Part shown: one piece after another, positions 1 through 64,000 of the stretch | Layout: each line of letters starts with the position of its first letter | Position numbering within the stretch: position 1 is the stretch's first letter | Assembly: GCF_900110645.1 (NCBI RefSeq) | Contig: NZ_FOFB01000011.1 | Coordinates: 124,001-188,000 of the forward strand | Length of the DNA: 64,000 bases | Reading direction: 5' to 3' | Origin: Neolewinella agarilytica | GTDB lineage: Bacteria; Bacteroidota; Bacteroidia; Chitinophagales; Saprospiraceae | The notes under the pieces: model-generated | Told to the model about the DNA's origin: nothing | Database searches by the model: none | What the model saw: only the letters and a program-made list of their open reading frames with translations | Position numbers and translations under genes: made by a program

Positions 1-2282
1 GGACGCCATTGGAGTTTACCCAGGAGCAAATCAATGGATACGCTTCGGGTGCGGACCCCATCAATTTTCCCAATACTGATTGGGCAGACCTGACCTTTGC
101 CGAAACCTCACCGGAATGGAGAAATACTATTTCTGTTTCTGGAGGGTCGGAGCGGGTTAAATATTTCGTTAGTGGTGACCATATCGACCAGGTGGGTATG
201 TTTGACTCGGGAGACTTGAATTTTCAACAATATCAGGTACGGTCAAATATTGACGTTAAGCTGCTGGAAAACCTGACTGTCGGGCTGGATTTATCCGGTC
301 GTTTCGGCGATCGAAATGAACCCGGAGTTGATGCCGGATTTATTTATAAGCATATTTATAATAACCTGCCAACGGAAGTTGGTGTTTACCCTAACGGATT
401 AATTGCTTTTGGTGGTGAAAATGGAGCTAACCCTCTCATTATGTCAAGCAATGAATCAGGTTTTGTTAATGCAAAAGATAAAAATCTCAGAACTCGTATT
501 TCCTATGATCTTAATCTTAATTCGCTGGTAAAAGGTCTCAGCGTACAGGGTTTTGCGGGTATACGAGACTGGAGTACGGATACAAAATCCTGGTACACCC
601 CCTGGGAAGTTTTTACTTTTCAGGAAGGTACTGATGAATACATTCCTCAACCAGGGTTTTCTCAACGAGGCAACCAACGTATTCTGCGGGAGACTTTTTG
701 GAAGTTCAATGAATTAATGCTGAACTCTACCGTTCGCTACAACCGAACTTTCGGGCCACATGCGTTGGGAGGTTTTGCAGGTATTGAACGGTTTGATTCT
801 GAGCAGCGTACGTTTTATGCTGAGCGGCGGGGCTTCCCTACGGATGATCACCCGGAGCTTTTTGCTGGCAGTGACGAAGGCCAGCGTTCTGATGGTACAA
901 GTGCGGAGTTTGTCCGGCTCAACTACTTTGGTTCTTTGTCCTACAATTTTGATAAGCGTTACTTCCTTGATTTTACCGTTCGTCGTGATGGGTCAAGCAA
1001 CTTCGGAAGAGGTAATCGCTTTGGCACTTTCCCCAGTGTGGCTGCAGCCTGGTCATTGGGTGATGAAGCCTTTATGGACGGTACTGATAGCTGGCTCAAT
1101 GTTCTTAAAATTCGTGCCTCATGGGCCATTTTGGGCAATGACCGAATCGCTCCCTTCCAGTACCTGACCCGCTTTAATTTTGGTGGCAATACTAATGTTC
1201 CGCAACCCAACTTCTACACTTTCGGTGTCAACGGCGTGCGTGAAAACGGCTTTACGCCTGCCAACGTGCCGAACCCGAACATCACCTGGGAAACGGCTAA
1301 GATGCGGAACTTCGGACTGAATTTTGCACTCTTCGATTATAAGCTTACCGGAGATGTAAATTACTTTTTTCAAAAGCGAGAAGATATCCTGATAACCCGG
1401 AATGCTTCAATTCCTGATGCTGCAGGTATCACATTGCCGCAGGAAAACCTTGGCATTGTTGATAACTTCGGCTGGGAGTTTCAACTTAACTGGCAAGACA
1501 AAGCCGGTGACCTGACTTACTCTTTTGGGGCTAACCTTACCCAGGCAAAAAACGAAGTCGTTTTCCTTGATGAGGCAGAAGATGTTTCTGATCAGCTTCG
1601 CCGTGAAGGATTTCCCATCGATTCCTACATCGTATATCCTACTGACGGAATTTTTCAGAACCAGGCCCAGGTAGAGGCTACTGAAGCGCGCCTGGAGGGA
1701 ACCGTACCTGGTGAGCCCGTTTATGTCGACACCAATCAGGATGGGGTTATTGATGCCGGTGATCGGGTGCGCATCTTTTCCTCTAATACACCACAAATTC
1801 AATATGGATTCCTCGGGAGCTTAGGCTACAAAAATTTCGATTTTAGCTTTCTGCTTCAGGGGCAGGCAAAAGCAGAAATGCTCGTCTTCTTTGATCAGGC
1901 AGGAGCAAAACCAGAATACGTATTCACCGAGCGCTGGACACCAGAGAACCCTACCGCCCGTTACCCGCGGGCATTTGCCCAGGGGGATGCCATTAGTGGT
2001 AATCAGAACACAGCAGAGAATTTCCAAGGAGCCGATCTCTGGCTGCACGATGCATCTTTTCTGCGCCTGAAGGAAATTGAATTGGGCTACTCCCTCAACC
2101 AGGACAAGCTGAAGTTCGCTGACCTTCGCTTTTACTTCCGGGGGCTAAACGTCCTCACCATGTTCTCCGAAGTGTATGATCTCGGACTGGACCCCGAGGC
2201 TGCGGCCTACAACAATTTCCGCGCCAGCACCTACCCCTCTCTGACGTCTTATTCATTTGGCGTCAACGTAACCTTCAAATAA
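1..2282 (+). CDS. SusC-like TonB-dependent receptor, 5'-truncated by window edge
   Basis: This is the C-terminal part (about 760 residues) of a SusC/RagA outer-membrane receptor, which imports an oligomer into the periplasm with TonB energy and a SusD lid. The frame is open from base 3; the TTG at 9 is internal, not a real start, and the signal peptide, carboxypeptidase-like domain and most of the plug lie upstream. What is visible is a long barrel rich in aromatic-ended strands, a Ca-loop-like segment DTNQDGVIDAGDR near 1727-1765, the usual SusC block on the final strands and the terminal VNVTFK. The SusD gene follows after 68 bp, which fixes the family. The substrate cannot be read from the sequence; no glycosidase lies beside the pair inside the window. 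Confidence 0.95.
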   Translation, partial: TPLEFTQEQINGYASGADPINFPNTDWADLTFAETSPEWRNTISVSGGSERVKYFVSGDHIDQVGMFDSGDLNFQQYQVRSNIDVKLLENLTVGLDLSGRFGDRNEPGVDAGFIYKHIYNNLPTEVGVYPNGLIAFGGENGANPLIMSSNESGFVNAKDKNLRTRISYDLNLNSLVKGLSVQGFAGIRDWSTDTKSWYTPWEVFTFQEGTDEYIPQPGFSQRGNQRILRETFWKFNELMLNSTVRYNRTFGPHALGGFAGIERFDSEQRTFYAERRGFPTDDHPELFAGSDEGQRSDGTSAEFVRLNYFGSLSYNFDKRYFLDFTVRRDGSSNFGRGNRFGTFPSVAAAWSLGDEAFMDGTDSWLNVLKIRASWAILGNDRIAPFQYLTRFNFGGNTNVPQPNFYTFGVNGVRENGFTPANVPNPNITWETAKMRNFGLNFALFDYKLTGDVNYFFQKREDILITRNASIPDAAGITLPQENLGIVDNFGWEFQLNWQDKAGDLTYSFGANLTQAKNEVVFLDEAEDVSDQLRREGFPIDSYIVYPTDGIFQNQAQVEATEARLEGTVPGEPVYVDTNQDGVIDAGDRVRIFSSNTPQIQYGFLGSLGYKNFDFSFLLQGQAKAEMLVFFDQAGAKPEYVFTERWTPENPTARYPRAFAQGDAISGNQNTAENFQGADLWLHDASFLRLKEIELGYSLNQDKLKFADLRFYFRGLNVLTMFSEVYDLGLDPEAAAYNNFRASTYPSLTSYSFGVNVTFK

Positions 2283-2350
2283 ATCCTACTTAAGAGTGAC
2301 ATGGGAGGGGAGATAAGGCTTCTCTCCCAGGCAACATAAAAGTCGAACTA

Positions 2351-4060
2351 ATGAAACATTTAATTTCTAGAATACTCCTACTGCTTATTGTGGTCTTCTC
2401 ATCTGCAGCCTGCAATGACGAAGTGTTGGATACAGTAGCCCGGGATGCATTTGGGGAAGACCTCATTTACAGTGACCCCAATCAAGTAGAACGTCTGGTG
2501 TTCACGGCCTATAACAGTACGGAAAGTTGGGCCATTAACCGCTTTCAGTGGTGGGGCCGGCGTTTTAACATCGAAGCAGGGTCCTATGAAGCTAAGTTTA
2601 ATTTTCGGGACCTGGACCTCTTTCGCTTACGCGCTGGCTGGACGCCTGGCAATAGCGGCATCTTTAACCAGAAATGGTCAAATTACTGGAGTTACGTACG
2701 TAGAACTAATGAGTTTCTTGACCGTATTGATGACAGTGAAGCGATGGCCCTCAATCCAGAAAAAGTTAATGTCCTGAAAGGAGAAATGAAATTCCTTCGG
2801 GCAAATCTTTACAGTAAGCTCATTAAGTACTACGGGGGAGTACCAATTCTTGACCGGGCCCTTGGGCTGGATGATAACTTCGATCTGGTCCGTGACAGCT
2901 ACGAAGACTGCGTCGCCTTTATCGTGCGGGAACTCGACGAAGCCGCTGACCTATTGCCAGTTACCCGCCCAGACAGTGAGTTCGGCAGAGCCACCAAACT
3001 GGCAGCGATGGCCGTAAAAGCCAGGACCTTACTCTACGCTGCCAGTAGCTTGCACGATCCCTCGACTGTACCAAATGGCCCATTGTTTGACTACGCAGTT
3101 CCTACGAAATGGCAGGATGCTGCCGATGCTGCTAAGGATGTTATTGATCTCGTTGGTGACCGGGATTTAATTCCCGTAGCTGATGCAACGGAATATCAGA
3201 AACTCTTTCTTTCCCCCAATCAGGATATTCTCTTCGCTCGTCCTTACAATTCTGAGTTCTATGAATTTGGAACGGACGCCAACTCGCTCTGGGATCAAAC
3301 CCAGTCGCCCAATGGTTATACTGGATGGGCCCTGTCTTCTCCTACGCACAACTTCGCTATGGAATTCAATATGGCTAATGGGGAAACAACGCAAACAGGA
3401 AACTATGATCCCACTCAGCCCAACGAAAACAGGGAGATGCGCTATTATGCCAACCTGCTATTTAATGATGCCCCTTTCCGTGGTCGGCCGGTAGAATATT
3501 TTCTTTCCGAAGATGTCAACGTAGCTCCCCATGGAGTAGATTCTCCGGAAGGGCTGGGAAATACATTGCACTCTTCCAAGACGGGGTATAATATTCGAAA
3601 GTTTCAGGATGAAAATGTTCCCGTCGCCGGAGGCATTTCCTCTCAGCGCCCCTATATTCTATATCGCCTCGCAGAAATTTATCTCAACTACGCTGAAGCA
3701 CAATTCCACCTTGGAAACGAGGTGCTCGCTCGTGAGTATGTTAACCGCGTATCAACTCGAGCTTTACAACCTGAAATTGAAGCCAGTGGTGATGACCTGC
3801 TTGAAGCTATTCGCCGAGAGCGCCGCGTGGAATTAAGCTTCGAAGGCCATAATTTCTTCGATGAGCGACGCTGGATGATCGAAAACCACCTTGGATTTGA
3901 CGTCAGGGGGCTGCGCTGGACCCGTAAAATTGATGGAACCTATAGTAACGAGGAGTACACCGTTGTTACCCGACCTTTCTTCGAGCGGCATTATCACCTG
4001 CCCATACCTCTTTCTGAAATTGAAAAAGCACCCTCGCTGGAACAAAACCCAGGCTATTAA
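2351..4060 (+). CDS. SusD/RagB family outer-membrane lipoprotein
   Basis: This is the surface lipoprotein that caps the upstream SusC barrel and captures the nutrient. It has 569 residues. The signal peptide ends in a lipobox SSAAC with Cys21, so it is lipid-anchored. The N-terminal half is helical and TPR-like with the SusD signature of repeated Arg/Tyr helices, for example KFLRANLYSKLIKYYGGVP. The C-terminal SusD domain has RPYILYRLAEIYLNYAEAQ followed by RRERRVELSFEGHNFFDERRW, both diagnostic. The ATG at 2351 gives the signal peptide directly. It follows SusC by 68 bp on the same strand and is the last gene of the unit, with a hairpin terminator 65 bp after the stop. Confidence 0.95.
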   Translation: MKHLISRILLLLIVVFSSAACNDEVLDTVARDAFGEDLIYSDPNQVERLVFTAYNSTESWAINRFQWWGRRFNIEAGSYEAKFNFRDLDLFRLRAGWTPGNSGIFNQKWSNYWSYVRRTNEFLDRIDDSEAMALNPEKVNVLKGEMKFLRANLYSKLIKYYGGVPILDRALGLDDNFDLVRDSYEDCVAFIVRELDEAADLLPVTRPDSEFGRATKLAAMAVKARTLLYAASSLHDPSTVPNGPLFDYAVPTKWQDAADAAKDVIDLVGDRDLIPVADATEYQKLFLSPNQDILFARPYNSEFYEFGTDANSLWDQTQSPNGYTGWALSSPTHNFAMEFNMANGETTQTGNYDPTQPNENREMRYYANLLFNDAPFRGRPVEYFLSEDVNVAPHGVDSPEGLGNTLHSSKTGYNIRKFQDENVPVAGGISSQRPYILYRLAEIYLNYAEAQFHLGNEVLAREYVNRVSTRALQPEIEASGDDLLEAIRRERRVELSFEGHNFFDERRWMIENHLGFDVRGLRWTRKIDGTYSNEEYTVVTRPFFERHYHLPIPLSEIEKAPSLEQNPGY

Positions 4061-4124
4061 GGATTGAGGTAGTCCGAATTAGTCCAATTAAGGACCCTGT
4101 CACTACTACGTTGATTTATTGATG

Positions 4125-4153
4125 TCCGAAGGAAGAGATTCCTTCGGGCATTT
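4125..4153 (+). terminator. Rho-independent terminator after susCD pair
   Basis: A 9-bp stem (TCCGAAGGA with TCCTTCGGG, first pair T-G) closes a 6-base loop and is followed by CATTTTAG. It sits 65 bp downstream of the SusD stop in the right orientation. Confidence 0.7.
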
Positions 4154-4234
4154 TAGTTTGCCAATCATTATTGTCAATCCATCTGTAATCAATTATTTGT
4201 ACCGGGCAAAAGAAACGACGCGGTGATTTCTCTC

Positions 4235-4617
4235 CTGCGCAGCAGCGCGCCCTGCAACAGCGGCAGCTACTACATTACTACCGAACTACAATACTACACT
4301 ACTATCCTCCAGCTGCGCAGCAGCGTGCCCTGAAACAGCGGTAGCTCTACCAGACTACGAGACTACCAAACTATAATACTACCTCCCCCCAGCTGCGCAG
4401 CAGCGCGCCCAGCAACAGCGGCAGCTACTACATTACTACCGAACTACAATACTACACTACTATCCTCCAGCTGCGCAGCAGCGTGCCCTGAAACAGCGGT
4501 AGCTCTACCAGACTACGAGACTACCAAACTATAATACTACCTCCCCCCAGCTGCGCAGCAGCGCGCCCAGCAACAGCGGCAGCTACTACATTACTACCGA
4601 ACTACAATACTACACTA
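4235..4617. repeat. LR-B tandem array, noncoding, 5 units (78/80 bp)
   Basis: Five units begin with CTGCGCAGCAGCG at 4235, 4313, 4393, 4471 and 4551, so the spacings are 78, 80, 78 and 80. Units alternate between two versions (A-B-A-B-A), which means the duplicated block is about 158 bp. Each unit has a GC-rich head holding the 10-bp palindrome GCTGCGCAGC and ending in GCGGCAGCT or GCGGTAGCT. The tail is a low-complexity TACTAC/ACTACA tract with roughly 10-bp rhythm. The array abuts the stop codon of the minus-strand receptor gene and shares its head with the array inside that gene's 5' end. Confidence 0.9.
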
Positions 4618-7551
4618 CTAATTAACCCGCCTTGCTTCTTCACCCAAGCCTGTATCCCGCGTCCGCGCCTTAATTTTCTGATTGCCGAAGGCATAACTCA
4701 GGGATAGCGCCACCCGCCGGCTGTCATAATTGCCCGCACCGAAGCCCTGCTGACCGTTGAAGTTCGTCTCGCCCGACCAGCCCACCTGATAAAACAGATC
4801 ACTACCTGCCAGTTTGATGTTCAGCTGGTCATTCAGGAACTTTCGCTGTAAACCGAGGTTGAACGACCAACTCTCATCGTATTCAAACACCCCGCCCCAG
4901 ATACCAGGACCGGCAAAAAAGCCGCCGATTTCCCCCGTGAGCTTCCAGGGCAATTTGAAGGTGTGTTGCGTGAAAATGTTGTAGCTGAAAGCCTGCAGGT
5001 CGATCACGGCCCCGTCGCCATAGTCCGCCTGATTATTGATGTGGCTGGCGCTGAGGTTGAAAAAGGCGTCCCATTTGGGCGTGACGGTGAAGGGTAGCGC
5101 TGCGTTGAAACTGATGACGGTGTTCTCCGCCAGATTGTCCCAACTGATGAAACCGGCGCGCGGGTCCACCGGATCCGGACCAATCAGCCGCGTGATCTGG
5201 TCGCTCGTTTTGCTGTACGCCACCTTGAAGTTGTAGCGGTAGGCCAGGGTGTAGCCCAGCTCCAGATTGTCGACAATCTCGGGGTTCAGGGTCGGATTGC
5301 CGAGCTCGAAACTGAGCTGACTTACCTGAATGCGGAAGGGGTTCAGCACGTTGTAATCCGGACGGTTAATGCGGCGGCCATAGTTAAGCGCCAGGCTGTT
5401 ACCCTTCTGTTGGTCGAGCTGATAGGTAAGGCCAGCGGTGGGGAAGAGGCTGACATAGTTCAGGTCAACCGGTGGCTCCGACTGACCGTTGAAGGCCGTC
5501 AGTATTCCCGTCGCATCAGTGATCTCCGCCCGGAGACCGGCGGAGTAACTCATCCGGTCGGAGATGCTGCCCGCATAGCTCAGGTAAGCCGCGTACACGT
5601 TCTCATCGTAGGTAAAGAGATTGGATTGATTGACGTCAAAAGTCTCGTTGCCGCCCACTACGTTGAAGAGCCGGAAGCTGTTGTCCGTCCCCACCTGACT
5701 CAGCTTAATGCCCGTGCCTAGTTTTCCCGTTCCCAATGCTTGCTCGTAGTCAATTTTGAAGGTGTAGATGTCAATGTCCGTTGGCGTATCGAAGTTGTTG
5801 GTGATCTCGCTCAGTTCCGTCAGGCGGTCGGGCGCGAAGTAGACGTTTGGCTGCCGGCGGAAGGCCCGGTTGCGGAAGCGACCGTAGTCGAGGTCGACGT
5901 TCAGGCTTTTTCCTTTGCCCGCCTCATAACGGTAATTGAGGTTAAAGGTGGCGCGGTCCTGATCGTCGTCGGAGCGGGAACGGGCCAGCAGGATGCTGTC
6001 CACCGGCTGGTCGATCCCCGCAATCTCGATATCCGAGCGGTTCGTCTGAATCCCGTGCTGGGTCTGGGCGTCGACCAGGAAGCCGAGCGTGTGTTTGTCG
6101 GAGAGGAAGAAGTCGGTGCCAAAGCGGCCGTTCACGTGGTTCCAGGTGAAAAAATTTCGGGTGTCTTCGAGCGTTTGCAGCCCGTTCTGGAAGGTCAGGA
6201 AGTCGATCTGGGAGAACTGCCGCCCGTCCATCGAGCCCACTTGTCCGAACACATTTAATCGCTTATTGCGGTAATTGCCACCGACGGAGCCGTTCATTTT
6301 CTGGTACCGCCCCTGACTGATGGTGTAGTTGGCCGTTCCGTTGGCGCCTTCGTTTTCGTTTTTCACCAGCCGGATGTCGAGAATGCCGGCGTTGCCCTGA
6401 GCTTCGTACTTCGCGCCGGGGTTGGTGATGATGTCGATCCGGTCGATCTGCTCGGCGGTGAGGCTGCGCAGGTAGGCGGCGAGCTCCGCGCCGCCGAGGG
6501 GAAGGCGCTTGCCATCCACGTAGACGAGCACGCCGGAGCGGCTCAGTACGTTGATGTTGTCGTTATTGTCAATTGTCACGCCGGGAGCCTTGCGCAGCAG
6601 ATCGAGCCCGTTTTCGCCCACGGCATTGATCGTTCCCTGCACGTTGAAGACGGTGCGGTCGGGCTTGATCTCCACGATGGCGCGGCGGGCGGTGACGGTG
6701 GCCGCGTCGAGCTCGACGGCGGCGGGAGCCATGGTCAGTATGCCGAGGTCAAGATCACCGTTGACGGCGAGGTTTTTCACCAGGTCCGGTGCGCCCAGGT
6801 AGGTAGCGATGAGGACATAGGGGCCATCCGCTACCTCCCGAATCCGGAAGAGCCCCGCATCGTCGGTCGTTTCCACTTTCACCAGGTTCGAGTCGGCGTA
6901 GAGGGCCACGTTGGCGTAAGCGACGGGCTCCGCCTCAGCGTTTTGAAGCTGGCCGGTGAGGGTATTTTGGGCGAGTAAAGGGGATAGGGCGGAAAGGAGA
7001 AGGGCGAGGAGGAGTAGGGGACGGCGGGAAATGGCGTGCCCTGCCACAGCGGCAGCTACTGTTTGACTATCTGACTTCCAGATTATTTGACTATCCCCCA
7101 GCTGCGCAGCAGCGTGTCGATTACCAACGGTAGCTACTGTTTGACTATTTGACTTCCAGACTGCTTGACTAATCTCCAGCTGCGCAGCAGCGTGCCCTGC
7201 CACAGCGGCAGCTACTGTTTGACTATCTGACTTCCAGACTATTTGACTATCCCCCAGCTGCGCAGCAGCGTGCTCTGTCACAGCGGTAGCTACTGTTTGA
7301 CTATTTGACTTCCAGACTATTTGACTATCCCCCAGCTGCGCAGCAGCGTGCCCTGTCACAACGGTAGCTACTGTTTGACTATTTGACTTCCAGACTGCTT
7401 GACTAATCTCCAGCTGCGCAGCAGCGTGTCGATTACCAGCGGTAGCTACTGCTTGACTGCTTGACTTCCAGACTGCTTGACTCAGCCGGGCGCGGACGCA
7501 GGTGCAAAGAAAAGTAAAGGAGCAGGGTAGGGGGGGGCGAAATGTCTTCAT
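4618..7551 (-). CDS. TonB-dependent receptor (CarboxypepD-reg, plug, OMP_b-brl_3 type) with repeat-expanded N-terminus
   Basis: This is an outer-membrane beta-barrel receptor of 977 residues. After the N-terminal extension comes a hydrophobic signal-like segment (about 182-197, RRPLLLLALLLSALSPLLAQ). A carboxypeptidase regulatory-like domain follows (TLTGQLQNAEAEPVAYANVA), then a plug (VTIDNNDNINVLSRSG, DRIDIITNPGAKYEA) and the barrel ending SLSYAFGNQKIK. It lacks SusC C-terminal blocks and has no SusD partner, so it is the peptide/siderophore-like OMP_b-brl_3 class. Residues 24-179 are six 26-residue repeats of the SQ-VWKS-SQTVA---HAAAQL type, encoded by the LR-B array. A GTG codon just before the hydrophobic segment (giving MAGHAISRRPLLLL) is an alternative start that would leave the array as untranslated leader. 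A 71%-plus-looking paralogue sits at 20081-22696; that identity is a visual estimate. Confidence 0.9.
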   Translation of the reverse strand: MKTFRPPLPCSFTFLCTCVRARLSQAVWKSSSQAVATAGNRHAAAQLEISQAVWKSNSQTVATVVTGHAAAQLGDSQIVWKSNSQTVATAVTEHAAAQLGDSQIVWKSDSQTVAAAVAGHAAAQLEISQAVWKSNSQTVATVGNRHAAAQLGDSQIIWKSDSQTVAAAVAGHAISRRPLLLLALLLSALSPLLAQNTLTGQLQNAEAEPVAYANVALYADSNLVKVETTDDAGLFRIREVADGPYVLIATYLGAPDLVKNLAVNGDLDLGILTMAPAAVELDAATVTARRAIVEIKPDRTVFNVQGTINAVGENGLDLLRKAPGVTIDNNDNINVLSRSGVLVYVDGKRLPLGGAELAAYLRSLTAEQIDRIDIITNPGAKYEAQGNAGILDIRLVKNENEGANGTANYTISQGRYQKMNGSVGGNYRNKRLNVFGQVGSMDGRQFSQIDFLTFQNGLQTLEDTRNFFTWNHVNGRFGTDFFLSDKHTLGFLVDAQTQHGIQTNRSDIEIAGIDQPVDSILLARSRSDDDQDRATFNLNYRYEAGKGKSLNVDLDYGRFRNRAFRRQPNVYFAPDRLTELSEITNNFDTPTDIDIYTFKIDYEQALGTGKLGTGIKLSQVGTDNSFRLFNVVGGNETFDVNQSNLFTYDENVYAAYLSYAGSISDRMSYSAGLRAEITDATGILTAFNGQSEPPVDLNYVSLFPTAGLTYQLDQQKGNSLALNYGRRINRPDYNVLNPFRIQVSQLSFELGNPTLNPEIVDNLELGYTLAYRYNFKVAYSKTSDQITRLIGPDPVDPRAGFISWDNLAENTVISFNAALPFTVTPKWDAFFNLSASHINNQADYGDGAVIDLQAFSYNIFTQHTFKLPWKLTGEIGGFFAGPGIWGGVFEYDESWSFNLGLQRKFLNDQLNIKLAGSDLFYQVGWSGETNFNGQQGFGAGNYDSRRVALSLSYAFGNQKIKARTRDTGLGEEARRVN
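7015..7482 (-). repeat. LR-B tandem array inside receptor 5' end, six 78-bp units
   Basis: CTGCGCAG recurs at 7102, 7180, 7258, 7336 and 7414, always exactly 78 bp apart, which is 26 codons. The tail of each unit is a TTTGACTAT/TTGACTTCC-rich tract, unlike the TACTAC tail of the array at 4235-4617, while the GC-rich heads match. Two alternating unit versions are again visible (ends GCCCTG-CACAGCGG versus GTCGATTACCA). The frame is kept through all units. Confidence 0.9.
7488..7509 (+). repeat. LR-A dispersed repeat copy (forward)
   Basis: GGGCGCGGACGCAGGTGCAA is followed by an AGAAAAGTAAAGGAGCAGGG flank. It lies in the first codons of the receptor gene and encodes LCTCVRAR on the minus strand. 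The same peptide frame occurs in the paralogue at 22624. Confidence 0.85.
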
Positions 7552-7740
7552 GCTGGGAAGGGAACACTGTTGGAGGGGCGAAGGTCGGGAAAATTGGGGT
7601 AGGCAACCTTTTACCAGCTAACCGCCGTAGGTACTGTTACGAAGTCCTTCGGACGGTAACGTGCTAGTCCGCCAGTGTGAAATCAGGTGAGCATAGTACA
7701 GGATGAATTGCTGCACTCCGCAAAAGCCCGTAGACCGTGG

Positions 7741-8691
7741 CTAGATCGTCCAGCTTACACCAGTTGCCATCTCTGACACCTGCCACAGTTTTTCTGCTAC
7801 AGCCTTATCCTTAGCGTGGGGTTCCAGTTTATGGGCGCCTACGGGCCCAACCCAGTTGTTTCTGCCGGTAGGTCCGTAGAAGGCGCTTTGATCGAGCGTG
7901 GGCTCCGTGGCACACATCAACATGGGGTAAGCTCCGTTTTCAGCCGGTTGCGTCAGTGGGGATAGCTTCATAAGGCCGAAAATGATGCGCATCATCCAGC
8001 TTCCACTTGTTGCAATGAGGGAAGTTCTTGACGATCCCGGATGGCAGGCGTAGGCCTTCACCCCGGTTACACCGGCTTGCTTCAGCTTGTCCTGTAACTC
8101 GTAGATGCACATGATCTGCGCCAGTTTGCTTTGGCTGTACGCATCGTTTGGTGTGTAATCGTTTTCCCAGTTCAGGTCATCGAACTTGATCGTTTTTAGC
8201 CCCATGTCGTAGCCCAGGCTTCCAACGGTTACGATTCGACCTTTTGAGGCTTTGATCAGAGGGAAAAGCAGGGCTTGCAGGGTGAAATGACCAAAGTGAT
8301 TCACGCCGAGCTGGCTTTCAAAACCATCCACCGTGAGGACTCTTTTGGGGACCTGGGCGATAGCAGCATTACAGATCAGGGCATCAATGCGATCTGCCTT
8401 TTCGAGTACTTCTGCTGCCGCTTCTTTTACGGAAGCCTGCTCCGCCAGATCCATAGTCACGTTCAACACATCGATCTCGTCACCCAACTGTTCTTTTAGG
8501 GAAGCAACGGTGGCGGCAGATTTTGCAGCGTTGCGATTCAGCATGATTACCCGGGCCCCTTTCGCGAGTAAAATTTTTGCCGCTTCAAACCCGGTTCCGC
8601 TGGTGGTTCCCGTTATGACGTAGGTCTTTCCGTCTTGATTGCCGATTCGTGTGGGAGTCCATCCCTGCCGGCCAAATTGATTGTTACTCAT
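7741..8691 (-). CDS. Short-chain dehydrogenase/reductase, protochlorophyllide-reductase-like
   Basis: This is a cytoplasmic NAD(P)-dependent oxidoreductase of 316 residues. The Rossmann dinucleotide motif TGTTSGTG is at residues 27-34. CNAAIAQ stands in the NNAG position, and the catalytic YSQSK is near residue 184 with a Ser in the preceding VTVGSLG strand. The length and the long insert before the C-terminus resemble the light-dependent protochlorophyllide reductase/retinol dehydrogenase branch of SDRs rather than the 250-residue classical type. The organism shows no sign of photosynthesis here, so the substrate is unknown. It stands alone, with 260 bp of noncoding DNA before the next gene upstream. 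Confidence 0.85.
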   Translation of the reverse strand: MSNNQFGRQGWTPTRIGNQDGKTYVITGTTSGTGFEAAKILLAKGARVIMLNRNAAKSAATVASLKEQLGDEIDVLNVTMDLAEQASVKEAAAEVLEKADRIDALICNAAIAQVPKRVLTVDGFESQLGVNHFGHFTLQALLFPLIKASKGRIVTVGSLGYDMGLKTIKFDDLNWENDYTPNDAYSQSKLAQIMCIYELQDKLKQAGVTGVKAYACHPGSSRTSLIATSGSWMMRIIFGLMKLSPLTQPAENGAYPMLMCATEPTLDQSAFYGPTGRNNWVGPVGAHKLEPHAKDKAVAEKLWQVSEMATGVSWTI

Positions 8692-8857
8692 CTTGTTGAT
8701 TTTTTGATACTACAAAGGTGAGGCAAGATGAAGGTGGTTATGTTATACAGGATTGCAGATAATGAACACTTTTTGGTCCGGAGAAGGAGGTGGGAGCTCG
8801 TTAGGCACTGTGTGACCTTACCTCCGGGATCTCCGTACAGCCACCCAGAACTTAGTC

Positions 8858-8912
8858 GGGAGCTGCGCCGGACAAAGACTGAAAACCAGTTCATTGTCCG
8901 CCGTCAGCTCCC
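8858..8912. repeat. Imperfect inverted repeat, 18-19 bp arms
   Basis: GGGAGCTGCGCCGGACAA at 8858-8875 faces TTGTCCGCCGTCAGCTCCC at 8894-8912 across an 18-base loop. About 16 positions pair. It lies between two minus-strand genes and has no T-run, so it is either an RNA structure or a mobile-repeat remnant. Nothing else is seen between 8692 and 8952. Confidence 0.6.
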
Positions 8913-8952
8913 GAATATTTACCGTTTGTAAGCCGATCCCATCGGCGAAGGG

Positions 8953-9774
8953 CTATTTTTTGAAGTCCTGATTGCTCAGCTGGTTACTGAACTTAATGTT
9001 CGTCCAATTGACGGTTATCCACGGCTCGTCGCTTACCGTCGCTTCCCAGGTGGATGGCTTGTATTTTCTCTGTGTAGGTATCAGCATGCCATCAATCTCT
9101 TCATAGGTCACCTTCATCAGAAAGGGAGCCTCCATCACGCCGAAATCAGCCACGGTAAACAAGAATTGATCAACCAGCGAGGTTTCTTTATTAATGTATA
9201 ACTGATAAATATCGGTCGGTTTCTCCGGTTGATCACTGAAGGTGACTTTTACAATGTCGTAATCCTGGCCGTCCACCGCCTTTTCTCCGATGTATTCGTA
9301 AACCAGACCGGGGTCCAGGAGCTTCTGCATCATCGCAAACCAGTAAAAATTAGTGGGCCGGTTAAACCGGACTCTTTTCATGTATTCTTCGTCAGTCAGT
9401 TCTTTCCCGTCATGCTTTAGCCAAAACTCCGTTCCATCGTAGCCCTGCTCAATTAGTCCGGTTAGTTGAGGTAGAGTTCTTTCGTGCTGCTCGTATCTGG
9501 CGTAAGAAAGCTCTTTGTCGAAAATGTATTTCTCGGTCGAGACGTCTTTTTTGCCATCGGGTGTTTGGTAGGTGTAAGTGTAAACGACATCCTTTTTGCC
9601 ATTAAGCATGCTATAGTCGCCTACCTTCTCGACCATGGTCGCAACGAGTTGGTGGCCTTTGTTTTGGTATTCAGGCGTAGGCGTAGGGGCAGGCGCCAGC
9701 CTTGCCTGCTCTCCGCTGCTGCAGGCAGCAAACAGGCCGCTAAGGAAGAGAGGAGTCAAAAATTGGATTTTCAT
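8953..9774 (-). CDS. Lipoprotein, DUF6503-like
   Basis: This is a 273-residue exported lipoprotein. The signal peptide ends LFAACSSG with the lipid Cys at residue 18. A Pro/Thr-rich linker (APAPTPTPEY) leads into one beta-rich domain with repeated Y-Y/W motifs (TYTYQTPDGKKDVSTEKY, GTEFWLKHDGKELT, PTDIYQLYINKETSLVDQFLFT). That pattern resembles Bacteroidota proteins annotated DUF6503 and, more distantly, LolA-like half-barrels that bind lipids. The family name is recalled from memory and is not certain. The gene is preceded by a peroxiredoxin remnant and has no clear operon partner. Function unknown. Confidence 0.7.
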   Translation of the reverse strand: MKIQFLTPLFLSGLFAACSSGEQARLAPAPTPTPEYQNKGHQLVATMVEKVGDYSMLNGKKDVVYTYTYQTPDGKKDVSTEKYIFDKELSYARYEQHERTLPQLTGLIEQGYDGTEFWLKHDGKELTDEEYMKRVRFNRPTNFYWFAMMQKLLDPGLVYEYIGEKAVDGQDYDIVKVTFSDQPEKPTDIYQLYINKETSLVDQFLFTVADFGVMEAPFLMKVTYEEIDGMLIPTQRKYKPSTWEATVSDEPWITVNWTNIKFSNQLSNQDFKK

Positions 9775-9824
9775 TGTTTGAATTTGATTGGGTTATGGAT
9801 ATTCGTCAATTCAGCTTGACGGAG

Positions 9825-10052
9825 TTAATTCAGTGTGTTTTGCGCCAGAAAATCAGTTAGTTCGGAGGGCTCTGCCTGGTTGCGGTAATCCGCGTTCAGG
9901 AAAGCATAAATGATTTTACCGTCTTCGTCGATTATGTAAGTCGCGGCCAGGGGGAGCTCGTCGGAGTCATCACCATTAAAACGATGGAGATCAAACCCCG
10001 CGTCGTAGATTTTTGCCACCTCATCCGTTAACCGGAATACAATCCCGTACTC
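9825..10052 (-). pseudogene. Peroxiredoxin-like (AhpC/TSA) C-terminal remnant
   Basis: About 76 residues match the last third of a peroxiredoxin-like AhpC/TSA protein (YGIVFRLTDEVAKIYDAGFD, then NGDDSDELPLAATYIIDEDG and YAFLNADYRNQAEPSEL). The thioredoxin-fold N-terminus with the peroxidatic Cys is absent. Homology begins at the base where the upstream marC stop codon ends. A run-through ORF from 10103 exists only because it reads the end of marC in another frame. This is best explained by a deletion whose endpoint joined marC to the middle of the peroxiredoxin gene. A short functional domain protein is possible but unlikely without the catalytic Cys. Confidence 0.7.
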
Positions 10053-10053
10053 A

Positions 10054-10665
10054 TCATAAGGAGAAAAAGTCTTTGAGTCCGGTAAGAATACTCTGGACCG
10101 CATACGCCGCCAGAATCAGCCCCATTACCTTGCTGATCACCGTAATCCCGTATTCCCCGATTAGCCGTTGTACATATTTTGCTGAGAGGAGTATCGCTAT
10201 TGTAGTGATAATCACGGCCAGGACCAGTACACTGGTAATCATTTGTTGTTGAAGCCCCACCGTATTGTTATCCGTTAGCAGAACGACTGCCATGATTGCC
10301 CCCGGAGAGGCAATCGAGGGAATGGCAACAGGGAAAATCGTCACCTGACGGTGGTCCTGAATCATCATCTTTTCGGATTCGGGTTTGCCCTCCCCAAAGA
10401 TCATCGTCAGGGCAAAGAGAAACAGAATCACACCTCCGGAAATTTGAAAGGCATCGAGGGTGACATTCATCCCCTCCAGGATGATCTGGCCCACAATGAT
10501 GAAAAAGAGTAGAATGAAGTAGGCAATAACGGGAGCCCGGATGGCAACCTTCTTTCTGAGCTTTTCATCCAGTTGCTTGGTTGCTTCCAGATAAACGGGG
10601 ACAGAACCTATCGGGTCAACCACTACGAAGAGAAAGAAAAACTTAGTTATTAATGTTGTCCACAT
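10054..10665 (-). CDS. MarC/YchE family inner-membrane protein
   Basis: This is a 203-residue polytopic membrane protein with about six membrane spans. The N-terminal motif FFFLFVVVDPIGSVPVYL and the second half IPSIASPGAIMAVVLL are characteristic of the MarC family, where they are inverted repeats of one fold. GLILAAYAVQSILTGLKDFF closes the last helix, so the gene is full length. The biochemical role of the family is unsettled; it is no longer thought to cause antibiotic resistance in E. coli. A broken peroxiredoxin follows directly at its 3' end. Confidence 0.9.
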   Translation of the reverse strand: MWTTLITKFFFLFVVVDPIGSVPVYLEATKQLDEKLRKKVAIRAPVIAYFILLFFIIVGQIILEGMNVTLDAFQISGGVILFLFALTMIFGEGKPESEKMMIQDHRQVTIFPVAIPSIASPGAIMAVVLLTDNNTVGLQQQMITSVLVLAVIITTIAILLSAKYVQRLIGEYGITVISKVMGLILAAYAVQSILTGLKDFFSL

Positions 10666-10994
10666 AGTGTCTCAGCATTTGCTTGAATGCCAGGTGAAAC
10701 ACCCTTCCCCCGATAAAAGGTTATTTCCTCTGGTTGGTAAAGTATGGGGAATCTACCATTGAGCCATTATTCTCTACCATCCGAATTTTATGGGCCAGGG
10801 GGCGGAAAAGAGGCCAGAACGCCCTTTCGTCGATCCTTCTCTATGGATGGTAGATTGAGACCGAACATCGTTAAGCGATCCTGTTTTGAGGTGGTCAGAT
10901 AAATGAACGAGCCGCTATGGTTCTTTGGCTTAATTGCTTGATAAGTAAGCTTTTATTGCCAGTAATTTTGAATGATTAACTAAATGTATTTGCC
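10666..10994. other. Divergent intergenic region, 329 bp, with a candidate promoter
   Basis: No gene is visible. It separates divergent marC (minus) and the DUF6515-type gene (plus). A Bacteroidota -7-like box TAATTTTG is at 10963-10970, 24 bp before the ATG at 10995. A TTG at 10938-10940 lies 22 bp upstream as a possible -33 element; this spacing is slightly long. Confidence 0.4.
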
Positions 10995-11561
10995 ATGAAC
11001 AATCGAATTTTAAGAAGCCTTCGTCTCTGGACTTTAGCCATCATGCTATTGTGCTTTACACTTCCAATTCAGGCTCAGGCCCAACGCAACCAGTCTCGTA
11101 AACCCGATCGGGTCAAGGTAATTAACCGAAGTACTTCAGTTAATAAGGGTGGGGCCCGGGGATCGAAAGTCGCCGCTCTTCCGCAAAATACGAAGGTGTT
11201 AACCCATCGAAACGTCAACTACCACTATCGAAACGGAGTTTACTACCGGCCCACGAATGGCACTTATCTGGTGGTAAATCCCCCCCTTGGCGTTCGCATT
11301 ACAAGCCTGCCGGCCAACCTTCCGTACCTGCGTCGGGGTAACAACCGTTATTACCTTTATCAGGGCGTTTATTACCTGCCGGTAGGTAACGACGTCTACG
11401 AAGTGGTGGATGCACCGGTTGGTGCAATCATCGACCGGCTGCCTGACGATTACGAAACCGTTGAGCTGGACGGGAAGGTATATTACCGGCTTAACGAAAC
11501 TTACTACAAAGCAGTGCTGGAAGCAAACGGCAACGTTGTGTACGAAGTAATCCGGGTGTAA
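10995..11561 (+). CDS. Secreted DUF6515-type protein with YY repeats
   Basis: This is a 188-residue exported protein. The signal peptide ends LPIQAQAQ. A basic linker (RNQSRKPDRVKV) precedes three copies of a short beta module of the form G-YYRP-G-Y-VV-PP-G--I-SLP (NGVYYRPTNGTYLVVNPPLG, QGVYYLPVGNDVYEVVDAPV, GKVYYRLNETYYKAV). This is the pattern of the DUF6515 family, whose role is unknown; the module suggests a cell-surface or periplasmic structural protein. The ATG at 10995 gives a full signal peptide. It is followed by an LR-A inverted pair, which may end transcription. Confidence 0.8.
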   Translation: MNNRILRSLRLWTLAIMLLCFTLPIQAQAQRNQSRKPDRVKVINRSTSVNKGGARGSKVAALPQNTKVLTHRNVNYHYRNGVYYRPTNGTYLVVNPPLGVRITSLPANLPYLRRGNNRYYLYQGVYYLPVGNDVYEVVDAPVGAIIDRLPDDYETVELDGKVYYRLNETYYKAVLEANGNVVYEVIRV

Positions 11562-11571
11562 GCGCCCATAA

Positions 11572-11680
11572 GCCCTGCTCCTGATCCTTTCCTTGCACCT
11601 GCGACCTCGCCCCCTTCCTTGTTTGAAGCAGAACAGGGCGCGGCCGCGGGTGCAAGGAAAGTTGGAGGAAGCAGTGTAGT
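11572..11680. repeat. LR-A inverted pair
   Basis: CCTTGCACCTGCGACCTCGC at 11591 faces GGGCGCGGCCGCGGGTGC at 11636, only 24 bp apart. The similarity goes on outside both cores (CCCTGCTCC-N-TTTCC on the left, GGAAAGTTGGAGGAAGCAG on the right), giving arms of about 40-45 bp. The right copy contains an 8-bp NotI-type palindrome. It lies 10 bp after the stop of the DUF6515-type gene. Confidence 0.8.
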
Positions 11681-11801
11681 AAACACTTTCCCCCCCCTTG
11701 CGCCCGATGGAAACACCCGGGGGCTGGCGAAGCTCTTAGCCGCCAGGTCACTAACTTACTTTTCATTATTTTATATCTTCACTCAGAACCAGCCTCTCTC
11801 C

Positions 11802-12794
11802 ATGACCAAACCTAAGGCCGTAAAGGCCATCAAAGCATTCACCTCCGCTGTTCAGCAAGAGATCCTTTCCTCAGCAGAGGCCGAAGAATTGATTAACGGG
11901 GTTCACGCTCACTTTCAGCGCATCACGGAGGTATCGGGGGATGACCTTAGCATTGAGCACCTGGCCGCCATCCCGGCAGCGAAGGGCAAAGCCCTGGGCT
12001 TGAATTATGCCGCTAAGTGCCTGCTCGATTATAAGCGGACAACAAAGTTCCTTCGGGCAATTGTCTCCGGCATCCAGGCCGCACAAAAGAAACACCCCGG
12101 AGAGTTGATCCGGGTATTCTATGCAGGCTGCGGGCCCTACGCTACACTGATGACTTTATCGGCTCCGCTCTTCGCCTCCGACGAGGTGCAGTTCTCCTTA
12201 CTGGAAATCAATGAAAAGTCGGTCGCTTCCGCTAAGCGGCTGATCGATGCTTTGGGGCTATCGGATCACGTCGTCAATTTCTACACCGCAGATGCTACGA
12301 CCTTCATGGTCCCTGAAGCGGACTCTTTCCATATGCTCATCAGTGAAACGCTGGATGCCGTCTTGTTCCGGGAGTGCTACGTTCCCATTTTGATGAATTT
12401 GCTTCCGCAGTTCCGCAAGGAAGTGATGTTGATTCCGGAAAACGTGGTCTTGAGCTTGTCCTGCTTACCCGGCCCTGAAGAAGGCCCTGGCGCCAGAGAG
12501 CAGGAAATGGGGGAAGTCCTGAACGTACGGAAGGCCATCGCGTCGCACTCCGGTCCTGTCCCCGCCCAATTACCGGATAAAAAAGTAGACCTGAGCCTAT
12601 TGAATCGGGGTTATACCAGCCGACTGTTGCTGGATACCCGGGTGCATGTCCGGGAGGACATCTGGTTATGCAGGAATGAATCTCCCCTAACCCTGCCGCT
12701 GGAAATGACGATCGAACAGCCTTTGCAGAAAGAGTCTCTGGTTTTTAGCTATTGGATGGAGCCTGAGGTGGAACTGAAGTGCCGTTTTGAGTGA
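11802..12794 (+). CDS. Class I SAM-dependent methyltransferase-like protein
   Basis: This cytoplasmic protein of 330 residues is likely to bind S-adenosylmethionine. Motif I, VFYAGCGPYATLMTL, is near residue 105. It is followed by an acidic strand end SLLEINEKSVASAKRL (motif II) and a motif III region YTADATTFMVPEADSFHMLISET. The ISETLDAVLF segment resembles the SE loop of protein arginine methyltransferases; the rest shows no clear PRMT barrel. The ATG at 11802 is preferred. The frame is open back to 11619, but that part reads through LR-A (GAAAGARKVGG) and looks noncoding. The substrate is unknown. Confidence 0.65.
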   Translation: MTKPKAVKAIKAFTSAVQQEILSSAEAEELINGVHAHFQRITEVSGDDLSIEHLAAIPAAKGKALGLNYAAKCLLDYKRTTKFLRAIVSGIQAAQKKHPGELIRVFYAGCGPYATLMTLSAPLFASDEVQFSLLEINEKSVASAKRLIDALGLSDHVVNFYTADATTFMVPEADSFHMLISETLDAVLFRECYVPILMNLLPQFRKEVMLIPENVVLSLSCLPGPEEGPGAREQEMGEVLNVRKAIASHSGPVPAQLPDKKVDLSLLNRGYTSRLLLDTRVHVREDIWLCRNESPLTLPLEMTIEQPLQKESLVFSYWMEPEVELKCRFE

Positions 12795-13036
12795 GGCCGG
12801 GAGCTGAGGGAGTTGGCGCTTTCGGTTAAGCTCGGTTAAGGGGTACTGACGTGTTTGCTAAGCCTGCCCGATGACAGCAGCAATGAATAAAAGCGCCAAA
12901 GAAGGGAATAACGTATACTCCAACCATGGCTCCGTTGGCCCGTTTGGAATCGTAGGAATAATCAAAGCCCGTAACTGGCATCCAACTATTCCTGTCTCAA
13001 CCATTCTTTGCACCTGTTCCAAAAAGCTAAACGGAG

Positions 13037-13492
13037 ATGCTATTTGAAATTCTATTGGCTCTGTCTGCCGGAATACTGGGCGTTTTCCTGGGTTCACAGA
13101 TTACGGAAGGGGTTCTCTTTGTTCCGTATTGGAAGGCTTTGTCGCCCAAAGATTTCTTCGCATTACACCAAAATTATGGCAAAAAGATTTACCAGTTCTT
13201 TGCGCCTTTAACGATTGCAGCTACGCTTTTCCCCTTGTCGACTTTAGCCTGTGGAGTAATGACGGATAGGTCTGTTCCAGTATCGTTAATTTTGATGGGA
13301 GGCTTTACGGTGATGTTTTTCTCAACTTATTATCTGTATTTCAAGCGCGCTAACAGAAGTTTTGCGGAAGCAAGCATTTCCCCCGAAGAACTTCCTGCGG
13401 AATTAAACAGGTGGGCAAATTGGCACTGGGGCAGGACCGCCTTTGAGTTTTTGGCTTTTGTCTGTTCGATAGTTGGCTTACTCAATCTATAA
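13037..13492 (+). CDS. Four-helix membrane protein, DUF1772/DUF4149-like
   Basis: This is a 151-residue inner-membrane protein with about four spans (LLALSAGILGVFLGS, APLTIAATLFPLST, VSLILMGGFTVMFFSTYYLYF, FEFLAFVCSIVGLLNL). Conserved features are the LHQNYGKKIYQFFAP segment and the WANWHWGRTAFEFLAF ending, which match the small DUF1772/anthrone-oxygenase-like membrane family in pattern. The exact family is uncertain. It is a monocistronic plus-strand gene facing a convergent DUF6090 gene. A half LR-A site (TTTGCACCTG at 13007) lies 20 bp before its start. Confidence 0.6.
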   Translation: MLFEILLALSAGILGVFLGSQITEGVLFVPYWKALSPKDFFALHQNYGKKIYQFFAPLTIAATLFPLSTLACGVMTDRSVPVSLILMGGFTVMFFSTYYLYFKRANRSFAEASISPEELPAELNRWANWHWGRTAFEFLAFVCSIVGLLNL

Positions 13493-13638
13493 AAATTGAC
13501 CGGCAAAGTGCCCATTCCCTAAACAAAAAAAAACAGGCCCTCACCGAAGGATTATCCTCCAGGCACCGTCTAAGGGACAAACCGATAAACGCTTTCCAAG
13601 CGAAAGCAGAAGGGTTAATAGGGTTTTAGGTGTTTATT

Positions 13639-14412
13639 TCAGGACCGGGGAAGCGCAACCGCGCTTTCCCGGCTTCCTTTTTTATCGTAAAGCTTATTCC
13701 AGATTGTCTGTAGCACTACTTCATTAATTTCCTGAAGGCTCTTCAGTTTTTCGACGGACACTTCGGCTTTCCATTTGATTTCTACGGAGAGGTTCTGATT
13801 GTTCCGATCACTCAGCCATCCGGCGTAATCAGACGGGAAGATGTTTCGATCCATAATCGAAAAGCCCTCATCGTATGTTCGCTGGGTCAGCAGAGAAACG
13901 TATTGCTGATGATTTTCCCGCAGTTTCATGCTCAGGTTTGTGACGTTGTCTTCCTGCTGTTTATAGGCTTTATGAACCGTTGAATAGTGGAGTAACAGAT
14001 TCCTCAATTCCTCGCTGAGCAGCGACAAATTAAATGTGGATACCTCTCCTTCGTTCACCAGATTGAGCTTAACGATGTCGATCTGTCTTATGATCTTGAT
14101 AAGGCTGTCACTGATGGCTTCTGCCTCGGGGCCGGAATGACTAATTCTAAGGTTGGTTCTTCTGCTCAGCCTTTCAAAGTTACTCAGGGTATTCTCAATT
14201 TCCAGGGAGTTGGTCTGAAAGGCCTGCTGTAATATTTCCAGAGCTTCCATTCGTTGCTTCTCCTCGCTCACACTCTGATTACAGTTGTTGATCTGCACGG
14301 CGATCAAAATGCCGACCACAATCAGTACGATCTCCCCCAGGGCATAGATGAAGTAATTTTTGATCTTTTGTTTTTCGATCTGAAATTTGCGAAGCTGATT
14401 GAAGATTCTCAT
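13639..14412 (-). CDS. DUF6090 family membrane protein
   Basis: This is a 257-residue protein with one N-terminal membrane span. The block KIKNYFIYALGEIVLIVVGILIAVQINN is the hallmark of the Bacteroidota family DUF6090 (quoted here across the span at residues 17-44). A long helical region with coiled-coil character follows (EEKQRMEALEILQQAF, NTLSNFERLSRR), presumably periplasmic. Many paralogues occur per genome in this phylum. The function is unknown. The last codons lie in the terminator hairpin of the convergent gene. Confidence 0.85.
   Translation of the reverse strand: MRIFNQLRKFQIEKQKIKNYFIYALGEIVLIVVGILIAVQINNCNQSVSEEKQRMEALEILQQAFQTNSLEIENTLSNFERLSRRTNLRISHSGPEAEAISDSLIKIIRQIDIVKLNLVNEGEVSTFNLSLLSEELRNLLLHYSTVHKAYKQQEDNVTNLSMKLRENHQQYVSLLTQRTYDEGFSIMDRNIFPSDYAGWLSDRNNQNLSVEIKWKAEVSVEKLKSLQEINEVVLQTIWNKLYDKKGSRESAVALPRS
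13645..13684 (+). terminator. Strong hairpin terminator overlapping the convergent gene's 3' end
   Basis: A 12-bp stem with one G-T pair (CCGGGGAAGCGC with GCGCTTTCCCGG) around the loop AACC is followed by CTTCCTTTTTTATC. The T-run is in plus orientation, so it ends transcription from the 13037 gene, although its bases also encode the last residues of the minus-strand DUF6090 gene. Confidence 0.65.
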
Positions 14413-14573
14413 AAAATGGCTTTTAAATCTGAAGACGTTTATGCGTCGCTCAGGCGGGGTGATCAGCTATGCCTCCGCCGAATAAGCAGCAACCAAAATA
14501 GAGCGATGATGATAATCAACGGAACCAACCAGCGTAATTTGAAGAACCTAAAGGTACGCTGCCATGGTGGCCT

Positions 14574-15686
14574 TCATTCGGCCCAGGCTCCGTAATAGCA
14601 GTCTAGCAGTTCATTGTTGGCCAGTGGCATTACGTGGTAGTGGTAGCCCCGGATTTCGTCGTAGTGGCCGCGGCAATCATCAAGGCCAACGGGCTCATTT
14701 CCGTTGGCGTCGAGTTGGGCGTAGAGGCCGTGCCCGTCCATCGCATAACCGATCAGGTCGGCATGACCGTCGGCCTGCTCGACCCGGGTGCTGGCTCCCA
14801 TATCTCCGTGATAGTGGTAGCCCAGGCGGTTGTTGATGTGACCGCCGGCGTCGTCTACCGGCGCAACCTGGTAGCCACTCAGGATGATGTTCAGGTCCGC
14901 AGGATGATCGAACCGTACACCGTTGAAGGCTAACCCGCGGACCAACGGGCCGTATTCCACACCGGGTTGGTCAAGCGTCGGGCCGTCACCGAGCTGGGTG
15001 GAGCTGCTGAGCCGGACCGGCCGGATGGGAATCAGGTAGGTTTGTTCTACGGCAACCTGACCGGGCAGGCACTGGGCGCACATATTCATGAATTCATCTT
15101 CGATGTTAGGGTCGGCTCCCCGCTCACAGTCCTCCTGGGTGAGGAAGCGACGCACATTGCCGTCCTCATCATACATCCGCCAGCCGTCGTCGTTGTAAAA
15201 GGTCGCCAGGTTTTCGATGAAGGGGCCATCGAGATCATATACGGTACCGTTGTCGATCCACAGACCGCCTGCTTCCGGTCCATCGGTGATGGTCTCAGGG
15301 CACCAGGGGCCCATCTCATGATCGGTCGGCGTGTGGGTGGAGGTAATCTGGTAGCATTCGGTTTCTGTCCCGTCGGATAATGTACAGGCAACGGTGGTAA
15401 TCGTAACGTTACCATCGCCCGTCAGGAACAGTGCAGGATCAACTTCGTTAACGACATAGGCGGTTCCGTCGTCGTCGTCCGTATTGTCCGCCACGTAGCC
15501 GTCAGGTTGTTCGCAGGCCAGTTGGCTGGTGTTGGGGTCGCCGAATCCGTCTCCGTCGGCATCCAGATACCAGGTGACCTCCTCGCAGAAGGAATCGTCG
15601 TCGTCGTCGCAGGAGGTAGCCAGGCTCAGGCTCAGGGCTATGAGCAATAACAGGAAGGTGTAATGGTTAGCGGTTTTCATGGGCAA
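14574..15686 (-). CDS. YHYH domain lipoprotein
   Basis: This is a 370-residue exported lipoprotein. The signal peptide ends [10 protein letters not shown], with the lipid Cys followed by Asp, as expected for a lipoprotein. Residues 37-60 hold a thrombospondin-type-3-like calcium loop ([13 protein letters not shown]). The C-terminal half carries the YHYH domain with GYHYHGDMG and [14 protein letters not shown] around a [17 protein letters not shown] strand, so it probably binds metal. YHYH proteins are often found near copper or heme export genes, but none is visible here. It has its own unit, with LR-A repeats 80 bp upstream. Confidence 0.85.
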
Positions 15687-15744
15687 GTTTGTTTACCCAT
15701 CAGACCGCAATTTTCGAGAAATCCTTTGGGGGATAGTGGCCGGC

Positions 15745-15910
15745 ATTGCTCTTTTAATCCATTCTTTGCACCTGCGTCAGCGCCCCGTTTTGCGAATCGG
15801 TTACGGCGGCAGATAGCCACAGGCAGAGCGAAGCTGCCCCGTACGGTAGCAATTATTTGACTTGCCCGGCGCGGCCGCAGGTGCAAGGGGAAGTTGGAGG
15901 GAGCAGGGTG
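15745..15910. repeat. LR-A inverted pair enclosing hairpin and TTTGAC spacer
   Basis: TTTGCACCTGCGTCAGCGCC at 15765-15784 faces GGCGCGGCCGCAGGTGCAAG at 15868-15887. Between them lie a GGCAG/CTGCC hairpin and the tract GTAGCAATTATTTGACTTG, the same parts in the same order as beside the two TonB receptors. Outer flanks match other copies (CATTGCTC on the left, GGAAGTTGGAGGGAGCAGGG on the right). It looks like a complete small element of about 165 bp. Confidence 0.8.
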
Positions 15911-15968
15911 GGGCTGCTCATCGATACTAACGCAATTGGTAGTAGCCTGTAGTCAGAAAAGAAACCTT

Positions 15969-16610
15969 TCAGGCTTTCGTCGCCGCTGATCTGATAGATG
16001 ACTGGCGGGACCAAGCGAAGTAAGCCAGTGCACCGGCCAAACCAACAATAAGTAATAGCATTGGCAGCAAATATTCTGCCTTTCCGCCCGGTTCTGCCAG
16101 CACGAAGTGAGTGCCGCTTACTTCCAAGGTAGCAGAATGATCGTTGCTGCCCTTCAACACAAATTGCTTGCGATCAAAACCCTCTTTGACGACGTACAGC
16201 GCACTCTGGTTGTGAGAAATGTTGCTGAAGGCAGCGTTTCTGACGAATAGGGAGGTAATCTCACCCGGTACATCAGCAATGTGAAATGTAGCTGTTGTTT
16301 CGTGTCCCAGCTTTACTACGCCGTCTTGTAAAGCCGTTATTGTGCCGTCATTAAAGCGGAGGATGATTTCCCGCTGAAGATGTTCAATGACGAGCTCCCG
16401 AAACTCCTCCGGGCTGGCGTAAGCAGAGTCGCCAAACCGGGCTTTTACTTCATAATCAAAGGCAGTGAGCGAAGCTCTGATTTGCAATACCCATTCGTTG
16501 TCTCCCTTCTCCGCCAAAATGGTGGAGGAAAGATCAGGTTGGTGAGCGTAGGCAGTAATTGATAAACAAAGTAAACCCAATAAAAGGGAGAATTTTCTGG
16601 CGACTTTCAT
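15969..16610 (-). CDS. Exported membrane-anchored protein of unknown function
   Basis: This 213-residue protein has a cleavable signal peptide (LLLGLLCLSITAYA), a periplasmic beta-rich domain and one C-terminal membrane span (YLLPMLLLIVGLAGALAYFAW) with a short basic tail. The domain begins HQPDLSSTILAEKGDNEWVL, a pattern seen in proteins near HupE/UreJ-type or cation-export genes, but I do not recognise a family firmly. It stands alone, divergent from the RidA lipoprotein gene. Confidence 0.65.
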   Translation of the reverse strand: MKVARKFSLLLGLLCLSITAYAHQPDLSSTILAEKGDNEWVLQIRASLTAFDYEVKARFGDSAYASPEEFRELVIEHLQREIILRFNDGTITALQDGVVKLGHETTATFHIADVPGEITSLFVRNAAFSNISHNQSALYVVKEGFDRKQFVLKGSNDHSATLEVSGTHFVLAEPGGKAEYLLPMLLLIVGLAGALAYFAWSRQSSIRSAATKA

Positions 16611-16990
16611 AGGGCGTTTTTTGATGATTTAAAAATACGGTGCCAAGACGGGGATGAGCGACAAAGGTTAACAGCAGGACGGAGACATCAGACATTATCC
16701 CGTAGATGATTATCTACCGCTTTTGACCCCGGCCGGCGCTAAATCCTTTGGGTGGCGATTGTGTTTTTACACAAAGCCGCCGGCCCGGTTCCCGGAAAAG
16801 GAGGCCTGGCCCGCCGGCAGTCTGAAACGAACGTGCAGGAATACTGTCTGATTCCTCCTGATCCGTCCGGCGGCCTCCGTTCTGACGGGCATCCTGCCCT
16901 TCACCTCCTTTGTCCTATATTCATGTACGAAGCCAGCATGTTCACACCAAACAGCAGGCCATATTCCACACACTTTAAACTTGAATTACT
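16611..16990. other. Divergent intergenic region, 380 bp
   Basis: No gene is supported. The stretch 16735-16905 is GC-rich with several short CGCCGG/CCGGCG complements that could fold. Small open frames here lack start signals and family resemblance. It should hold promoters for the flanking divergent genes, but no good TAnnTTTG box was found. Confidence 0.4.
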
Positions 16991-17542
16991 ATGGGAAAGC
17001 CACGTCTCTACTTGTTTACCTTTCTATCCGTCCTTACACTATGTTTTTCCTGCGAAACAAAGGAAACTCCGGAAGCAGACTATAATCCGGAGGCAAAGCT
17101 TACGGCACTTAACATCACCCTGCCCTCGCCACCTCAACCCGTTGCGAACTACGTTAATGGTGTAAGGGCAGGCAATCTGATTTTTCTGGCGGGTAAAGGT
17201 CCTAAGCGTGCCGATGGCACGGAACTAACGGGCAAACTCGGGCAAGATGTGACCATCGAAGAAGGTTATGAAGGCGCCCGGCTGACGGCGATCAACCAAT
17301 TATCTGTCCTGAAAGAAATGCTGGGGGACCTGCGAAAGGTGAAAAGGATCGTCAAGGTGCTGGGAATGGTAAACTCTGACCCGGATTTCGTCGAACAGCC
17401 GAAGGTGATCAATGGCTTCTCTGACCTCATGGTGGAGGTCTTTGGTGATCGGGGCCGTCACGCCCGCGCAGCGGTAGGTATGGCTTCTTTGCCCCGGGCA
17501 CAGGCGGTAGAAATCGAATTGGTGGTGGAGGTGTATGATTAA
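16991..17542 (+). CDS. RidA/YjgF family lipoprotein
   Basis: This is a 183-residue RidA-fold protein carrying its own export signal (LYLFTFLSVLTLCFSCETKE, lipid Cys near residue 21). Cytoplasmic RidA hydrolyses reactive enamine/imine intermediates. This lipid-anchored version belongs to a RidA-like subgroup of about 150 residues with LIFLAGKGPKRADGTELTGK, EEGYEGARLTAINQLSVLK and the terminal RAAVGMASLPRAQAVEIELV. The Arg of the GxARAAVGV-type motif is present, so the ligand carboxylate site is kept. The periplasmic substrate is unknown. Confidence 0.85.
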   Translation: MGKPRLYLFTFLSVLTLCFSCETKETPEADYNPEAKLTALNITLPSPPQPVANYVNGVRAGNLIFLAGKGPKRADGTELTGKLGQDVTIEEGYEGARLTAINQLSVLKEMLGDLRKVKRIVKVLGMVNSDPDFVEQPKVINGFSDLMVEVFGDRGRHARAAVGMASLPRAQAVEIELVVEVYD

Positions 17543-17637
17543 ATGTCGCTCGCGAAACATGGGGGAGAGGCGTTCCGCCGCTCTTTCATCCATTAAAAAT
17601 ATCGCGTATCCCTCTAAGTTGCCATAACTTACGTTTT

Positions 17638-18750
17638 ATGAAAGCACTTCTCTTTATCCTCTGCGGCCTTCTGTCTCTTACGATTAAGGCCCAGGAGCTA
17701 AAAATGCAGGCCAGCGGCCGGCTTATTCTGGGTACCTACGTTGAGCGGACGGCTTCCGTTTCCTGCGGAGACATCGATGGAGACGGAGACAATGACCTGT
17801 TAGTCGCCAATGGCCGTCATTGGCCCGGACAAAACCGCGTGTTTGTGAATAACGGCCGAGGCATCTTCACCGTAGAGCGTGACCTGGGCACCGACCGGGC
17901 CACTACTTACGCCACTGAGTTGGCGGACCTGGATGGCGACGGTGATCTGGACGTAGCCGTAGGCAACGATATGGCCCCGAATGCCTTGTTTATGAATGAC
18001 GGGACGGGCCATTTTACCTACGCCGGCACCTTTGGTCAGGCCTATTCTTCCACCCGTAACCTTACCCTGGGAGACCTGGACCAGGACGGGGACATTGACA
18101 TCCTCATCACCAACCGGGGCCGCGTTAATGAGATTTGCCTAAATGACGGAAAGGGCGGCTTCTCAGATACCCGGGAATTCGGCAATAAAAGCGATTCGAC
18201 CATCGACGTTGAAATTGCGGACATGAACGGCGACGGGCAGCTCGATCTAATTCTGGCCAATCGGGACGATCAACAGAACTACGTTTATCTCAATGACGGT
18301 AAGCTGGGATTCACGGAGAAGGTCCCCTTTGGCACCGGCAAAGACAACACGCGCTCTGTAGGTATCGCAGACATTGACGAAGACGGTTTCCCAGACATTA
18401 TCACGGCTAATATCGGAGAGCCGAACGTGATCTATTTCGGTAGTGAAGCAGGGAGTTTCTCCCGCAGCAAAAGCCTTGGACCGGAAGAACGTTACAGCTT
18501 TGCTATCGCCATCGCTGACGTAGACGGCGATGGTGATCAAGACATCATCGTCGGGGATTACGAAAGCCCTAACGCTGTTTACTTAAATAAAGGCCAGGGC
18601 AAGGCCTGGCAAATATATCCCCTTACGGAGGATGGGTTTAATACCTACGACATCATCGCCGCCGACCTGAATGGTGACGGACTGCCCGAAATCATCGAAG
18701 CCAATTCAGATGCCATCAACCGCTATTTCTTCAACCGAACGAAAGACTAA
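17638..18750 (+). CDS. Secreted FG-GAP/VCBS repeat protein
   Basis: This is a 370-residue exported protein with signal peptide LLSLTIKAQ. It is built of about seven blades carrying calcium-loop motifs such as DIDGDGDNDLLVANG, DLDGDGDLDVAVGND, DLDQDGDIDILITN, DMNGDGQLDLILAN, DIDEDGFPDIITAN, DVDGDGDQDIIVGD and DLNGDGLPEIIEAN. This makes an integrin-like beta-propeller. No enzyme domain and no T9SS C-terminal domain are visible. The role is probably extracellular binding. Confidence 0.9.
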   Translation: MKALLFILCGLLSLTIKAQELKMQASGRLILGTYVERTASVSCGDIDGDGDNDLLVANGRHWPGQNRVFVNNGRGIFTVERDLGTDRATTYATELADLDGDGDLDVAVGNDMAPNALFMNDGTGHFTYAGTFGQAYSSTRNLTLGDLDQDGDIDILITNRGRVNEICLNDGKGGFSDTREFGNKSDSTIDVEIADMNGDGQLDLILANRDDQQNYVYLNDGKLGFTEKVPFGTGKDNTRSVGIADIDEDGFPDIITANIGEPNVIYFGSEAGSFSRSKSLGPEERYSFAIAIADVDGDGDQDIIVGDYESPNAVYLNKGQGKAWQIYPLTEDGFNTYDIIAADLNGDGLPEIIEANSDAINRYFFNRTKD

Positions 18751-18787
18751 AAGATTAAACGGGTTCTACACCCAAAAGGCAAATTTT

Positions 18788-18973
18788 ATGGAATCTTCAG
18801 AGAAAGCAAAAAAAGCTAGATCAAAGGCTATCCTTAATGCCCTTTTGATCGGTTTTTTAGTTGGGGTCCTTGTTTTCGGATTCGTTAAAAACGGCTTTGG
18901 CTTCTTCGCCATTATCCCCTTATACTTTATATATAAGCTGGTAAATAAGCCTGAAAGCGAAGACCCTGAGTAA
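18788..18973 (+). CDS. Small two-span membrane protein
   Basis: This 61-residue protein has a basic N-terminus (KAKKARSKAI), two hydrophobic segments (LLIGFLVGVLVFGFV and GFFAIIPLYFIYKL) and an acidic tail. The ATG at 18788 is preferred over an upstream start inside the preceding gene. Similar tiny proteins with the ILNALLIGFLVG core are common in Bacteroidota, with unknown function. It precedes the RluA-type gene and overlaps that gene's open frame by 29 bases. Confidence 0.7.
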   Translation: MESSEKAKKARSKAILNALLIGFLVGVLVFGFVKNGFGFFAIIPLYFIYKLVNKPESEDPE

Positions 18974-19034
18974 GCCAGCCGAAACCCATAGGGCCCCCAA
19001 TCTCCCGGCCCCCATTCGATTACAAGAATATGGG

Positions 19035-19826
19035 GTGGGTATTTTCATTGGGGCGAGAACGAAGTCTGCTCTGAAGAAGGCGATAAAGAAAGGGCTCGTA
19101 AGGGTTGACGGAGAGATGGCTACTACGGCTACCTTCATCCGCGGCGGGGAGGAGATCAGCTTGTCCTTCCCTGAGGAAATAAAGCCGGGGAAAAAGCTGG
19201 TATTTTCCCTCAGGGTTTTATTCGAAGACGATCACCTGGCGGCAATCCATAAGCCTGCGGGTATATTGGTCAGTGGGAACAGCTTTAAAACCATTACTAA
19301 TGCCTTACCGCAAAACCTTCAGCAAAGTCGGTTGCCGGATGCAACCCGGCCACAACCCGTTCATCGGCTGGACTATGCCACAACGGGTATACTATTGGTT
19401 GGTAAAACGAGCAGCAGCATCCGGGCACTTAACCGGATGTTTGCCAACAAAGAAATCGAGAAGATCTACTACGCCGTCGCCATTGGCGATATCAGCGAAC
19501 AAGGAGAAATTACTACTGCCATTGACGGCAAGCCATCCCAATCCATTTATAAGCGACATAAATCGGTGCCCTCAAAAAGGTTTGGCCAGCTTAACCTCCT
19601 GGAACTAAAGCCCCAAACGGGCCGCAGGCACCAGTTGCGAAAACACCTCTCCGGCATCGGTAATCCGATACTGGGGGATAAAGATTATGGCATCGAAGGC
19701 TTAATCTTACACGGTAAGGGAATGTACCTCCACGCCCATTCGGTAAGCTTTATTCATCCATTTACGGGGAAGAGGATGGTTTTGGAGGATGAACTTCCGG
19801 CCAGATTCAGGAAGCTGTTCTTTTAG
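19035..19826 (+). CDS. RluA-family pseudouridine synthase with S4 domain; true start probably upstream
   Basis: This enzyme isomerises uridine to pseudouridine in ribosomal or transfer RNA. The catalytic block HRLDYATTGILLVGK carries the active Asp, and KPAGILVSGN and KPQTGRRHQLRKHL are conserved RluA motifs. An S4 RNA-binding domain starts the protein (SALKKAIKKGLVRVDG). GTG at 19035 is the only usual start in frame, but the frame is open from 18945 and reads PAPIRLQEYGVGIF just before it. RLQEY is the normal start of this S4 domain, so translation probably begins at a non-standard codon (CTG 18966 or ATT 19014), overlapping or abutting the preceding small gene. Confidence 0.85.
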   Translation: MGIFIGARTKSALKKAIKKGLVRVDGEMATTATFIRGGEEISLSFPEEIKPGKKLVFSLRVLFEDDHLAAIHKPAGILVSGNSFKTITNALPQNLQQSRLPDATRPQPVHRLDYATTGILLVGKTSSSIRALNRMFANKEIEKIYYAVAIGDISEQGEITTAIDGKPSQSIYKRHKSVPSKRFGQLNLLELKPQTGRRHQLRKHLSGIGNPILGDKDYGIEGLILHGKGMYLHAHSVSFIHPFTGKRMVLEDELPARFRKLFF

Positions 19827-19845
19827 CAGGGAAGTAGCGTCAAAC

Positions 19846-20080
19846 ATTGCTCCTAAACCCTTCCCCTGCACCCTGCGTCCGCGCCTCTTTTTTAGTCAAA
19901 TAGTTAGGAAGTCAAACAGTCAAACCGTAGGGCACTGCTTAACGCCCAGACTCTCCCTCCAGCAGCATGCCCCGCAACAGCGGCAGCCCTACAAGACTAC
20001 CTCCCCCTCCAGCTGCGCAGCAGCGTGCCCTGAACCAGCGGCAGCTACTACCAAACTACCAATACTACCAAACTACCATA
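19846..20080. repeat. Composite repeat: LR-A, TTTGAC-type spacer, two LR-B heads
   Basis: TGCACCCTGCGTCCGCGCC at 19867-19885 carries one extra C in the core. It is followed by the tract AGTCAAATAGTTAGGAAGTC, then two LR-B heads (near 19960-19985 and 20012-20045) and a TACCAAACTACCA tail ending at the receptor stop codon. The order mirrors, in opposite orientation, the parts at the 5' end of the same gene. Confidence 0.8.
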
Positions 20081-22696
20081 CTAATTAACCCGCCCCGCTT
20101 CATCCTCCAGCCCCGTCTTCCGCTTGCGGCTCTTGACTTTCTGGTTGCCGAAGGCATAGCTGAGGGAAAGGGCCACGTTGCGGCTGTCCCAGTTACCGCC
20201 ACCCCGGCTGAACTGTCCGTTGAAGTCGGATACGCCCGTCCAGCCACTCTGGAAGAAAATGTCATTGGCGCTGAGCTTGACGTTGAGTTGATCTTTGAGG
20301 AATTTCTTCTGCAACCCCAGGTTCAGCGCCCAGCTTTCGTCGTACTCAAACACGCCACCCCAGATGCCGGGGCCGGCAAAGTAGCCCGACACTTCAAAGG
20401 TGAATTTACCGGGCAACTTGAAGGTTTGCTGCTGAAAGACACTGTAGCTAAAGGCTTGCAGGTCAATGGTGCCATCTTCGCCGTAGTCCGCCTGATTGTT
20501 GATGTGGCTGGCGCTGAAGTTCACGAAGGCATCCCAGCTTTTGGTGACCGTGAAGGGCAGGCTGGCGTTGAAGCTGATGACCGTTTTTTCGGCCAGATTG
20601 TCCCAGCCGATGAAGCCGGCCCGCGGGTCGATGTCGTCCGGGCCAATGAGGCGTGTGATCTGGTCAGAGGTCTTACTGTAAGCCAGCTTGAAGTTGTAGC
20701 GCCAGGCCAGGGTATAGCCAATTTCGAGGTTATCGACAATCTCGGGCCGCAGATTAGGGTTGCCCCGCTCGTAGCTGAGCTGGCTGATCTGGTTGCGGAA
20801 GGGGTTGAGCACGTTGTAATCCGGCCGGTTGATCCGGCGGCCGTAGTTCAGCGCGATGGTGTTGCCCTTGCGCTGGTCCAGCGTGTAGGTGATACCCGCT
20901 GATGGGAACAAACTTTCGTAGTTAATCTCCACGGGGTCTTCCTGCAGGTCTTCCCGGAAGGCCGTAAGTGCTCCGGTAGCGTCGGTGATCTCCGTTCGCA
21001 GTCCCGCGGAGTAACTGATTTTATCGTTGATCTTTCCGGCGTAGCTCAGATAGGCGGCGTACACGTTTTCGTCGTAGTCAAAGATATTCGAGCGGACGTC
21101 GCTACGGATTTCCTCGTTACCAATCTCATCAAAGAAGAGGAAGGTGTTGTTCGTACCTACCTGACTCAGCTTGATGCCCGCACCAAACTGCCCCTTGCCA
21201 ATCGGCTGCTCATAGTCCACTTTAAAGGTGTAGATGTCGATGTCGCGCGGTGTGTCGAAAGTATTAATTACTTCTGTGAGTACTGTTTCCCGGTCTGGAC
21301 TAACGTAAATATTAGGCTGTCGGCGCATTTCGGTGTTTCGGAAAGTACCGTAGTCCAGGTCAACGTTCAGACTTTTACCCTTTCCTGGGTCGTAGCGGTA
21401 ATTAAGGTTGAATTCGGCCCGGTTTCGTTCGCCATTTCCGGAGGAACCTGCGAGTAGTATGCTGTCTACTGGTCCACCGACGGTAGAAATCAGGAAATCA
21501 TCCGTGCCATAACCACTTACGTCCTGCATACTTCCGCTGGCCAGGAAACCAACGGTACTGTTTTTACTCAGGAAAAAGTCAGTGCCGAACTGGCCAAAGT
21601 AATCCCGTGCATTGTTTCTGCCGAACATGGTTTCCACCAGATTCAGCCCGTTCTGAATCATGTCGAAATTGATGCGGTTGAAATTTTCACTACGAACGGT
21701 ACCCACCCGGCTGTATACGTTCATTTTTGCGTTTCGGTAATTGCCCGCCACGGAGGCGTTGGAGCGGTTGTAGCGGCCCTGGGTAGAGGTCAGGTTAGCG
21801 GTTCCGTTGGCGCCCTCGTTTTCGGCTTTCGCCAGCCGGATGTCGATAATGCCAGCATTCCCTTCCGCTTCGTATTTAGCTCCGGGGTTGGTGATGATGT
21901 CGATCCGGTCAATTTGCTCGGCGGTGAGGCTGCGCAGGTAGTTCGCCAGTTCTTCGCCGGCCAGCGGCAGGCGTTTACCGTTGACGTAAACCAGCACTCC
22001 GGAGCGACTCAGCACGTTGATGTTCTCGTTGTTGTCGATCGTCACGCCGGGGGCTTTGCGCAAGAGGTCGAGCCCGTTTTGGCCTACGGCATTGATGGTG
22101 CCCTGAACGTTGAAAACGGTACGGTCGGGCTTCACTTCCACCAGGGCGCGGGTGGCGGTGACGGTGGCTTCGGCCAGCTCCACGGCGGCGGGTGCCATTT
22201 GTAGTACGCCGAGGTCCAGTACCCCGTTTTGGGCTTCGATGCCTTCCTTGCGAAGATCCGGCGCACCGAGGTAGGTCACCACCAGATCGTATATCCCATC
22301 GGCAATGCCTTCCATCTTGAAGAGGCCCGCATCGTCGGTGGTTTCCACCTTCACGAGTTTACCGTCCGGGGTGGTGTAAAGCGCAACGTTGGCGAAGGGA
22401 ACGGGAAGTCCGTCGGCGTCTTGTACCTGGCCCTTGATCTCATAATCGCCGGTTAGTTCTATACCGTCAATGGCGGGAGCCACGGCCGTTTGGGCTTGCA
22501 GGTTGAAGGAGGAAAGCAGTGCCAGCAGGAAACCCCAAGTGGACAATTTCACGAACGGAGCGAGCCCTGTATTCGCGGTAGCTACTATTTGACCATTTAA
22601 CTTTCTGACTACCTGACTCTTCCGGGCGCTGACGCAGGTGCAGAGTAAAAGGTTGAAAGAGCAAAGAAAATAAGCGCGTAGTATTGTTAGTTTCAT
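20081..22696 (-). CDS. TonB-dependent receptor, paralogue of 4618-7551
   Basis: This 871-residue outer-membrane receptor has the same architecture as its paralogue: carboxypeptidase regulatory-like domain (YEIKGQVQDADGLPVPFANV), plug (VTIDNNENINVLSRSGVLVY, DRIDIITNPGAKYEAEG) and a barrel ending SLSYAFGNQKVKSRKRKTG. Most plug and barrel blocks are near-identical between the two. The N-terminus MKLTILRAYFLCSFNLLLCT reads into CVSARKSQVVRKLNGQIVATA, which is one LR-A copy plus one unit of the spacer that is expanded sixfold in the paralogue. The signal-like segment then follows (GFLLALLSSFNLQAQ). No SusD is present. The ligand is unknown. Confidence 0.9.
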   Translation of the reverse strand: MKLTILRAYFLCSFNLLLCTCVSARKSQVVRKLNGQIVATANTGLAPFVKLSTWGFLLALLSSFNLQAQTAVAPAIDGIELTGDYEIKGQVQDADGLPVPFANVALYTTPDGKLVKVETTDDAGLFKMEGIADGIYDLVVTYLGAPDLRKEGIEAQNGVLDLGVLQMAPAAVELAEATVTATRALVEVKPDRTVFNVQGTINAVGQNGLDLLRKAPGVTIDNNENINVLSRSGVLVYVNGKRLPLAGEELANYLRSLTAEQIDRIDIITNPGAKYEAEGNAGIIDIRLAKAENEGANGTANLTSTQGRYNRSNASVAGNYRNAKMNVYSRVGTVRSENFNRINFDMIQNGLNLVETMFGRNNARDYFGQFGTDFFLSKNSTVGFLASGSMQDVSGYGTDDFLISTVGGPVDSILLAGSSGNGERNRAEFNLNYRYDPGKGKSLNVDLDYGTFRNTEMRRQPNIYVSPDRETVLTEVINTFDTPRDIDIYTFKVDYEQPIGKGQFGAGIKLSQVGTNNTFLFFDEIGNEEIRSDVRSNIFDYDENVYAAYLSYAGKINDKISYSAGLRTEITDATGALTAFREDLQEDPVEINYESLFPSAGITYTLDQRKGNTIALNYGRRINRPDYNVLNPFRNQISQLSYERGNPNLRPEIVDNLEIGYTLAWRYNFKLAYSKTSDQITRLIGPDDIDPRAGFIGWDNLAEKTVISFNASLPFTVTKSWDAFVNFSASHINNQADYGEDGTIDLQAFSYSVFQQQTFKLPGKFTFEVSGYFAGPGIWGGVFEYDESWALNLGLQKKFLKDQLNVKLSANDIFFQSGWTGVSDFNGQFSRGGGNWDSRNVALSLSYAFGNQKVKSRKRKTGLEDEAGRVN
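22572..22660 (+). repeat. LR-B spacer plus LR-A copy inside receptor 5' end
   Basis: GCGGTAGCTACTATTTGACC leads into a TGACTACCTGACTC tract and GGGCGCTGACGCAGGTGCAG at 22624. The outer flank AAAGGTTGAAAGAGCAAAG matches the LR-A consensus. It is translated in the same frame as the copy at 7488. Confidence 0.8.
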
Positions 22697-22934
22697 CTGG
22701 ATAGGAGTGTTGGTGAAATAGTCGTTCCTCCCGGAAAGACGGCAAAGGTCTTTCTATGGCTGCAACTAACCCAGCCTTTTTTGCTCATTTACCCCATTGA
22801 TCGACGAACGGACGCTGGAGGCAGATGAATGGGGAAAACCTTTAGCTTTCCTGGTAAAGTCGAGCTCCTCCGCCCAACGTAAACCTTACAAGAGCGCTAC
22901 CTTGCACTCCATCTCCACCAGACCAAGCAAAACC

Positions 22935-23174
22935 ATGGCCGAAGAAAATACCCCCCCTGAAGGGCAACCTAATAACCCTCTCCACGGCGTCAAACTAGCC
23001 ACGATCGTAGAGTCCTTAGTAGAACACTACGGCTGGGAAACCCTGGCCACCAAAATCAACATCAACTGCTTTAAGAGTAACCCTTCGGTAAAGTCCAGCC
23101 TCAAATTTCTGCGGCGTACGCCCTGGGCCAGAGACAAAGTCGAGGCGCTTTATCTGAAGATGAAGAAAGAGTAG
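22935..23174 (+). CDS. VF530-like DNA-binding protein (DUF2132)
   Basis: This 79-residue protein matches the VF530 family over its whole length: [20 protein letters not shown], then [20 protein letters not shown] and [22 protein letters not shown]530 from Vibrio has a helical fold proposed to bind DNA. The ATG at 22935 is chosen because the 46 residues upstream in frame are low-quality and the family starts near the NNPLHG motif. It is a single gene, followed by a structured repeat. Confidence 0.9.
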
Positions 23175-23181
23175 GAGCATG

Positions 23182-23322
23182 GGAGGAGGAGCTCCAGCTC
23201 CGACCCCGAACGGGGCCGCAGGCTCCCGAAGCGTGTAAGTGCAGTCTCACCGCCAGCTGATGGTGTTGTAAAAGCAAAATCGCTCCGATCCCTTATTTAG
23301 TCGGAGCAGGAACTCCTCCTCC
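23182..23322. repeat. Structured 141-bp element with 23-bp terminal inverted repeats
   Basis: The left arm at 23182-23204 (GGAGGAGGAGCTCCAGCTCC plus GAC) pairs with the right arm 23300-23322 at about 20 of 23 positions. Inside are a CCCCG-AA-CGGGG hairpin (23203-23214) and GCTCCGA/TCGGAGC (23282-23307). It lies between convergent genes, so it may end transcription both ways. No target duplication is seen. Confidence 0.65.
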
Positions 23323-23336
23323 ACCCAATGGAAATA

Positions 23337-24146
23337 TCACCAGAAAACCACGAACCCCTTCCTAATCTTACCGTCTGGTCCCTTAATCCAAATCATCGGA
23401 GACCGCCCGTTACGGATGTCAGCCTCAAGCAGCGCTACCGCCACAGCATATTCCAGCCAGGTAACGGAAGGGTGGGGGATGACGATCCAATCCAGCTTCG
23501 CAGGAAGGAAGAACACATAGCCTGCTAACTGACGTAGAGCTGAATAGGAGATGTAGAAGCCCGCAATACAATCCTTGTTGAGCGGACCGACGTCCATAGC
23601 CCTGTTTTGGTAGGGTAGAAACAACTGCGCCTTAAAGCATAATTTCTGGACAATGGTATTGGCCGCCAGGCCGTAGGCGGCCAACAGCGGTTTGCTCAAT
23701 GGGTGATGCAGTAATGGAAACTGCCTGCGGTGAAGCTTGGTCAGTTTGTAGGACAGGTTGTCCTTACGATTCGGACCAATCCAATACGCCAATGGCTCAG
23801 TGTAGGTATCAACAGTATCGTAGAGGTAGAACTTGTAGGCAACCTCCAGATGAATGGGCGTTTCTCCTTCGTAGTAGAGCGCGTCCATTTCTCCAACCGT
23901 TCGCTTACCGTCCTGAATTTGCAGATTATCGCTGATCCAGGTGACCGAAGGCTCGTTTTTTAGCTGGTGAAAAACGAACTCTTCGACAAGCTTACCTAAG
24001 CGCCGATGCTTAAAGACAGCGCCTTCGCCGATGAGGTCAACGCTTTTGTTTAACTTAATTTGGGGAAATGGAGACACTTGCTCGCTGACCCAAAGCAATT
24101 GAGTGGCAAGGTAGCCCCTATAACGTGATTTTGTCTTTGCATCCAT
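23337..24146 (-). CDS. DUF1853 family protein
   Basis: This 269-residue cytoplasmic protein is recognised by GKLVEEFVFHQLKN, GKRTVGEMDALYYEGETPIH (an E-D-E-x-K-like strand pair), LEVAYKFYLY and IGPNRKDNLSYKLTKL, all typical of DUF1853. The E--D and E-A-K pattern suggests a PD-(D/E)XK nuclease-like fold, as proposed for such families; activity is unproven. A perfect TAnnTTTG box (TAGCTTTG, minus strand 24161-24154) sits 7 bases before the ATG, implying a very short leader. Confidence 0.8.
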   Translation of the reverse strand: MDAKTKSRYRGYLATQLLWVSEQVSPFPQIKLNKSVDLIGEGAVFKHRRLGKLVEEFVFHQLKNEPSVTWISDNLQIQDGKRTVGEMDALYYEGETPIHLEVAYKFYLYDTVDTYTEPLAYWIGPNRKDNLSYKLTKLHRRQFPLLHHPLSKPLLAAYGLAANTIVQKLCFKAQLFLPYQNRAMDVGPLNKDCIAGFYISYSALRQLAGYVFFLPAKLDWIVIPHPSVTWLEYAVAVALLEADIRNGRSPMIWIKGPDGKIRKGFVVFW

Positions 24147-24249
24147 CGACTCCCAAAGCTACGGATAAGCCTCGGTTATACCCGTCTGCATCAGGTTACG
24201 ATACACAGTAGTAAATCCGTGAAATACCTGGGTCGGGAGTGGTTCAGTG

Positions 24250-24556
24250 TCAGTATGGCAAAGTCGTGGCCTTGCCGAATAAAACTATTTGAAAGGGATG
24301 TTTGTCGCCACAGAGTTGGTCACTACCGAAGGTGCTGATGGCGAACTTATAATTCGTCGTCCGTATCCAATTGATTGATACTGCCTGACCAAAATGCATG
24401 TTCATCTTCCTGGAAGTCTGGCCCAACTTCTTCCCAGTCGTTAAATTCATTCAGGAGGGCAACGGCTTTAGCGTTCGGAGCCCAGACATGACGTTGAGTC
24501 TCCCCATCCTTAATCGCCATTTCCGGCTTAGGATATTTAGACGGATTCTTGGACAT
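24250..24556 (-). pseudogene. Frameshifted CBM48/branching-enzyme N-terminal remnant
   Basis: A 69-residue frame (24556-24347) contains RHVWAPNAKAVALLNEFNDW, the core of the CBM48 domain that begins glycogen branching enzymes and other GH13 proteins, and runs to FWSGSINQLDTDDEL. At the stop codon the homology seems to go on in the next frame as YKFAISTFGSDQLCGDKHPF, the usual Y-K-F-x-I strand and DPF-like end of CBM48. No catalytic GH13 barrel follows. This reads as a decayed fragment of a starch- or glycogen-active protein. A short stand-alone CBM48 protein with a sequencing indel is the alternative. Confidence 0.55.
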
Positions 24557-24927
24557 GACTCAGTATGATTCTTGGCTGCATGAATTATCCCGGAATTGAG
24601 ATATTCGGTACAACCCGGGCTCAATACGTGCTGTTCGGTCGGGTGGGAATAAAATCATAATCAGTTGCCGGATGAATTTTTACCCGCAAGAACTTCAGTG
24701 AAAAGCGCCCCGTTTGGAGATGGCGACCAGCCTGGTGATTTTGCCAGGGCAATTGCAAGCTCCATGCAGGGACGCTAAAAGGTCCCTTGAGTTGGGCTAA
24801 GCGGACCTCATAGCGTCCTGAAAGGACCTTCGAGCGTCCGCGTTTCCCGAGCTTGCGACCAGCCCTGGTGATTTTGCTCCTTAACCCATCGACTACCAAA
24901 GCTACGGGCTATCTTCGCCCAAAAGTA
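24557..24927. other. Repeat-rich intergenic region, 371 bp
   Basis: No gene is supported. Direct repeats GCGACCAGCCTGGTGATTTT at 24723-24744 and 24855-24877 (one inserted C in the second) lie 132 bp apart. A GGGAC/GTCCC hairpin lies at 24769-24786. The sequence CATCGACT-CCAAAGCTACGG at 24886 nearly repeats the start region of the DUF1853 gene at 24144. TATCTTCG at 24910-24917 is a candidate -7 box for the helicase gene. Confidence 0.5.
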
Positions 24928-26046
24928 ATGGCAACATTTTCTGACTTAGGAATAAGTAAGCCCTACATCAAGGCGCTCAAAGAACTTAACATCGTAAACC
25001 CGACTAAGATTCAGGAAGCCGTCATTCCAGCGCTGCTCAAGCGAAAGACCGATTTAATTGGCCTGGCGCAAACGGGGACGGGGAAAACCGCAGCCTTCGG
25101 ATTGCCCCTGCTACACGCTGTTGACCCAAAAAAAGCTGAGGTGCAGGGTTTGGTTATTGCTCCTACCCGTGAGCTGGTACAGCAGATCAAAAAGCAACTT
25201 TTCAAGTTTACGAAGTATCTCGACGAGATGATCTTTGCCGAAGGCGTATACGGCGGAGAACGCATCACCCGACAGATCAAAGCCCTGAAGCGACCTACGC
25301 ATATCGTCGTCGCTACGCCCGGGCGTTTACTTGATTTGATCGAACGGGGAGCCGTTGATATCTCTAAGGTTAAAACACTGGTCCTCGACGAAGCCGACGA
25401 AATGCTGAGCATGGGCTTCAAGGAGGATTTGAATAAAATTCTGGGTTACAATAAGTCCAGCCGAAATACCTGGTTGTTTTCCGCTACCATGCCCGAAGGC
25501 ATTAAGCGAATCGTCAGGACGTATATGTCAAAAGACGCCATGCGGGTGGAAGCCAACCGGAATGCGCTGGTGAATGAAAATATTTCGCACTTTTTTATCA
25601 ATACCAGAATTGGTGATAAGACTAACCTCATCGTCAGGCTCTTAATGGAGCGAAAGGAAGAACGCGGCATTATTTTTTGCCGGACGAAAGCCGGTACACA
25701 AAAACTTGCGAAACAACTCCAAAGCAAAAACTTCGCTGCGGGTGCCCTGGAGGGAGACATGCAACAGAAAGAACGCGATAAAGTAATGCGTGCTTTTAGA
25801 AATAAGAGTCTGCGGATATTGGTGTCCACGGATGTTTCCGCCAGGGGCATCGACGTCAACAACCTCTCTTTTGTCCTGCACCATCAGCTTCCGGATCACC
25901 TGGAGTATTACACCCACCGTAGTGGCCGGACGGCCAGGGCGGGAAAAACCGGACAGTCCATTGCGCTGATCATTCCCGGTGAGATGAAAAAGGTAAAGGA
26001 AATCGAAAAGTCATTGGGCATCAAGTTCAGCGAAATGACGAAGTAA
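24928..26046 (+). CDS. DEAD-box RNA helicase
   Basis: This is an ATP-dependent RNA helicase of 372 residues, made of two RecA domains with almost no tail. Motifs are in order: F upstream of the Q motif (PTKIQE, Gln29), Walker A AQTGTGKT at 47-54, PTREL, TPGR, DEAD at about 154-157, SAT at about 185-187, then RGIIFCRTKAG, STDVSARGIDV and HRSGRTARAGKTG. The ATG at 24928 fits the family start; the open frame to 24853 adds nothing conserved. The lack of a basic C-terminal tail resembles RhlE/DbpA-core proteins, but the subtype is not assigned. Likely roles are ribosome assembly or cold-linked RNA turnover. Confidence 0.92.
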   Translation: MATFSDLGISKPYIKALKELNIVNPTKIQEAVIPALLKRKTDLIGLAQTGTGKTAAFGLPLLHAVDPKKAEVQGLVIAPTRELVQQIKKQLFKFTKYLDEMIFAEGVYGGERITRQIKALKRPTHIVVATPGRLLDLIERGAVDISKVKTLVLDEADEMLSMGFKEDLNKILGYNKSSRNTWLFSATMPEGIKRIVRTYMSKDAMRVEANRNALVNENISHFFINTRIGDKTNLIVRLLMERKEERGIIFCRTKAGTQKLAKQLQSKNFAAGALEGDMQQKERDKVMRAFRNKSLRILVSTDVSARGIDVNNLSFVLHHQLPDHLEYYTHRSGRTARAGKTGQSIALIIPGEMKKVKEIEKSLGIKFSEMTK

Positions 26047-26110
26047 GGCCAGGAGTTCTGCTGGCCTTCTCCGGCAACTCTTTCGCAAACCCCTGACAAA
26101 TAAACACACC

Positions 26111-26491
26111 ATGGAACTCGACTACATAGGAAACGTGAACGCCTATGGCGAAAACATCGTGAGGCTCTATAATTTTAATAAAGATGAAGCCAGTAAACTC
26201 AGCGATCTAATTGAAAAGACGATCGTGAAGGGGAAGAAAAAACTAGACCTGTCACAGGTGGATTTCATTGAGCGGCGAAACTGTAATTTGATTCTGGGCA
26301 TCTACGAGTCTGACGAGGGCATATTCAGCGTGGATGGGGAGACTTTCTACTGCGCCTTAACCCTGGATGGCTACAGGCACATGCTGACGCTGCTGGCCCC
26401 GTTTTGCCAGAAGGACAGCAAGAGCCACCAGTATTTATACGACATTGATAATCCGACGGACTTTCTGTTATCTCCTGCAGGAACCTGGTAG
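26111..26491 (+). CDS. Conserved hypothetical protein
   Basis: This 126-residue soluble protein has no signal peptide or membrane span and I do not recognise a family. It starts 64 bp after the helicase stop on the same strand, so it may be cotranscribed. The middle contains a regular alternating stretch (KLDLSQVDFIERRNCNLILG) and the C-terminus is aromatic (SHQYLYDIDNPTDFLLSPAG). Codon use matches its neighbours. It is treated as real because it is compact, starts with ATG and occupies most of the gap. Confidence 0.6.
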   Translation: MELDYIGNVNAYGENIVRLYNFNKDEASKLSDLIEKTIVKGKKKLDLSQVDFIERRNCNLILGIYESDEGIFSVDGETFYCALTLDGYRHMLTLLAPFCQKDSKSHQYLYDIDNPTDFLLSPAGTW

Positions 26492-26854
26492 AGACGGATT
26501 CACCGCTCGTTAAACTTCCCCCTGCACCTGCGTCCGCGCCATAAAAAACCTCTCCCAGCGCTCAAAAAACCTAAATTTAGCAGGATGAATGCCGCTGATC
26601 ACATTGCACCCGTACATTTGGCAAGCTCAGTAAGATGATACTCAACCTTACGGAATCAAAGAATAGACCAAGCCGGAAGAAGTGGATTTTTGTGCAACGA
26701 ATCCTGTGAAATAAAAACAGGATTTTCAGGGAATTGAAAGTCCCTCCTCCTCCTCCTTCTCCTTTTCTCCTCCCACTCCTCCGGAAAAATGTGCCGCTTA
26801 GCGACTGAATGTGCTACGCAATCTAAGATTAGCACAATTCGTACCTTCCCTTCC
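26492..26854. repeat. Intergenic region with an LR-A copy and a polypyrimidine tract
   Basis: TGCACCTGCGTCCGCGCC at 26523-26540 is a full LR-A core with the flank GCTCGTTAAACTTCCCC. At about 26740-26782 lies a nearly pure C/T tract on the plus strand. No gene is supported; the open frame through here precedes the real ATG of the next gene. Confidence 0.75.
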
Positions 26855-27346
26855 ATGATCTACCCTACCTCCCACACCGACGCCGGCGCCAAATCCGCCC
26901 TTACCGATGAGTACAGCCGTGCCATAACGGAGTTGAAGACCGTGATTGCGGGGCTGGACGACGAAACCCTCTGCCGCATCGTTGACACAGAAACTAAGGA
27001 TGAGGATTGTCGGTCCATCCAGACCATCCTGACGCACGTGGTTAAAGCCGGCTATGGCTACGCCATTGCCGTCCGTAATTCGAAAGGAGAAGCCTTAGAT
27101 TACCCTTCCCGAATACAACTTCCTACGGCTGCTGCCTACGTAGCCGAACTTGACGCCATGATGGCCTACAATGAAGAACTCTTTTGGGACTATCCCGACC
27201 TGAAGCTGGAAGAATACGACCCTGTCAACAAAATCAAAGTCCGCTGGGGCCAACTCTATGATGTTGATCAGCTTTTCGAGCATGCGATTGTACACATCCT
27301 GCGGCACCGGCGACAGGTTGAAAATTTTCTGAAGAAAATGGAGTGA
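26855..27346 (+). CDS. DinB/YfiT-like four-helix protein
   Basis: This 163-residue protein fits the DinB superfamily, a four-helix bundle with three His metal ligands. The expected positions are in QTILTHVVKAGYGYA, in DQLFEHAIVHILRHRRQVEN (the helix-4 H---H-xR pattern) and probably one of the adjacent His. These proteins are thiol-dependent S-transferases or unknown. The ATG at 26855 is preferred because the frame upstream reads the polypyrimidine tract. The stop is directly next to the stop of the convergent oxidoreductase gene, with no spacer. Confidence 0.7.
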   Translation: MIYPTSHTDAGAKSALTDEYSRAITELKTVIAGLDDETLCRIVDTETKDEDCRSIQTILTHVVKAGYGYAIAVRNSKGEALDYPSRIQLPTAAAYVAELDAMMAYNEELFWDYPDLKLEEYDPVNKIKVRWGQLYDVDQLFEHAIVHILRHRRQVENFLKKME

Positions 27347-28498
27347 TTACAACTTCGTCCACTTCTCCGTCCCCTTACTGTTCTCCACCACCTTCTCGAC
27401 GAAGATCATGCCCCGCAGCCCGTCTTCCACGGTAGGGAAGTCGGTGTGCAGCGGATCGGGCGTAGTGCCTTCCAGGCGGGCGCGGACGCAGGATGCAAAG
27501 TTGCGGTAAATATTAGCAAAGCCTTCGAGGTAACCTTCGGGATGACCCGCCGGCACCCGGGTGTGAGCATTAGCTGCGTCTGATAGTGCGCCTACTCCCG
27601 TACGTAAATGTGTAGCGGGACCTTCATGCTGTTTTACAATCAATGTATTGGGCTCCTGTTGGTGCCATTCCAGGCCACCGGTTTCTCCCCATACCCGAAT
27701 GTTGAGTCCGTTCTCCTCGCCAACGGCGATCTGAGAGCAGTGCAGCACGCCCTTGGCACCGCCTTCCATGCGAAGCAGGATGTTGGCGTCATCGTCCAGC
27801 ACCCGGCCTTCCACGAAGGAGGTCAGGTCAGCGCAGACTTCCGTGATTTTCAATCCGGTGATGTATTCCGCCAGGTTCTCCGCGTGGGTGCCGATGTCTC
27901 CCATCGCTCCACCCATGCCGGATTTGGCGGGGTCTACCCGCCAGCCGGCCTGCTTGTGGTCCGTGTTTTCTTTTTTGGTGGCCAGCCAGCCTTGTGGGTA
28001 TTCCACTACGACTTTGCGAACCTTGCCAATGTCTCCGTTGGCCACCATCACCCGGGCTTGCTTTACCATCGGGTAACCGGTGTAGTTGTGCGTCAGGGCA
28101 AAGATCAAACCGGTCTCTTCCACCAGTTTTACCAGAATGCGGGCCTCGTCTACGTTAAACGTCACGGGCTTATCACACACCACATGAAAGCCATTTTCCA
28201 GGGCGAGCTTCGCCGGGCCGAAATGAACGTGGTTGGGCGTAACGATGGATACAAAATCCATGCGCTCCCCCAATGGTAGCTTCTTCTCTTCCAGAATCAT
28301 CTCCTCGTAGCTACCGTACACCCGGTTGGCGGGCAGGTAAAAATCCTCTCCGCTCAGGCGGCTCTTCTCCGGGTTAGAGCTAAAGGCTCCGCAGACTAAT
28401 TCGATCTGCTGGTCAATCGCTGCCGCAATCCGGTGAACACCACCGATAAAAGCTCCTCGGCCACCGCCGACCATTCCCATTCTTATTTTTCTTGACAT
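27347..28498 (-). CDS. Gfo/Idh/MocA family oxidoreductase
   Basis: This 383-residue NAD(P)-dependent sugar or cyclitol dehydrogenase-like protein has the N-terminal Rossmann motif MGMVGGGRGAFIGGVHR. It is followed by SIVTPNHVHFGPAKLALENG and CDKPVTFNVDEA, where Lys of the -KP- motif is the conserved active-site residue. The C-terminal half has GGAMGDIGTHAENLAEYI with the catalytic Asp/His pair. The C-terminal helix FASCVRARLEGTTPDPLHTD is encoded across an LR-A copy (27478-27500). The substrate is not defined. A structured repeat separates it from the ATPase gene upstream. Confidence 0.9.
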   Translation of the reverse strand: MSRKIRMGMVGGGRGAFIGGVHRIAAAIDQQIELVCGAFSSNPEKSRLSGEDFYLPANRVYGSYEEMILEEKKLPLGERMDFVSIVTPNHVHFGPAKLALENGFHVVCDKPVTFNVDEARILVKLVEETGLIFALTHNYTGYPMVKQARVMVANGDIGKVRKVVVEYPQGWLATKKENTDHKQAGWRVDPAKSGMGGAMGDIGTHAENLAEYITGLKITEVCADLTSFVEGRVLDDDANILLRMEGGAKGVLHCSQIAVGEENGLNIRVWGETGGLEWHQQEPNTLIVKQHEGPATHLRTGVGALSDAANAHTRVPAGHPEGYLEGFANIYRNFASCVRARLEGTTPDPLHTDFPTVEDGLRGMIFVEKVVENSKGTEKWTKL

Positions 28499-28517
28499 GA
28501 TCTCTTTTTATGGGTAC

Positions 28518-28607
28518 CTGCACGCTCCGCGTGCAGGATTTTTTTAATCTCTTTCAGGGTATCCGCATATTTCGATGCGGGAATTGTACTGCACGCGGAG
28601 CGTGCAG
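28518..28607. repeat. Two self-complementary 19-mers in inverted order around a hairpin
   Basis: CTGCACGCTCCGCGTGCAG at 28518-28536 is an 8-bp stem with loop TCC. Its exact inverse complement lies at 28589-28607, and CCGCAT/ATGCGG (28563-28580) folds between them. The first is followed by ATTTTTTTAATC. The whole could fold as three hairpins or one cruciform. It separates two minus-strand genes. Confidence 0.7.
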
Positions 28608-28612
28608 TAAGA

Positions 28613-30166
28613 CTACCGTCTTTTATTAATGCCCAATACGCCCAGCAGCCCCCGCGTAAACTCCCGCGCAACCGTACGCCCGATCTGTCGGGTCGTTGTA
28701 TTGCTCATGATGGTTTCCAGCATGGATTTCTCCTTGCGGCGAGAGCGAGAAGACGTCTTTTTAGCCTTCGCCTTTTGCTCTTCCATCTCCGCTTTATGCT
28801 CAGCGGCTGCGGCGGCGTCCATCTTTTTTTGCAGCATCTCGTAGGCGCTGTCCCGATCAATTTCCTTATTGTATTTCTTGACGAGCGGACTGCTGTCAAC
28901 AATACTCTTGATCTCAGATTTGGTTAACACGTCCATCCGGCTCTCCGGTGCCCGTAGCATGGTGCGTACGAGCGGGGTAGGGCGGCCTTTCCGGTCAAGC
29001 GCCGTCACCAGGGCTTCTCCCGTTCCGAGTTCCGTTAACACAGTGTCGACATCGTAGTATTCCGTGATGGGGTAGTTCTCGCTGGCCAGTTTGATGGCTT
29101 TGCGGTCCTTAGCCGTAAAGGCACGCAGGGCGTGCTGCACTTTGAGTCCCAGCTGGCCGAGGATGTCGCTCGGAATGTCGGCCGGGTTCTGGGTGACGAA
29201 GATCAGCCCTACGCCCTTGGAGCGAATGAGCTTAATGATGGACTCCAGCTGGTCGAGCAGCGCGTCCGTTGCTTCCTCAAAGACCAGGTGAGCCTCGTCG
29301 ATGAAAACGACGAGTTTGGGCCGGTCCAGATCCCCCTCTTCGGGGAAGGTGGCGTAGACCTCCGCCAGCAGTTGCAGCATAAAGGTGCTGAAGAGCTTGG
29401 GCTTGTCCTGTACGTCCGTCAGTCGAATAATGGATACCATCCCGCGGCCGAGTTCATCAATGCGGGTAAGGTCTTCTACCTCAAAGCTGGTTTCTCCGAA
29501 AAACTGCTCCGCGCCCTGGCTTTCCAGTTCAACGATTTTGCGCATAATCGCACCCGTACTGGCGGAACTGATTCGGCCGTAGTCGGCCTCGATTTCTTTT
29601 TTGCCCTCACCGGTCAACCACTGAAGAATCTTGCGGAAGTCTTTAAGGTCAAGCAGTGGCAGATCATTTTCTTCTGCATACTTAAAGGCGACGGCTACAA
29701 TACCACTCTGGGTATCGTTCAGATCCAGCATCTTGGAGAAAAGGACCGGGCCGAACTCCACTACCGTAGCGCGAAGGCGGGCACCGGGCTCGTCGCTCAG
29801 TGTCAGTAACTCCACCGGGCTGGCGCCGGCGGTGAAGGGGTGACCGATGGCCGCGTGGCGCTCATCGATCTTCGGGTGGCCATCGCTGGCTACGGCGATA
29901 CCGGAGAGGTCACCTTTAATGTCCATTAGCAATGTCGGGACACCTTCTTTGCTCAATTGCTCGGCCAGAATCTGAAGCGTCTTGGTTTTACCCGTACCCG
30001 TAGCACCGGCAATCAGGCCGTGGCGGTTCAGGGTGCCAAGCGGAATGCGGACCAGGCTGCCCGTCAGGGTCTCTTCTCCGAGCATCGCTCCACCAAGCAC
30101 AAAGCTGGGGCCTTTAAAAGTGTACCCCTCTTCGATGGACTGACGGAATTGATCTTGGTTGGACAT
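28613..30166 (-). CDS. HerA-like/YjgR (DUF853) ATPase
   Basis: This 517-residue FtsK/HerA-type ATPase has Walker A GATGTGKT at 54-61, Walker B LVVFIDEAHLVFEE near 290 and the downstream sensor GVGLIFVTQNPADIPSDILG. The family-specific N-terminus (RIPLGTLNRHGLIAGATG) and the block GRGMVSIIRLTDVQDKPKLF match YjgR. The C-terminus is a coiled, Lys/Glu-rich tail (AEHKAEMEEQKAKAKKTSSR) ending in a basic helix. YjgR is cytoplasmic with no settled role; HerA relatives act with nucleases in DNA ends or defence. No NurA-like partner is next to it. GTTCAGAACAA lies at 30201-30211, 35 bp before the start. Confidence 0.88.
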   Translation of the reverse strand: MSNQDQFRQSIEEGYTFKGPSFVLGGAMLGEETLTGSLVRIPLGTLNRHGLIAGATGTGKTKTLQILAEQLSKEGVPTLLMDIKGDLSGIAVASDGHPKIDERHAAIGHPFTAGASPVELLTLSDEPGARLRATVVEFGPVLFSKMLDLNDTQSGIVAVAFKYAEENDLPLLDLKDFRKILQWLTGEGKKEIEADYGRISSASTGAIMRKIVELESQGAEQFFGETSFEVEDLTRIDELGRGMVSIIRLTDVQDKPKLFSTFMLQLLAEVYATFPEEGDLDRPKLVVFIDEAHLVFEEATDALLDQLESIIKLIRSKGVGLIFVTQNPADIPSDILGQLGLKVQHALRAFTAKDRKAIKLASENYPITEYYDVDTVLTELGTGEALVTALDRKGRPTPLVRTMLRAPESRMDVLTKSEIKSIVDSSPLVKKYNKEIDRDSAYEMLQKKMDAAAAAEHKAEMEEQKAKAKKTSSRSRRKEKSMLETIMSNTTTRQIGRTVAREFTRGLLGVLGINKRR

Positions 30167-30341
30167 GCTTGTTTACTTTCTTTGGTTGGCAAGGTAATAA
30201 GTTCAGAACAATCTTCGGTGAATTGCAACTGACAGACATTTCTTAAAACGGATGACTTTTTCAAAAGTCACCTGTGATCAGGTCGCAAGGCCCTGAGAAG
30301 AAGGCTAAAGCCCGGGTTTAGGCGTATGCAAGACCTAACCC

Positions 30342-31277
30342 TTAAACGATGTCCCGGAAATCAGGTGCTACGCTGTAGCAGTTTTTTAGCTTAAAGTATT
30401 CTACCAACCGAAAGACATTCGAATGATGACTGCCAATAAAAACCTGGGCATTACGTGCGAGTTCAATGTCCACTATGAATCTTACGGTGTCCTGGTAAAT
30501 TACCTCCTTCGGTTGTCGGTTGAAGGTGCGCTGGTCGTGGCCCCGTACGTTGGACGGGGTGTTCGTGAGGAGTTGATACTCCGGCAGGGCATCTTGTAAT
30601 TCTTCAAAAGCGCGGTAGTCATCACAAAGTACCAGAACTGTAGGCGTGCTTAGCTTAAGGGCTTTCAACCTTTCGGCGTAGACTGATACCGCGTAATGAA
30701 TATCTTCCCCCGTAGCGATTTTATCGCCTCGCCGGATGTGCAGGCAGGCGTATTTACCCGCTATTCGGCTTTGCTCAATTTCCTTTTGTATGGTCTGCTT
30801 TGGCCGCCAAAGGGATAAGAGAAATTGATGGAGCGAGGATTTCAGCGCTACCGGATCTTTCATCATTTGCTGTCGCCCTGCCTCTCGGGCTTGCCCGAAA
30901 AGGGGAAAGAAAAGGAAGATGTGCCTTCCTGCGATGGTTTTCAGTACAGACTTAAACACGACGTGTTTACCGCTGAGGTTTCTGTCCCAGACAGACGGAT
31001 AATCATTCAGGTAAAGCCCGCCTTTTACCGCCAGGAAAATCAAACCGTTGACGGCCCGCAATCTCGTTGAGTCCAGGCTTGAGTGCCACAAAGGGCTGGG
31101 CTCAAAGTAATCTTCCCAGCCACGATCAACGCCTGCATTCCAATGCTGGCTATTCAGGACGAACACAGGTGGCTCCGGCTTACTCTGGTCCTTAGCGTAC
31201 TGTAGCGCAAAAAGCAAATTGTTGATTTCTGAGCCAAACCCTCGGCCGGTAAGCATGTAATGAAAAACCGGAGTCAT
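30342..31277 (-). CDS. Fucosyltransferase-like (GT23/NodZ-type) glycosyltransferase
   Basis: This 311-residue protein contains CLHIRRGDKIATG, matching the H-x-RR-x-D motif I of alpha-1,6-fucosyltransferases, and a C-terminal FIGSHHSNVFRLVEYF that parallels their G-(T/S)-x-S--V-R motif III. The N-terminal GRGFGSEINNLLFALQYA is the donor-side G-rich start seen in fucosyltransferase folds. It lacks the coiled-coil and SH3 of eukaryotic FUT8. Its probable role is adding fucose or a related sugar to a surface glycan. It starts 4 bp after the stop of the nuclease gene upstream? No: the nuclease is 5' in the minus direction (starts at 32189, stops at 31281), so the two form a tight pair. Confidence 0.7.
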   Translation of the reverse strand: MTPVFHYMLTGRGFGSEINNLLFALQYAKDQSKPEPPVFVLNSQHWNAGVDRGWEDYFEPSPLWHSSLDSTRLRAVNGLIFLAVKGGLYLNDYPSVWDRNLSGKHVVFKSVLKTIAGRHIFLFFPLFGQAREAGRQQMMKDPVALKSSLHQFLLSLWRPKQTIQKEIEQSRIAGKYACLHIRRGDKIATGEDIHYAVSVYAERLKALKLSTPTVLVLCDDYRAFEELQDALPEYQLLTNTPSNVRGHDQRTFNRQPKEVIYQDTVRFIVDIELARNAQVFIGSHHSNVFRLVEYFKLKNCYSVAPDFRDIV

Positions 31278-31280
31278 TGA

Positions 31281-32189
31281 TTAGCGCACGTTGTTCCAGC
31301 TATTGACTCGTTTATCGTACTTCTTCTTGCTGAAGGGCCATAAGTCCGGATTGCCAATGGCTTCCAACTGTTTTTCCTGATCCGCAGGCATCAGCTCGGA
31401 GAAAAAATTGATGCCGGTGATACTCTCCACTTCATCTACACTCATGGCGTATTTAGGCAGCGGGTCAAAGCTGATCTCGTTCGGGATGACGAAGCCAATG
31501 GCTTTTTGCTCGGGGTCGTCCAGGTCGAGCAGGACTTTGTAATAGGCCGCCGGGATGGCAATCCGGTTATTCCGCCCAATCGTTCCTTTGGGGTCTTCGG
31601 TCATCACCGGGCCGGTAACAACGTAGAGCCGTTTGAAGCGGTTGGCCCAATCACGGGTAAGCTCTTCCAGCTCCCGCCAAACGCCCTGGTTGAACTGCCG
31701 GGCCTGGGGGCTGATGTTAGACATGTAGAAGGTTTCCTTGGCCATCGCCGGGTTCCAGGCAAAGTCAGCGAAGGGGGCCAGGTGACCCCGGTCGTAGCCG
31801 GAGCCCCGATAGTCATTGTCAGTAGCGGACTGTGTTCGTACTTCAGGGTCTGACTTGAAGTCTCTGGGCCGCTTACTCCATTCCTGCTGGAGGTTCTTGC
31901 GCTCGAGCACGTAGGCAACCCATTCGGCTTGTTCCCACTCTTCGTCATAACTAAGGGTGAAGCCATCGCGTTTGATTACCTGCCCGCGGGTACCCGCGGG
32001 AGCTACATAATCCTCGCCAGCGTAGTCAATCCGGTCATCGGCGGAATTTTCCTCTCCGGTCATACCGCCAAAGTTGCCAAAGGCCCAGACCAGGGCCGCG
32101 ATGATAGCCCCGAAGATGCCAACTTTTGCAATGGTGCCGCCAGAGGCAGGCGTGCCCTGAGGCGTGTGGTTGCGACGTAGTTTTGCCAT
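31281..32189 (-). CDS. DNA/RNA non-specific endonuclease (NUC1 family), membrane-anchored
   Basis: This 302-residue sugar-non-specific nuclease has the active site YDRGHLAPFADFAWN, with the catalytic His in DRGH and Mg-binding Asn in MSNISPQARQFNQGVWRELE. The N-terminus is basic, then one membrane span (VGIFGAIIAALVWAFGNFGG), so the catalytic domain is periplasmic or on the surface. A perfect 18-bp palindrome, CCCGCGGGTACCCGCGGG at 31983-32000, lies within the coding sequence (PAGTRG). Its stop is 3 bp from the start of the glycosyltransferase gene, suggesting cotranscription. The role is nucleotide scavenging or extracellular DNA turnover. Confidence 0.9.
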   Translation of the reverse strand: MAKLRRNHTPQGTPASGGTIAKVGIFGAIIAALVWAFGNFGGMTGEENSADDRIDYAGEDYVAPAGTRGQVIKRDGFTLSYDEEWEQAEWVAYVLERKNLQQEWSKRPRDFKSDPEVRTQSATDNDYRGSGYDRGHLAPFADFAWNPAMAKETFYMSNISPQARQFNQGVWRELEELTRDWANRFKRLYVVTGPVMTEDPKGTIGRNNRIAIPAAYYKVLLDLDDPEQKAIGFVIPNEISFDPLPKYAMSVDEVESITGINFFSELMPADQEKQLEAIGNPDLWPFSKKKYDKRVNSWNNVR

Positions 32190-32518
32190 GGATGCGAAGG
32201 TAGGAAATTGATGGCTATACCGGCCACTACGCGCTCCCGGTCACCACGCACTCCCACGCGTGGGCGTCCTCATCGCGCGGAGCGCGCTGAGGACAATGAA
32301 TGGCCAACGAAAACGATGGGTTCCCTCGTCGACTACGTCAACTCCGTCACCCATCGCTACGGTAGGTGCCCCTCCGGGGCTATGTGTGCGTGGTATCCTT
32401 GCGAAAACACAATCGATCACTTCATTCCAATTAAGGTTAATCATCGTTAACACCCGCCAAACATCCTGACTGCCGCATTATATTTAGGTCGTCATCGACG
32501 CCAAAACCACACGCCACT
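32190..32518. repeat. Intergenic repeat: REP-like hairpins plus 77-nt family C element
   Basis: ACGCGCTCCC-type sequence at 32229 is followed by a long hairpin at 32267-32293 (TCCTCATCGCGC/GCGCGCTGAGGA). The 77-nt element follows at 32306-32382, starting AACGAAAACGATGGGTTCCC and ending CCCCTCCGGGGCTA. The same element lies at 35989-36065 with about 8 differences. No gene is present; open frames here are shadows of the repeat. Confidence 0.8.
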
Positions 32519-33466
32519 ATGAAAGTATTCCTTTTACCATTCCTGTTCCTTTGTTTTAGTGTAGGCCTCCTTGCCCAGAACTTCAGCTCCACCGATCCTG
32601 CCTACATCGAAAACGCCAAAGCCGGTGAAGCTGCCCTGAAGGGTGGGGAATACGATGATTGCCTGGCGTTCTACGCCACCGCCTTCGCCATCAAGCAAAC
32701 CAGCTTCCTGTCCACTTTGCGGGCTGCCGCCTGCGCGCACTCCGCCGGAAAGACGGAGATCCGCGACCAATACCTCGACAAAGCCTTCGAACTGAGCCCC
32801 GACGGCAGCAAGGGCATCTTCGAAAACTACGACGAGTTCGATTATTTGCGGGAGACCCCCTTCGCCCAAATGATACAGAGCCGCTTCCTCGCCGCTTTCC
32901 CAAATTTTAATCAGGATCTCGCCGATAAACTGGCCGAAATCCGCAAAACTGATCAGGAGCAACGGGGCCTCATGAGGGAGTATTCCGATAAATATGGGTG
33001 GGAATCTCCCCAAATGGATTCTCTCTGGAAAATACAGAACAGGTCAGACTCTTATAATACAGGATACATCACCGCAACCATTGAAATGATGGGCTACCCC
33101 GGCAAGTCAATTGTTGGCGATCAGGCCGGTACGGCTTTTCTCGTTATCCAGCACGCTGACTTACCCATACAGGAAAAATTCCTCCCCGTCTTACGCGAAG
33201 CGGCGGAAGCCGGGGAGCTAAGCTGGTCCTCCCTCGCCCTCCTCATTGACCGGGTCGAGATGCGTAACGGTCGCCCTCAGATATACGGTAGCCAGGTGAG
33301 CCGCGATAAGGAAACCAACGAGTACTTTTTCTCCGAAATCGCCGAGCCCCATAAGATTGATAGCATCCGCGCTACTGTCGGTCTTGGTCCCATCCAGCAA
33401 TACGCCGACAACTGGAATTTCACCTTCGATCCGGATAAGCACATTGCCCGGCATAAAAAGGAATAG
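32519..33466 (+). CDS. Exported DUF6624-type protein
   Basis: This 315-residue exported protein has signal peptide LCFSVGLLAQ, a TPR-like N-terminal part (NAKAGEAALKGGEYDDCLAF, AACAHSAGKTEIRDQYLDKA) and a C-terminal DUF6624 domain. That domain is recognised by LAEIRKTDQEQRGL, GYPGKSIVGDQAGTAFLVIQ, HADLPIQEKFLPVLREAAEA and RNGRPQIYGSQ. This combination is frequent in Bacteroidota; the function is unknown. It stands between two repeat-rich gaps. Confidence 0.75.
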   Translation: MKVFLLPFLFLCFSVGLLAQNFSSTDPAYIENAKAGEAALKGGEYDDCLAFYATAFAIKQTSFLSTLRAAACAHSAGKTEIRDQYLDKAFELSPDGSKGIFENYDEFDYLRETPFAQMIQSRFLAAFPNFNQDLADKLAEIRKTDQEQRGLMREYSDKYGWESPQMDSLWKIQNRSDSYNTGYITATIEMMGYPGKSIVGDQAGTAFLVIQHADLPIQEKFLPVLREAAEAGELSWSSLALLIDRVEMRNGRPQIYGSQVSRDKETNEYFFSEIAEPHKIDSIRATVGLGPIQQYADNWNFTFDPDKHIARHKKE

Positions 33467-33470
33467 CCCG

Positions 33471-33595
33471 GCCACCACGCGCTCCCGCGCGTGTACGGAC
33501 TCATCGCGCCCGGCGCGATGAGGGTGACCACGGAGTGGTCCAACACCCTTAGCCCCGGATGTAGCCGAGGGCGCAGCCCGAGGCGGAATCCGGGG
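33471..33595. repeat. Cluster of four hairpins after DUF6624 gene
   Basis: The cluster holds CACGCGCTCCCGCGCGTG at about 33477, an 11-bp stem CTCATCGCGCC/GGCGCGATGAG with one loop base at 33500-33522, GACCAC-GGA-GTGGTC near 33527, and CCCCGGAT/ATCCGGGG at 33553-33595 with inner complementarity. TAAAAAG follows. It may stop transcription of the upstream gene. Confidence 0.75.
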
Positions 33596-33665
33596 TAAAA
33601 AGATGAAGGATGTATCGTAAGTGGCGCAGAGCGACACCCCTTCCTGCATGGCTCCAAAACAAATC

Positions 33666-33685
33666 TTTGCACCCGCGGCCGCGCC
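33666..33685 (-). repeat. LR-A copy (reverse)
   Basis: TTTGCACCCGCGGCCGCGCC, with flank GGCTCCAAAACAAATC, lies 157 bp upstream of the NfeD gene. It includes a NotI-type palindrome. The remaining 33686-33842 holds no gene. Confidence 0.85.
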
Positions 33686-33842
33686 CCTTTCTTACTTTTC
33701 ATTATCTGATAAGGACTCCATTGGTTCCCTGCCCGATGCACTCCATCGACGAGCATCCCGCCAATCTCGACGAATGCCAAATTTTTAGCACAACGAAACC
33801 CCCTCGGCAAAACGTTATATTGGTGTTAAAACGAAACGCACC

Positions 33843-34385
33843 ATGATTGCCATACTTACCTACATTGCGCTTACCTGCGGCGTTATCCTGGTTACCTTGC
33901 TGGTACTATCCATTATCAGTGGTCTGGAGCTGGACTTCGACGTCGATTTGGACTTCGGAGACGCCGACGCAGATATTGACGGCGGTGGCGGGCTGGGTGT
34001 TATTAAGGGCGTGTTGGCTTTCTTCTCGCTCGGCTCCTGGGTGGTCAAGTTGTTCCTCATTTCACAGGTAGATCCCGTGCTGGCCTTCGTTGGGGGCGCG
34101 GCCGCAGGTGCAGTGGGAGTTTGGGTGTTGAGTATGATTCTTCGCTTCCTGCTCAGTCAGCAGGAGAATGTAAACTGGGCCACTGAAGACGCCTTAATGG
34201 AAGAAGGAACCGTATATCTCAAAATTCCCGCCGAGGGCGAGGGCCTCGTGCACATCCCCGTCCGGGGGCGCAAGCGCGAGCTCAAAGCCCGCTCGGCTGA
34301 CAATAAAGAAATCCCGACGGGAACTCCCGTCATCGTTGAAGATCTCGGCCCGGATGGCTCCATTGTGGTTACCCCAACCGAGTAA
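33843..34385 (+). CDS. NfeD/YqiJ-like membrane protein
   Basis: This 180-residue protein has an N-terminal span (TYIALTCGVILVTLLVLSII) and a strongly acidic loop of alternating D residues (LDFDVDLDFGDADADIDGGG). Two or three further spans follow (GVLAFFSLGSWVVKLFLIS, VLAFVGGAAAGAVGVWVLSM), then a soluble OB-fold end (GTVYLKIPAEGEGLVHIPVR to GSIVVTPTE). NfeD-type proteins partner flotillins, and a flotillin gene follows 60 bp downstream. The second span is encoded over an LR-A copy (34094-34112). The acidic loop may bind cations. Confidence 0.8.
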   Translation: MIAILTYIALTCGVILVTLLVLSIISGLELDFDVDLDFGDADADIDGGGGLGVIKGVLAFFSLGSWVVKLFLISQVDPVLAFVGGAAAGAVGVWVLSMILRFLLSQQENVNWATEDALMEEGTVYLKIPAEGEGLVHIPVRGRKRELKARSADNKEIPTGTPVIVEDLGPDGSIVVTPTE

Positions 34386-34445
34386 ACACCTATTACCCAC
34401 TAACCCTGTTCACACTACTCTTTCACGCATTAAACCCTTTTTACC

Positions 34446-35873
34446 ATGTTAGAACTAATTGGAGGCATTAGCCTCATCGTCGTCCTCTTCGTTTTCTTTT
34501 TGGTTAGCCGCTATAAGCGCTGTCCGTCGGATAAAATCCTCGTCGTCTATGGTAAAACCGGTGGCGGGCAATCCGCTAAATGTTATGCCGGTGGTGCTGC
34601 CTTCGTATGGCCCGTTATTCAGGACTATCGCTACCTCGATTTAACGCCACTGTCCATTGACGTTAACCTCAAGGATGCGCTCTCCAAGCAGAACATCCGC
34701 GTAAATGTTCCCTCTCAGTTCACCGTCGGTATCGGCGAAGATGAAACCCTGATGCTGGCCGCGGCCAACCGCTTGCTGTCGCTGAACCGCGACCAGGTGG
34801 CTAAGCTGAGCCAGGACATCATTATGGGACAGATGCGTCTCGTAATTGCCAACATGGACATCGAGGAACTGAACACGGACCGGGACAAGTTCGTCTCCAG
34901 CGTCTACTCTAACGTAGGCGAAGAGCTGCACAAAGTCGGTCTGCGTCTCATCAACGTAAACGTAACGGATATTCAGGATGAGTCCGGCTACATCTCCGCG
35001 CTTGGTCAGGAAGCTGCTGCGAAGGCCATCAACGAAGCCAAAGTTAAGGTGGCTAACGAGCGCCGTACGGGTGAAATTGGTCAGAAGGAAGCCGAGCAGG
35101 ACCAGCGCACCAAGGTCGCTGATGCGGACTCCCGCGCTGCCATCGGTGAAGCCGTAGCCGAAGCCAAAGCAACTCAGGGCCGCAACGCATCCGCCATCGA
35201 AATTGCTAATTCTAACGCCGCTCGTGACATCGAGATGGCCGAAGCTAACCGCCGCGCCGAAGCCGCGCGTAAGGTAGCCGCCGCTCAGGCGCTGGAAGAG
35301 TCTTACCGAGCCGAGCAGAAGGCCGAGATTGCCCGTGCCGCCTCCGAGAAAGCCCGCCAGGAAGCCGAAGAGGTAGTTGCCGCTGACATTGACCGCCAGA
35401 AAGCCGTCATTGCCGCCCAGGCAGAAGCCGAGCGTCGCCGGGAGATCGCCAAGGGTGAAGCTGATGCCGTGCTGGCCCGCTACAAAGCAGAAGCTGACGG
35501 TATGGCCGAGCTCCTCAATAAGCAGGCCGAAGGCTTCGAGCGACTTGTCAAAGCTGCCGGCGGAGACGCCCAGTCTGCCATCGGATTCCTGATGGTAGAT
35601 AAGCTCACCGAACTGGCGAAAATCCAGACGGATGCCATCAAGGACGTAGAGATCGACAAGGTCGTCGTCTACGACAACGGCAACGGGCAAGGTGTAGGCA
35701 ACTTCGTCCAGGGCCTCTACGGTATGGTCCCTCAGCTCAACGACTTCCTCAGTCAGAGTGGCATGAGCCTGCCCGCCGGTCTGGTTAAGCAGGGGGAAGC
35801 CCCTGCTGCACCCAAAGCTACCAACGGCCAGTCCGCCGCTCCGGCGGAAGACGCCGAAACGATTAATGAGTAG
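34446..35873 (+). CDS. Flotillin (SPFH/band 7 family)
   Basis: This 475-residue membrane-raft scaffold has an N-terminal hydrophobic hairpin or span (LIGGISLIVVLFVFFLVSRY) and an SPFH domain (ILVVYGKTGGGQSAKCYAGG, DVNLKDALSKQNIRVNVPSQ). A long Ala/Glu-rich coiled coil follows with repeated EAKA/AEA heptads (about 195-350), then a C-terminal region with NGNGQGVGNFVQGLYGMVPQ. It lies immediately after NfeD, the classical pair that oligomerises in the membrane. A strong terminator follows the stop. A long open frame on the opposite strand (34641-35987) is a codon-bias shadow. Confidence 0.93.
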   Translation: MLELIGGISLIVVLFVFFLVSRYKRCPSDKILVVYGKTGGGQSAKCYAGGAAFVWPVIQDYRYLDLTPLSIDVNLKDALSKQNIRVNVPSQFTVGIGEDETLMLAAANRLLSLNRDQVAKLSQDIIMGQMRLVIANMDIEELNTDRDKFVSSVYSNVGEELHKVGLRLINVNVTDIQDESGYISALGQEAAAKAINEAKVKVANERRTGEIGQKEAEQDQRTKVADADSRAAIGEAVAEAKATQGRNASAIEIANSNAARDIEMAEANRRAEAARKVAAAQALEESYRAEQKAEIARAASEKARQEAEEVVAADIDRQKAVIAAQAEAERRREIAKGEADAVLARYKAEADGMAELLNKQAEGFERLVKAAGGDAQSAIGFLMVDKLTELAKIQTDAIKDVEIDKVVVYDNGNGQGVGNFVQGLYGMVPQLNDFLSQSGMSLPAGLVKQGEAPAAPKATNGQSAAPAEDAETINE

Positions 35874-35895
35874 TTTGATTCGTAGTTTTAAATGC

Positions 35896-35930
35896 GCCCG
35901 TCCTTCCCTTGTGGAGGGGCGGGCTTTTTG
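35896..35930 (+). terminator. Rho-independent terminator after flotillin
   Basis: A 12-bp stem with two G-T pairs (GCCCGTCCTTCC with GGAGGGGCGGGC) and a 5-base loop is followed by TTTTTGG, 22 bp after the flotillin stop. Confidence 0.85.
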
Positions 35931-35939
35931 GTGGTCTCT

Positions 35940-36065
35940 ACGCGCTCCTGCGCGTGAACGGCCCTGCCGCGGGGGCAAAAAGGACACGAACGAAAACGAT
36001 GGGTTCCCCCGTCGACTTTGTCGACTCCGTCACTCATCGCTACGAGAGGCGCCCCTCCGGGGCTA
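35940..36065. repeat. REP-like hairpin plus second copy of 77-nt family C element
   Basis: ACGCGCTCCTGCGCGTG precedes AACGAAAACGATGGGTTCCC at 35989. The 77-nt unit ends CCCCTCCGGGGCTA at 36065 and keeps exactly the same length as the copy at 32306. Both copies follow a REP-like CGCGCTCC hairpin. Confidence 0.85.
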
Positions 36066-36102
36066 CAGAAAGTGGGAAAAGTAACGCCTTACGCCAAGCC
36101 CA

Positions 36103-36447
36103 TCAGTCGTCCTTCCGGATCAATTCTGCATCGATAATGTTGGCGTCATACTGACGGTCTACGCTAAGGTGCCCCTTAAAGCGCTTTTCGAGATAATTGT
36201 ACAAGATCCAGGCGGTAAATAAACCAGCGGGAATACAAATCAGACCAAGGAAAAAGTCATTCATACCTTCTACCGATCCCGGGCTGGTTAGTTCTAGCGC
36301 AATACCGAGCATAAGCCCAAAGCCTAACACGCCTGCGTAATAGACGATGATGGCCAGCAGCGAATACCCTATTTGGTTGCGACCGTACTGTTCGGCTAGT
36401 TTGTAAAATGGCTTTGCAAGAAAGTAGAGGAGGGCAAGTCCTAACAT
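36103..36447 (-). CDS. Small membrane protein of unknown function
   Basis: This 114-residue protein has about three spans (LGLALLYFLAKPFYKLAE, IGYSLLAIIVYYAGVLGFGLML, FFLGLICIPAGLFTAWILYNYL) and a charged C-terminus (KRFKGHLSVDRQYDANIIDA). I do not recognise a family. The ATG at 36447 begins directly with the first hydrophobic segment. It stands alone between the family C repeat and a MITE. Confidence 0.65.
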   Translation of the reverse strand: MLGLALLYFLAKPFYKLAEQYGRNQIGYSLLAIIVYYAGVLGFGLMLGIALELTSPGSVEGMNDFFLGLICIPAGLFTAWILYNYLEKRFKGHLSVDRQYDANIIDAELIRKDD

Positions 36448-36519
36448 AGTTAATGGGTGTACAGGTGAATAATACCGATCAAATATAATGAGCTCCTGAA
36501 TAAGTTGCAGGCATTATCC

Positions 36520-36701
36520 GGGCCCACACAGGGCAAACGCATCAAACTTCGTTTGCTACGTTTTTGATTGGCGATTGGCGATTCTCGATATTTGATTCTT
36601 GATTTGCTACCGCAAGTGACAGCTCACTGCGTTCGATCGAAACAAAAATCAACTATTAGATTACAGTTTTAGATTTGATGCGTTTGCCCTGGGGCCCACA
36701 C
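36520..36701. mobile_element. MITE-like element with 17-bp TIRs and 10-bp target duplication
   Basis: Perfect inverted ends AGGGCAAACGCATCAAA (36530-36546) and TTTGATGCGTTTGCCCT (36674-36690) enclose 127 bp with no coding capacity. Internal GATTGGC/GATTC/GATTT direct repeats are present. The 10-bp sequence GGGCCCACAC flanks both sides (36520-36529 and 36692-36701), as expected for a target-site duplication of an IS4-like DDE transposon. One extra G sits between the right end and its duplication. No transposase gene lies in the window, so it would depend on one elsewhere. Confidence 0.75.
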
Positions 36702-36706
36702 TGCCC

Positions 36707-37915
36707 TCAAACAATTCTCTGCACCCGCGTCAGCGCCCCAATCCGAAATGATTCGGGCGTATCGCCTTCGAGGCCGGCCAGTGATAATAATCCGGGCTTT
36801 TTACCTACTTCAAGGCTGCCGAGTTCATGGTCGAACTGCAGCGCTTCGGCACCATTGATGGTCGCCCATTGCAGTAGGGTGTCGAAGGGGACATAGCTCT
36901 GGTACTTGCTGATGGCCCGGAGTTCTTCCAGGATGGAAAGCTGCCAGTTAGAGGTCAGGGAGTCGGTGCCGACGGTCACTTTAGCCCCTTCGGCAATGAA
37001 AGTGTCATAGCGCGGCAGGCGGTTCTCGATGTAGAGATTGGCGTTGGGGCAGGTGGCGAAAAAGACACCGTTTTTTCCCCAGGCTTTCGCGGCGCGGATA
37101 CCCTCGGCCGTCGTGAGGGTATTGTGGACGAAGAGGGTGCGTTTCTCCGGGTCCATTTTGTCCATGGCGTGAAAGATGGAGCCCTTTCCCGTTGCTTTAA
37201 ACCCTTCGATGCTGGCTCCGAAGCCCTTGAAGAAATCATGGAAGCCGCCGGTTCCGTGGCGAAAAAGTTCGTCTTCAGCCGGCGTTTCTTCACTGTGGAT
37301 GGAGACCGTCTCGTTGCCGTCATTAAGGCCGTTGATCAACTCATAGAGCGGATCGCTGACCGTATAGGGCGCGTGCGGGACGGCACTTTTAGAGTTGCTG
37401 TCCATTACGCCAGATTGCCCCTCGTAAACCGTTTTGTACCCCTCGAAACTCGCCTCTGCGCGGTCGGGTTGCAGGAAGTCAAACATTTCCACAAAGCTGT
37501 AGTAGCGGATGGGGCTTTTGCGTTTGACGGCGGCCGTGTCGAGTTTGTTACAAATATCACCGACGGCCTGGATGCCCTGCTCCCACATATAGGCGTCCCA
37601 TTTTTCGATGGCAGCATTAATTTCCTCCTGCGGCATCTCGCGCATTGTCACCACATCCACCAGGAAGGGCAATAAGGTTTTTCCCGTTTGACTTTTACCC
37701 GCCAGGTGGCTTAGCTCAAGGTGGCAATGGGTGTTGATGAAACCGGGAATCAGGATGCCGTCGTGCTTTTTGGGCGCGGCCGCAGGTGCCATGAAGGTTG
37801 GAGAAGCAGGGTCCAAAAGAGCCTCAATCTTCCCGTTGTCGCTGATGGCGATAATCCCGTCCTTAATGGGCGCAGAGGTGATGGGGTAGATCCAGGGGGC
37901 GGTGTGGTAGGTCAT
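36707..37915 (-). CDS. Amidohydrolase (SsnA/Atz/cytosine-deaminase-like)
   Basis: This is a TIM-barrel metal hydrolase of about 402 residues from the ATG at 37915 ([13 protein letters not shown]). An in-frame ATG at 37954 adds 13 non-conserved residues. Metal ligands are in [33 protein letters not shown] and GTDSLTSN, which is the chlorohydrolase/deaminase pattern. It could be an aminodeoxyfutalosine deaminase of the alternative menaquinone route, but no mqn gene is adjacent. The N-terminal sandwich loop carries the insert [19 protein letters not shown], encoded by an LR-A copy with flank (37772-37812), where relatives are shorter. Confidence 0.85.
36720..36737 (-). repeat. LR-A copy at amidohydrolase 3' end
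   Basis: TGCACCCGCGTCAGCGCC, with flank GCCCTCAAACAATTC, encodes the last residues GALTRVQ of the amidohydrolase on the minus strand. It lies 19 bp from the right target duplication of the MITE. Confidence 0.7.
37772..37812 (+). repeat. LR-A copy with full flank inside a coding loop
   Basis: GGGCGCGGCCGCAGGTGCC is followed by ATGAAGGTTGGAGAAGCAGG. The core and the outer flank both match the consensus of the noncoding copies, which argues for insertion or shared descent rather than chance. Confidence 0.75.
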
Positions 37916-38059
37916 GTTGGAAAAATTTTGGCGAAGGTACGGTATGATCATCATGCACTACGGCCGGTGAAGCGAAGCCCGAAGCGTTCTGATAGGATCT
38001 TCGGGCGCTCACTCATTCACGCTGAAGTACCTACCTTGTACCGAGCTTAAAGATCTCGT

Positions 38060-39691
38060 ATGCAAAGAATTCTTCTACCTTTTTTACCATTCATCATCTT
38101 CATTACAGGCTGCCAGGAAACATCCGTCCCTCCGGCCTCCGCAACCGCTGCCCCGATAGCGACCGAGGCCCGGAAATCTGACGCGCAGGCTGCCACCAAA
38201 AACCGCCAGCCCCCCGACCTGCTCTTCGGCGAACTCTTCCGCCGCGTACAGATGGAACGCATTTTTGCGGACGGTAAAACCTTCGTAGACATGGTTCCCA
38301 GGGCATCCGTCAGTGAGATTATGTCCGCTTACGATGCTGAGAAAGGAAAGCCCGGCTTCAACCTCAAAGCCTTCACCGAGAAATACTTCGCGCCACCGAT
38401 GGCGCCCGAAAGTGGTTGGTCCAGTGACGGTTCCCGTTCGATTACGGAGCACATCAATGCGCTCTGGCCAGTGCTGACGCGTAAGGCCGGAGCTGATGAA
38501 GGGGCCGCCGGCAGCCTCATCCCGCTGCCCAATGATTACGTCGTTCCCGGTGGCCGCTTCCGGGAGGTGTATTACTGGGATAGCTACTTCACGCTGCTGG
38601 GGCTGCAGACGGCGGGTAAGGGAGAATTGGTACGGGACATGGTCGAGAACTTTGCCTATCTGATGGACGAAGTGGGCCACATCCCGAACGGAAACCGGAC
38701 CTACTACCTGACGCGCAGCCAACCGCCCTTCTTCGCTTTCATGGTGGAGGTGCTGGCCCAAATGGAAGGCCCCGAAGTCTACCGGGAGTTTATGCCACAG
38801 CTCCTTGGTGAGCACGCTTTTTGGATGAATGGCGAGTCCGAGGTCAGTGCAGAAACCCCCGCCGTCGACCACGTTGTCCGGATTGAAGACGGTACCCTGC
38901 TGAACCGCTACTACGACGCCGGAGATCGCCCCCGGGCTGAGTCTTACCGGGAGGATGTACTGGCCATCCGGGAATCCGGCCGCGACAGCCAGACCGTTGC
39001 CCGCCACCTGCGCTCGGGCGCAGAATCCGGCTGGGATTACTCCGCCCGCTGGTTTGCCGATGGCAAAAACATCAGCTCGATCGTGACGACTGACATCGTC
39101 CCACCCGACCTGAACAGCCTCCTCTGGAAGCTGGAAGCGATGATCGCTGCCCATCATCCTGAAGACGGTAAACGGAGGCAGTTTCAGGATCGTGCCGCTA
39201 AACGAGGCGAAGCCATCGATAAATACCTCTATGATGAGACCACGCATTTTTATCAGGACCTGAACTGGACAACCGGAAAGTTCACCGATTATCTCACCCT
39301 GGCTGGTGTGTACCCGCTCTTCGTGAAAATGGTGGATAACCGCCACGCTGCTGACGTCGGTGAAGTAATTGCTGCGAAGTTCCTGGCCCCCGGCGGTGTC
39401 CGTACCAGCCTGACCGAAACCGGCCAGCAATGGGACGCTCCGAACGGCTGGCCACCGCTACAATGGATGACCTGCCAGGGACTAAAAAATTACAACGAAA
39501 ACTCAGTGGCGAATCAAATCCGTGACCGCTGGATGGACAACAACGAACGGGTCTACGCCAACGTCAATAAGATGGTGGAGAAGTACAATGTAGAAGACAT
39601 CAGCCTGGAAGCAGGTGGAGGAGAGTATCCCGTACAGGATGGCTTTGGCTGGAGCAACGGGGTGTATCTGGCCATGAGACAAGGATGGTGA
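38060..39691 (+). CDS. treA: Trehalase (GH37), lipoprotein
   Basis: This 543-residue exported trehalase cleaves trehalose to two glucoses. The signal peptide ends IIFITGCQ (lipid Cys near residue 15). Both GH37 signatures are present: PGGRFREVYYWDSYFTLLGL and QQWDAPNGWPPLQWMT, with SGWDYSARWF carrying the catalytic Asp and the SQPPFFAFM, RAESYREDV and YPVQDGFGWSNGV blocks. Length and order match TreA. The convergent SSS symporter on the opposite strand may take up the product. A terminator lies about 180 bp downstream. Confidence 0.95.
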   Translation: MQRILLPFLPFIIFITGCQETSVPPASATAAPIATEARKSDAQAATKNRQPPDLLFGELFRRVQMERIFADGKTFVDMVPRASVSEIMSAYDAEKGKPGFNLKAFTEKYFAPPMAPESGWSSDGSRSITEHINALWPVLTRKAGADEGAAGSLIPLPNDYVVPGGRFREVYYWDSYFTLLGLQTAGKGELVRDMVENFAYLMDEVGHIPNGNRTYYLTRSQPPFFAFMVEVLAQMEGPEVYREFMPQLLGEHAFWMNGESEVSAETPAVDHVVRIEDGTLLNRYYDAGDRPRAESYREDVLAIRESGRDSQTVARHLRSGAESGWDYSARWFADGKNISSIVTTDIVPPDLNSLLWKLEAMIAAHHPEDGKRRQFQDRAAKRGEAIDKYLYDETTHFYQDLNWTTGKFTDYLTLAGVYPLFVKMVDNRHAADVGEVIAAKFLAPGGVRTSLTETGQQWDAPNGWPPLQWMTCQGLKNYNENSVANQIRDRWMDNNERVYANVNKMVEKYNVEDISLEAGGGEYPVQDGFGWSNGVYLAMRQGW

Positions 39692-39874
39692 TCACGCAAA
39701 AGCATCTTTTTTCGAAAAATGGGACCAAATCATTGAAAAAATTGACAATTGTCACTTCCGAAGGAGCAGGATGTTCGCACTTTTACAGTGAGGTTAGTAA
39801 GTATGGTTTCTGAAAGAAATTGGACTTATTTCCTCAAGATCTAGTACTACGTGTTGTTCATAGTGTTTTTTTGG

Positions 39875-39909
39875 ATGCTTCTTGATTTTATCGGGAAGCA
39901 TTTTTTTTA
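39875..39909 (+). terminator. Terminator between trehalase and symporter genes
   Basis: The stem ATGCTTC/GAAGCAT has a 13-base loop and runs into eight T. An overlapping alternative stem CGGGAAG/CTTCCCG (39892-39919) could act on the opposite strand. Confidence 0.65.
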
Positions 39910-39934
39910 TGTCTTCCCGGAGGAGGCAGTTTCC

Positions 39935-41698
39935 TCAGAACCGGCTTCTGTTCATCCAAAGGAAAATGGAGCCAATGGCCGTAATCGCCAATGAAACTAT
40001 CGTTCCCGTCAGATTGCCATAGAGGTAGAAACCGGTGGCAAAGAGTACGGAGTAGATCGTCATGGCGCCCAGGAGCATGGCCAGGATGCCGAAGGCGAGG
40101 TTGCCATTCCCCGTGGCGGTAGTACCTGCGGGCATGGCCGCGATAACAGGGTCCCAGCCGGGGCCACCGGGCTTAATCTTTTGGTAAAAGCTGATGAGGG
40201 TGGCTTCGTCCGTTGGGCGGGTCATAAAGGTGACAACGAGCCAGCCAACGGTCGTTAGTCCGATGCCGATGAGAAGCACCTGCCAGGATTCTAGTTCTGG
40301 TAAGCCGAGTGAAGGGTAGGCAAAGTTCATGAAGATGGCAACCGCAAAGGAGATAAACATCCCAGCAATCTCCGTGTAGGCATTGATCCGCCACCAGAAC
40401 CAGCGGAGGATGAAGATGAGACCGGTGCCCGCACCAATCTGAAGGAGGATGTTGAAGGCCTCCAGGGCATTATTGAGTACGAGGGCAAAGAGGGCTGCCA
40501 GCACCATTAGGGCGACGGTGCTGATACGGCCGACGTTTACCATATCCTTCTCCGTAGCATCCGGTTTGCGAAAGCGCTTGTAGTAATCATTGACGACGTA
40601 GGAGGCGCCCCAGTTGAGGTGGGTGGAGAGGGTAGACATCAGCGCGGCGATGAGGGAAGCCACGACGAGTCCCTTCAGGCCGGGAGAGAGGTAAGTGAGC
40701 ATGGCGGAATAAGCCAGGTCGTCGTCGATTTTGTCGGCGCCGGGGAAAGCTGTCCGGATGCTGTCGAGGTCAGGGAAAACGATCAGCGAAGCCAGGGCGA
40801 TGAGGATCCACGGCCAGGGGCGCAGAGCGTAGTGAAAAGCATTGTAGAGAAAGGTGGCCCCAACGGCATGGCGTTCGTTTTTAGCGGCCAGCATTCGCTG
40901 GGCGATATAACCGCCGCCACCGGGCTCGGAGCCAGGGTACCAAACATTCCACCACTGCACGGCGAGGGGGATGACGAGTAGCGGAATGTACATTTCCGGA
41001 TCGCTCATGTCAGGAATGAAGTTCAGTTTGTCGCTGACGTTGGGATGGGTGAACAGTTGGTCTAGTCCGCCTACCTCCGGTAAGCCGACGATGTAAATAG
41101 CGGCCCAGAAAGCACCAATCATGGCCAGGCCGAATTGAACGAAGTCGGTAATCACAATACCCCGCAGGCCACCCAGGGCTGAGTAGGCAACCGTAATTAC
41201 ACCCACCAGAATGACGGTCGTTTCGGCGGAAATGCCCAGCATCACGCTACCGATTTTGATTCCCGCCAGGCAGACGGTGGCCATAATCATGACGTTGAAA
41301 AACACCCCGAGGTAGATGGCCCGGAAGCCACGCAGGAAGCGGGCGGGGGCTCCGCTGTAGCGCATTTCATAGAATTCCAGATCGGTCATGACGCCGGAGC
41401 GCCGCCAGAGGCGGGCGTAGACGAACACCGTCAGCATTCCCGTGAGGAGAAAGGCCCACCAGGCCCAGTTGCCGGCCACCCCTTGTTTCCGTACGATGTC
41501 CGTAACCAGGTTGGGGGTATCCGCTGAAAAGGTCGTCGCAACCATGGAGACACCGAGTAACCACCAGGGCATATTCCGGCCGGAGAGAAAGAATTCTTTG
41601 GAGGATTCGCCGGACTTTCGGCTGGTCCAAAGACCAATTGCGAGAGAGACGATGAAGAAGGCAGCAATGATGCTCCAGTCGAGTGTTCCTAATTGCAT
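39935..41698 (-). CDS. Sodium:solute symporter (SSS family)
   Basis: This 587-residue polytopic transporter has about 13-14 spans. It starts LDWSIIAAFFIVSLAIGLWT, followed by the SSS blocks SGRNMPWWLLGVSMVATTFS, GVAGNWAWWAFLLTGML and ALGGLRGIVITDFVQFGLAM, the last with the conserved G-L-x-G-V--TD--Q motif of SLC5-type carriers. The family couples Na+ to sugar, inositol or similar uptake. Its neighbour is periplasmic trehalase, so glucose or another sugar is a reasonable but unproven substrate. Confidence 0.9.
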   Translation of the reverse strand: MQLGTLDWSIIAAFFIVSLAIGLWTSRKSGESSKEFFLSGRNMPWWLLGVSMVATTFSADTPNLVTDIVRKQGVAGNWAWWAFLLTGMLTVFVYARLWRRSGVMTDLEFYEMRYSGAPARFLRGFRAIYLGVFFNVMIMATVCLAGIKIGSVMLGISAETTVILVGVITVAYSALGGLRGIVITDFVQFGLAMIGAFWAAIYIVGLPEVGGLDQLFTHPNVSDKLNFIPDMSDPEMYIPLLVIPLAVQWWNVWYPGSEPGGGGYIAQRMLAAKNERHAVGATFLYNAFHYALRPWPWILIALASLIVFPDLDSIRTAFPGADKIDDDLAYSAMLTYLSPGLKGLVVASLIAALMSTLSTHLNWGASYVVNDYYKRFRKPDATEKDMVNVGRISTVALMVLAALFALVLNNALEAFNILLQIGAGTGLIFILRWFWWRINAYTEIAGMFISFAVAIFMNFAYPSLGLPELESWQVLLIGIGLTTVGWLVVTFMTRPTDEATLISFYQKIKPGGPGWDPVIAAMPAGTTATGNGNLAFGILAMLLGAMTIYSVLFATGFYLYGNLTGTIVSLAITAIGSIFLWMNRSRF

Positions 41699-41834
41699 GA
41701 GTAGTGTGGGTGCGTAGATAAGACGGGCTTAAGGTAGGGAAAATTGAAGGAGAGAAGGTGGGAATGAGTGAATGAGCTTGATTCTAACTGCTGACTTCTT
41801 TTAGCATTATTCAATCATTGATTCATTCTCTCAC

Positions 41835-42476
41835 TTAATCAATCCCCATCAGCTTATGGGTCTGCAAACTGATGCGCCACTGCGGATGAGCCATGCAATA
41901 GGCAACGGTAGCCGGGGTGTGGTCCGCGTCGGCTTCGTCTTTGGGTTGCAGGAAAAAGTGTTCGAAATCCAGCTGGGTGAATTGCTCGGGTTGGGCCTCT
42001 GCTTCGGACTGAGGGAAGACGAGCTTGAGCTCGTCACCCCGGGTGACGATAAGGTCGGCATTAGCTTTGGGGCTGACGCAGACCCAGTCGATACTCTCCG
42101 GTACCGGGACGGTGCCGTTGGTCTCTACGGCAACTTCGAAGCCACGAGACTGTAGCTCCCCGATGAGCGGCTCATCCAGCTGTAGCAATGGCTCTCCGCC
42201 AGTACAGACGACGTAAGGCCGGCCACCACCGGGCCACAAACTTTGCACCAAATCCCCGCATTGCACCTGCGTGTAGCGCCCCCCGTTCTGTCCGTCCGTG
42301 CCGATGAAGTCTGTATCACAGAATTTACATACGGCTTCGTGCCGGTCTTCCTCCCGACCGCTCCAGAGATTACACCCCGTAAACCGCAAAAAAACGGCCG
42401 CACGGCCAGCCTGCGCGCCCTCGCCCTGAAGGGTGTAGAAGCATTCTTTGATCTTATAAGTGCGCTGGCGGGACAT
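41835..42476 (-). CDS. queE: 7-carboxy-7-deazaguanine synthase
   Basis: This 213-residue radical SAM enzyme converts carboxytetrahydropterin to CDG in the queuosine (preQ0) pathway. The cluster ligands are Cys35, Cys50 and Cys53 (FTGCNLWSG then CKFCDTDF), the CX14CX2C spacing of the E. coli-type QueE. Other family marks are FYTLQGEGAQAGRAAVFLRF, VVCTGGEPLLQLD, VAVETNGTVPVP and VCVSPKAN. It ends ISLQTHKLMGID, typical for the family. No queC or queD is next to it. An LR-A-like sequence (42261-42280) falls in the GGRYTQVQC codons. Confidence 0.93.
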   Translation of the reverse strand: MSRQRTYKIKECFYTLQGEGAQAGRAAVFLRFTGCNLWSGREEDRHEAVCKFCDTDFIGTDGQNGGRYTQVQCGDLVQSLWPGGGRPYVVCTGGEPLLQLDEPLIGELQSRGFEVAVETNGTVPVPESIDWVCVSPKANADLIVTRGDELKLVFPQSEAEAQPEQFTQLDFEHFFLQPKDEADADHTPATVAYCMAHPQWRISLQTHKLMGID

Positions 42477-42641
42477 ATCTTTGATATTCGGGGCGCAAAG
42501 ATACTAGATTCAGAATAGTCCTAAATCAGGTTGACAGTTTGATTTTGGTGACTATTAATCGGGCGGTGAGGTTTTGTATGCTGACAGATAGTGGAGGCTT
42601 TTGGGCAGGCACAAGCATTGGTAAGGATTGAACTTCAGGAG

Positions 42642-44405
42642 TTACTCGGTCAAATCAACGATAATTAACTGGCTAGTTTCATTAACGTACAAATATGCTT
42701 GACGGCTTCCGGGAGGAATCACCGCCAGGTCAGGGGAGACGACGAGTGAAGAAATAATAGCGAATGTTTCGCCATCCCAGATGTTTCTTTCTCCGACAAC
42801 GATGTCTCCGGAGTCTGTACAGGCCAGAATTTTATCATTGAAGCTGCCTAATGAAGTACTGAGGTTACTGGTCAGGAGTTTGTTGCCGTTGAAAAACAGG
42901 TACTTATCGTCAGCCGTGAGGCAGGCATCCCGGAAGGAATTAGACAGGCTGGCGCTTTCGGATACCTCTACAAGGTTATCTCCCTCCAGGTTGTAGCGGA
43001 TAGCGGAGCTTCCACTAGAGCCAGACTCCGTAGCGAAAAGAATAGTTCCGGTCGAATTGGTGAGGAGCCCCGGCTGATAGATCGAACCCGCCGATGAGAG
43101 GTTTACACCATTACTTGTTCTTACGACCTTAATATTATTCCATTGGTCTTCACTGGTAAAGGCCAGACGATCCCCGGCCAAAACGGCCAGACGGTATGGG
43201 TTTCCGTCCCAGGTCCCAATGTTCACGTCGACATTTATGTCCCGGATTTTTTCCTGAGTGTCGAGATTGACGACGGCAATCTGAGTACTTCCAAAATTGG
43301 CGATGTAAGCTTCAGAATTGTCAAGGCTGAAGGCGATATCAACGGGTGCTGAGCCAACAAAAATAGTTTTTTCTACCTCGTTGGTTGAGGTGTTGATGAA
43401 GAGCAAATTGTTGTTGACACGGTCCAGTCCGTATAAATAGGGGCGGGTACGGTCTGCTTTGAGTCTGACAATTCCGGTTTCCAGGTTAATACCTTCCAGT
43501 AGATAGCGGGCGGATAAGCTTTCGCTTTCGACAGCAGCCCCGTTATTAGTAACAACTCGGATTTTGTAGAAGTAGTTGGTTGCGTACTCGATATCCGGGT
43601 CAAGGTAACTGCTGGTTGCCTGATCAGTATTGACGTTAATATTCCGGAAAAAGCCATCGGCGCCATTATCGGAACGCAGTATGTTGTATTCGCTAAATTC
43701 AGGTTCTTGCGAGGGCTGCCAGTACAGCTTAAATTGACCATTAACGACTACGATGGAGTCAAAAATGACGGCTTCTGGTTCCCGAACCATGAAGATAGTA
43801 ATCTGGCGACTTGCTTCAAGACCATCTTCGTCTACCGTTGAAGCGGTGATAAGGTGCTGGCCTTCGCTGAGTTCACTGACAAGCAGGGAATAGTTTCCGT
43901 TTTCACCCGGTTGTACCTGGCCAAGTTCTCCGTCAACGTCGCTGGTAATGGTGATGGTAAAAGTATTTGGATCGCTATCATCCGATAGGTTGCCGACAAA
44001 GGTTATCGGATCTTCAATATCGTAGGTGTTTTGCCCCTCAGAGGTGGAGAGCGTGAGGTTAGGACTGACGTACTGGCCAGGAATGAGATTAATTCTAACC
44101 TCGGTCAGGTTGTTATCGTCCACCATTACCGGAGAGACTCCTCTCCCCAATGGAGCCCGGTCCGCAAAAACGCGATAATTATTTACCTCGAGATCTTCGA
44201 GCAGAACTGATCCTAGATCGTCGGTTGTGAACTCGAGGGTTTCAGGGTCGGTTGTGATGGTGGCATCTTCTACGGGTTGACCATTGAAAAACACCTGGAC
44301 AAAAACATCGCCTTTGCCATCACCAGTCTCAGTCGGGTCATCATCGCTGTCACAGCCAGCGATTAAGAAAATGCCAAAAATGAAAAATAACAGGGTTTTG
44401 TTCAT
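42642..44405 (-). CDS. Lipoprotein with carboxypeptidase-like, FN3-like and YVTN propeller regions
   Basis: This 587-residue lipoprotein has signal peptide IFLIAGCDSDDD (lipid Cys18). Domains in order are a carboxypeptidase regulatory-like fold (VFVQVFFNGQPVEDATITTD), an Ig-like section, a fibronectin-III-like section (FKLYWQPSQEPEFSEYNILR) and a C-terminal YVTN-type beta-propeller (LLFINTSTNEVEKTIFVGSA, EAYIANFGSTQIAVVNLDTQ). Its start overlaps the stop of the preceding gene by four bases (ATGA), so the two are translationally coupled. The role is probably surface binding or sensing. Confidence 0.85.
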   Translation of the reverse strand: MNKTLLFFIFGIFLIAGCDSDDDPTETGDGKGDVFVQVFFNGQPVEDATITTDPETLEFTTDDLGSVLLEDLEVNNYRVFADRAPLGRGVSPVMVDDNNLTEVRINLIPGQYVSPNLTLSTSEGQNTYDIEDPITFVGNLSDDSDPNTFTITITSDVDGELGQVQPGENGNYSLLVSELSEGQHLITASTVDEDGLEASRQITIFMVREPEAVIFDSIVVVNGQFKLYWQPSQEPEFSEYNILRSDNGADGFFRNINVNTDQATSSYLDPDIEYATNYFYKIRVVTNNGAAVESESLSARYLLEGINLETGIVRLKADRTRPYLYGLDRVNNNLLFINTSTNEVEKTIFVGSAPVDIAFSLDNSEAYIANFGSTQIAVVNLDTQEKIRDINVDVNIGTWDGNPYRLAVLAGDRLAFTSEDQWNNIKVVRTSNGVNLSSAGSIYQPGLLTNSTGTILFATESGSSGSSAIRYNLEGDNLVEVSESASLSNSFRDACLTADDKYLFFNGNKLLTSNLSTSLGSFNDKILACTDSGDIVVGERNIWDGETFAIISSLVVSPDLAVIPPGSRQAYLYVNETSQLIIVDLTE

Positions 44406-46231
44406 TCTATAATTATTTTAATAGGAGGAAAGGGATTATCCCTTTCAGGCAAGACAAATGTAATGTAATATTCGCCAAGTGGCAAGGATGCAGCAGGGGG
44501 GAGTTGAAGCGTAAGCAGCCGATTGTCTCGTTGGATTACCATTGCTGAACCAATAAACTGACCTGAAGAAGACCAGATGAAGATATTGTCATTAATAAAC
44601 ACATCGGATTGAATGTGAAGTAAGCTGCCCGCCCGGACGGGGTTAGGAAAGACCTGGAAATCAGGGGGTGTTGAATACTCCTGACCTTTCTTTTGGGTCA
44701 GAAGGTTTGTCGTTTTGGTTTCAATCTGGTAGTAGGTGCTGGAGGCGCCATCGGGCCATTGGATGATCAAAGAGTCAATATTCGTTGCCTGGGGTAAACC
44801 GAAGTGAGCAACGGTTTCATTTTGGCTGACATAATTTGAGCTCTCCCCGACCTGTCGTTGAAAAACGCCGGACGTAGTGTAAAGAATGACTAAAGCACCA
44901 TGGGCGGTCCTGCCGGCTTGCAGCGGAAGTATGCGTAGCCAGTTGTCGTCGTTTAATTGGTTCTTGTATAGTCTTAGAGGCCCGTTATTATTGGCTATGA
45001 GAATATCCAGGTCTCCATCCAGCTCTACGTCAAGAATACCAATACCTCTGCCTTGAAAGGTGTCTGGAGGAAAGTTGGGCAGGGGAAGAAATTGCCCACT
45101 ATGATTGTTAATGAGTAAGCGACTGGTATCCCCTTTAAAACTGTCTTCCCCCCGTGGCCAGCCATTGGTAACCATTAAGTCTAACCAACCGTCATGGTTA
45201 AAATCAGCAAAGGAAGCTGCCCAGCCCCAGCCGGTTTGAGTGATGGAAGGGTGGGGAGGGGTCTCCATAAATTTCCCCTTTCCTTCATTCCGGTAAAGAC
45301 GGTTACCGCTGCCTCCCCAATTCCCTTCCAGTACACCGTCTCCGTCAAAGATTGCCGTAACAAACCAGTCTTCGTCTCCGTCATTATCATAATCGCCAAC
45401 GGCAGCTCCCATACCATTTTGATCCGTGAATACTGCCGGATCGGTAGGAACGAACTGTTGCCCACCTTCATTGATCCACAACTGGGTGGTGCCAAAATCT
45501 CCACTTAGCAGTAAATCCGGGAACCCGTTTTGGTTCAGATCCCGGAAATTGGCAGTAAAGCCATGATCAAGCTCCGGAGCGAACAGATTGTAAAAATTGA
45601 GTTTAGTATCATAGGGGGAAAACCCATTTCCTTGCTGGTTACGAAAGAAATGGAAGGGGGTAAAGGGTTCGTTCCAATGACAAAGGAAAAGGTCTTCCCA
45701 TCCGTCCCGATCAAAATCGATGGCAGTAGCTCCGGTTGTACTGAGTCCTTCATATAATTCCAGACCGGTATTTTCCACCAGGCTGAAATTACCATTGCCC
45801 ATATTCAGATACAAGACGGGAATTGCCCCATTAGCAGACCCAATGAATAAGTCGGGAAGTGGGTCATTGTTGTAATAAAAAAATAATGGTCCGGTGGCGG
45901 CATCCGGGGCTTCTATGTGGCCATTGTGATTGGCCTGCTTAAAGGTTCCGTCTTGTTGGTTGAGCCATAATTCTCCGCCAGATCTTTCGCCCGTAATGAC
46001 AAAAAAATCTGCGTAGCCATCCAGGTTAACATCTTCAACGGCAATGCCTCCGCTTGTTTGTTCAGTTGTGGTGGCAAATCGCTGTTCCAGCAGATGTTGA
46101 ATTCCGCCCAGACCTGCCATATTCGTAGCGTCGATAAAAGTAAGAGGCTCAGATTGCGCATAAGCCGTAGCCGGAAGGCAAAAAAATAAGAGCATTCTGA
46201 AGCAGAGAATTGCTGACCGGTTAATGGGCAT
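44402..46231 (-). CDS. Secreted FG-GAP/ASPIC-UnbV protein with T9SS-like C-terminus
   Basis: This 609-residue exported protein has signal peptide LFFCLPATAYAQ. It contains about seven VCBS/FG-GAP blades (VEDVNLDGYADFFVITG, DFDRDGWEDLFLC, DYDNDGDEDWFVTA, DFNHDGWLDLMVTN, VELDGDLDILIANN). An ASPIC/UnbV domain follows (ALVILYTTSGVFQRQVGESS, FGLPQATNIDSLIIQWPDGA). The C-terminal VFPNPVRAGSLLHIQSDV begins a type IX secretion sorting domain. It is the first gene of a two-gene unit with the lipoprotein behind it, which could be its surface partner. Confidence 0.9.
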   Translation of the reverse strand: MPINRSAILCFRMLLFFCLPATAYAQSEPLTFIDATNMAGLGGIQHLLEQRFATTTEQTSGGIAVEDVNLDGYADFFVITGERSGGELWLNQQDGTFKQANHNGHIEAPDAATGPLFFYYNNDPLPDLFIGSANGAIPVLYLNMGNGNFSLVENTGLELYEGLSTTGATAIDFDRDGWEDLFLCHWNEPFTPFHFFRNQQGNGFSPYDTKLNFYNLFAPELDHGFTANFRDLNQNGFPDLLLSGDFGTTQLWINEGGQQFVPTDPAVFTDQNGMGAAVGDYDNDGDEDWFVTAIFDGDGVLEGNWGGSGNRLYRNEGKGKFMETPPHPSITQTGWGWAASFADFNHDGWLDLMVTNGWPRGEDSFKGDTSRLLINNHSGQFLPLPNFPPDTFQGRGIGILDVELDGDLDILIANNNGPLRLYKNQLNDDNWLRILPLQAGRTAHGALVILYTTSGVFQRQVGESSNYVSQNETVAHFGLPQATNIDSLIIQWPDGASSTYYQIETKTTNLLTQKKGQEYSTPPDFQVFPNPVRAGSLLHIQSDVFINDNIFIWSSSGQFIGSAMVIQRDNRLLTLQLPPAASLPLGEYYITFVLPERDNPFPPIKIIIE

Positions 46232-46532
46232 AAGGTGGAATCCTTTTATATAGACGGTAATTACGGAATTATTTCCAAAAGAGCGGCAGTTTCCCTTCTT
46301 TGGTCAGGGAAGTCGAATTAGAAAAGTCTAAGTCGATTTCTGCCCCCTCGATATTTCAGCAAGCTCCGTACGCAACAAGCTCAGGGGCTGTTTCTAGATC
46401 GGTTTCCACCCCAGGCCGCCGGTCACAAAGCCACTAAACTGTATTAAAGCGACTACGCTGTAATGCTCGGTTAACAACAGCAGAGGTTCTCCCCCAAAAT
46501 TCTTAAATTGAGGCCCTTAACCACCCCACCAA
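46232..46532. other. Divergent intergenic region, 301 bp
   Basis: This separates the minus-strand secreted-protein pair from the plus-strand tricorn-like protease. No gene, clear hairpin or good TAnnTTTG box was seen. Confidence 0.4.
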
Positions 46533-49500
46533 ATGAAAAACCTGACACCCCTTCTGGCCCTGCTGTTCTTTTCCGTGAGCTCTCTTTATGGCCAGGGCCT
46601 TTACTTCCCTGACGACCCGGCGTTAACCCCCGACGGCAAAACGATCATCTTCGCCTACGCCGGTGACCTGTGGCAAATGCCCGCCACCGGCGGCCAGGCC
46701 AACCGGATTACCGCCCTGGACGGTGCAGAGAGTAAGCCGAAAGTATCCCCGGACGGCAAATGGCTGGCCTTCAGTTCCGCCCAGTATGGCAATAATGATA
46801 TTTACGTCACTCCGCTGGGCGGTGGTGCAATCAAACAGCTCACCTTTCACCAGGCCAGCGATGAGGTGGCCAGCTGGAGCTGGGACAGTCAGTCCATTCA
46901 TTTTACTTCCAACCGTTATAACGGCGGAACAACCTTTACCGTGCCGGCCGCTGGCGGCACGCCGGTAGCCTTAACGAAGCACTACTTTAATACTTTCCAT
47001 CATGCCGTTCCGCACCCTGCAAACGGTAAGATCTTCTTCAACGAAAGCTCCGAAAGCAGCCGTTACCCCAATCGTAAACGCTACGTAGGGCCCAACAGCC
47101 CCGACATCAAGACCTTCGACCCCGCCACCGGCGCAGTGGAGAAACTTACGGACTGGGAAGGGAAGGATATGTGGCCGATGGTAGACCGGAACGGCAAAAG
47201 CTACTTCGTCTCCGACCGGGGAAATGAGGAATACAACCTGTACCAGCTGGAAGGCAAAGACGCCAAAAGACTGACCAAATTCAAAACCTCCGTCTTTTCC
47301 CCTTCCATCAGCGCTGACGGCAGCGCGATCGTCTTTATCCGGGATTATCAGCTGCAGGTCTATGAGGTGAAATCGGGAAAGAGCCGTACCGTTCCGGTAG
47401 AGCTGAATGCTTTTGCGGGACTGGCCAAAACGAAAGACTTCAGCACCGATGGTAAAGTCAGCTATTTTGATGTTGCCCGCGACGGGAAGAAGATCGCCTT
47501 CGTTTCCAGGGGAGAGTTGTTCATCTCGGATATAGAAGGCAAATTCATCCGTCAGCTGGAGACCGGCCCCGACCGTGTGCTCGAAGTCAAGTGGCTGAAA
47601 GACGATAAAACCCTATTGTTTACCCAGACCTACAACGGCTACCAGAACCTGCACACAATCCCGGCAGATGGCAGTGCTGCTCCGACGCGACGGACTTCTG
47701 ACGCCCGCAATAGCCGTAACCTGGAAATGGCGCACGATACGAGTCAGGTGGCTTATTTGAGCGGCCGGGATGAAGTCCGGATTATGGACCTCAGTGATTT
47801 CTCCGTTAGCACCGTTGCTAAGCGGGAAGTTTGGTTTCGCGGAGCGATTCCCCGCTGGTCGCCCGACGATCGTTACCTGATGTTTACCGGTTTTATCGAC
47901 TTTGAAGAGGACATTTTTCTGGCGGACCTAAAGGAAGACATGCGGGTCATTAACCTGACGAAGACGGGCGTGTCGGAGAAAGATCCCGTCTGGTCTCCTG
48001 ACGGAAAGTACATCTATTTCACCTCGGCCCGTCACCAACCCAGTTATCCGCGGGGTGGGGGAGACGTCAATCTTTACCGACTGCCGCTGGAGTCATATGA
48101 CCAGCCCTACCGCTCCGAAAAAGTGGATGAGTTGTTCGCGGACGAAGAGGAGAAAAAGGCTAAGGAGAAGAAAGATTCTGTCGTCGTTAGTATCGATTTT
48201 GACGGTATTATGGAGCGAATGCAGACGGTGGGCCCGCGCTTTGGAACCCAGTCGGGGCCAATGGTAGTTCAGGAGAAGGACAAGACCATTGTCGTTTATG
48301 GCTCTAACCATGACGAAGGCCGCGGCAAGTTGTTCATGACGGTCTTTGAGCCTTTTGAGTCGCCCAAGACCGAGGCCATCGCGGCGCAGGGCGTAGGGAA
48401 TGCAACGGATCTGATAACGGTAAAAGGAAAGCATTATCTGGTGGGGGCGGGTAAAATCCAGCTGGTTAATCTGGGGACGAAAAAGGCGAAAGCTATCGAG
48501 CTTAAGAAAACCTTCCGCCGTACGCTGGAGTCAGAGTTTAAGCAGATGTTTCAGGAGACCTGGGCGAATATGGAGGAGAACTTCTACAATGAAGATTTTC
48601 ACGGGGTGGACTGGGACGCCAAGCGCGAGCAGTATGCGGCTTTTCTGCCGTACGTTTCCAGCCGGGCAGACTTGCGTCGGATCACCAACGATATGCTGGG
48701 CGAGTTGAACACTTCTCACTACGGGTTTAGCTCCCGCGGGGAAGAGGAGGAGACAAAAGAAGGGGCGCGGACGCTGGATGCAGGCCTGGTTTTCAGGAGC
48801 AAGGATGCTTACCTGGTTGACCGGGTAATTACGGATGGGCCAGCAGACCGAAAGGGCGTAGACATCCGCCCGGGAGATCGCCTCGTGGCGATTGACGGCC
48901 AGCGGATTGACCCGAAGCAGAACCGGGAGTTTTACTTCAGCCGGCCCAGCGTGGACAAGGAGGTGGAGCTCACCTTCAGCCGCAACGGCACAGAGGTGAA
49001 ACAAGGCCTGCATCCGCAGTCTTACTTCAGCGCACGGACGCAGCGCTACGACGAATGGATGGACGCCTGCCAGCAGCGGGTCGACGAAAAATCGGGCAAG
49101 CGCATTGCCTACGTCCACATGAAAAATATGACCGGCGGCGAGCTTAATCGCTTTATGAACGAGATGGTCTCTGAGGGTTACAACCGGGAGGCAACCATTC
49201 TGGACTTACGCTGGAACACCGGTGGTAACGTACATGATGCCGTGCTGCAGTTCCTGGCGCAGCAGCCTTATCTGGAGTGGAAGTTCCGGGAAGGAAAGCC
49301 GGGCAATCAGCCCAACTTTGCCCCGAGGGGCAAACCCATTGTCCTGCTCATCAATCAAAAGAGCCTCTCCGACGCGGAGATGACCGCCGCCGGATTCAAA
49401 GAGTTGGGCCTGGGTACCATCGTCGGGACACCCACCTACCGCTGGATCATCTTCACCTCCGGCAAGGGCCTTGTGGATGGCTCCTTCTACCGGCTACCGA

Positions 49501-49652
49501 GCTGGGGCTGTTATACCCTGGAGGGAGAGAACCTGGAAAAAACGGGTGTCTCCCCCGACGTCCGGATTGATAACACCGCCGCCGACCGCGAAGCCGGCCG
49601 GGACCCGCAACTCGATAAAGCCATTGAGCTGGCGCTGAAGGGACTAGAGTAA
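46533..49652 (+). CDS. Tricorn-protease-like S41 peptidase
   Basis: This 1039-residue exported protein has signal peptide LLFFSVSSLYGQ. Residues about 20-540 form TolB/WD40-like blades (DPALTPDGKTIIFAYAGDLW, PKVSPDGKWLAFSSAQYGNN, DPVWSPDGKYIYFTSARHQP). Then come a tricorn C1-type helical part (FKQMFQETWANMEENFYNED), a PDZ domain (GLVFRSKDAYLVDRVITDGP to GDRLVAIDGQRIDP) and the S41 core (RIAYVHMKNMTGGELNRFMN, DLRWNTGGNVHDAVLQFLA, LINQKSLSDAEMTAAGFKEL with the catalytic Ser). It degrades peptides in the periplasm. It is full length. It ends in an LR-A/LR-B-type repeat after the stop. Confidence 0.92.
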   Translation: MKNLTPLLALLFFSVSSLYGQGLYFPDDPALTPDGKTIIFAYAGDLWQMPATGGQANRITALDGAESKPKVSPDGKWLAFSSAQYGNNDIYVTPLGGGAIKQLTFHQASDEVASWSWDSQSIHFTSNRYNGGTTFTVPAAGGTPVALTKHYFNTFHHAVPHPANGKIFFNESSESSRYPNRKRYVGPNSPDIKTFDPATGAVEKLTDWEGKDMWPMVDRNGKSYFVSDRGNEEYNLYQLEGKDAKRLTKFKTSVFSPSISADGSAIVFIRDYQLQVYEVKSGKSRTVPVELNAFAGLAKTKDFSTDGKVSYFDVARDGKKIAFVSRGELFISDIEGKFIRQLETGPDRVLEVKWLKDDKTLLFTQTYNGYQNLHTIPADGSAAPTRRTSDARNSRNLEMAHDTSQVAYLSGRDEVRIMDLSDFSVSTVAKREVWFRGAIPRWSPDDRYLMFTGFIDFEEDIFLADLKEDMRVINLTKTGVSEKDPVWSPDGKYIYFTSARHQPSYPRGGGDVNLYRLPLESYDQPYRSEKVDELFADEEEKKAKEKKDSVVVSIDFDGIMERMQTVGPRFGTQSGPMVVQEKDKTIVVYGSNHDEGRGKLFMTVFEPFESPKTEAIAAQGVGNATDLITVKGKHYLVGAGKIQLVNLGTKKAKAIELKKTFRRTLESEFKQMFQETWANMEENFYNEDFHGVDWDAKREQYAAFLPYVSSRADLRRITNDMLGELNTSHYGFSSRGEEEETKEGARTLDAGLVFRSKDAYLVDRVITDGPADRKGVDIRPGDRLVAIDGQRIDPKQNREFYFSRPSVDKEVELTFSRNGTEVKQGLHPQSYFSARTQRYDEWMDACQQRVDEKSGKRIAYVHMKNMTGGELNRFMNEMVSEGYNREATILDLRWNTGGNVHDAVLQFLAQQPYLEWKFREGKPGNQPNFAPRGKPIVLLINQKSLSDAEMTAAGFKELGLGTIVGTPTYRWIIFTSGKGLVDGSFYRLPSWGCYTLEGENLEKTGVSPDVRIDNTAADREAGRDPQLDKAIELALKGLE

Positions 49653-49753
49653 TTAGTCGGTAGTACTGTAGTTTTGTAGTAATGTAGTGCCGCTTCAAGC
49701 GTCGCCTACGCTGGTTTGCCCTGCAGCTTTTCATTGCACCTGCGGTGAGCGCC
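49653..49753. repeat. Degenerate composite repeat: TAGT spacer, hairpin, LR-A
   Basis: GTAGTACTGTAGTTTTGTAG (a TAGT-rich tract like the tails at 4235-4617) leads to GTGCCGCTTCAAGCGTCGCC and then to the LR-A core TTGCACCTGCGGTGAGCGCC at 49734-49753. It follows the protease stop directly and lies 23 bp before the next ATG. Confidence 0.75.
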
Positions 49754-49776
49754 AAAGAACCGCTAAATTATTCCTT

Positions 49777-50316
49777 ATGCCCACCATAAACGCCCCACTG
49801 ATTCAGGTGAGCGAAAACGTACCCGGCTACGCCGGCGTCTACTACACGGCCTTCGTGATACCGGAATCAAGCGTCCGTGAATTGCTGCAACGGGAGAAAA
49901 ATCCTTCCCGGATTGAGGTGAACATCAATGGGCAGGGAACGATCTTCAGCGGAATGATGCCCGATGGGCAGGGGAATTTTTTCATTACGGTGAGCAAGGA
50001 AGTTCGTAAGCGATTTAAGTTGGAGGAAGGGGACGAGGCAGAGTTAATCATCACCCCCGATGATAGTGATTACGGCATGCCCGTTCCCGAAGAAGTCGTT
50101 GAGCTTTGGGCGGTGGATGAAGAGGCACAGCGTGTTTTTCATCTGCTCACGCCGGGGAAACAGCGTAGCCTCCTTTACCTGATTGCGAAGCCCAAAGGGG
50201 CGGATACCCGGGTAAAGAAATGCATCCAGATTCATGAGTATCTCAAGTCCGTCAACGGGAAACTGGACTATAAAGATATGAATGCCTACATGAAAGCGGA
50301 TAATGTCAATTGGTAG
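49777..50316 (+). CDS. DUF1905 + YdeI/OmdA-like protein
   Basis: This 179-residue cytoplasmic protein has two parts. The N-terminal domain is a small beta-barrel of the DUF1905 kind (VYYTAFVIPESSVRELL, RIEVNINGQGTIFSGMMPDG, FFITVSKEVRKRFKLEEGDE). The C-terminal part is a YdeI/OmdA-like helical end (VPEEVVELWAVDEEAQRVFH, LLTPGKQRSLLYLIAKPKGA, DTRVKKCIQIHEYL). Such proteins are linked to bacteriocin or stress protection, without known chemistry. The ATG at 49777 excludes LR-A upstream. It is convergent with the GH16 gene, 3 bp away. Confidence 0.8.
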   Translation: MPTINAPLIQVSENVPGYAGVYYTAFVIPESSVRELLQREKNPSRIEVNINGQGTIFSGMMPDGQGNFFITVSKEVRKRFKLEEGDEAELIITPDDSDYGMPVPEEVVELWAVDEEAQRVFHLLTPGKQRSLLYLIAKPKGADTRVKKCIQIHEYLKSVNGKLDYKDMNAYMKADNVNW

Positions 50317-50319
50317 TTT

Positions 50320-51252
50320 TTACCGGTCTTCCAAAGTCCACGTTCGTATCCAGTCTATTTTCATCGTATTAATCGTCTCGTCGTTGAGATCACTCTGGGG
50401 CGGCAGGCCACCAAGCCAGGGCTCGTCTACTGTCCACAGGTCCCAGATGATGTTGAGGTCGCGGGTGAAGTCTCTTTCAGATACCACACTACCGGCGGGC
50501 TCCCCGTCGAGGTAAAACTGGATGTTACGAGCGTCCTTCCACCATACGCCGACGATGTGATATTCCTCATTCCACCTGACGCCCTTGAGGGGATTGTCAT
50601 CAGCGAGATTCCGGTTGTCGAAGTTGCCCTTGTTGCGGCGGGTGTCATCGTCCACGACGTGAAAATACTGGGAATTCATCTGCCAGGGGAAGTCCGGCTG
50701 GCAGTTGCAGGATGGCTTTGAGTTGTTTTCGATGACATCAATTTCATTTCGGTTGGAGATGTTCCCGTTGTTGAGCCAGAAAGTATTGTAAGCGGAGATA
50801 TGGGCGGTCTTGATACGGCTCTCTGTGTACATCGGGTAGTTGATTTGCGCCCGGGACTGCACCCGGGAGGTGTTGAACCATCTTTCCTGACCCTCATTTA
50901 GTGTGGCCTTTATCCAGAGGTTGCCGTCCGTTACCCCCGCATTCTCCGCCTTCATATCGACGGGGACTCCGTAGTTCCACAGTGGCTTAAACCATTTGTT
51001 GTCGTTCCAGGAGTCGAAGTCGTCAGTCAGCTCCTCCACTTTTACCCATTTTTGCGTCTCCGGGGTAGTGTCATCGATGGAGACGAAGGAGGGTTGATTC
51101 GGGTCAATGTTTTCAAAATCCCGGTCCCCGGTCATTGGGTCGGGCTCCGGCTCGGGTGGGGTGATGACGCCTGTATTCTTATTGCAGGCGGAAACGAGAC
51201 AAATACACCAAAGGAGAAGTAGGAGGGGGGAATTAAGTTTTGGGGCAACCAT
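50320..51252 (-). CDS. GH16 family glycoside hydrolase, lipoprotein
   Basis: This 310-residue lipoprotein has a signal peptide ending CICLVSACNK and a Pro/Glu linker (PPEPEPDP). One GH16 domain follows: DDFDSWNDNKWFKPLWNYG, then YNTFWLNNGNISNRNEIDVI ending in the ExDxxE catalytic motif (Glu nucleophile, Asp, acid Glu), and YHIVGVWWKDARNIQFYLDG, typical of beta-agarases and related marine enzymes. The substrate is probably a red-algal galactan or laminarin-like glucan; the sequence does not settle this. No SusCD pair is adjacent. Confidence 0.88.
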   Translation of the reverse strand: MVAPKLNSPLLLLLWCICLVSACNKNTGVITPPEPEPDPMTGDRDFENIDPNQPSFVSIDDTTPETQKWVKVEELTDDFDSWNDNKWFKPLWNYGVPVDMKAENAGVTDGNLWIKATLNEGQERWFNTSRVQSRAQINYPMYTESRIKTAHISAYNTFWLNNGNISNRNEIDVIENNSKPSCNCQPDFPWQMNSQYFHVVDDDTRRNKGNFDNRNLADDNPLKGVRWNEEYHIVGVWWKDARNIQFYLDGEPAGSVVSERDFTRDLNIIWDLWTVDEPWLGGLPPQSDLNDETINTMKIDWIRTWTLEDR

Positions 51253-51374
51253 TCGGAAATTGTTTAAAAAGGAAGAGTAGCAAGTTTAAGCAGCTGTCGG
51301 TAATCCCGGTCTCCGTTAAATCATATGAGGTGGATTATTGCCAATCCGTAATGGCAAACCCCTACCTTCGCCCA

Positions 51375-52028
51375 ATGATTAAGCCTGACTTTTACCGCAT
51401 TCCCGCCGAAGCAGGCGAGGGGGAGTTCCGCGACCGGGGCAGCAAGTTCGTCGCGACGCTTCGCCACGTTCGTAGCGAAGAAGAAGCGCTGGCCGTAGTG
51501 GAGGAATGTGCTAAGACTCACTTTAAATGCAACCATCACTGTTATGCTTACCGGCTGGGCCCGGGGCAGGATCGCTGGCGGGCGAATGACGATGGCGAAC
51601 CCTCCGGTACCGCCGGAAAGCCCATTCTTGGCCAGATCGATAAAGCCGGCCTCAGCGATATTGTCATCGTGGTATCCCGCTACTTCGGCGGGACGAAGCT
51701 GGGCACCTCCGGCCTCATCAATGCTTACCGCGAAGCGGCCGTAGTCGCCATCGAAGCGACGGAAACGACCCTGCAGCCGCTGACTAAATCGATCATCCTG
51801 CGTTTTGGCTATGAGCTGATGTCTCCCGTTATGTCTGCCCTCAGTAGCCTGGGGCTGGAGATGACGGAACAGGACTTTGGGGAGACAGCCGTCGTGCGGC
51901 TGGAACTACCCCAGAGCACGGTACCAGCCACCGTCAGAGCCCTGAAGGCCGCTATCGGCGGCGTTTACCTGGAGGAAGTGGATGAAGAGTTTGCGGTGGA
52001 GGGATTAGTGGTGGAGGTGGAAGAATGA
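51375..52028 (+). CDS. YigZ/IMPACT family protein
   Basis: This 217-residue protein matches the IMPACT/UPF0029 family. The N-terminal domain has EGEFRDRGSKFVATLRHV, HHCYAYRLGPGQDRWRANDD and GEPSGTAGKPILGQIDKAGL, then VVSRYFGGTKLGTSGLINAY. A C-terminal DUF1949 ferredoxin-like domain follows (ILRFGYELMSPVMSALSSLG). Bacterial YigZ is linked to ribosome or translation control, with no proven activity. ATG 51375 or ATG 51351 (MANPYLRP) may be used; a TACCTTCG box at 51363-51370 would suit a leaderless start at 51375. Confidence 0.9.
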   Translation: MIKPDFYRIPAEAGEGEFRDRGSKFVATLRHVRSEEEALAVVEECAKTHFKCNHHCYAYRLGPGQDRWRANDDGEPSGTAGKPILGQIDKAGLSDIVIVVSRYFGGTKLGTSGLINAYREAAVVAIEATETTLQPLTKSIILRFGYELMSPVMSALSSLGLEMTEQDFGETAVVRLELPQSTVPATVRALKAAIGGVYLEEVDEEFAVEGLVVEVEE

Positions 52029-52206
52029 TTACGGGAGGTCAGTTTTGAGTTGTAAAAAAAAAACACCATATTGGATTCCCGGCTGCCCGATAAATTGACA
52101 GGGTAAGACCTGCTAAATTCATTCTGGAGATCAACATCAAAGCATTCCGGTGTTTCGGTTTATCCATGATGAAGACTTTCTCCATGTGTACTAATTAATT
52201 GTTTAC

Positions 52207-52998
52207 ATGAAACCTCTTTATTACGCGATCACATTGATTTTTCTTGCTTTTGGGGCTTCTGCGTGTGAGAAGCCAATCGATAGTGAGAGAAGTAACGACC
52301 TCATTGTTCGTGATATAGATTTTTACCAGTCTGCATTTCTGGGAGCGCATGATGGCATGGTTCAGATACGGCACGATCAGGGAGGAACCGGCAGAGATGG
52401 AATGCCCTCTGAAACATACTTTATGCGAATCGTCGGAGGTGAATCCAGTATTCTCAACCCTCCGTCCCGGATTGTCTTAAATGAAGCCTGGGGAATTCCA
52501 CTTCAGCAGGACTTTAATGTGATTAAGGATGAATCTGGGATTGCTGATTTATTTGGCCATACTCTCTCTTTGCGGATAGAAGAAGATGGTGTCGATTCCT
52601 TAAAATCCATTACAACTCCAGTAGACTTAGGCGCTATACCTAAAGTACTGAAGAGTAACCTGAGCCAACTTCCACAAAACCAATTATTGGAAAGAACCGT
52701 CAGTTGGAATATTGATGATACGAATAAGAACGGCGTTTTTATCGTGGTAGATTACAGCCCGTTGATTAACGAGGAGAACATCGTCGCTGTACATCCGGAG
52801 AGATGTAGTGATTATCTCCAAATCCCGGATGGGCGGGAAAGCTATACCTTTTCAGCCTCAGATTTTCCCTGCGTTCCGGCAAACGCGATTGTGAGCGTTA
52901 CCCTCATAAGGGGAGTGGCGAAAGAGCTTGTAAATGCTGCTGGCCGTGATGTTTTCCTGGCCTATTCTACTAATAGCGGGTTGTTTGAGTTTCAGTAA
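52207..52998 (+). CDS. Lipoprotein of unknown function
   Basis: This 263-residue protein has signal peptide LIFLAFGASACEK (lipid Cys20). The mature part has no family I recognise; it is beta-rich with QIRHDQGGTGRDGMPSETYF, NQLLERTVSWNIDDTNKNGV and SDFPCVPANAIVSVTLIRGV. Two Cys (in ERCSDYLQ and DFPCVPAN) could form a disulfide. It is a single gene followed by a hairpin. Confidence 0.65.
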   Translation: MKPLYYAITLIFLAFGASACEKPIDSERSNDLIVRDIDFYQSAFLGAHDGMVQIRHDQGGTGRDGMPSETYFMRIVGGESSILNPPSRIVLNEAWGIPLQQDFNVIKDESGIADLFGHTLSLRIEEDGVDSLKSITTPVDLGAIPKVLKSNLSQLPQNQLLERTVSWNIDDTNKNGVFIVVDYSPLINEENIVAVHPERCSDYLQIPDGRESYTFSASDFPCVPANAIVSVTLIRGVAKELVNAAGRDVFLAYSTNSGLFEFQ

Positions 52999-53072
52999 AC
53001 CTGAAGGACTTAGCATTTTGGGGCTAACGGCTAATTATATGTGAGTTACGAGCAAAACCGTTGAAGGTTAAG

Positions 53073-53099
53073 CCCCTCGGTGCGCACCGAAGGGTCTTT
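53073..53099 (+). terminator. Hairpin terminator candidate
   Basis: CCCCTCGG-TGCGCA-CCGAAGGG has one mismatch in the stem around a 14-bp palindrome TCGGTGCGCACCGA, and is followed by TCTTTAG. It lies 75 bp after the lipoprotein stop, between convergent genes. Confidence 0.5.
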
Positions 53100-53121
53100 A
53101 GCCCGTAATTCGCATTAATCT

Positions 53122-53889
53122 TTACTGATACAAATTCAAGCGCCGCATTACCTCCTGCTTTGTCTCCCGGCTTATCGGTACTTCATGATCGGCTACCCCG
53201 ACGAAGTTGCCCCCGATTCGATTAACCCTCTGCAGGTTTACGGCGTATGACCGGTGCGTCTGTATGAAATAGTCTGACGGTAGTTGGCCCATAAAGTCCT
53301 TCAGTGTGGAGCGGAGCACATACTTTCTTCCCTCCCCGACATTTAACTCCAGGTAATTACGGAAAGACTGGATATACTGAATGTTGGAAATAGAAACCCG
53401 CCGAAAAACCAAATCGTCTTTGACGAAAATACTATCGTCGATCAGTAGTTGTTTTGGCGACTCTACCGGGCTGGGCGACTGATTGGGCAAGGGGACCGGT
53501 AAATTTTTCGTGGCACTAAAAGTGTTCACGGCCAGTTCAATGGCCGCGTGGAGGTCTTGCTCCACGAAGGGTTTGACGAGGTAGCTGCCGGGCTGAGTCC
53601 GGGCGGCATCGGCAATGGTTTGTTTGTCACCGAAAGCGGTAAGAAAAATGAAGGGAATGTGGTAACGTTCTTTAATCTGTTCTGCCAGCCAGATGCCGGA
53701 TCGGGCACCCTTGATGTTGATATCGAGAATAGCGAGGTCGGTTTGCCCTTCGTCCAATACCCGCAACGCTTCATCGGCGCGCATCGCGTCTCCGGCAATG
53801 GCGTAGCCCATGCCCGTCAGGGAATCCCGCAGGGCGTCCATGGTGATGAATTCGTCTTCTACGATGAGAATACGTACTTGATCTGCCAT
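53122..53889 (-). CDS. LytTR family response regulator
   Basis: This is a 255-residue two-component regulator. The REC domain has acidic EDE at residues 11-13, the phospho-acceptor Asp56 in LAILDINIKG, TAFG and LVKPF (Lys near 106). The LytTR DNA-binding domain covers about 155-250 (VSISNIQYIQSFRNYLELNV, QTHRSYAVNLQRVNRIGGNF). The start is ATG 53889 (MADQVRILIV); the frame upstream runs into the kinase gene. It begins 2 bp after the kinase stop, so both are cotranscribed and work as a pair. Confidence 0.92.
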   Translation of the reverse strand: MADQVRILIVEDEFITMDALRDSLTGMGYAIAGDAMRADEALRVLDEGQTDLAILDINIKGARSGIWLAEQIKERYHIPFIFLTAFGDKQTIADAARTQPGSYLVKPFVEQDLHAAIELAVNTFSATKNLPVPLPNQSPSPVESPKQLLIDDSIFVKDDLVFRRVSISNIQYIQSFRNYLELNVGEGRKYVLRSTLKDFMGQLPSDYFIQTHRSYAVNLQRVNRIGGNFVGVADHEVPISRETKQEVMRRLNLYQ

Positions 53890-53891
53890 AG

Positions 53892-56063
53892 TTAAAATTC
53901 GATTTGTACGGTAGTTCCCCGCTCTGGTTTCATCCATTTGATGCTGCCTTCCAGCTGGCGGACGAGGCCCTTAACCAGGTTGTGACCAAGAGATTTACTA
54001 CTGCGGGCAGCGTGGTCAGCAGGGAGGCCCACGCCGTTGTCGTTTACTTCCAGCTCAAAGCGATCGGCTACCCGCTGAAAGACCACCTGAATCTGACCAT
54101 TGCTGCCGTTAGGGAAGGCATATTTGTAAGCATTTGTCAATAGCTCATTGAGAATTAGCCCGACGGGGATGGCCGTGTCGAGATCCAGGTATTCATCTGC
54201 GACAACCAGATCGAGCTTTATGTCCTTCCCGGGTTTGCTGTGGCTCCTGCTGATGTTTGTGCCGAGGTCTTCCAGGTAAGAACGGATGTTAACCCCACTA
54301 AGCTGTTCAGACTGGTACAGGTTCTCATGAATGAGGGCCATGGACTGGATGCGTTCCTGCCCTTCTTTGGCTAACTTCTGGGCGTCGCTGTCGTTGGCCA
54401 GCCGGCCTTGCTTTTGCAGTAAGCTGGAGATGATCTGGAGGTTGTTTTTTACCCGGTGATGGATTTCGCGGAGGAGGACTTCCTTTTCGGATAAAGACTG
54501 ATCTACCAGCGCCTTTTGGTTAGCTAGTTTTTGCCCGTCACGACGGCTTCGGTAAAACGAATAGCCAATGACGGCGAGCAGAAGAGCCAGTGCTCCCAGC
54601 AAGATAGAGTAGAAGCGCCGATCTGATGCCGCATCTTGTTCCGCCAGAATTGTCTGTTGTTCCGCACGCTGGCGAGCCAGTTTGTTTTCGGTTACGCCCA
54701 ATTCAAAGGCGGCTTTGCTCGAGGCATTACTCCGGGCAACACTGGTCTCATTATTACTCCAGTAAAGCAAATGTTGATAAAGCTCAACCTCTAATTCAGG
54801 GTCAATACCATCGCCGAGCGTTTCTTTATAGGCCTCTACCACTTCTGTCCCCAGGTCGCTTGGGTACCAACGGGTCACTTTTATTTTTTCAAATGTTTTA
54901 GCCAGTAAGGGGCGGGCTTTGTCATCCTGATTGATGTGATGATAATAGAGCCCCGCCTGAGCATTTGCTGAGCTCAGTCCTTCGTACCCCTCATCTTTGT
55001 TAGCCAGTTCCATGCCCGCTAGTAATTGCTCGAAATTTTCCTGACAAAGCGTGTCGGTACTCTTCCGGCATAATTCGAGTCGTTGTGCTAAGTCATAGAG
55101 ATCTTTAGTCGCCTCCAAACGCTCCATCGGGCTTTGCGATCCTTTTTCTTCTGCCAAAGAATCGAGAAGGGTTAGGGCAACGTCATATTTTTTCAGTTTA
55201 CTGTATGTCTGTACCAGACTATTGGACACAACATTGCCATAATCACTGTAAGCCTCTTCCATTTCACCCAGGTTGTCTTGAGCAAGATGGAGTAACTCTG
55301 CTCCCTTTTCATAGTCTCCGGTAAATTGTTGGAAAAAGTCGGCGAGCATCATGTACAACCGGGCTTTAGCGTGATGGCCCCCTTCCATTTCTTCTGCGGT
55401 CCGTAAAGAATTACGGATGATTTCCCGTCCCCGCTCACTATCCCCAACGGTGAAATTATCCAGAATCATGTAGAGTGAAAGCACTACGCGTTGAGAATCC
55501 GTTAGCCCGGGTTCCTGATAAAGATCTTCAGCAATTGGCCCCTTGAGGGAAAAAGGGAAAGAGTCCCGATTACACTGAAAGTACATGGCTGCATGCAGCC
55601 CGAGGCGCAATTCAAGGTTCTCAGGAGAGCCATCGGTGCCCAGGCTATCCTGAATGACTTTGTATAAGGGGGGGATTTTACGACGATTTTCAACTGACAA
55701 GTTTGGGCAGGCCAGTGCCTTCATGTGAAGTTCCGTAATTCTTACCCGGGCAGGATAGGGGTCCCCCAATTTAGCACCCAATTTCCCTAAGTCTTGTAAG
55801 TAAGGCCGTATCGGACGCGTCGGGTCATAGTCCGGATAAACACTGTTGGTGCCAGAACGCGCATCATTCGCCATCAAACGAATAAGTTGAGCTAGCGCAT
55901 TGAAATGCCGGTCGTCCTGAGAATCGGCTTCTACCCGGCGAAGCAGTTCTTCTTTAGATAGGTTCAGGTTGGGAATCTGTGCCCCCAGTTCAGAAGTGAA
56001 CAGGAGACCAAAACATAGGACAGGAAGGGAAAGGAAACGGGAAAACCGATTGAAAAAACACAT
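53892..56063 (-). CDS. TPR-containing sensor histidine kinase (HisKA_2)
   Basis: This sensor kinase has about 723 residues from ATG 56063 (MCFFNRFSRFLSLPVLCFGL, giving a signal peptide); an ATG at 56117 is also in frame. The periplasmic part is made of TPR-like helices (EMEGGHHAKARLYMMLADFF, QTYSKLKKYDVALTLLDSL). Next come one span (FYSILLGALALLLAVIGYSF), a coiled linker and the phospho-acceptor block LLREIHHRVKNNLQIISSLL of the HisKA_2/HWE-like class. The ATPase domain (NELLTNAYKYAFPNG, NDNGVGLP) is last. The response regulator follows 2 bp later. A TTGTTCTGAA motif lies in the divergent promoter region at 56181. Confidence 0.92.
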   Translation of the reverse strand: MCFFNRFSRFLSLPVLCFGLLFTSELGAQIPNLNLSKEELLRRVEADSQDDRHFNALAQLIRLMANDARSGTNSVYPDYDPTRPIRPYLQDLGKLGAKLGDPYPARVRITELHMKALACPNLSVENRRKIPPLYKVIQDSLGTDGSPENLELRLGLHAAMYFQCNRDSFPFSLKGPIAEDLYQEPGLTDSQRVVLSLYMILDNFTVGDSERGREIIRNSLRTAEEMEGGHHAKARLYMMLADFFQQFTGDYEKGAELLHLAQDNLGEMEEAYSDYGNVVSNSLVQTYSKLKKYDVALTLLDSLAEEKGSQSPMERLEATKDLYDLAQRLELCRKSTDTLCQENFEQLLAGMELANKDEGYEGLSSANAQAGLYYHHINQDDKARPLLAKTFEKIKVTRWYPSDLGTEVVEAYKETLGDGIDPELEVELYQHLLYWSNNETSVARSNASSKAAFELGVTENKLARQRAEQQTILAEQDAASDRRFYSILLGALALLLAVIGYSFYRSRRDGQKLANQKALVDQSLSEKEVLLREIHHRVKNNLQIISSLLQKQGRLANDSDAQKLAKEGQERIQSMALIHENLYQSEQLSGVNIRSYLEDLGTNISRSHSKPGKDIKLDLVVADEYLDLDTAIPVGLILNELLTNAYKYAFPNGSNGQIQVVFQRVADRFELEVNDNGVGLPADHAARSSKSLGHNLVKGLVRQLEGSIKWMKPERGTTVQIEF

Positions 56064-56180
56064 GAAGTAGGCGGTTAGGCTCCCAATATATACTAATTCT
56101 ATCAGGAAAATGGCCACTTATCCCTTGTCACCTACGGTTCGTCCCTGATTTTCGATGTCGAGACATGCTTTAGCGCATTT

Positions 56181-56191
56181 TTGTTCTGAAC
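56181..56191. promoter_or_regulatory. Candidate operator GTTCTGAAC between divergent kinase and LytTR genes
   Basis: TTGTTCTGAAC is the exact reverse complement of the TTCAGAACAA sites upstream of the giant adhesin at 56840 and (partly) 56862. It lies between the kinase start and the LytTR start, so it may serve autoregulation. This is inference from motif recurrence. Confidence 0.35.
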
Positions 56192-56244
56192 GACATAGTA
56201 AATGTCCGGAAAGTAAGTACCGCCGCCCAGCAAAATGCACAAAA

Positions 56245-56670
56245 ATGAATAGGAATCTAATAGCTTCGACTTTTCCAAAGACTTCTCACAAGTCATTGGC
56301 ACCTCTCGCAAAGAACGACAGGAACTCAAATGACCCCTTCGATAAAGAGGGCCAGTCCATCTGGGTTGAAAAAGGTAAGGTACGTGTCCGTATCCCCGTT
56401 CGCAACATCCTTTACGTAAAGGCCGAACACGTTTACTGCCGGCTCTTTTTCCCGAATGATCAAAGGGTGTTGAAACGCATCAGCCTGGATCGCCTGACAT
56501 CCGAATTGCCATCCGGTAAATTCCTCCGGGTGCACCGAAGCTATTTAGTGAATGTCGATTATGTAGAGCACTTCAATGCTTCAAAAATTCTGATTGGTAA
56601 AACTGTAATTCCAATAGGCCGCACCTGGCGAAAGGAAGCTGTCAGCAGGTTACGACAACTCATCCAATAG
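56245..56670 (+). CDS. Stand-alone LytTR DNA-binding protein
   Basis: This 141-residue protein is a single LytTR domain with no receiver. It has SIWVEKGKVRVRIPVRNILY, YVKAEHVYCRLFFPNDQRVL, RLTSELPSGKFLRVHRSYLV and KILIGKTVIPIGRTWRKEAV, all family blocks. The N-terminal 45 residues are Ser/Asn-rich and look unstructured. ATG 56245 is preferred because ATG 56155 would place the GTTCTGAAC motif inside the gene. It is divergent from the kinase gene and upstream of the giant adhesin gene, so it is a candidate direct regulator of both. Confidence 0.85.
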   Translation: MNRNLIASTFPKTSHKSLAPLAKNDRNSNDPFDKEGQSIWVEKGKVRVRIPVRNILYVKAEHVYCRLFFPNDQRVLKRISLDRLTSELPSGKFLRVHRSYLVNVDYVEHFNASKILIGKTVIPIGRTWRKEAVSRLRQLIQ

Positions 56671-57140
56671 CGTGGTCACCAGTAGAGACGTAGCTGGTCA
56701 GATTATTGCTTGTACTGCACTGTGGCGAGCCCGCAGGTGCAATGATGACCATCAGAAGCAGTGAAAACCTGGTATTGCTCATGGGCTTTTAAAGTGGTTC
56801 TACGACTGTAAAGCATTGTTTTAGAACAAGAATTTACCATTCAGAACAAAGGAATGTGTTGTTCAGAACATTTGGCTGAAAAAAAAAGAAGAGACTGCTG
56901 TCTCCCTATACATTTGAATCATCTTCAAAAGATAACACACGCTAAACAAACAGGAACAAACTACTACTTACAACTTGATATACTCCTTCAGATGACAACT
57001 TAAAGGAGTAAGGTTTACAACCTGACGCACGATAAAAAATACACCTCATCATGGTGGAATGAGCTCATGGGCTCAACGGACATCCCTATGTCAATTCATC
57101 GATTTGGTCTTTCTCTTCTCATCAAAACACGCTTATTCCA
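56671..57140. promoter_or_regulatory. Adhesin upstream region: LR-A, phased AGAACA repeats, -7 box, hairpin
   Basis: This holds an LR-A copy (GGCGAGCCCGCAGGTGCAAT at 56724-56743). Three AGAACA repeats begin at 56823, 56843 and 56865, 20 and 22 bp apart. A perfect -7 box TACATTTG lies at 56909-56916 with no TTG at the usual -33 spacing. An 8-bp inverted repeat TACTCCTT/AAGGAGTA lies at 56981-57010. LytTR proteins usually bind two sites about two helical turns apart, so the phased repeats fit activation by the neighbouring LytTR protein. This is inference. Confidence 0.45.
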
Positions 57141-60100
57141 ATGCTCTGCTTCAATCCTCTTTCTCCCCCTCAATGGCGTGCCGCTTTACTGGCTGTCTTA
57201 ATATTTGGAGTTTTCTTTCCATTAACGGCACAGACGACATACACGGTCAACAACACCAGTGCAGATGTGGCTACGGTTAACTCTCTTCCCTGGGCAATCG
57301 CTCAGGCAAACCTGGATGCTGCCGCCGATGTGATTAATATCACTGCTACGGGAACGATGACCTCTACGGCTACATTGATCATCACCGAGCCGGTATCCAT
57401 CAACGGTACTTCAACGGGAGGTGTACCAAACTTCATCCTTAGTGGAACGGTGGGGCTTTTAAGAACTGTCGGAACCAAGACGGGGCTAACCATCACTAAC
57501 CTTGGATTTCTTGGAGCAGCTGGTAATTTTGGCAACAACCTGGCGATTGACGTTGATAACTGGACAGACGTTGAAATCTCCAATTGTAAGTTCGAGCTAA
57601 TTCGCAGAACCGCCATCGAAGTAACCAGTGGTAGCGACGTGACGATCACGAACAATGAATTTATCGATTGTGGTGGCGCGGCCGGTGGCTATATTGTTAA
57701 CCTTGCAAGTATGACCGATGTTGCAGGCGACCGCCTGACGATGGCAGGCAATACGTTCTCCGGCGGTGCAAATGCCGTATTCCTTGCTGGAATGGACGGC
57801 CTTGCAATTGCAAATGCCGGATCGACTGAAGTGCTTTTACCGGACAACGACGGCAGAAAAACCGTGGGAGGAACGAACCTTCGCCTTCAGAACTGTCCCG
57901 ACGCAAGTCTTGCCAATGTTGACTTAAGCTTTGATAATGGTGCCAGCGGTATCACCGGAACCGGGCTCAGCACCCTTAATTGCGCCAATTTGACGGTAAA
58001 CAACCTGACGATTGACCGCCGTAATAATGGTATTCAAGTAGACAACTCCGAAACGGTAAGTGTCACCAATAATACACTGACTAACGTCAATACGATTGGT
58101 GTAGGGGTTACTGGTGGAAGCAGTGCTACGGTTACGGGCAATAGCTTTACCAGCTGCGGAGGAGGCGCTGGTAGATATAATCTCGAACTGAATAGCATCT
58201 CAGCGGTAGGTGGCTCTCGGGTAACAGTGAGCGGAAATACTTTCTCCGGTGGATCAAACGCTGTTTCGATTATTGGAATGGACGGGGTTACGGTCGCAAA
58301 CACCGGGTCTCCTGAAGTGCTTTTATCGGACACTGATGGCAGAAAAACCGTAGGCGGAACCAACCTTCGCTTTCAGAACTGTGCCGACGTAAGTCTTGCC
58401 AATTTTGACTTAGGCTTTGATAATGGTGCCAGCAGTATCAACGGAACCGGGCTCAGTACCCTTAATTGTGCTAATTTAGTGGTAGACAATCTGACGATTG
58501 ACCGCCGTGGTAATGGTCTTCTAGTAGACAACTCCGAAACGGTAAGTGTCATCAATAATACGCTGACTAACGTCAATACGATTGGTATAAGAGTCAATGG
58601 TGGAAGCAGTGCTACGGTTACGGGCAACAGTTTTACCAGTTGCGGAGGAGCGGGTGGTAGATATAATCTCGAGCTGTTTAACATCTCAGACGTAGGTGGC
58701 TCCCGGTTAATGGCGAGCGGAAACACGTTCTCCGGCGGTGGTAATGCCGTATGGATTTCAGGAATGGACGGGGTTACGGTCGCAAACACAGGGTCCCCTG
58801 AAGTGCTTTTACCAGACAGCGATGGCAGAAAAACCGTAGGAGGAACGAACCTTTACCTTCAAAACTGCCCTAACGTAAGTCTTGCCAATTTTGACTTAGG
58901 CTTTGATAATGGTGCCAGCGGTATCACCGGAACCGGGCTCTACGCCAGCGGCTGTGCTAATTTAATGGTAGACAATCTGACGATTGACCGCCGTAGTAAT
59001 GGTCTTCAAGTAGACAACTCCGAAACCGTAAGCGTCACCAATAATACGCTGACTAACGTCAGTAGGACTGGTATAAGAGTTAATGGTGGAAGCAGTGCTA
59101 CGGTTACGGGCAATAGCTTTACCAGTTGCGGAGGAGCCGGTAGTAGATATAATCTCGAGCTGAATAACATCTCAGACGTAGGTGGCTCCCGGTTAACGGC
59201 GAGCGGAAATACATTCTCCGGCGGAGGAAATGCCGTATGGATTGCAGCAATGGACGGGGTTACGATCGCAAACACCGGGTCTCCTGAAGTGCTTTTACCA
59301 GACAACGATGGCAGAAAAACCGTAGGAGGAACGAACCTTTACCTTCAAAACTGCCCTAACGTAAGTCTTGCCGATTTTGACTTAAGCTTCGATAATGGTG
59401 CCAGCGGTATCAACGGAATCGGACTCAACGCCAGTGGCTGTGCCAATTTAATGGTAGACAATCTGACGGTTGATCGCCGGTCTGTTGGTGTTCAGGTTTA
59501 CAACTCCGCAACAGGAAGCGTCACGAATAGCAATATTAGTAATGCAAACTTTACCGCCATTCGCGTATCGGACGGTAGCAACGTAACGGTTACCGGTAAC
59601 ACCATTGGCACCTCCGGAGGTGCTGGTAGCCGCTACGCGCTGGAGCTACTAAGCATTTCGGCTGATGGCGGCCCACGGATGAACGTCAGCGGGAACACCT
59701 TCGCTGGTGGTGCAAACGCCGTTTGGATTCATAATATGGATGGAGTGACCGTTAAGAATGTCGCGCCCGCAGAGGTCATACTCGCGGACGACGACGGTCG
59801 TGCTTCCGTTGCTGGGACCAACTTAAAGGTTCAAAGTAGCCCCAATACTACGCTAACCGACCTCGATCTATCTTACAGTGGAACAGGGCCTAGCGGCACT
59901 GGCTTGTTCGGGGCGAGCACCGCCAACCTTTCCGTAAGTGGCGCAACGATTACTGATCGCTTGATTGGAGTGCAGCTGGATAACTGTGTGAACTCTTCAG
60001 TAATGGACAACACCCTTACGAACAACACAATTAAAGGCATTTTCATTAGAAGCGGCGAAAACGCTACCGTAACCGGCAATGCCCTGACGAACTGTGGCGG

Positions 60101-63100
60101 TGGCTTCAATAACGGTTCCCTGCATTTTGAGAGCGTTGCAGCCGATGTTGAAAACATGCGATTAGAGGCTTCCGGCAATAGCTTTACGGACTGTAATGGA
60201 GGGGTATACGTGAACAATATGCCTGGGATTATCGTATCGGATGGCTCGGTTGCGGGTACGGAAATTACCCTCACTGAGGCTGACCAGATCGGACCCTTCG
60301 GCGCATTTGCCGTTGAACTTAACACCTCAGAGAACGGCCGGGTCGAAGGCCTTACTCTGAAAGCTCCGGATGAGAATGTTGGTAACCTTCAGGGGATCAG
60401 GGCATTAGGTTGTAGTGGTGTGGTTGTTACTGGGAACAGTGTTCGAGGCCGAACCTATGCCATATCTGTTCTTCAGGGTGCTGCGATCACCAGCAGCCCA
60501 ACGGTAAGCGGTAACTTGATCGAAGCAAATAACATCGGTCTGTATGTCGATCTGAAGTCAACCGATGTTGCCGCTAATGCTACGGGCAACAACTTTGTTT
60601 GTAATATCACGGGCATACAAGCCCGGCAAGATGCAAACGTTGATGCCAGCGGTAACTTCTGGGGAGACGCCGGTGGCTCCGCTACCGACAGCGGTAATGG
60701 CGATACCTATCAGGTGTTGAACAACGCTGTGATTAACAATACCAACACCTTCAGTCCCACACCCGTTGCTGGTGTTGCTACGCTTACGATAGCACAGATC
60801 GCCGCTACGGGTAATGCTGCGGCCATCACCGATGGTCAGACGGCTACCGCTGTTGCGGATCATACCGACTTTGGTGATGTTTTGACCGGTGAGTCACTGA
60901 CCCGCACCTTCACCATCAGCAATGCCGGAACGGATGAGCTTATCCTTAGCGACATCACCATTACCGGTGATGCGGCCTTCACCATTGGGGCTGGTGCCCC
61001 AACTACCGTAGCTGGTGGCGGCACGGCTACCTTCGACGTGGTGTATGCGCCTACCGTTGCCGGTGCCGCTACGGCCACTACGGTGACCGTAGCGCACGAT
61101 GCTTGCCAGGACGACGACGGAGAGTTTTCCTTTGCTGTCGGTGGCTTAGCAATAGCAAGTTGTGACATCACTATCACCTCCGCCACCCCAACCGCTGAAG
61201 GTTGCCCAGGTGCAGATGATGGCTCCATCACCGTCAATGCTACCTGTACTACCTGCACCGGCGGAATCGTTTATACCATCTCTCCAGCTGTAGGTACACT
61301 GAATGCTAACGTATTCAGCGACCTTCCCGACGGTACTTACACCGTTACGGCTACGGATGCCAGTGACGGTAGCTGTACGGTCAGTGAAACAGGTGTTATG
61401 GTTGCTGCGGGTATGGATACCGAAGCACCGACTTTCACCTGCCCCACTACGGCAGAAATTACTCTCGACCTTTGCGGAGAGACGACGATCTCACCAGTAG
61501 ATCTCGGTCTGATTGTTGCTGATAACTGCGTTGCAGATCCAACTACCACGCTAAGCCCATCCACCTTAACGGGGGCAGGTACAACGAACGTAACGGTTAC
61601 AGTATCTGATGGGACGAATACTGATAACAGCTGTGTCGTTGCCGTTACTACAGTGGAAAACCCGGAAGCTTTCACCATCACGACTCAGGCAGATGACCTC
61701 GGTAATCAATGCCCTGGCGCTGCTGTCATTATTTCAGCAGCAACACTACTTGGCAACGATAATGCCTCCGATGGGCGGAACATCGAAGTCCAGGACCTGA
61801 CGTTGGTTGATCCCACACAGGGGTCAGTTGTCAATAATGGTGATGGTACTTTTACTTTTACACCTGCTACAAATTTCTCTGGCGCAGTTGCATTTGAGTA
61901 CCTGGTGACAGCTGAAGGAGATGACCTCTTCTTTAATGAAAATGGCCATTACTATGAATTTGTAACTGCCCCGGATATTACCTGGACCGATGCTAAAACA
62001 GCTGCAGAAGAGAGGAGCCTATTCGGACAACAAGGGTACCTGGTTACGATCACTTCTCAGGCAGAACAGGACTTTGTTCTAACCAAACTACGAGGCCAGG
62101 GCTGGATGGGCGCTACGGATTTAGAGGTGCCGAATACCTGGAAATGGGTTACTGGCCCGGAAGCAGGTACTGCTTTTTGGCAAGGTTTGGCAAATGGTAG
62201 TCCTGTTAATGGCGCTTACACCAATTGGCAAGTAAATGAACCGAATAATTTCCCCCATGCTAACGGAGAGAGCTACGCTCACTTTCGGACCAATGGGCAA
62301 TGGAACGATTATCCTGAAGATCGCACAGGTACAAATGAGATTCAAGGCTATGTAGTAGAGTACGGTGGTAGTATTGGCTGTACGCCGAATTTTACAGCAG
62401 TGGGCAGTATAACACTTACGCTTACTGACACCGAAGCGCCTGAAATTACCTGCCCCGAAGCGATCGACGTAATCGCCACCAGCGCCTCCGGCGCTGAGGT
62501 GACCTTCGCTGACGCAACGGCTACGGACAACTGCTCCGCTACGGTCAGCCAGACGGCTGGTCCTGCCAGCGGTTCGACCTTCCCGATGGGTGTAACTACG
62601 GTAACTTTCGAAGCCGAAGATCCGAGCGAGAACACGGTTAGCTGTTCCTTTGATATTACCGTTAGCGGTGTAGCACCAGACATCAGCTGCCCTGATAACA
62701 TCACCGTCAGCAATGATGCAGGAGATTGCAGTGCGATTGTGAGTTTTGCGGCCACCGAAACAGCTGGTATCCCCGCCAGCACGATCACTTACAGCCAGAA
62801 CCCTGGTACCAGCTTCCCGGTTGGAATGACGACGGTAACGGCTACAGCTACGAATGCTATTGGTTCTGATGACTGTACGTTCACCGTTACGGTGGAGGAT
62901 ACGGAGGCGCCGACCTTCATCTGTCCCACTACGGCAGAAATTACTCTCGACCTTTGCGGAGAGACGACGATCTCACCAGTAGATCTCGGTCTGATTGTTA
63001 CCGATAACTGTGGCTTGATCCCTACCATCGCCTTGAGCCAAACGGATTTAGTTGGTGTAGGTACGACCAATGTAACCGTGACCGTATCAGATGGGACGAA

Positions 63101-64000
63101 TACTGACAACAGCTGTATCGTTGCAGTGGAAACAGTAGAAAACCCTGACTTCTTCACCATCACTACGGATGCGGAAGACTTGGGCACAAGCTGCCCAACT
63201 GCGGAGGTAAACATTTCAGCAGCGACTCTACTTGATGGTGATGTAGCCAGCAATGGCGCAACTTTGATAATACAGGAAGTCAACCTGGTAAATCCCACCG
63301 ATGGAACGATTGAAGATAATCAAAATGGCACCTTTACCTTTACTCCAGCTGATGGCGTGACGGGAAGTATAGCGATGACGTATATCGTTAAGACGGAAGG
63401 TTCAGACTTGTTCTACAGTGAAAACGGACACTACTACAAATACTTTGACGCTCCCCAGATTAGCTGGACGGATGCTAAGATTGCAGCTGAAGCTCAAACG
63501 CTTTTTGGTATGTCTGGCTACCTGCCGACGATAACATCAGAAAACGAGAACAATTTCATCGTCAGTCGAATCGGGGGTAACTCCTGGATCGGAGCTTCTG
63601 ATGCAGAAGCCGAAGGGGTGTGGAAATGGATGACCGGCCCGGAAGCTGGACAGGTTTTTTGGAATGGTCTTAATAATGGAGCTGCTCAAAATGGGTTCTA
63701 CACCAATTGGCACTTTGCGAATCCAAGTAATTCTGGTAACAACGAGGATTATGGAATGATGCTAGATGAACCGTCTGACCCAGCATCGCGTGGGCAGTGG
63801 AATGACTGGCCACTTACCTTCTCTTCCATAACCGGTTATATCGCTGAATTTGGTGATGAATCCAGCTGTATACCTGATGTAACGGCTATTGGCAACATCT
63901 CGCTGCTGATCGAGGATACCGAGGAACCAATGATCGAATGCCCTGAAGCCATTAGCGTGATCGCCACCAGCGCCGCCGGTGCAGTGGTGACCTTCGCTGA
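57141..64000 (+). CDS. Giant secreted beta-helix / HYR / C-type-lectin adhesin, 3'-truncated by window edge
   Basis: The frame is open from 57063 to the last base with no stop, so at least 2286 residues are coded. ATG 57141 gives a signal peptide (LAVLIFGVFFPLTAQ). Residues about 60-1200 are right-handed parallel beta-helix (repeated VTGNSFTSCGG, VTVSGNTFSGG turns), with four 162-residue repeats. Then come a choice-of-anchor/ASPM-like Ig region (about 1214-1338), a SprB-like repeat (about 1340-1423), and a 494-residue block of HYR (DTEAPTFTCPTTAEITLDLC), a cadherin-like tail and a C-type lectin domain (WMGATD, NEPNNFPHANGESY, GQWND). The block repeats from 1924. A T9SS sorting domain would be expected beyond the window. 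Confidence 0.93.
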   Translation, partial: MLCFNPLSPPQWRAALLAVLIFGVFFPLTAQTTYTVNNTSADVATVNSLPWAIAQANLDAAADVINITATGTMTSTATLIITEPVSINGTSTGGVPNFILSGTVGLLRTVGTKTGLTITNLGFLGAAGNFGNNLAIDVDNWTDVEISNCKFELIRRTAIEVTSGSDVTITNNEFIDCGGAAGGYIVNLASMTDVAGDRLTMAGNTFSGGANAVFLAGMDGLAIANAGSTEVLLPDNDGRKTVGGTNLRLQNCPDASLANVDLSFDNGASGITGTGLSTLNCANLTVNNLTIDRRNNGIQVDNSETVSVTNNTLTNVNTIGVGVTGGSSATVTGNSFTSCGGGAGRYNLELNSISAVGGSRVTVSGNTFSGGSNAVSIIGMDGVTVANTGSPEVLLSDTDGRKTVGGTNLRFQNCADVSLANFDLGFDNGASSINGTGLSTLNCANLVVDNLTIDRRGNGLLVDNSETVSVINNTLTNVNTIGIRVNGGSSATVTGNSFTSCGGAGGRYNLELFNISDVGGSRLMASGNTFSGGGNAVWISGMDGVTVANTGSPEVLLPDSDGRKTVGGTNLYLQNCPNVSLANFDLGFDNGASGITGTGLYASGCANLMVDNLTIDRRSNGLQVDNSETVSVTNNTLTNVSRTGIRVNGGSSATVTGNSFTSCGGAGSRYNLELNNISDVGGSRLTASGNTFSGGGNAVWIAAMDGVTIANTGSPEVLLPDNDGRKTVGGTNLYLQNCPNVSLADFDLSFDNGASGINGIGLNASGCANLMVDNLTVDRRSVGVQVYNSATGSVTNSNISNANFTAIRVSDGSNVTVTGNTIGTSGGAGSRYALELLSISADGGPRMNVSGNTFAGGANAVWIHNMDGVTVKNVAPAEVILADDDGRASVAGTNLKVQSSPNTTLTDLDLSYSGTGPSGTGLFGASTANLSVSGATITDRLIGVQLDNCVNSSVMDNTLTNNTIKGIFIRSGENATVTGNALTNCGGGFNNGSLHFESVAADVENMRLEASGNSFTDCNGGVYVNNMPGIIVSDGSVAGTEITLTEADQIGPFGAFAVELNTSENGRVEGLTLKAPDENVGNLQGIRALGCSGVVVTGNSVRGRTYAISVLQGAAITSSPTVSGNLIEANNIGLYVDLKSTDVAANATGNNFVCNITGIQARQDANVDASGNFWGDAGGSATDSGNGDTYQVLNNAVINNTNTFSPTPVAGVATLTIAQIAATGNAAAITDGQTATAVADHTDFGDVLTGESLTRTFTISNAGTDELILSDITITGDAAFTIGAGAPTTVAGGGTATFDVVYAPTVAGAATATTVTVAHDACQDDDGEFSFAVGGLAIASCDITITSATPTAEGCPGADDGSITVNATCTTCTGGIVYTISPAVGTLNANVFSDLPDGTYTVTATDASDGSCTVSETGVMVAAGMDTEAPTFTCPTTAEITLDLCGETTISPVDLGLIVADNCVADPTTTLSPSTLTGAGTTNVTVTVSDGTNTDNSCVVAVTTVENPEAFTITTQADDLGNQCPGAAVIISAATLLGNDNASDGRNIEVQDLTLVDPTQGSVVNNGDGTFTFTPATNFSGAVAFEYLVTAEGDDLFFNENGHYYEFVTAPDITWTDAKTAAEERSLFGQQGYLVTITSQAEQDFVLTKLRGQGWMGATDLEVPNTWKWVTGPEAGTAFWQGLANGSPVNGAYTNWQVNEPNNFPHANGESYAHFRTNGQWNDYPEDRTGTNEIQGYVVEYGGSIGCTPNFTAVGSITLTLTDTEAPEITCPEAIDVIATSASGAEVTFADATATDNCSATVSQTAGPASGSTFPMGVTTVTFEAEDPSENTVSCSFDITVSGVAPDISCPDNITVSNDAGDCSAIVSFAATETAGIPASTITYSQNPGTSFPVGMTTVTATATNAIGSDDCTFTVTVEDTEAPTFICPTTAEITLDLCGETTISPVDLGLIVTDNCGLIPTIALSQTDLVGVGTTNVTVTVSDGTNTDNSCIVAVETVENPDFFTITTDAEDLGTSCPTAEVNISAATLLDGDVASNGATLIIQEVNLVNPTDGTIEDNQNGTFTFTPADGVTGSIAMTYIVKTEGSDLFYSENGHYYKYFDAPQISWTDAKIAAEAQTLFGMSGYLPTITSENENNFIVSRIGGNSWIGASDAEAEGVWKWMTGPEAGQVFWNGLNNGAAQNGFYTNWHFANPSNSGNNEDYGMMLDEPSDPASRGQWNDWPLTFSSITGYIAEFGDESSCIPDVTAIGNISLLIEDTEEPMIECPEAISVIATSAAGAVVTFA
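57861..59804 (+). repeat. Four 486-bp tandem repeats in the beta-helix
   Basis: The codon for T in KTVGGTNL occurs at 57861, 58347, 58833 and 59319, and the aligned position of a fifth, diverged unit is 59805: all intervals are exactly 486 bp (162 codons). Stretches such as GTAGACAACTCCGAAACGGT are unchanged at the DNA level between units, which suggests recent duplication or conversion. Confidence 0.9.
61428..64000 (+). repeat. 1482-bp super-repeat (HYR + lectin module), second copy cut by window
   Basis: CCG of EAPTF is at 61428 and again at 62910, a distance of 1482 bp (494 codons). The first 80 bases or so are almost identical at the DNA level (GGCAGAAATTACTCTCGACC onwards), while the lectin parts have diverged. 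The final bases of the window again read the HYR segment VIATSAAGAVVTFA seen at 62468. Confidence 0.85.

Follow-up and report, generated by a model that had tools for sequence, protein, structure and literature searches.

An in-frame array of palindromic repeats in the leader of a TonB-dependent-receptor-like gene of Neolewinella agarilytica, beside a candidate DNA uptake sequence

In Neolewinella agarilytica, the gene of a TonB-dependent-receptor-like protein contains a tandem array of a palindromic repeat whose other copies are mostly intergenic, and this array is a real, in-frame insert. The explanation that we favor, and that we consider likely, is that an intergenic element was inserted in frame beside a hyperabundant word and then expanded, with translation starting at ATG 7551 and the array serving as a passive spacer. 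The array was studied in a stretch of 64,000 nucleotides (the window) from a genome of 6.22 Mb in 74 contigs; statements about the whole genome are based on searches and on stretches that total about 0.8 Mb.

Anatomy of the receptor leader

The receptor is encoded on the minus strand by an ORF of 977 aa (7551-4618), with Pfam matches to a carboxypeptidase-regulatory-like domain, a plug and an OMP_b-brl_3 barrel. Its closest named match is the N. persica orthologue, with 87% identity. The mature receptor occupies 4618-6969, as judged from the Pfam matches and from orthologues, 87-88% identical, that begin with QNT at the same point. Preceding it on the same strand is a leader in which the array separates signal peptide 1 from a second signal-like segment. 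The ATG and signal peptide 1 (MKTFRPPLPCSFTFLCTCVRA) lie at 7489-7551, in the position of the single signal peptide of the orthologues, and the last codons of this peptide (CTCVRA) coincide with the word TTGCACCTGCGTCCGCGCC (7489-7507, equivalent to C24:131489-131507), which is hyperabundant in the genome. The array extends over 7033-7482, codons 24 to 173 of the ORF, and its first AGTCAA is located 6 nt past the word. Segment 2 (ISRRPLLLLALLLSALSPLLA, 6970-7032) has the most hydrophobic 12-residue stretch among those compared, with a Kyte-Doolittle mean of 2.70 versus 1.76 for segment 1. The value for signal peptide 1 is also lower than those of the orthologues' signal peptides (2.39-2.41), and this may reflect decay of that peptide.

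An initial annotation had described an in-frame 26-residue repeat at the N-terminus of the receptor, and TRF and direct reading bear this out, with unit starts on the minus strand spaced 78, 78, 78, 78 and 78 bp apart within 7034-7482. The peptide units are regular, with SQxVWKS..HAAAQL in each 26 residues, and SNSQTVATAVTEHAAAQLGDSQIVWK is an example of a peptide that the array would yield. The annotated six units of exactly 78 bp are in fact five such units followed by a 60-bp partial one (7092-7033). Similarly, the array does lie between the start codon and a signal-like segment, as had been stated, but this segment is the second of two and signal peptide 1 (7551-7489) precedes the array. 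A noncoding array of the same family, on the plus strand at the 3' end of the receptor gene (4235-4620), alternates between 78 and 80 bp, in agreement with the variation originally reported for it.

A paralogous receptor gene in the window (20081-22696, minus strand) has the same leader order, with the word at 22625-22643 within its signal peptide 1, about one repeat unit, as had been noted, which is degenerate, and then a segment 2. The related receptor loci examined have one signal peptide, directly before the mature domain, and no array, and in many orthologues the signal peptide ends with LCT(C/S)xxA before a Q, i.e. at the word. The occurrence of segment 2 in both paralogues is not accounted for by simple insertion. 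Its derivation as a duplicate of segment 1 was considered and rejected, because the two do not resemble each other significantly at the DNA level (z 2.3 and 3.5, values no better than those of some shuffles or unrelated signal peptides).

The repeat family and the origin of the array

With one unit as the query, 69 matches were found in the genome (best E 1.7e-34). Each member of the family combines a hairpin-like core (GTAGCTGCC...GCTGCGCAGCTGG) with linkers made up of the octamers AGTCARNN or GTAGTANT. The element is palindromic, with AGTCARNN octamers around a GTAGCTGCC..GCTGCGCAGC core, and in numerous intergenic copies the octamers form long inverted repeats. Of the 66 clusters of the element in the sampled genome, 58 are outside ORFs of at least 150 aa, even though about 88% of the DNA falls in ORFs of at least 100 aa. 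Arrays of another linker class with a similar core were also seen; their cores are of the AAGCTGCGCAGCAGCC type, AATCTGTGTAAATCCGTG is one of their linkers, and they are located at L060 (C27:220281-221075), where the period alternates between 57 and 67 bp, and at L067 (C38).

The strictness of the 78-bp period had been taken as a sign that translation is maintained. This argument does not survive comparison with other arrays of the family, which keep strict periods of 80 bp (five times, C32), 73/74 bp (C65), 77 bp (C36) and mostly 81 bp (C34), or with the codon differences given below. The C34 array is stop-free in one frame and its ORF appears to be antisense to a gene, so that an open frame alone is weak evidence of translation. 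At the same site in the sister genome G009, beside the homologous gene end, the units are 83 bp long with a different linker. The existence of strict arrays with other periods, together with this contrast between C34 and G009, suggests that strictness reflects recent tandem duplication rather than a reading frame, and that arrays of this family turn over fast. The units of the receptor array provide a further comparison. When the five full units are read in the frame of the ORF, codons with a single difference comprise 27 non-synonymous and 0 synonymous cases, with about 28% synonymous expected if there were no selection, these counts being pairwise between units and hence not independent. There is no sign in these unit differences of purifying selection on the array peptide. 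Across the six units 29 columns are variable, and unit 1 resembles unit 3, and unit 2 unit 6, in blocks, which is consistent with unequal crossing-over. A structured RNA was also sought; the folding of single units is no better than that of shuffled sequences, and an Rfam search of the window gave no match.

The insert recurs in a third gene. A cyclomaltodextrinase-like gene on C27 of the same genome (L167:8940-10940) carries SSQTVRESNSQGVG, with the octamers in the frame used in the receptor. This insert (L167:9320-9380) is situated between the N-terminal and catalytic domains, and Pfam domains were matched on either side of it. It is retained in frame in the sister species (G009, locus L254), whereas the loop in its place is shorter or unrelated in most other relatives. 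Since the enzyme needs read-through of the insert, this lineage appears to translate inserts of this kind and to tolerate them. In all three genes the first octamer is located 6 nt past the GCGCC with which the word ends, and in the same frame (S-Q-x-V), the word in the cyclomaltodextrinase gene being a variant of TTGCACCTGCGTCCGCGCC. In four intergenic copies (L053, L068, L079 and L080) the gap between word and octamer is 4 to 6 nt. Altogether 5 of 34 octamer elements begin within 12 bp of the 3' edge of the word and 0 of 34 at its 5' edge, with about 0.2 expected per side; one looser case at the 5' edge (L085) is 31 bp from the word.

We propose that a normally intergenic palindromic element landed in frame a few bases 3' of the word in the codons of the signal peptide, and that the inserted element then expanded by unequal crossing-over into 78-bp units. 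Because the unit is a stop-free stretch of 26 codons in this frame, read-through would persist at each step and only the leader would grow. The product made from ATG 7551 would then begin with the ancestral signal peptide, followed by about 150 residues of passive spacer, segment 2 and the receptor.

There are precedents for inserts of this kind. The Rickettsia palindromic elements (RPEs) are MITE-like and are found as in-frame inserts in protein genes (PMC10969869). The Neolewinella element resembles them in being short, palindromic and often intergenic, with some copies in frame in unrelated genes, where they are tolerated: it is in frame in the receptor, its paralogue and the cyclomaltodextrinase and absent in most relatives. 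It differs in expanding into tandem arrays and in abutting a second element, the hyperabundant word, and no sequence relation to the RPEs is claimed. By this analogy the array would be ordinary in kind, whereas its setting beside a candidate uptake sequence is not. The array adds another lineage in which noncoding repeats appear to become translated inserts, with a record in three genes and a sister species. The open-licence literature that we searched contained nothing relevant on repeats in Lewinella.

The family also shares with REP/BIME sequences, which are associated with RAYT, tandem GC-rich hairpins, GTAG at one side and many intergenic copies. However, the Y1_Tnp genes that have adjoining arrays are accompanied by different repeats. 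A link to RAYT and REP was rejected because the receptor repeat family is absent, when read by eye, from the 350-bp flanks of the ORFs at five Y1_Tnp loci, at one of which (L033) the ORF called is probably not the transposase itself. No transposition machinery could be linked to the element among the Y1_Tnp/RAYT-type loci examined. At two loci, L034 (C27) and L035 (C30), Y1_Tnp/RAYT-type genes are flanked by other REP-like tandem arrays.

The start site and alternative readings

For the paralogue, the similarity of the upstream DNA to that of the related locus L156 extends as far as the ATG (z 11.6), and there is a further alignment with L142 (z 7.2). The upstream DNA of the receptor gene matches that of L156 (z 5.1) and, less clearly, that of L037 (z 3.3), with a GACCTT(T/C)G box in the aligned region. 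A promoter-like box, GACCTTCG, is located at 7579-7586 on the minus strand, and similar boxes are found 5' of the genes of relatives: GACCTTCG at L037, GACCTTTG at L039 and L156 as well as at the paralogue, and AACCTTTG at L148. The consensus of the Bacteroidota -7-type promoter element is TAnnTTTG, and the box at 7579-7586, upstream of the start, is likely to be such an element. The upstream alignments and the position of the signal peptide in the orthologues support the conclusion that ATG 7551 and ATG 22696 are the ancestral starts and that segment 1 is the ancestral signal peptide. The possibility that signal peptide 1 is an ORF open by chance across a composite noncoding element was entertained because the layout of word plus octamer also occurs in intergenic DNA, and was dismissed because the signal peptide of the orthologues sits at the word. 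ATG 7551 is therefore probably still the start of the receptor, and the array is probably translated and passive. Thus, the earlier claim of translation probably holds. It is supported not by the period but by the retained start and its promoter region, by the conserved location of signal peptide 1 and by the three genes with in-frame inserts.

It is instead possible that translation begins downstream, at GTG 7047 or at ATT 7032, giving MAGHAISRRPLLLLALLLSALSPLLAQ, with signal peptide 1 and the array left as a relic ORF in a long 5' leader that is translated little or not at all. There is no GTG in the reading frame at 7021-7036, where a start had been suggested; the closest one in frame is at 7047-7045, and the codon at 7032-7030 is ATT. 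This GTG directly precedes the strongest hydrophobic segment, and in the paralogue a GTG at 22552 likewise stands directly 5' of segment 2 (VKLSTWGFLLALLSSFNLQAQ). The lack of peptide constraint in the unit differences would also be expected from such a leader. Against this, relatives share the start and promoter region 5' of signal peptide 1, and in both paralogues the frame runs without interruption through the insert, for which there would be no need if it were not translated. Furthermore, the cyclomaltodextrinase must read through a like insert between two enzyme domains. On these grounds we regard a downstream start as unlikely, although it is the least improbable of the alternatives.

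The initial annotation had also raised a phase-variation-like or tunable control, in which the number of repeats would alter the distance from start to signal and thereby export of the receptor. The copy number probably does change, as arrays of the family differ in period and linker between sister species, and a tandem array at the 5' end of a gene for a surface protein recalls the contingency loci. Unlike those loci, however, a unit of 26 codons cannot switch the frame, since each step of 78 bp just adds 26 residues, and the array is an expanded intergenic element. Moreover, the variable columns among the six units show that this is no freshly slipping tract, and a signal peptide at a conserved start already precedes it. 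The proposed control thus finds no support and we consider it very improbable; the array presumably has no regulatory role. Equally remote is a functional N-terminal domain, for binding or as a spacer, that is selected for its sequence. The frame and the regularity of the 26-residue units would fit such a domain, but the absence of synonymous changes among the single-difference codons would not, the array is missing from all of the orthologues found and its sequence is that of the noncoding copies. For these reasons we retain the in-frame insertion and passive expansion of an intergenic element as the preferred explanation.

The hyperabundant word

At one mismatch or fewer, TTGCACCTGCGTCCGCGCC occurs 780 times in the genome, 370 times in the forward and 410 times in the reverse orientation, and the reversed-pattern control occurs once, so that its copies are far above chance on both strands. 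In the window, sites of the form TTGCACCTGCGNCNGCGCC are at 7489-7507, 22625-22643, 11593, 11637, 15766 and 15868. A sample of 464 kb, comprising the window and two stretches of C27 that were picked irrespective of the word, contains 89 copies with no more than two mismatches, of which 37% are outside ORFs. Copies within genes are read in several frames, as GADAGA, ARTQVQ, APASAP and LHLRPR, and in signal peptides as CTCVSAQ. Between genes, pairs in opposite orientation are common.

In a comparison of 41 genomes, the present one and those of relatives, the word was in effect confined to the genus, in which it ranges from 0 to 1034 copies; outside the genus single one-mismatch matches were found in two genomes. 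HisD has the same length in all 21 genomes, with the word at a fixed place across the genus, but in several genomes with low copy numbers the word there is decayed or lost. This genic copy thus arose by substitution and not by insertion, and the idea that the word is the end of a transposable element was rejected because of this same-length substitution. A genome with zero copies (G001) has TACCTGCGCTCCGCCGCC instead, with 20 copies in 280 kb. One with three copies (G010) has an unrelated, overrepresented word, CAAAGTAGCA (GRCTNNCAAAGTAGCAATG on contig C46, L201-L206), of which 120 kb contain 25 copies, 13 on one strand and 12 on the other. In four further low-copy genomes no substitute word was found in 100 kb each. 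In the sister genome G009 (HisD 94%), the assembly of which is 55% complete, there is no close match to the receptor, the best being 51%.

To our knowledge, DNA tags of the uptake type have so far come from only two other bacterial families. The USS of the Pasteurellaceae are known DNA uptake sequences. So are the DUS of the Neisseriaceae (PMC3630211). Like these, the word has hundreds of copies on both strands, lies in several gene frames and in intergenic inverted pairs, and has counterparts in related genomes that may be dialects; it differs from them in coming from Bacteroidota rather than Proteobacteria and in having a core of about 19 bp. No uptake sequence in Bacteroidota is described in the open-licence literature that we searched. 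ComEC and DprA are present in the genome. These proteins are also found in many bacteria without specific uptake, and their presence is only permissive. The copy number, strand balance, restriction to the genus, origin by substitution and possible dialects make the word a strong candidate for a DNA uptake sequence. On balance we lean, by a small measure, toward the fuller proposal that cTTGCACCTGCG[TG]C[CA]GCGCC, the word at the cleavage-site codons, is a Neolewinella uptake sequence with dialects, of a third independent origin and in Bacteroidota, that shapes proteins and next to whose 3' edge the repeat lands by preference. If this is true, the evolution of uptake specificity could be tested in a third, unrelated group, and the word would shape signal peptides (CTCVSAQ) and other protein segments.

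Two other repeats are present. The words AGAAGGATTAAGAC and TCATCCATCACAAGAAGG have about 60 copies in the 464-kb sample (L167-L186 and the window), probably in one long repetitive gene, and at 57750-59529 of the window a 486-bp tandem repeat is present in 3.7 copies, probably within a repeat-protein gene.
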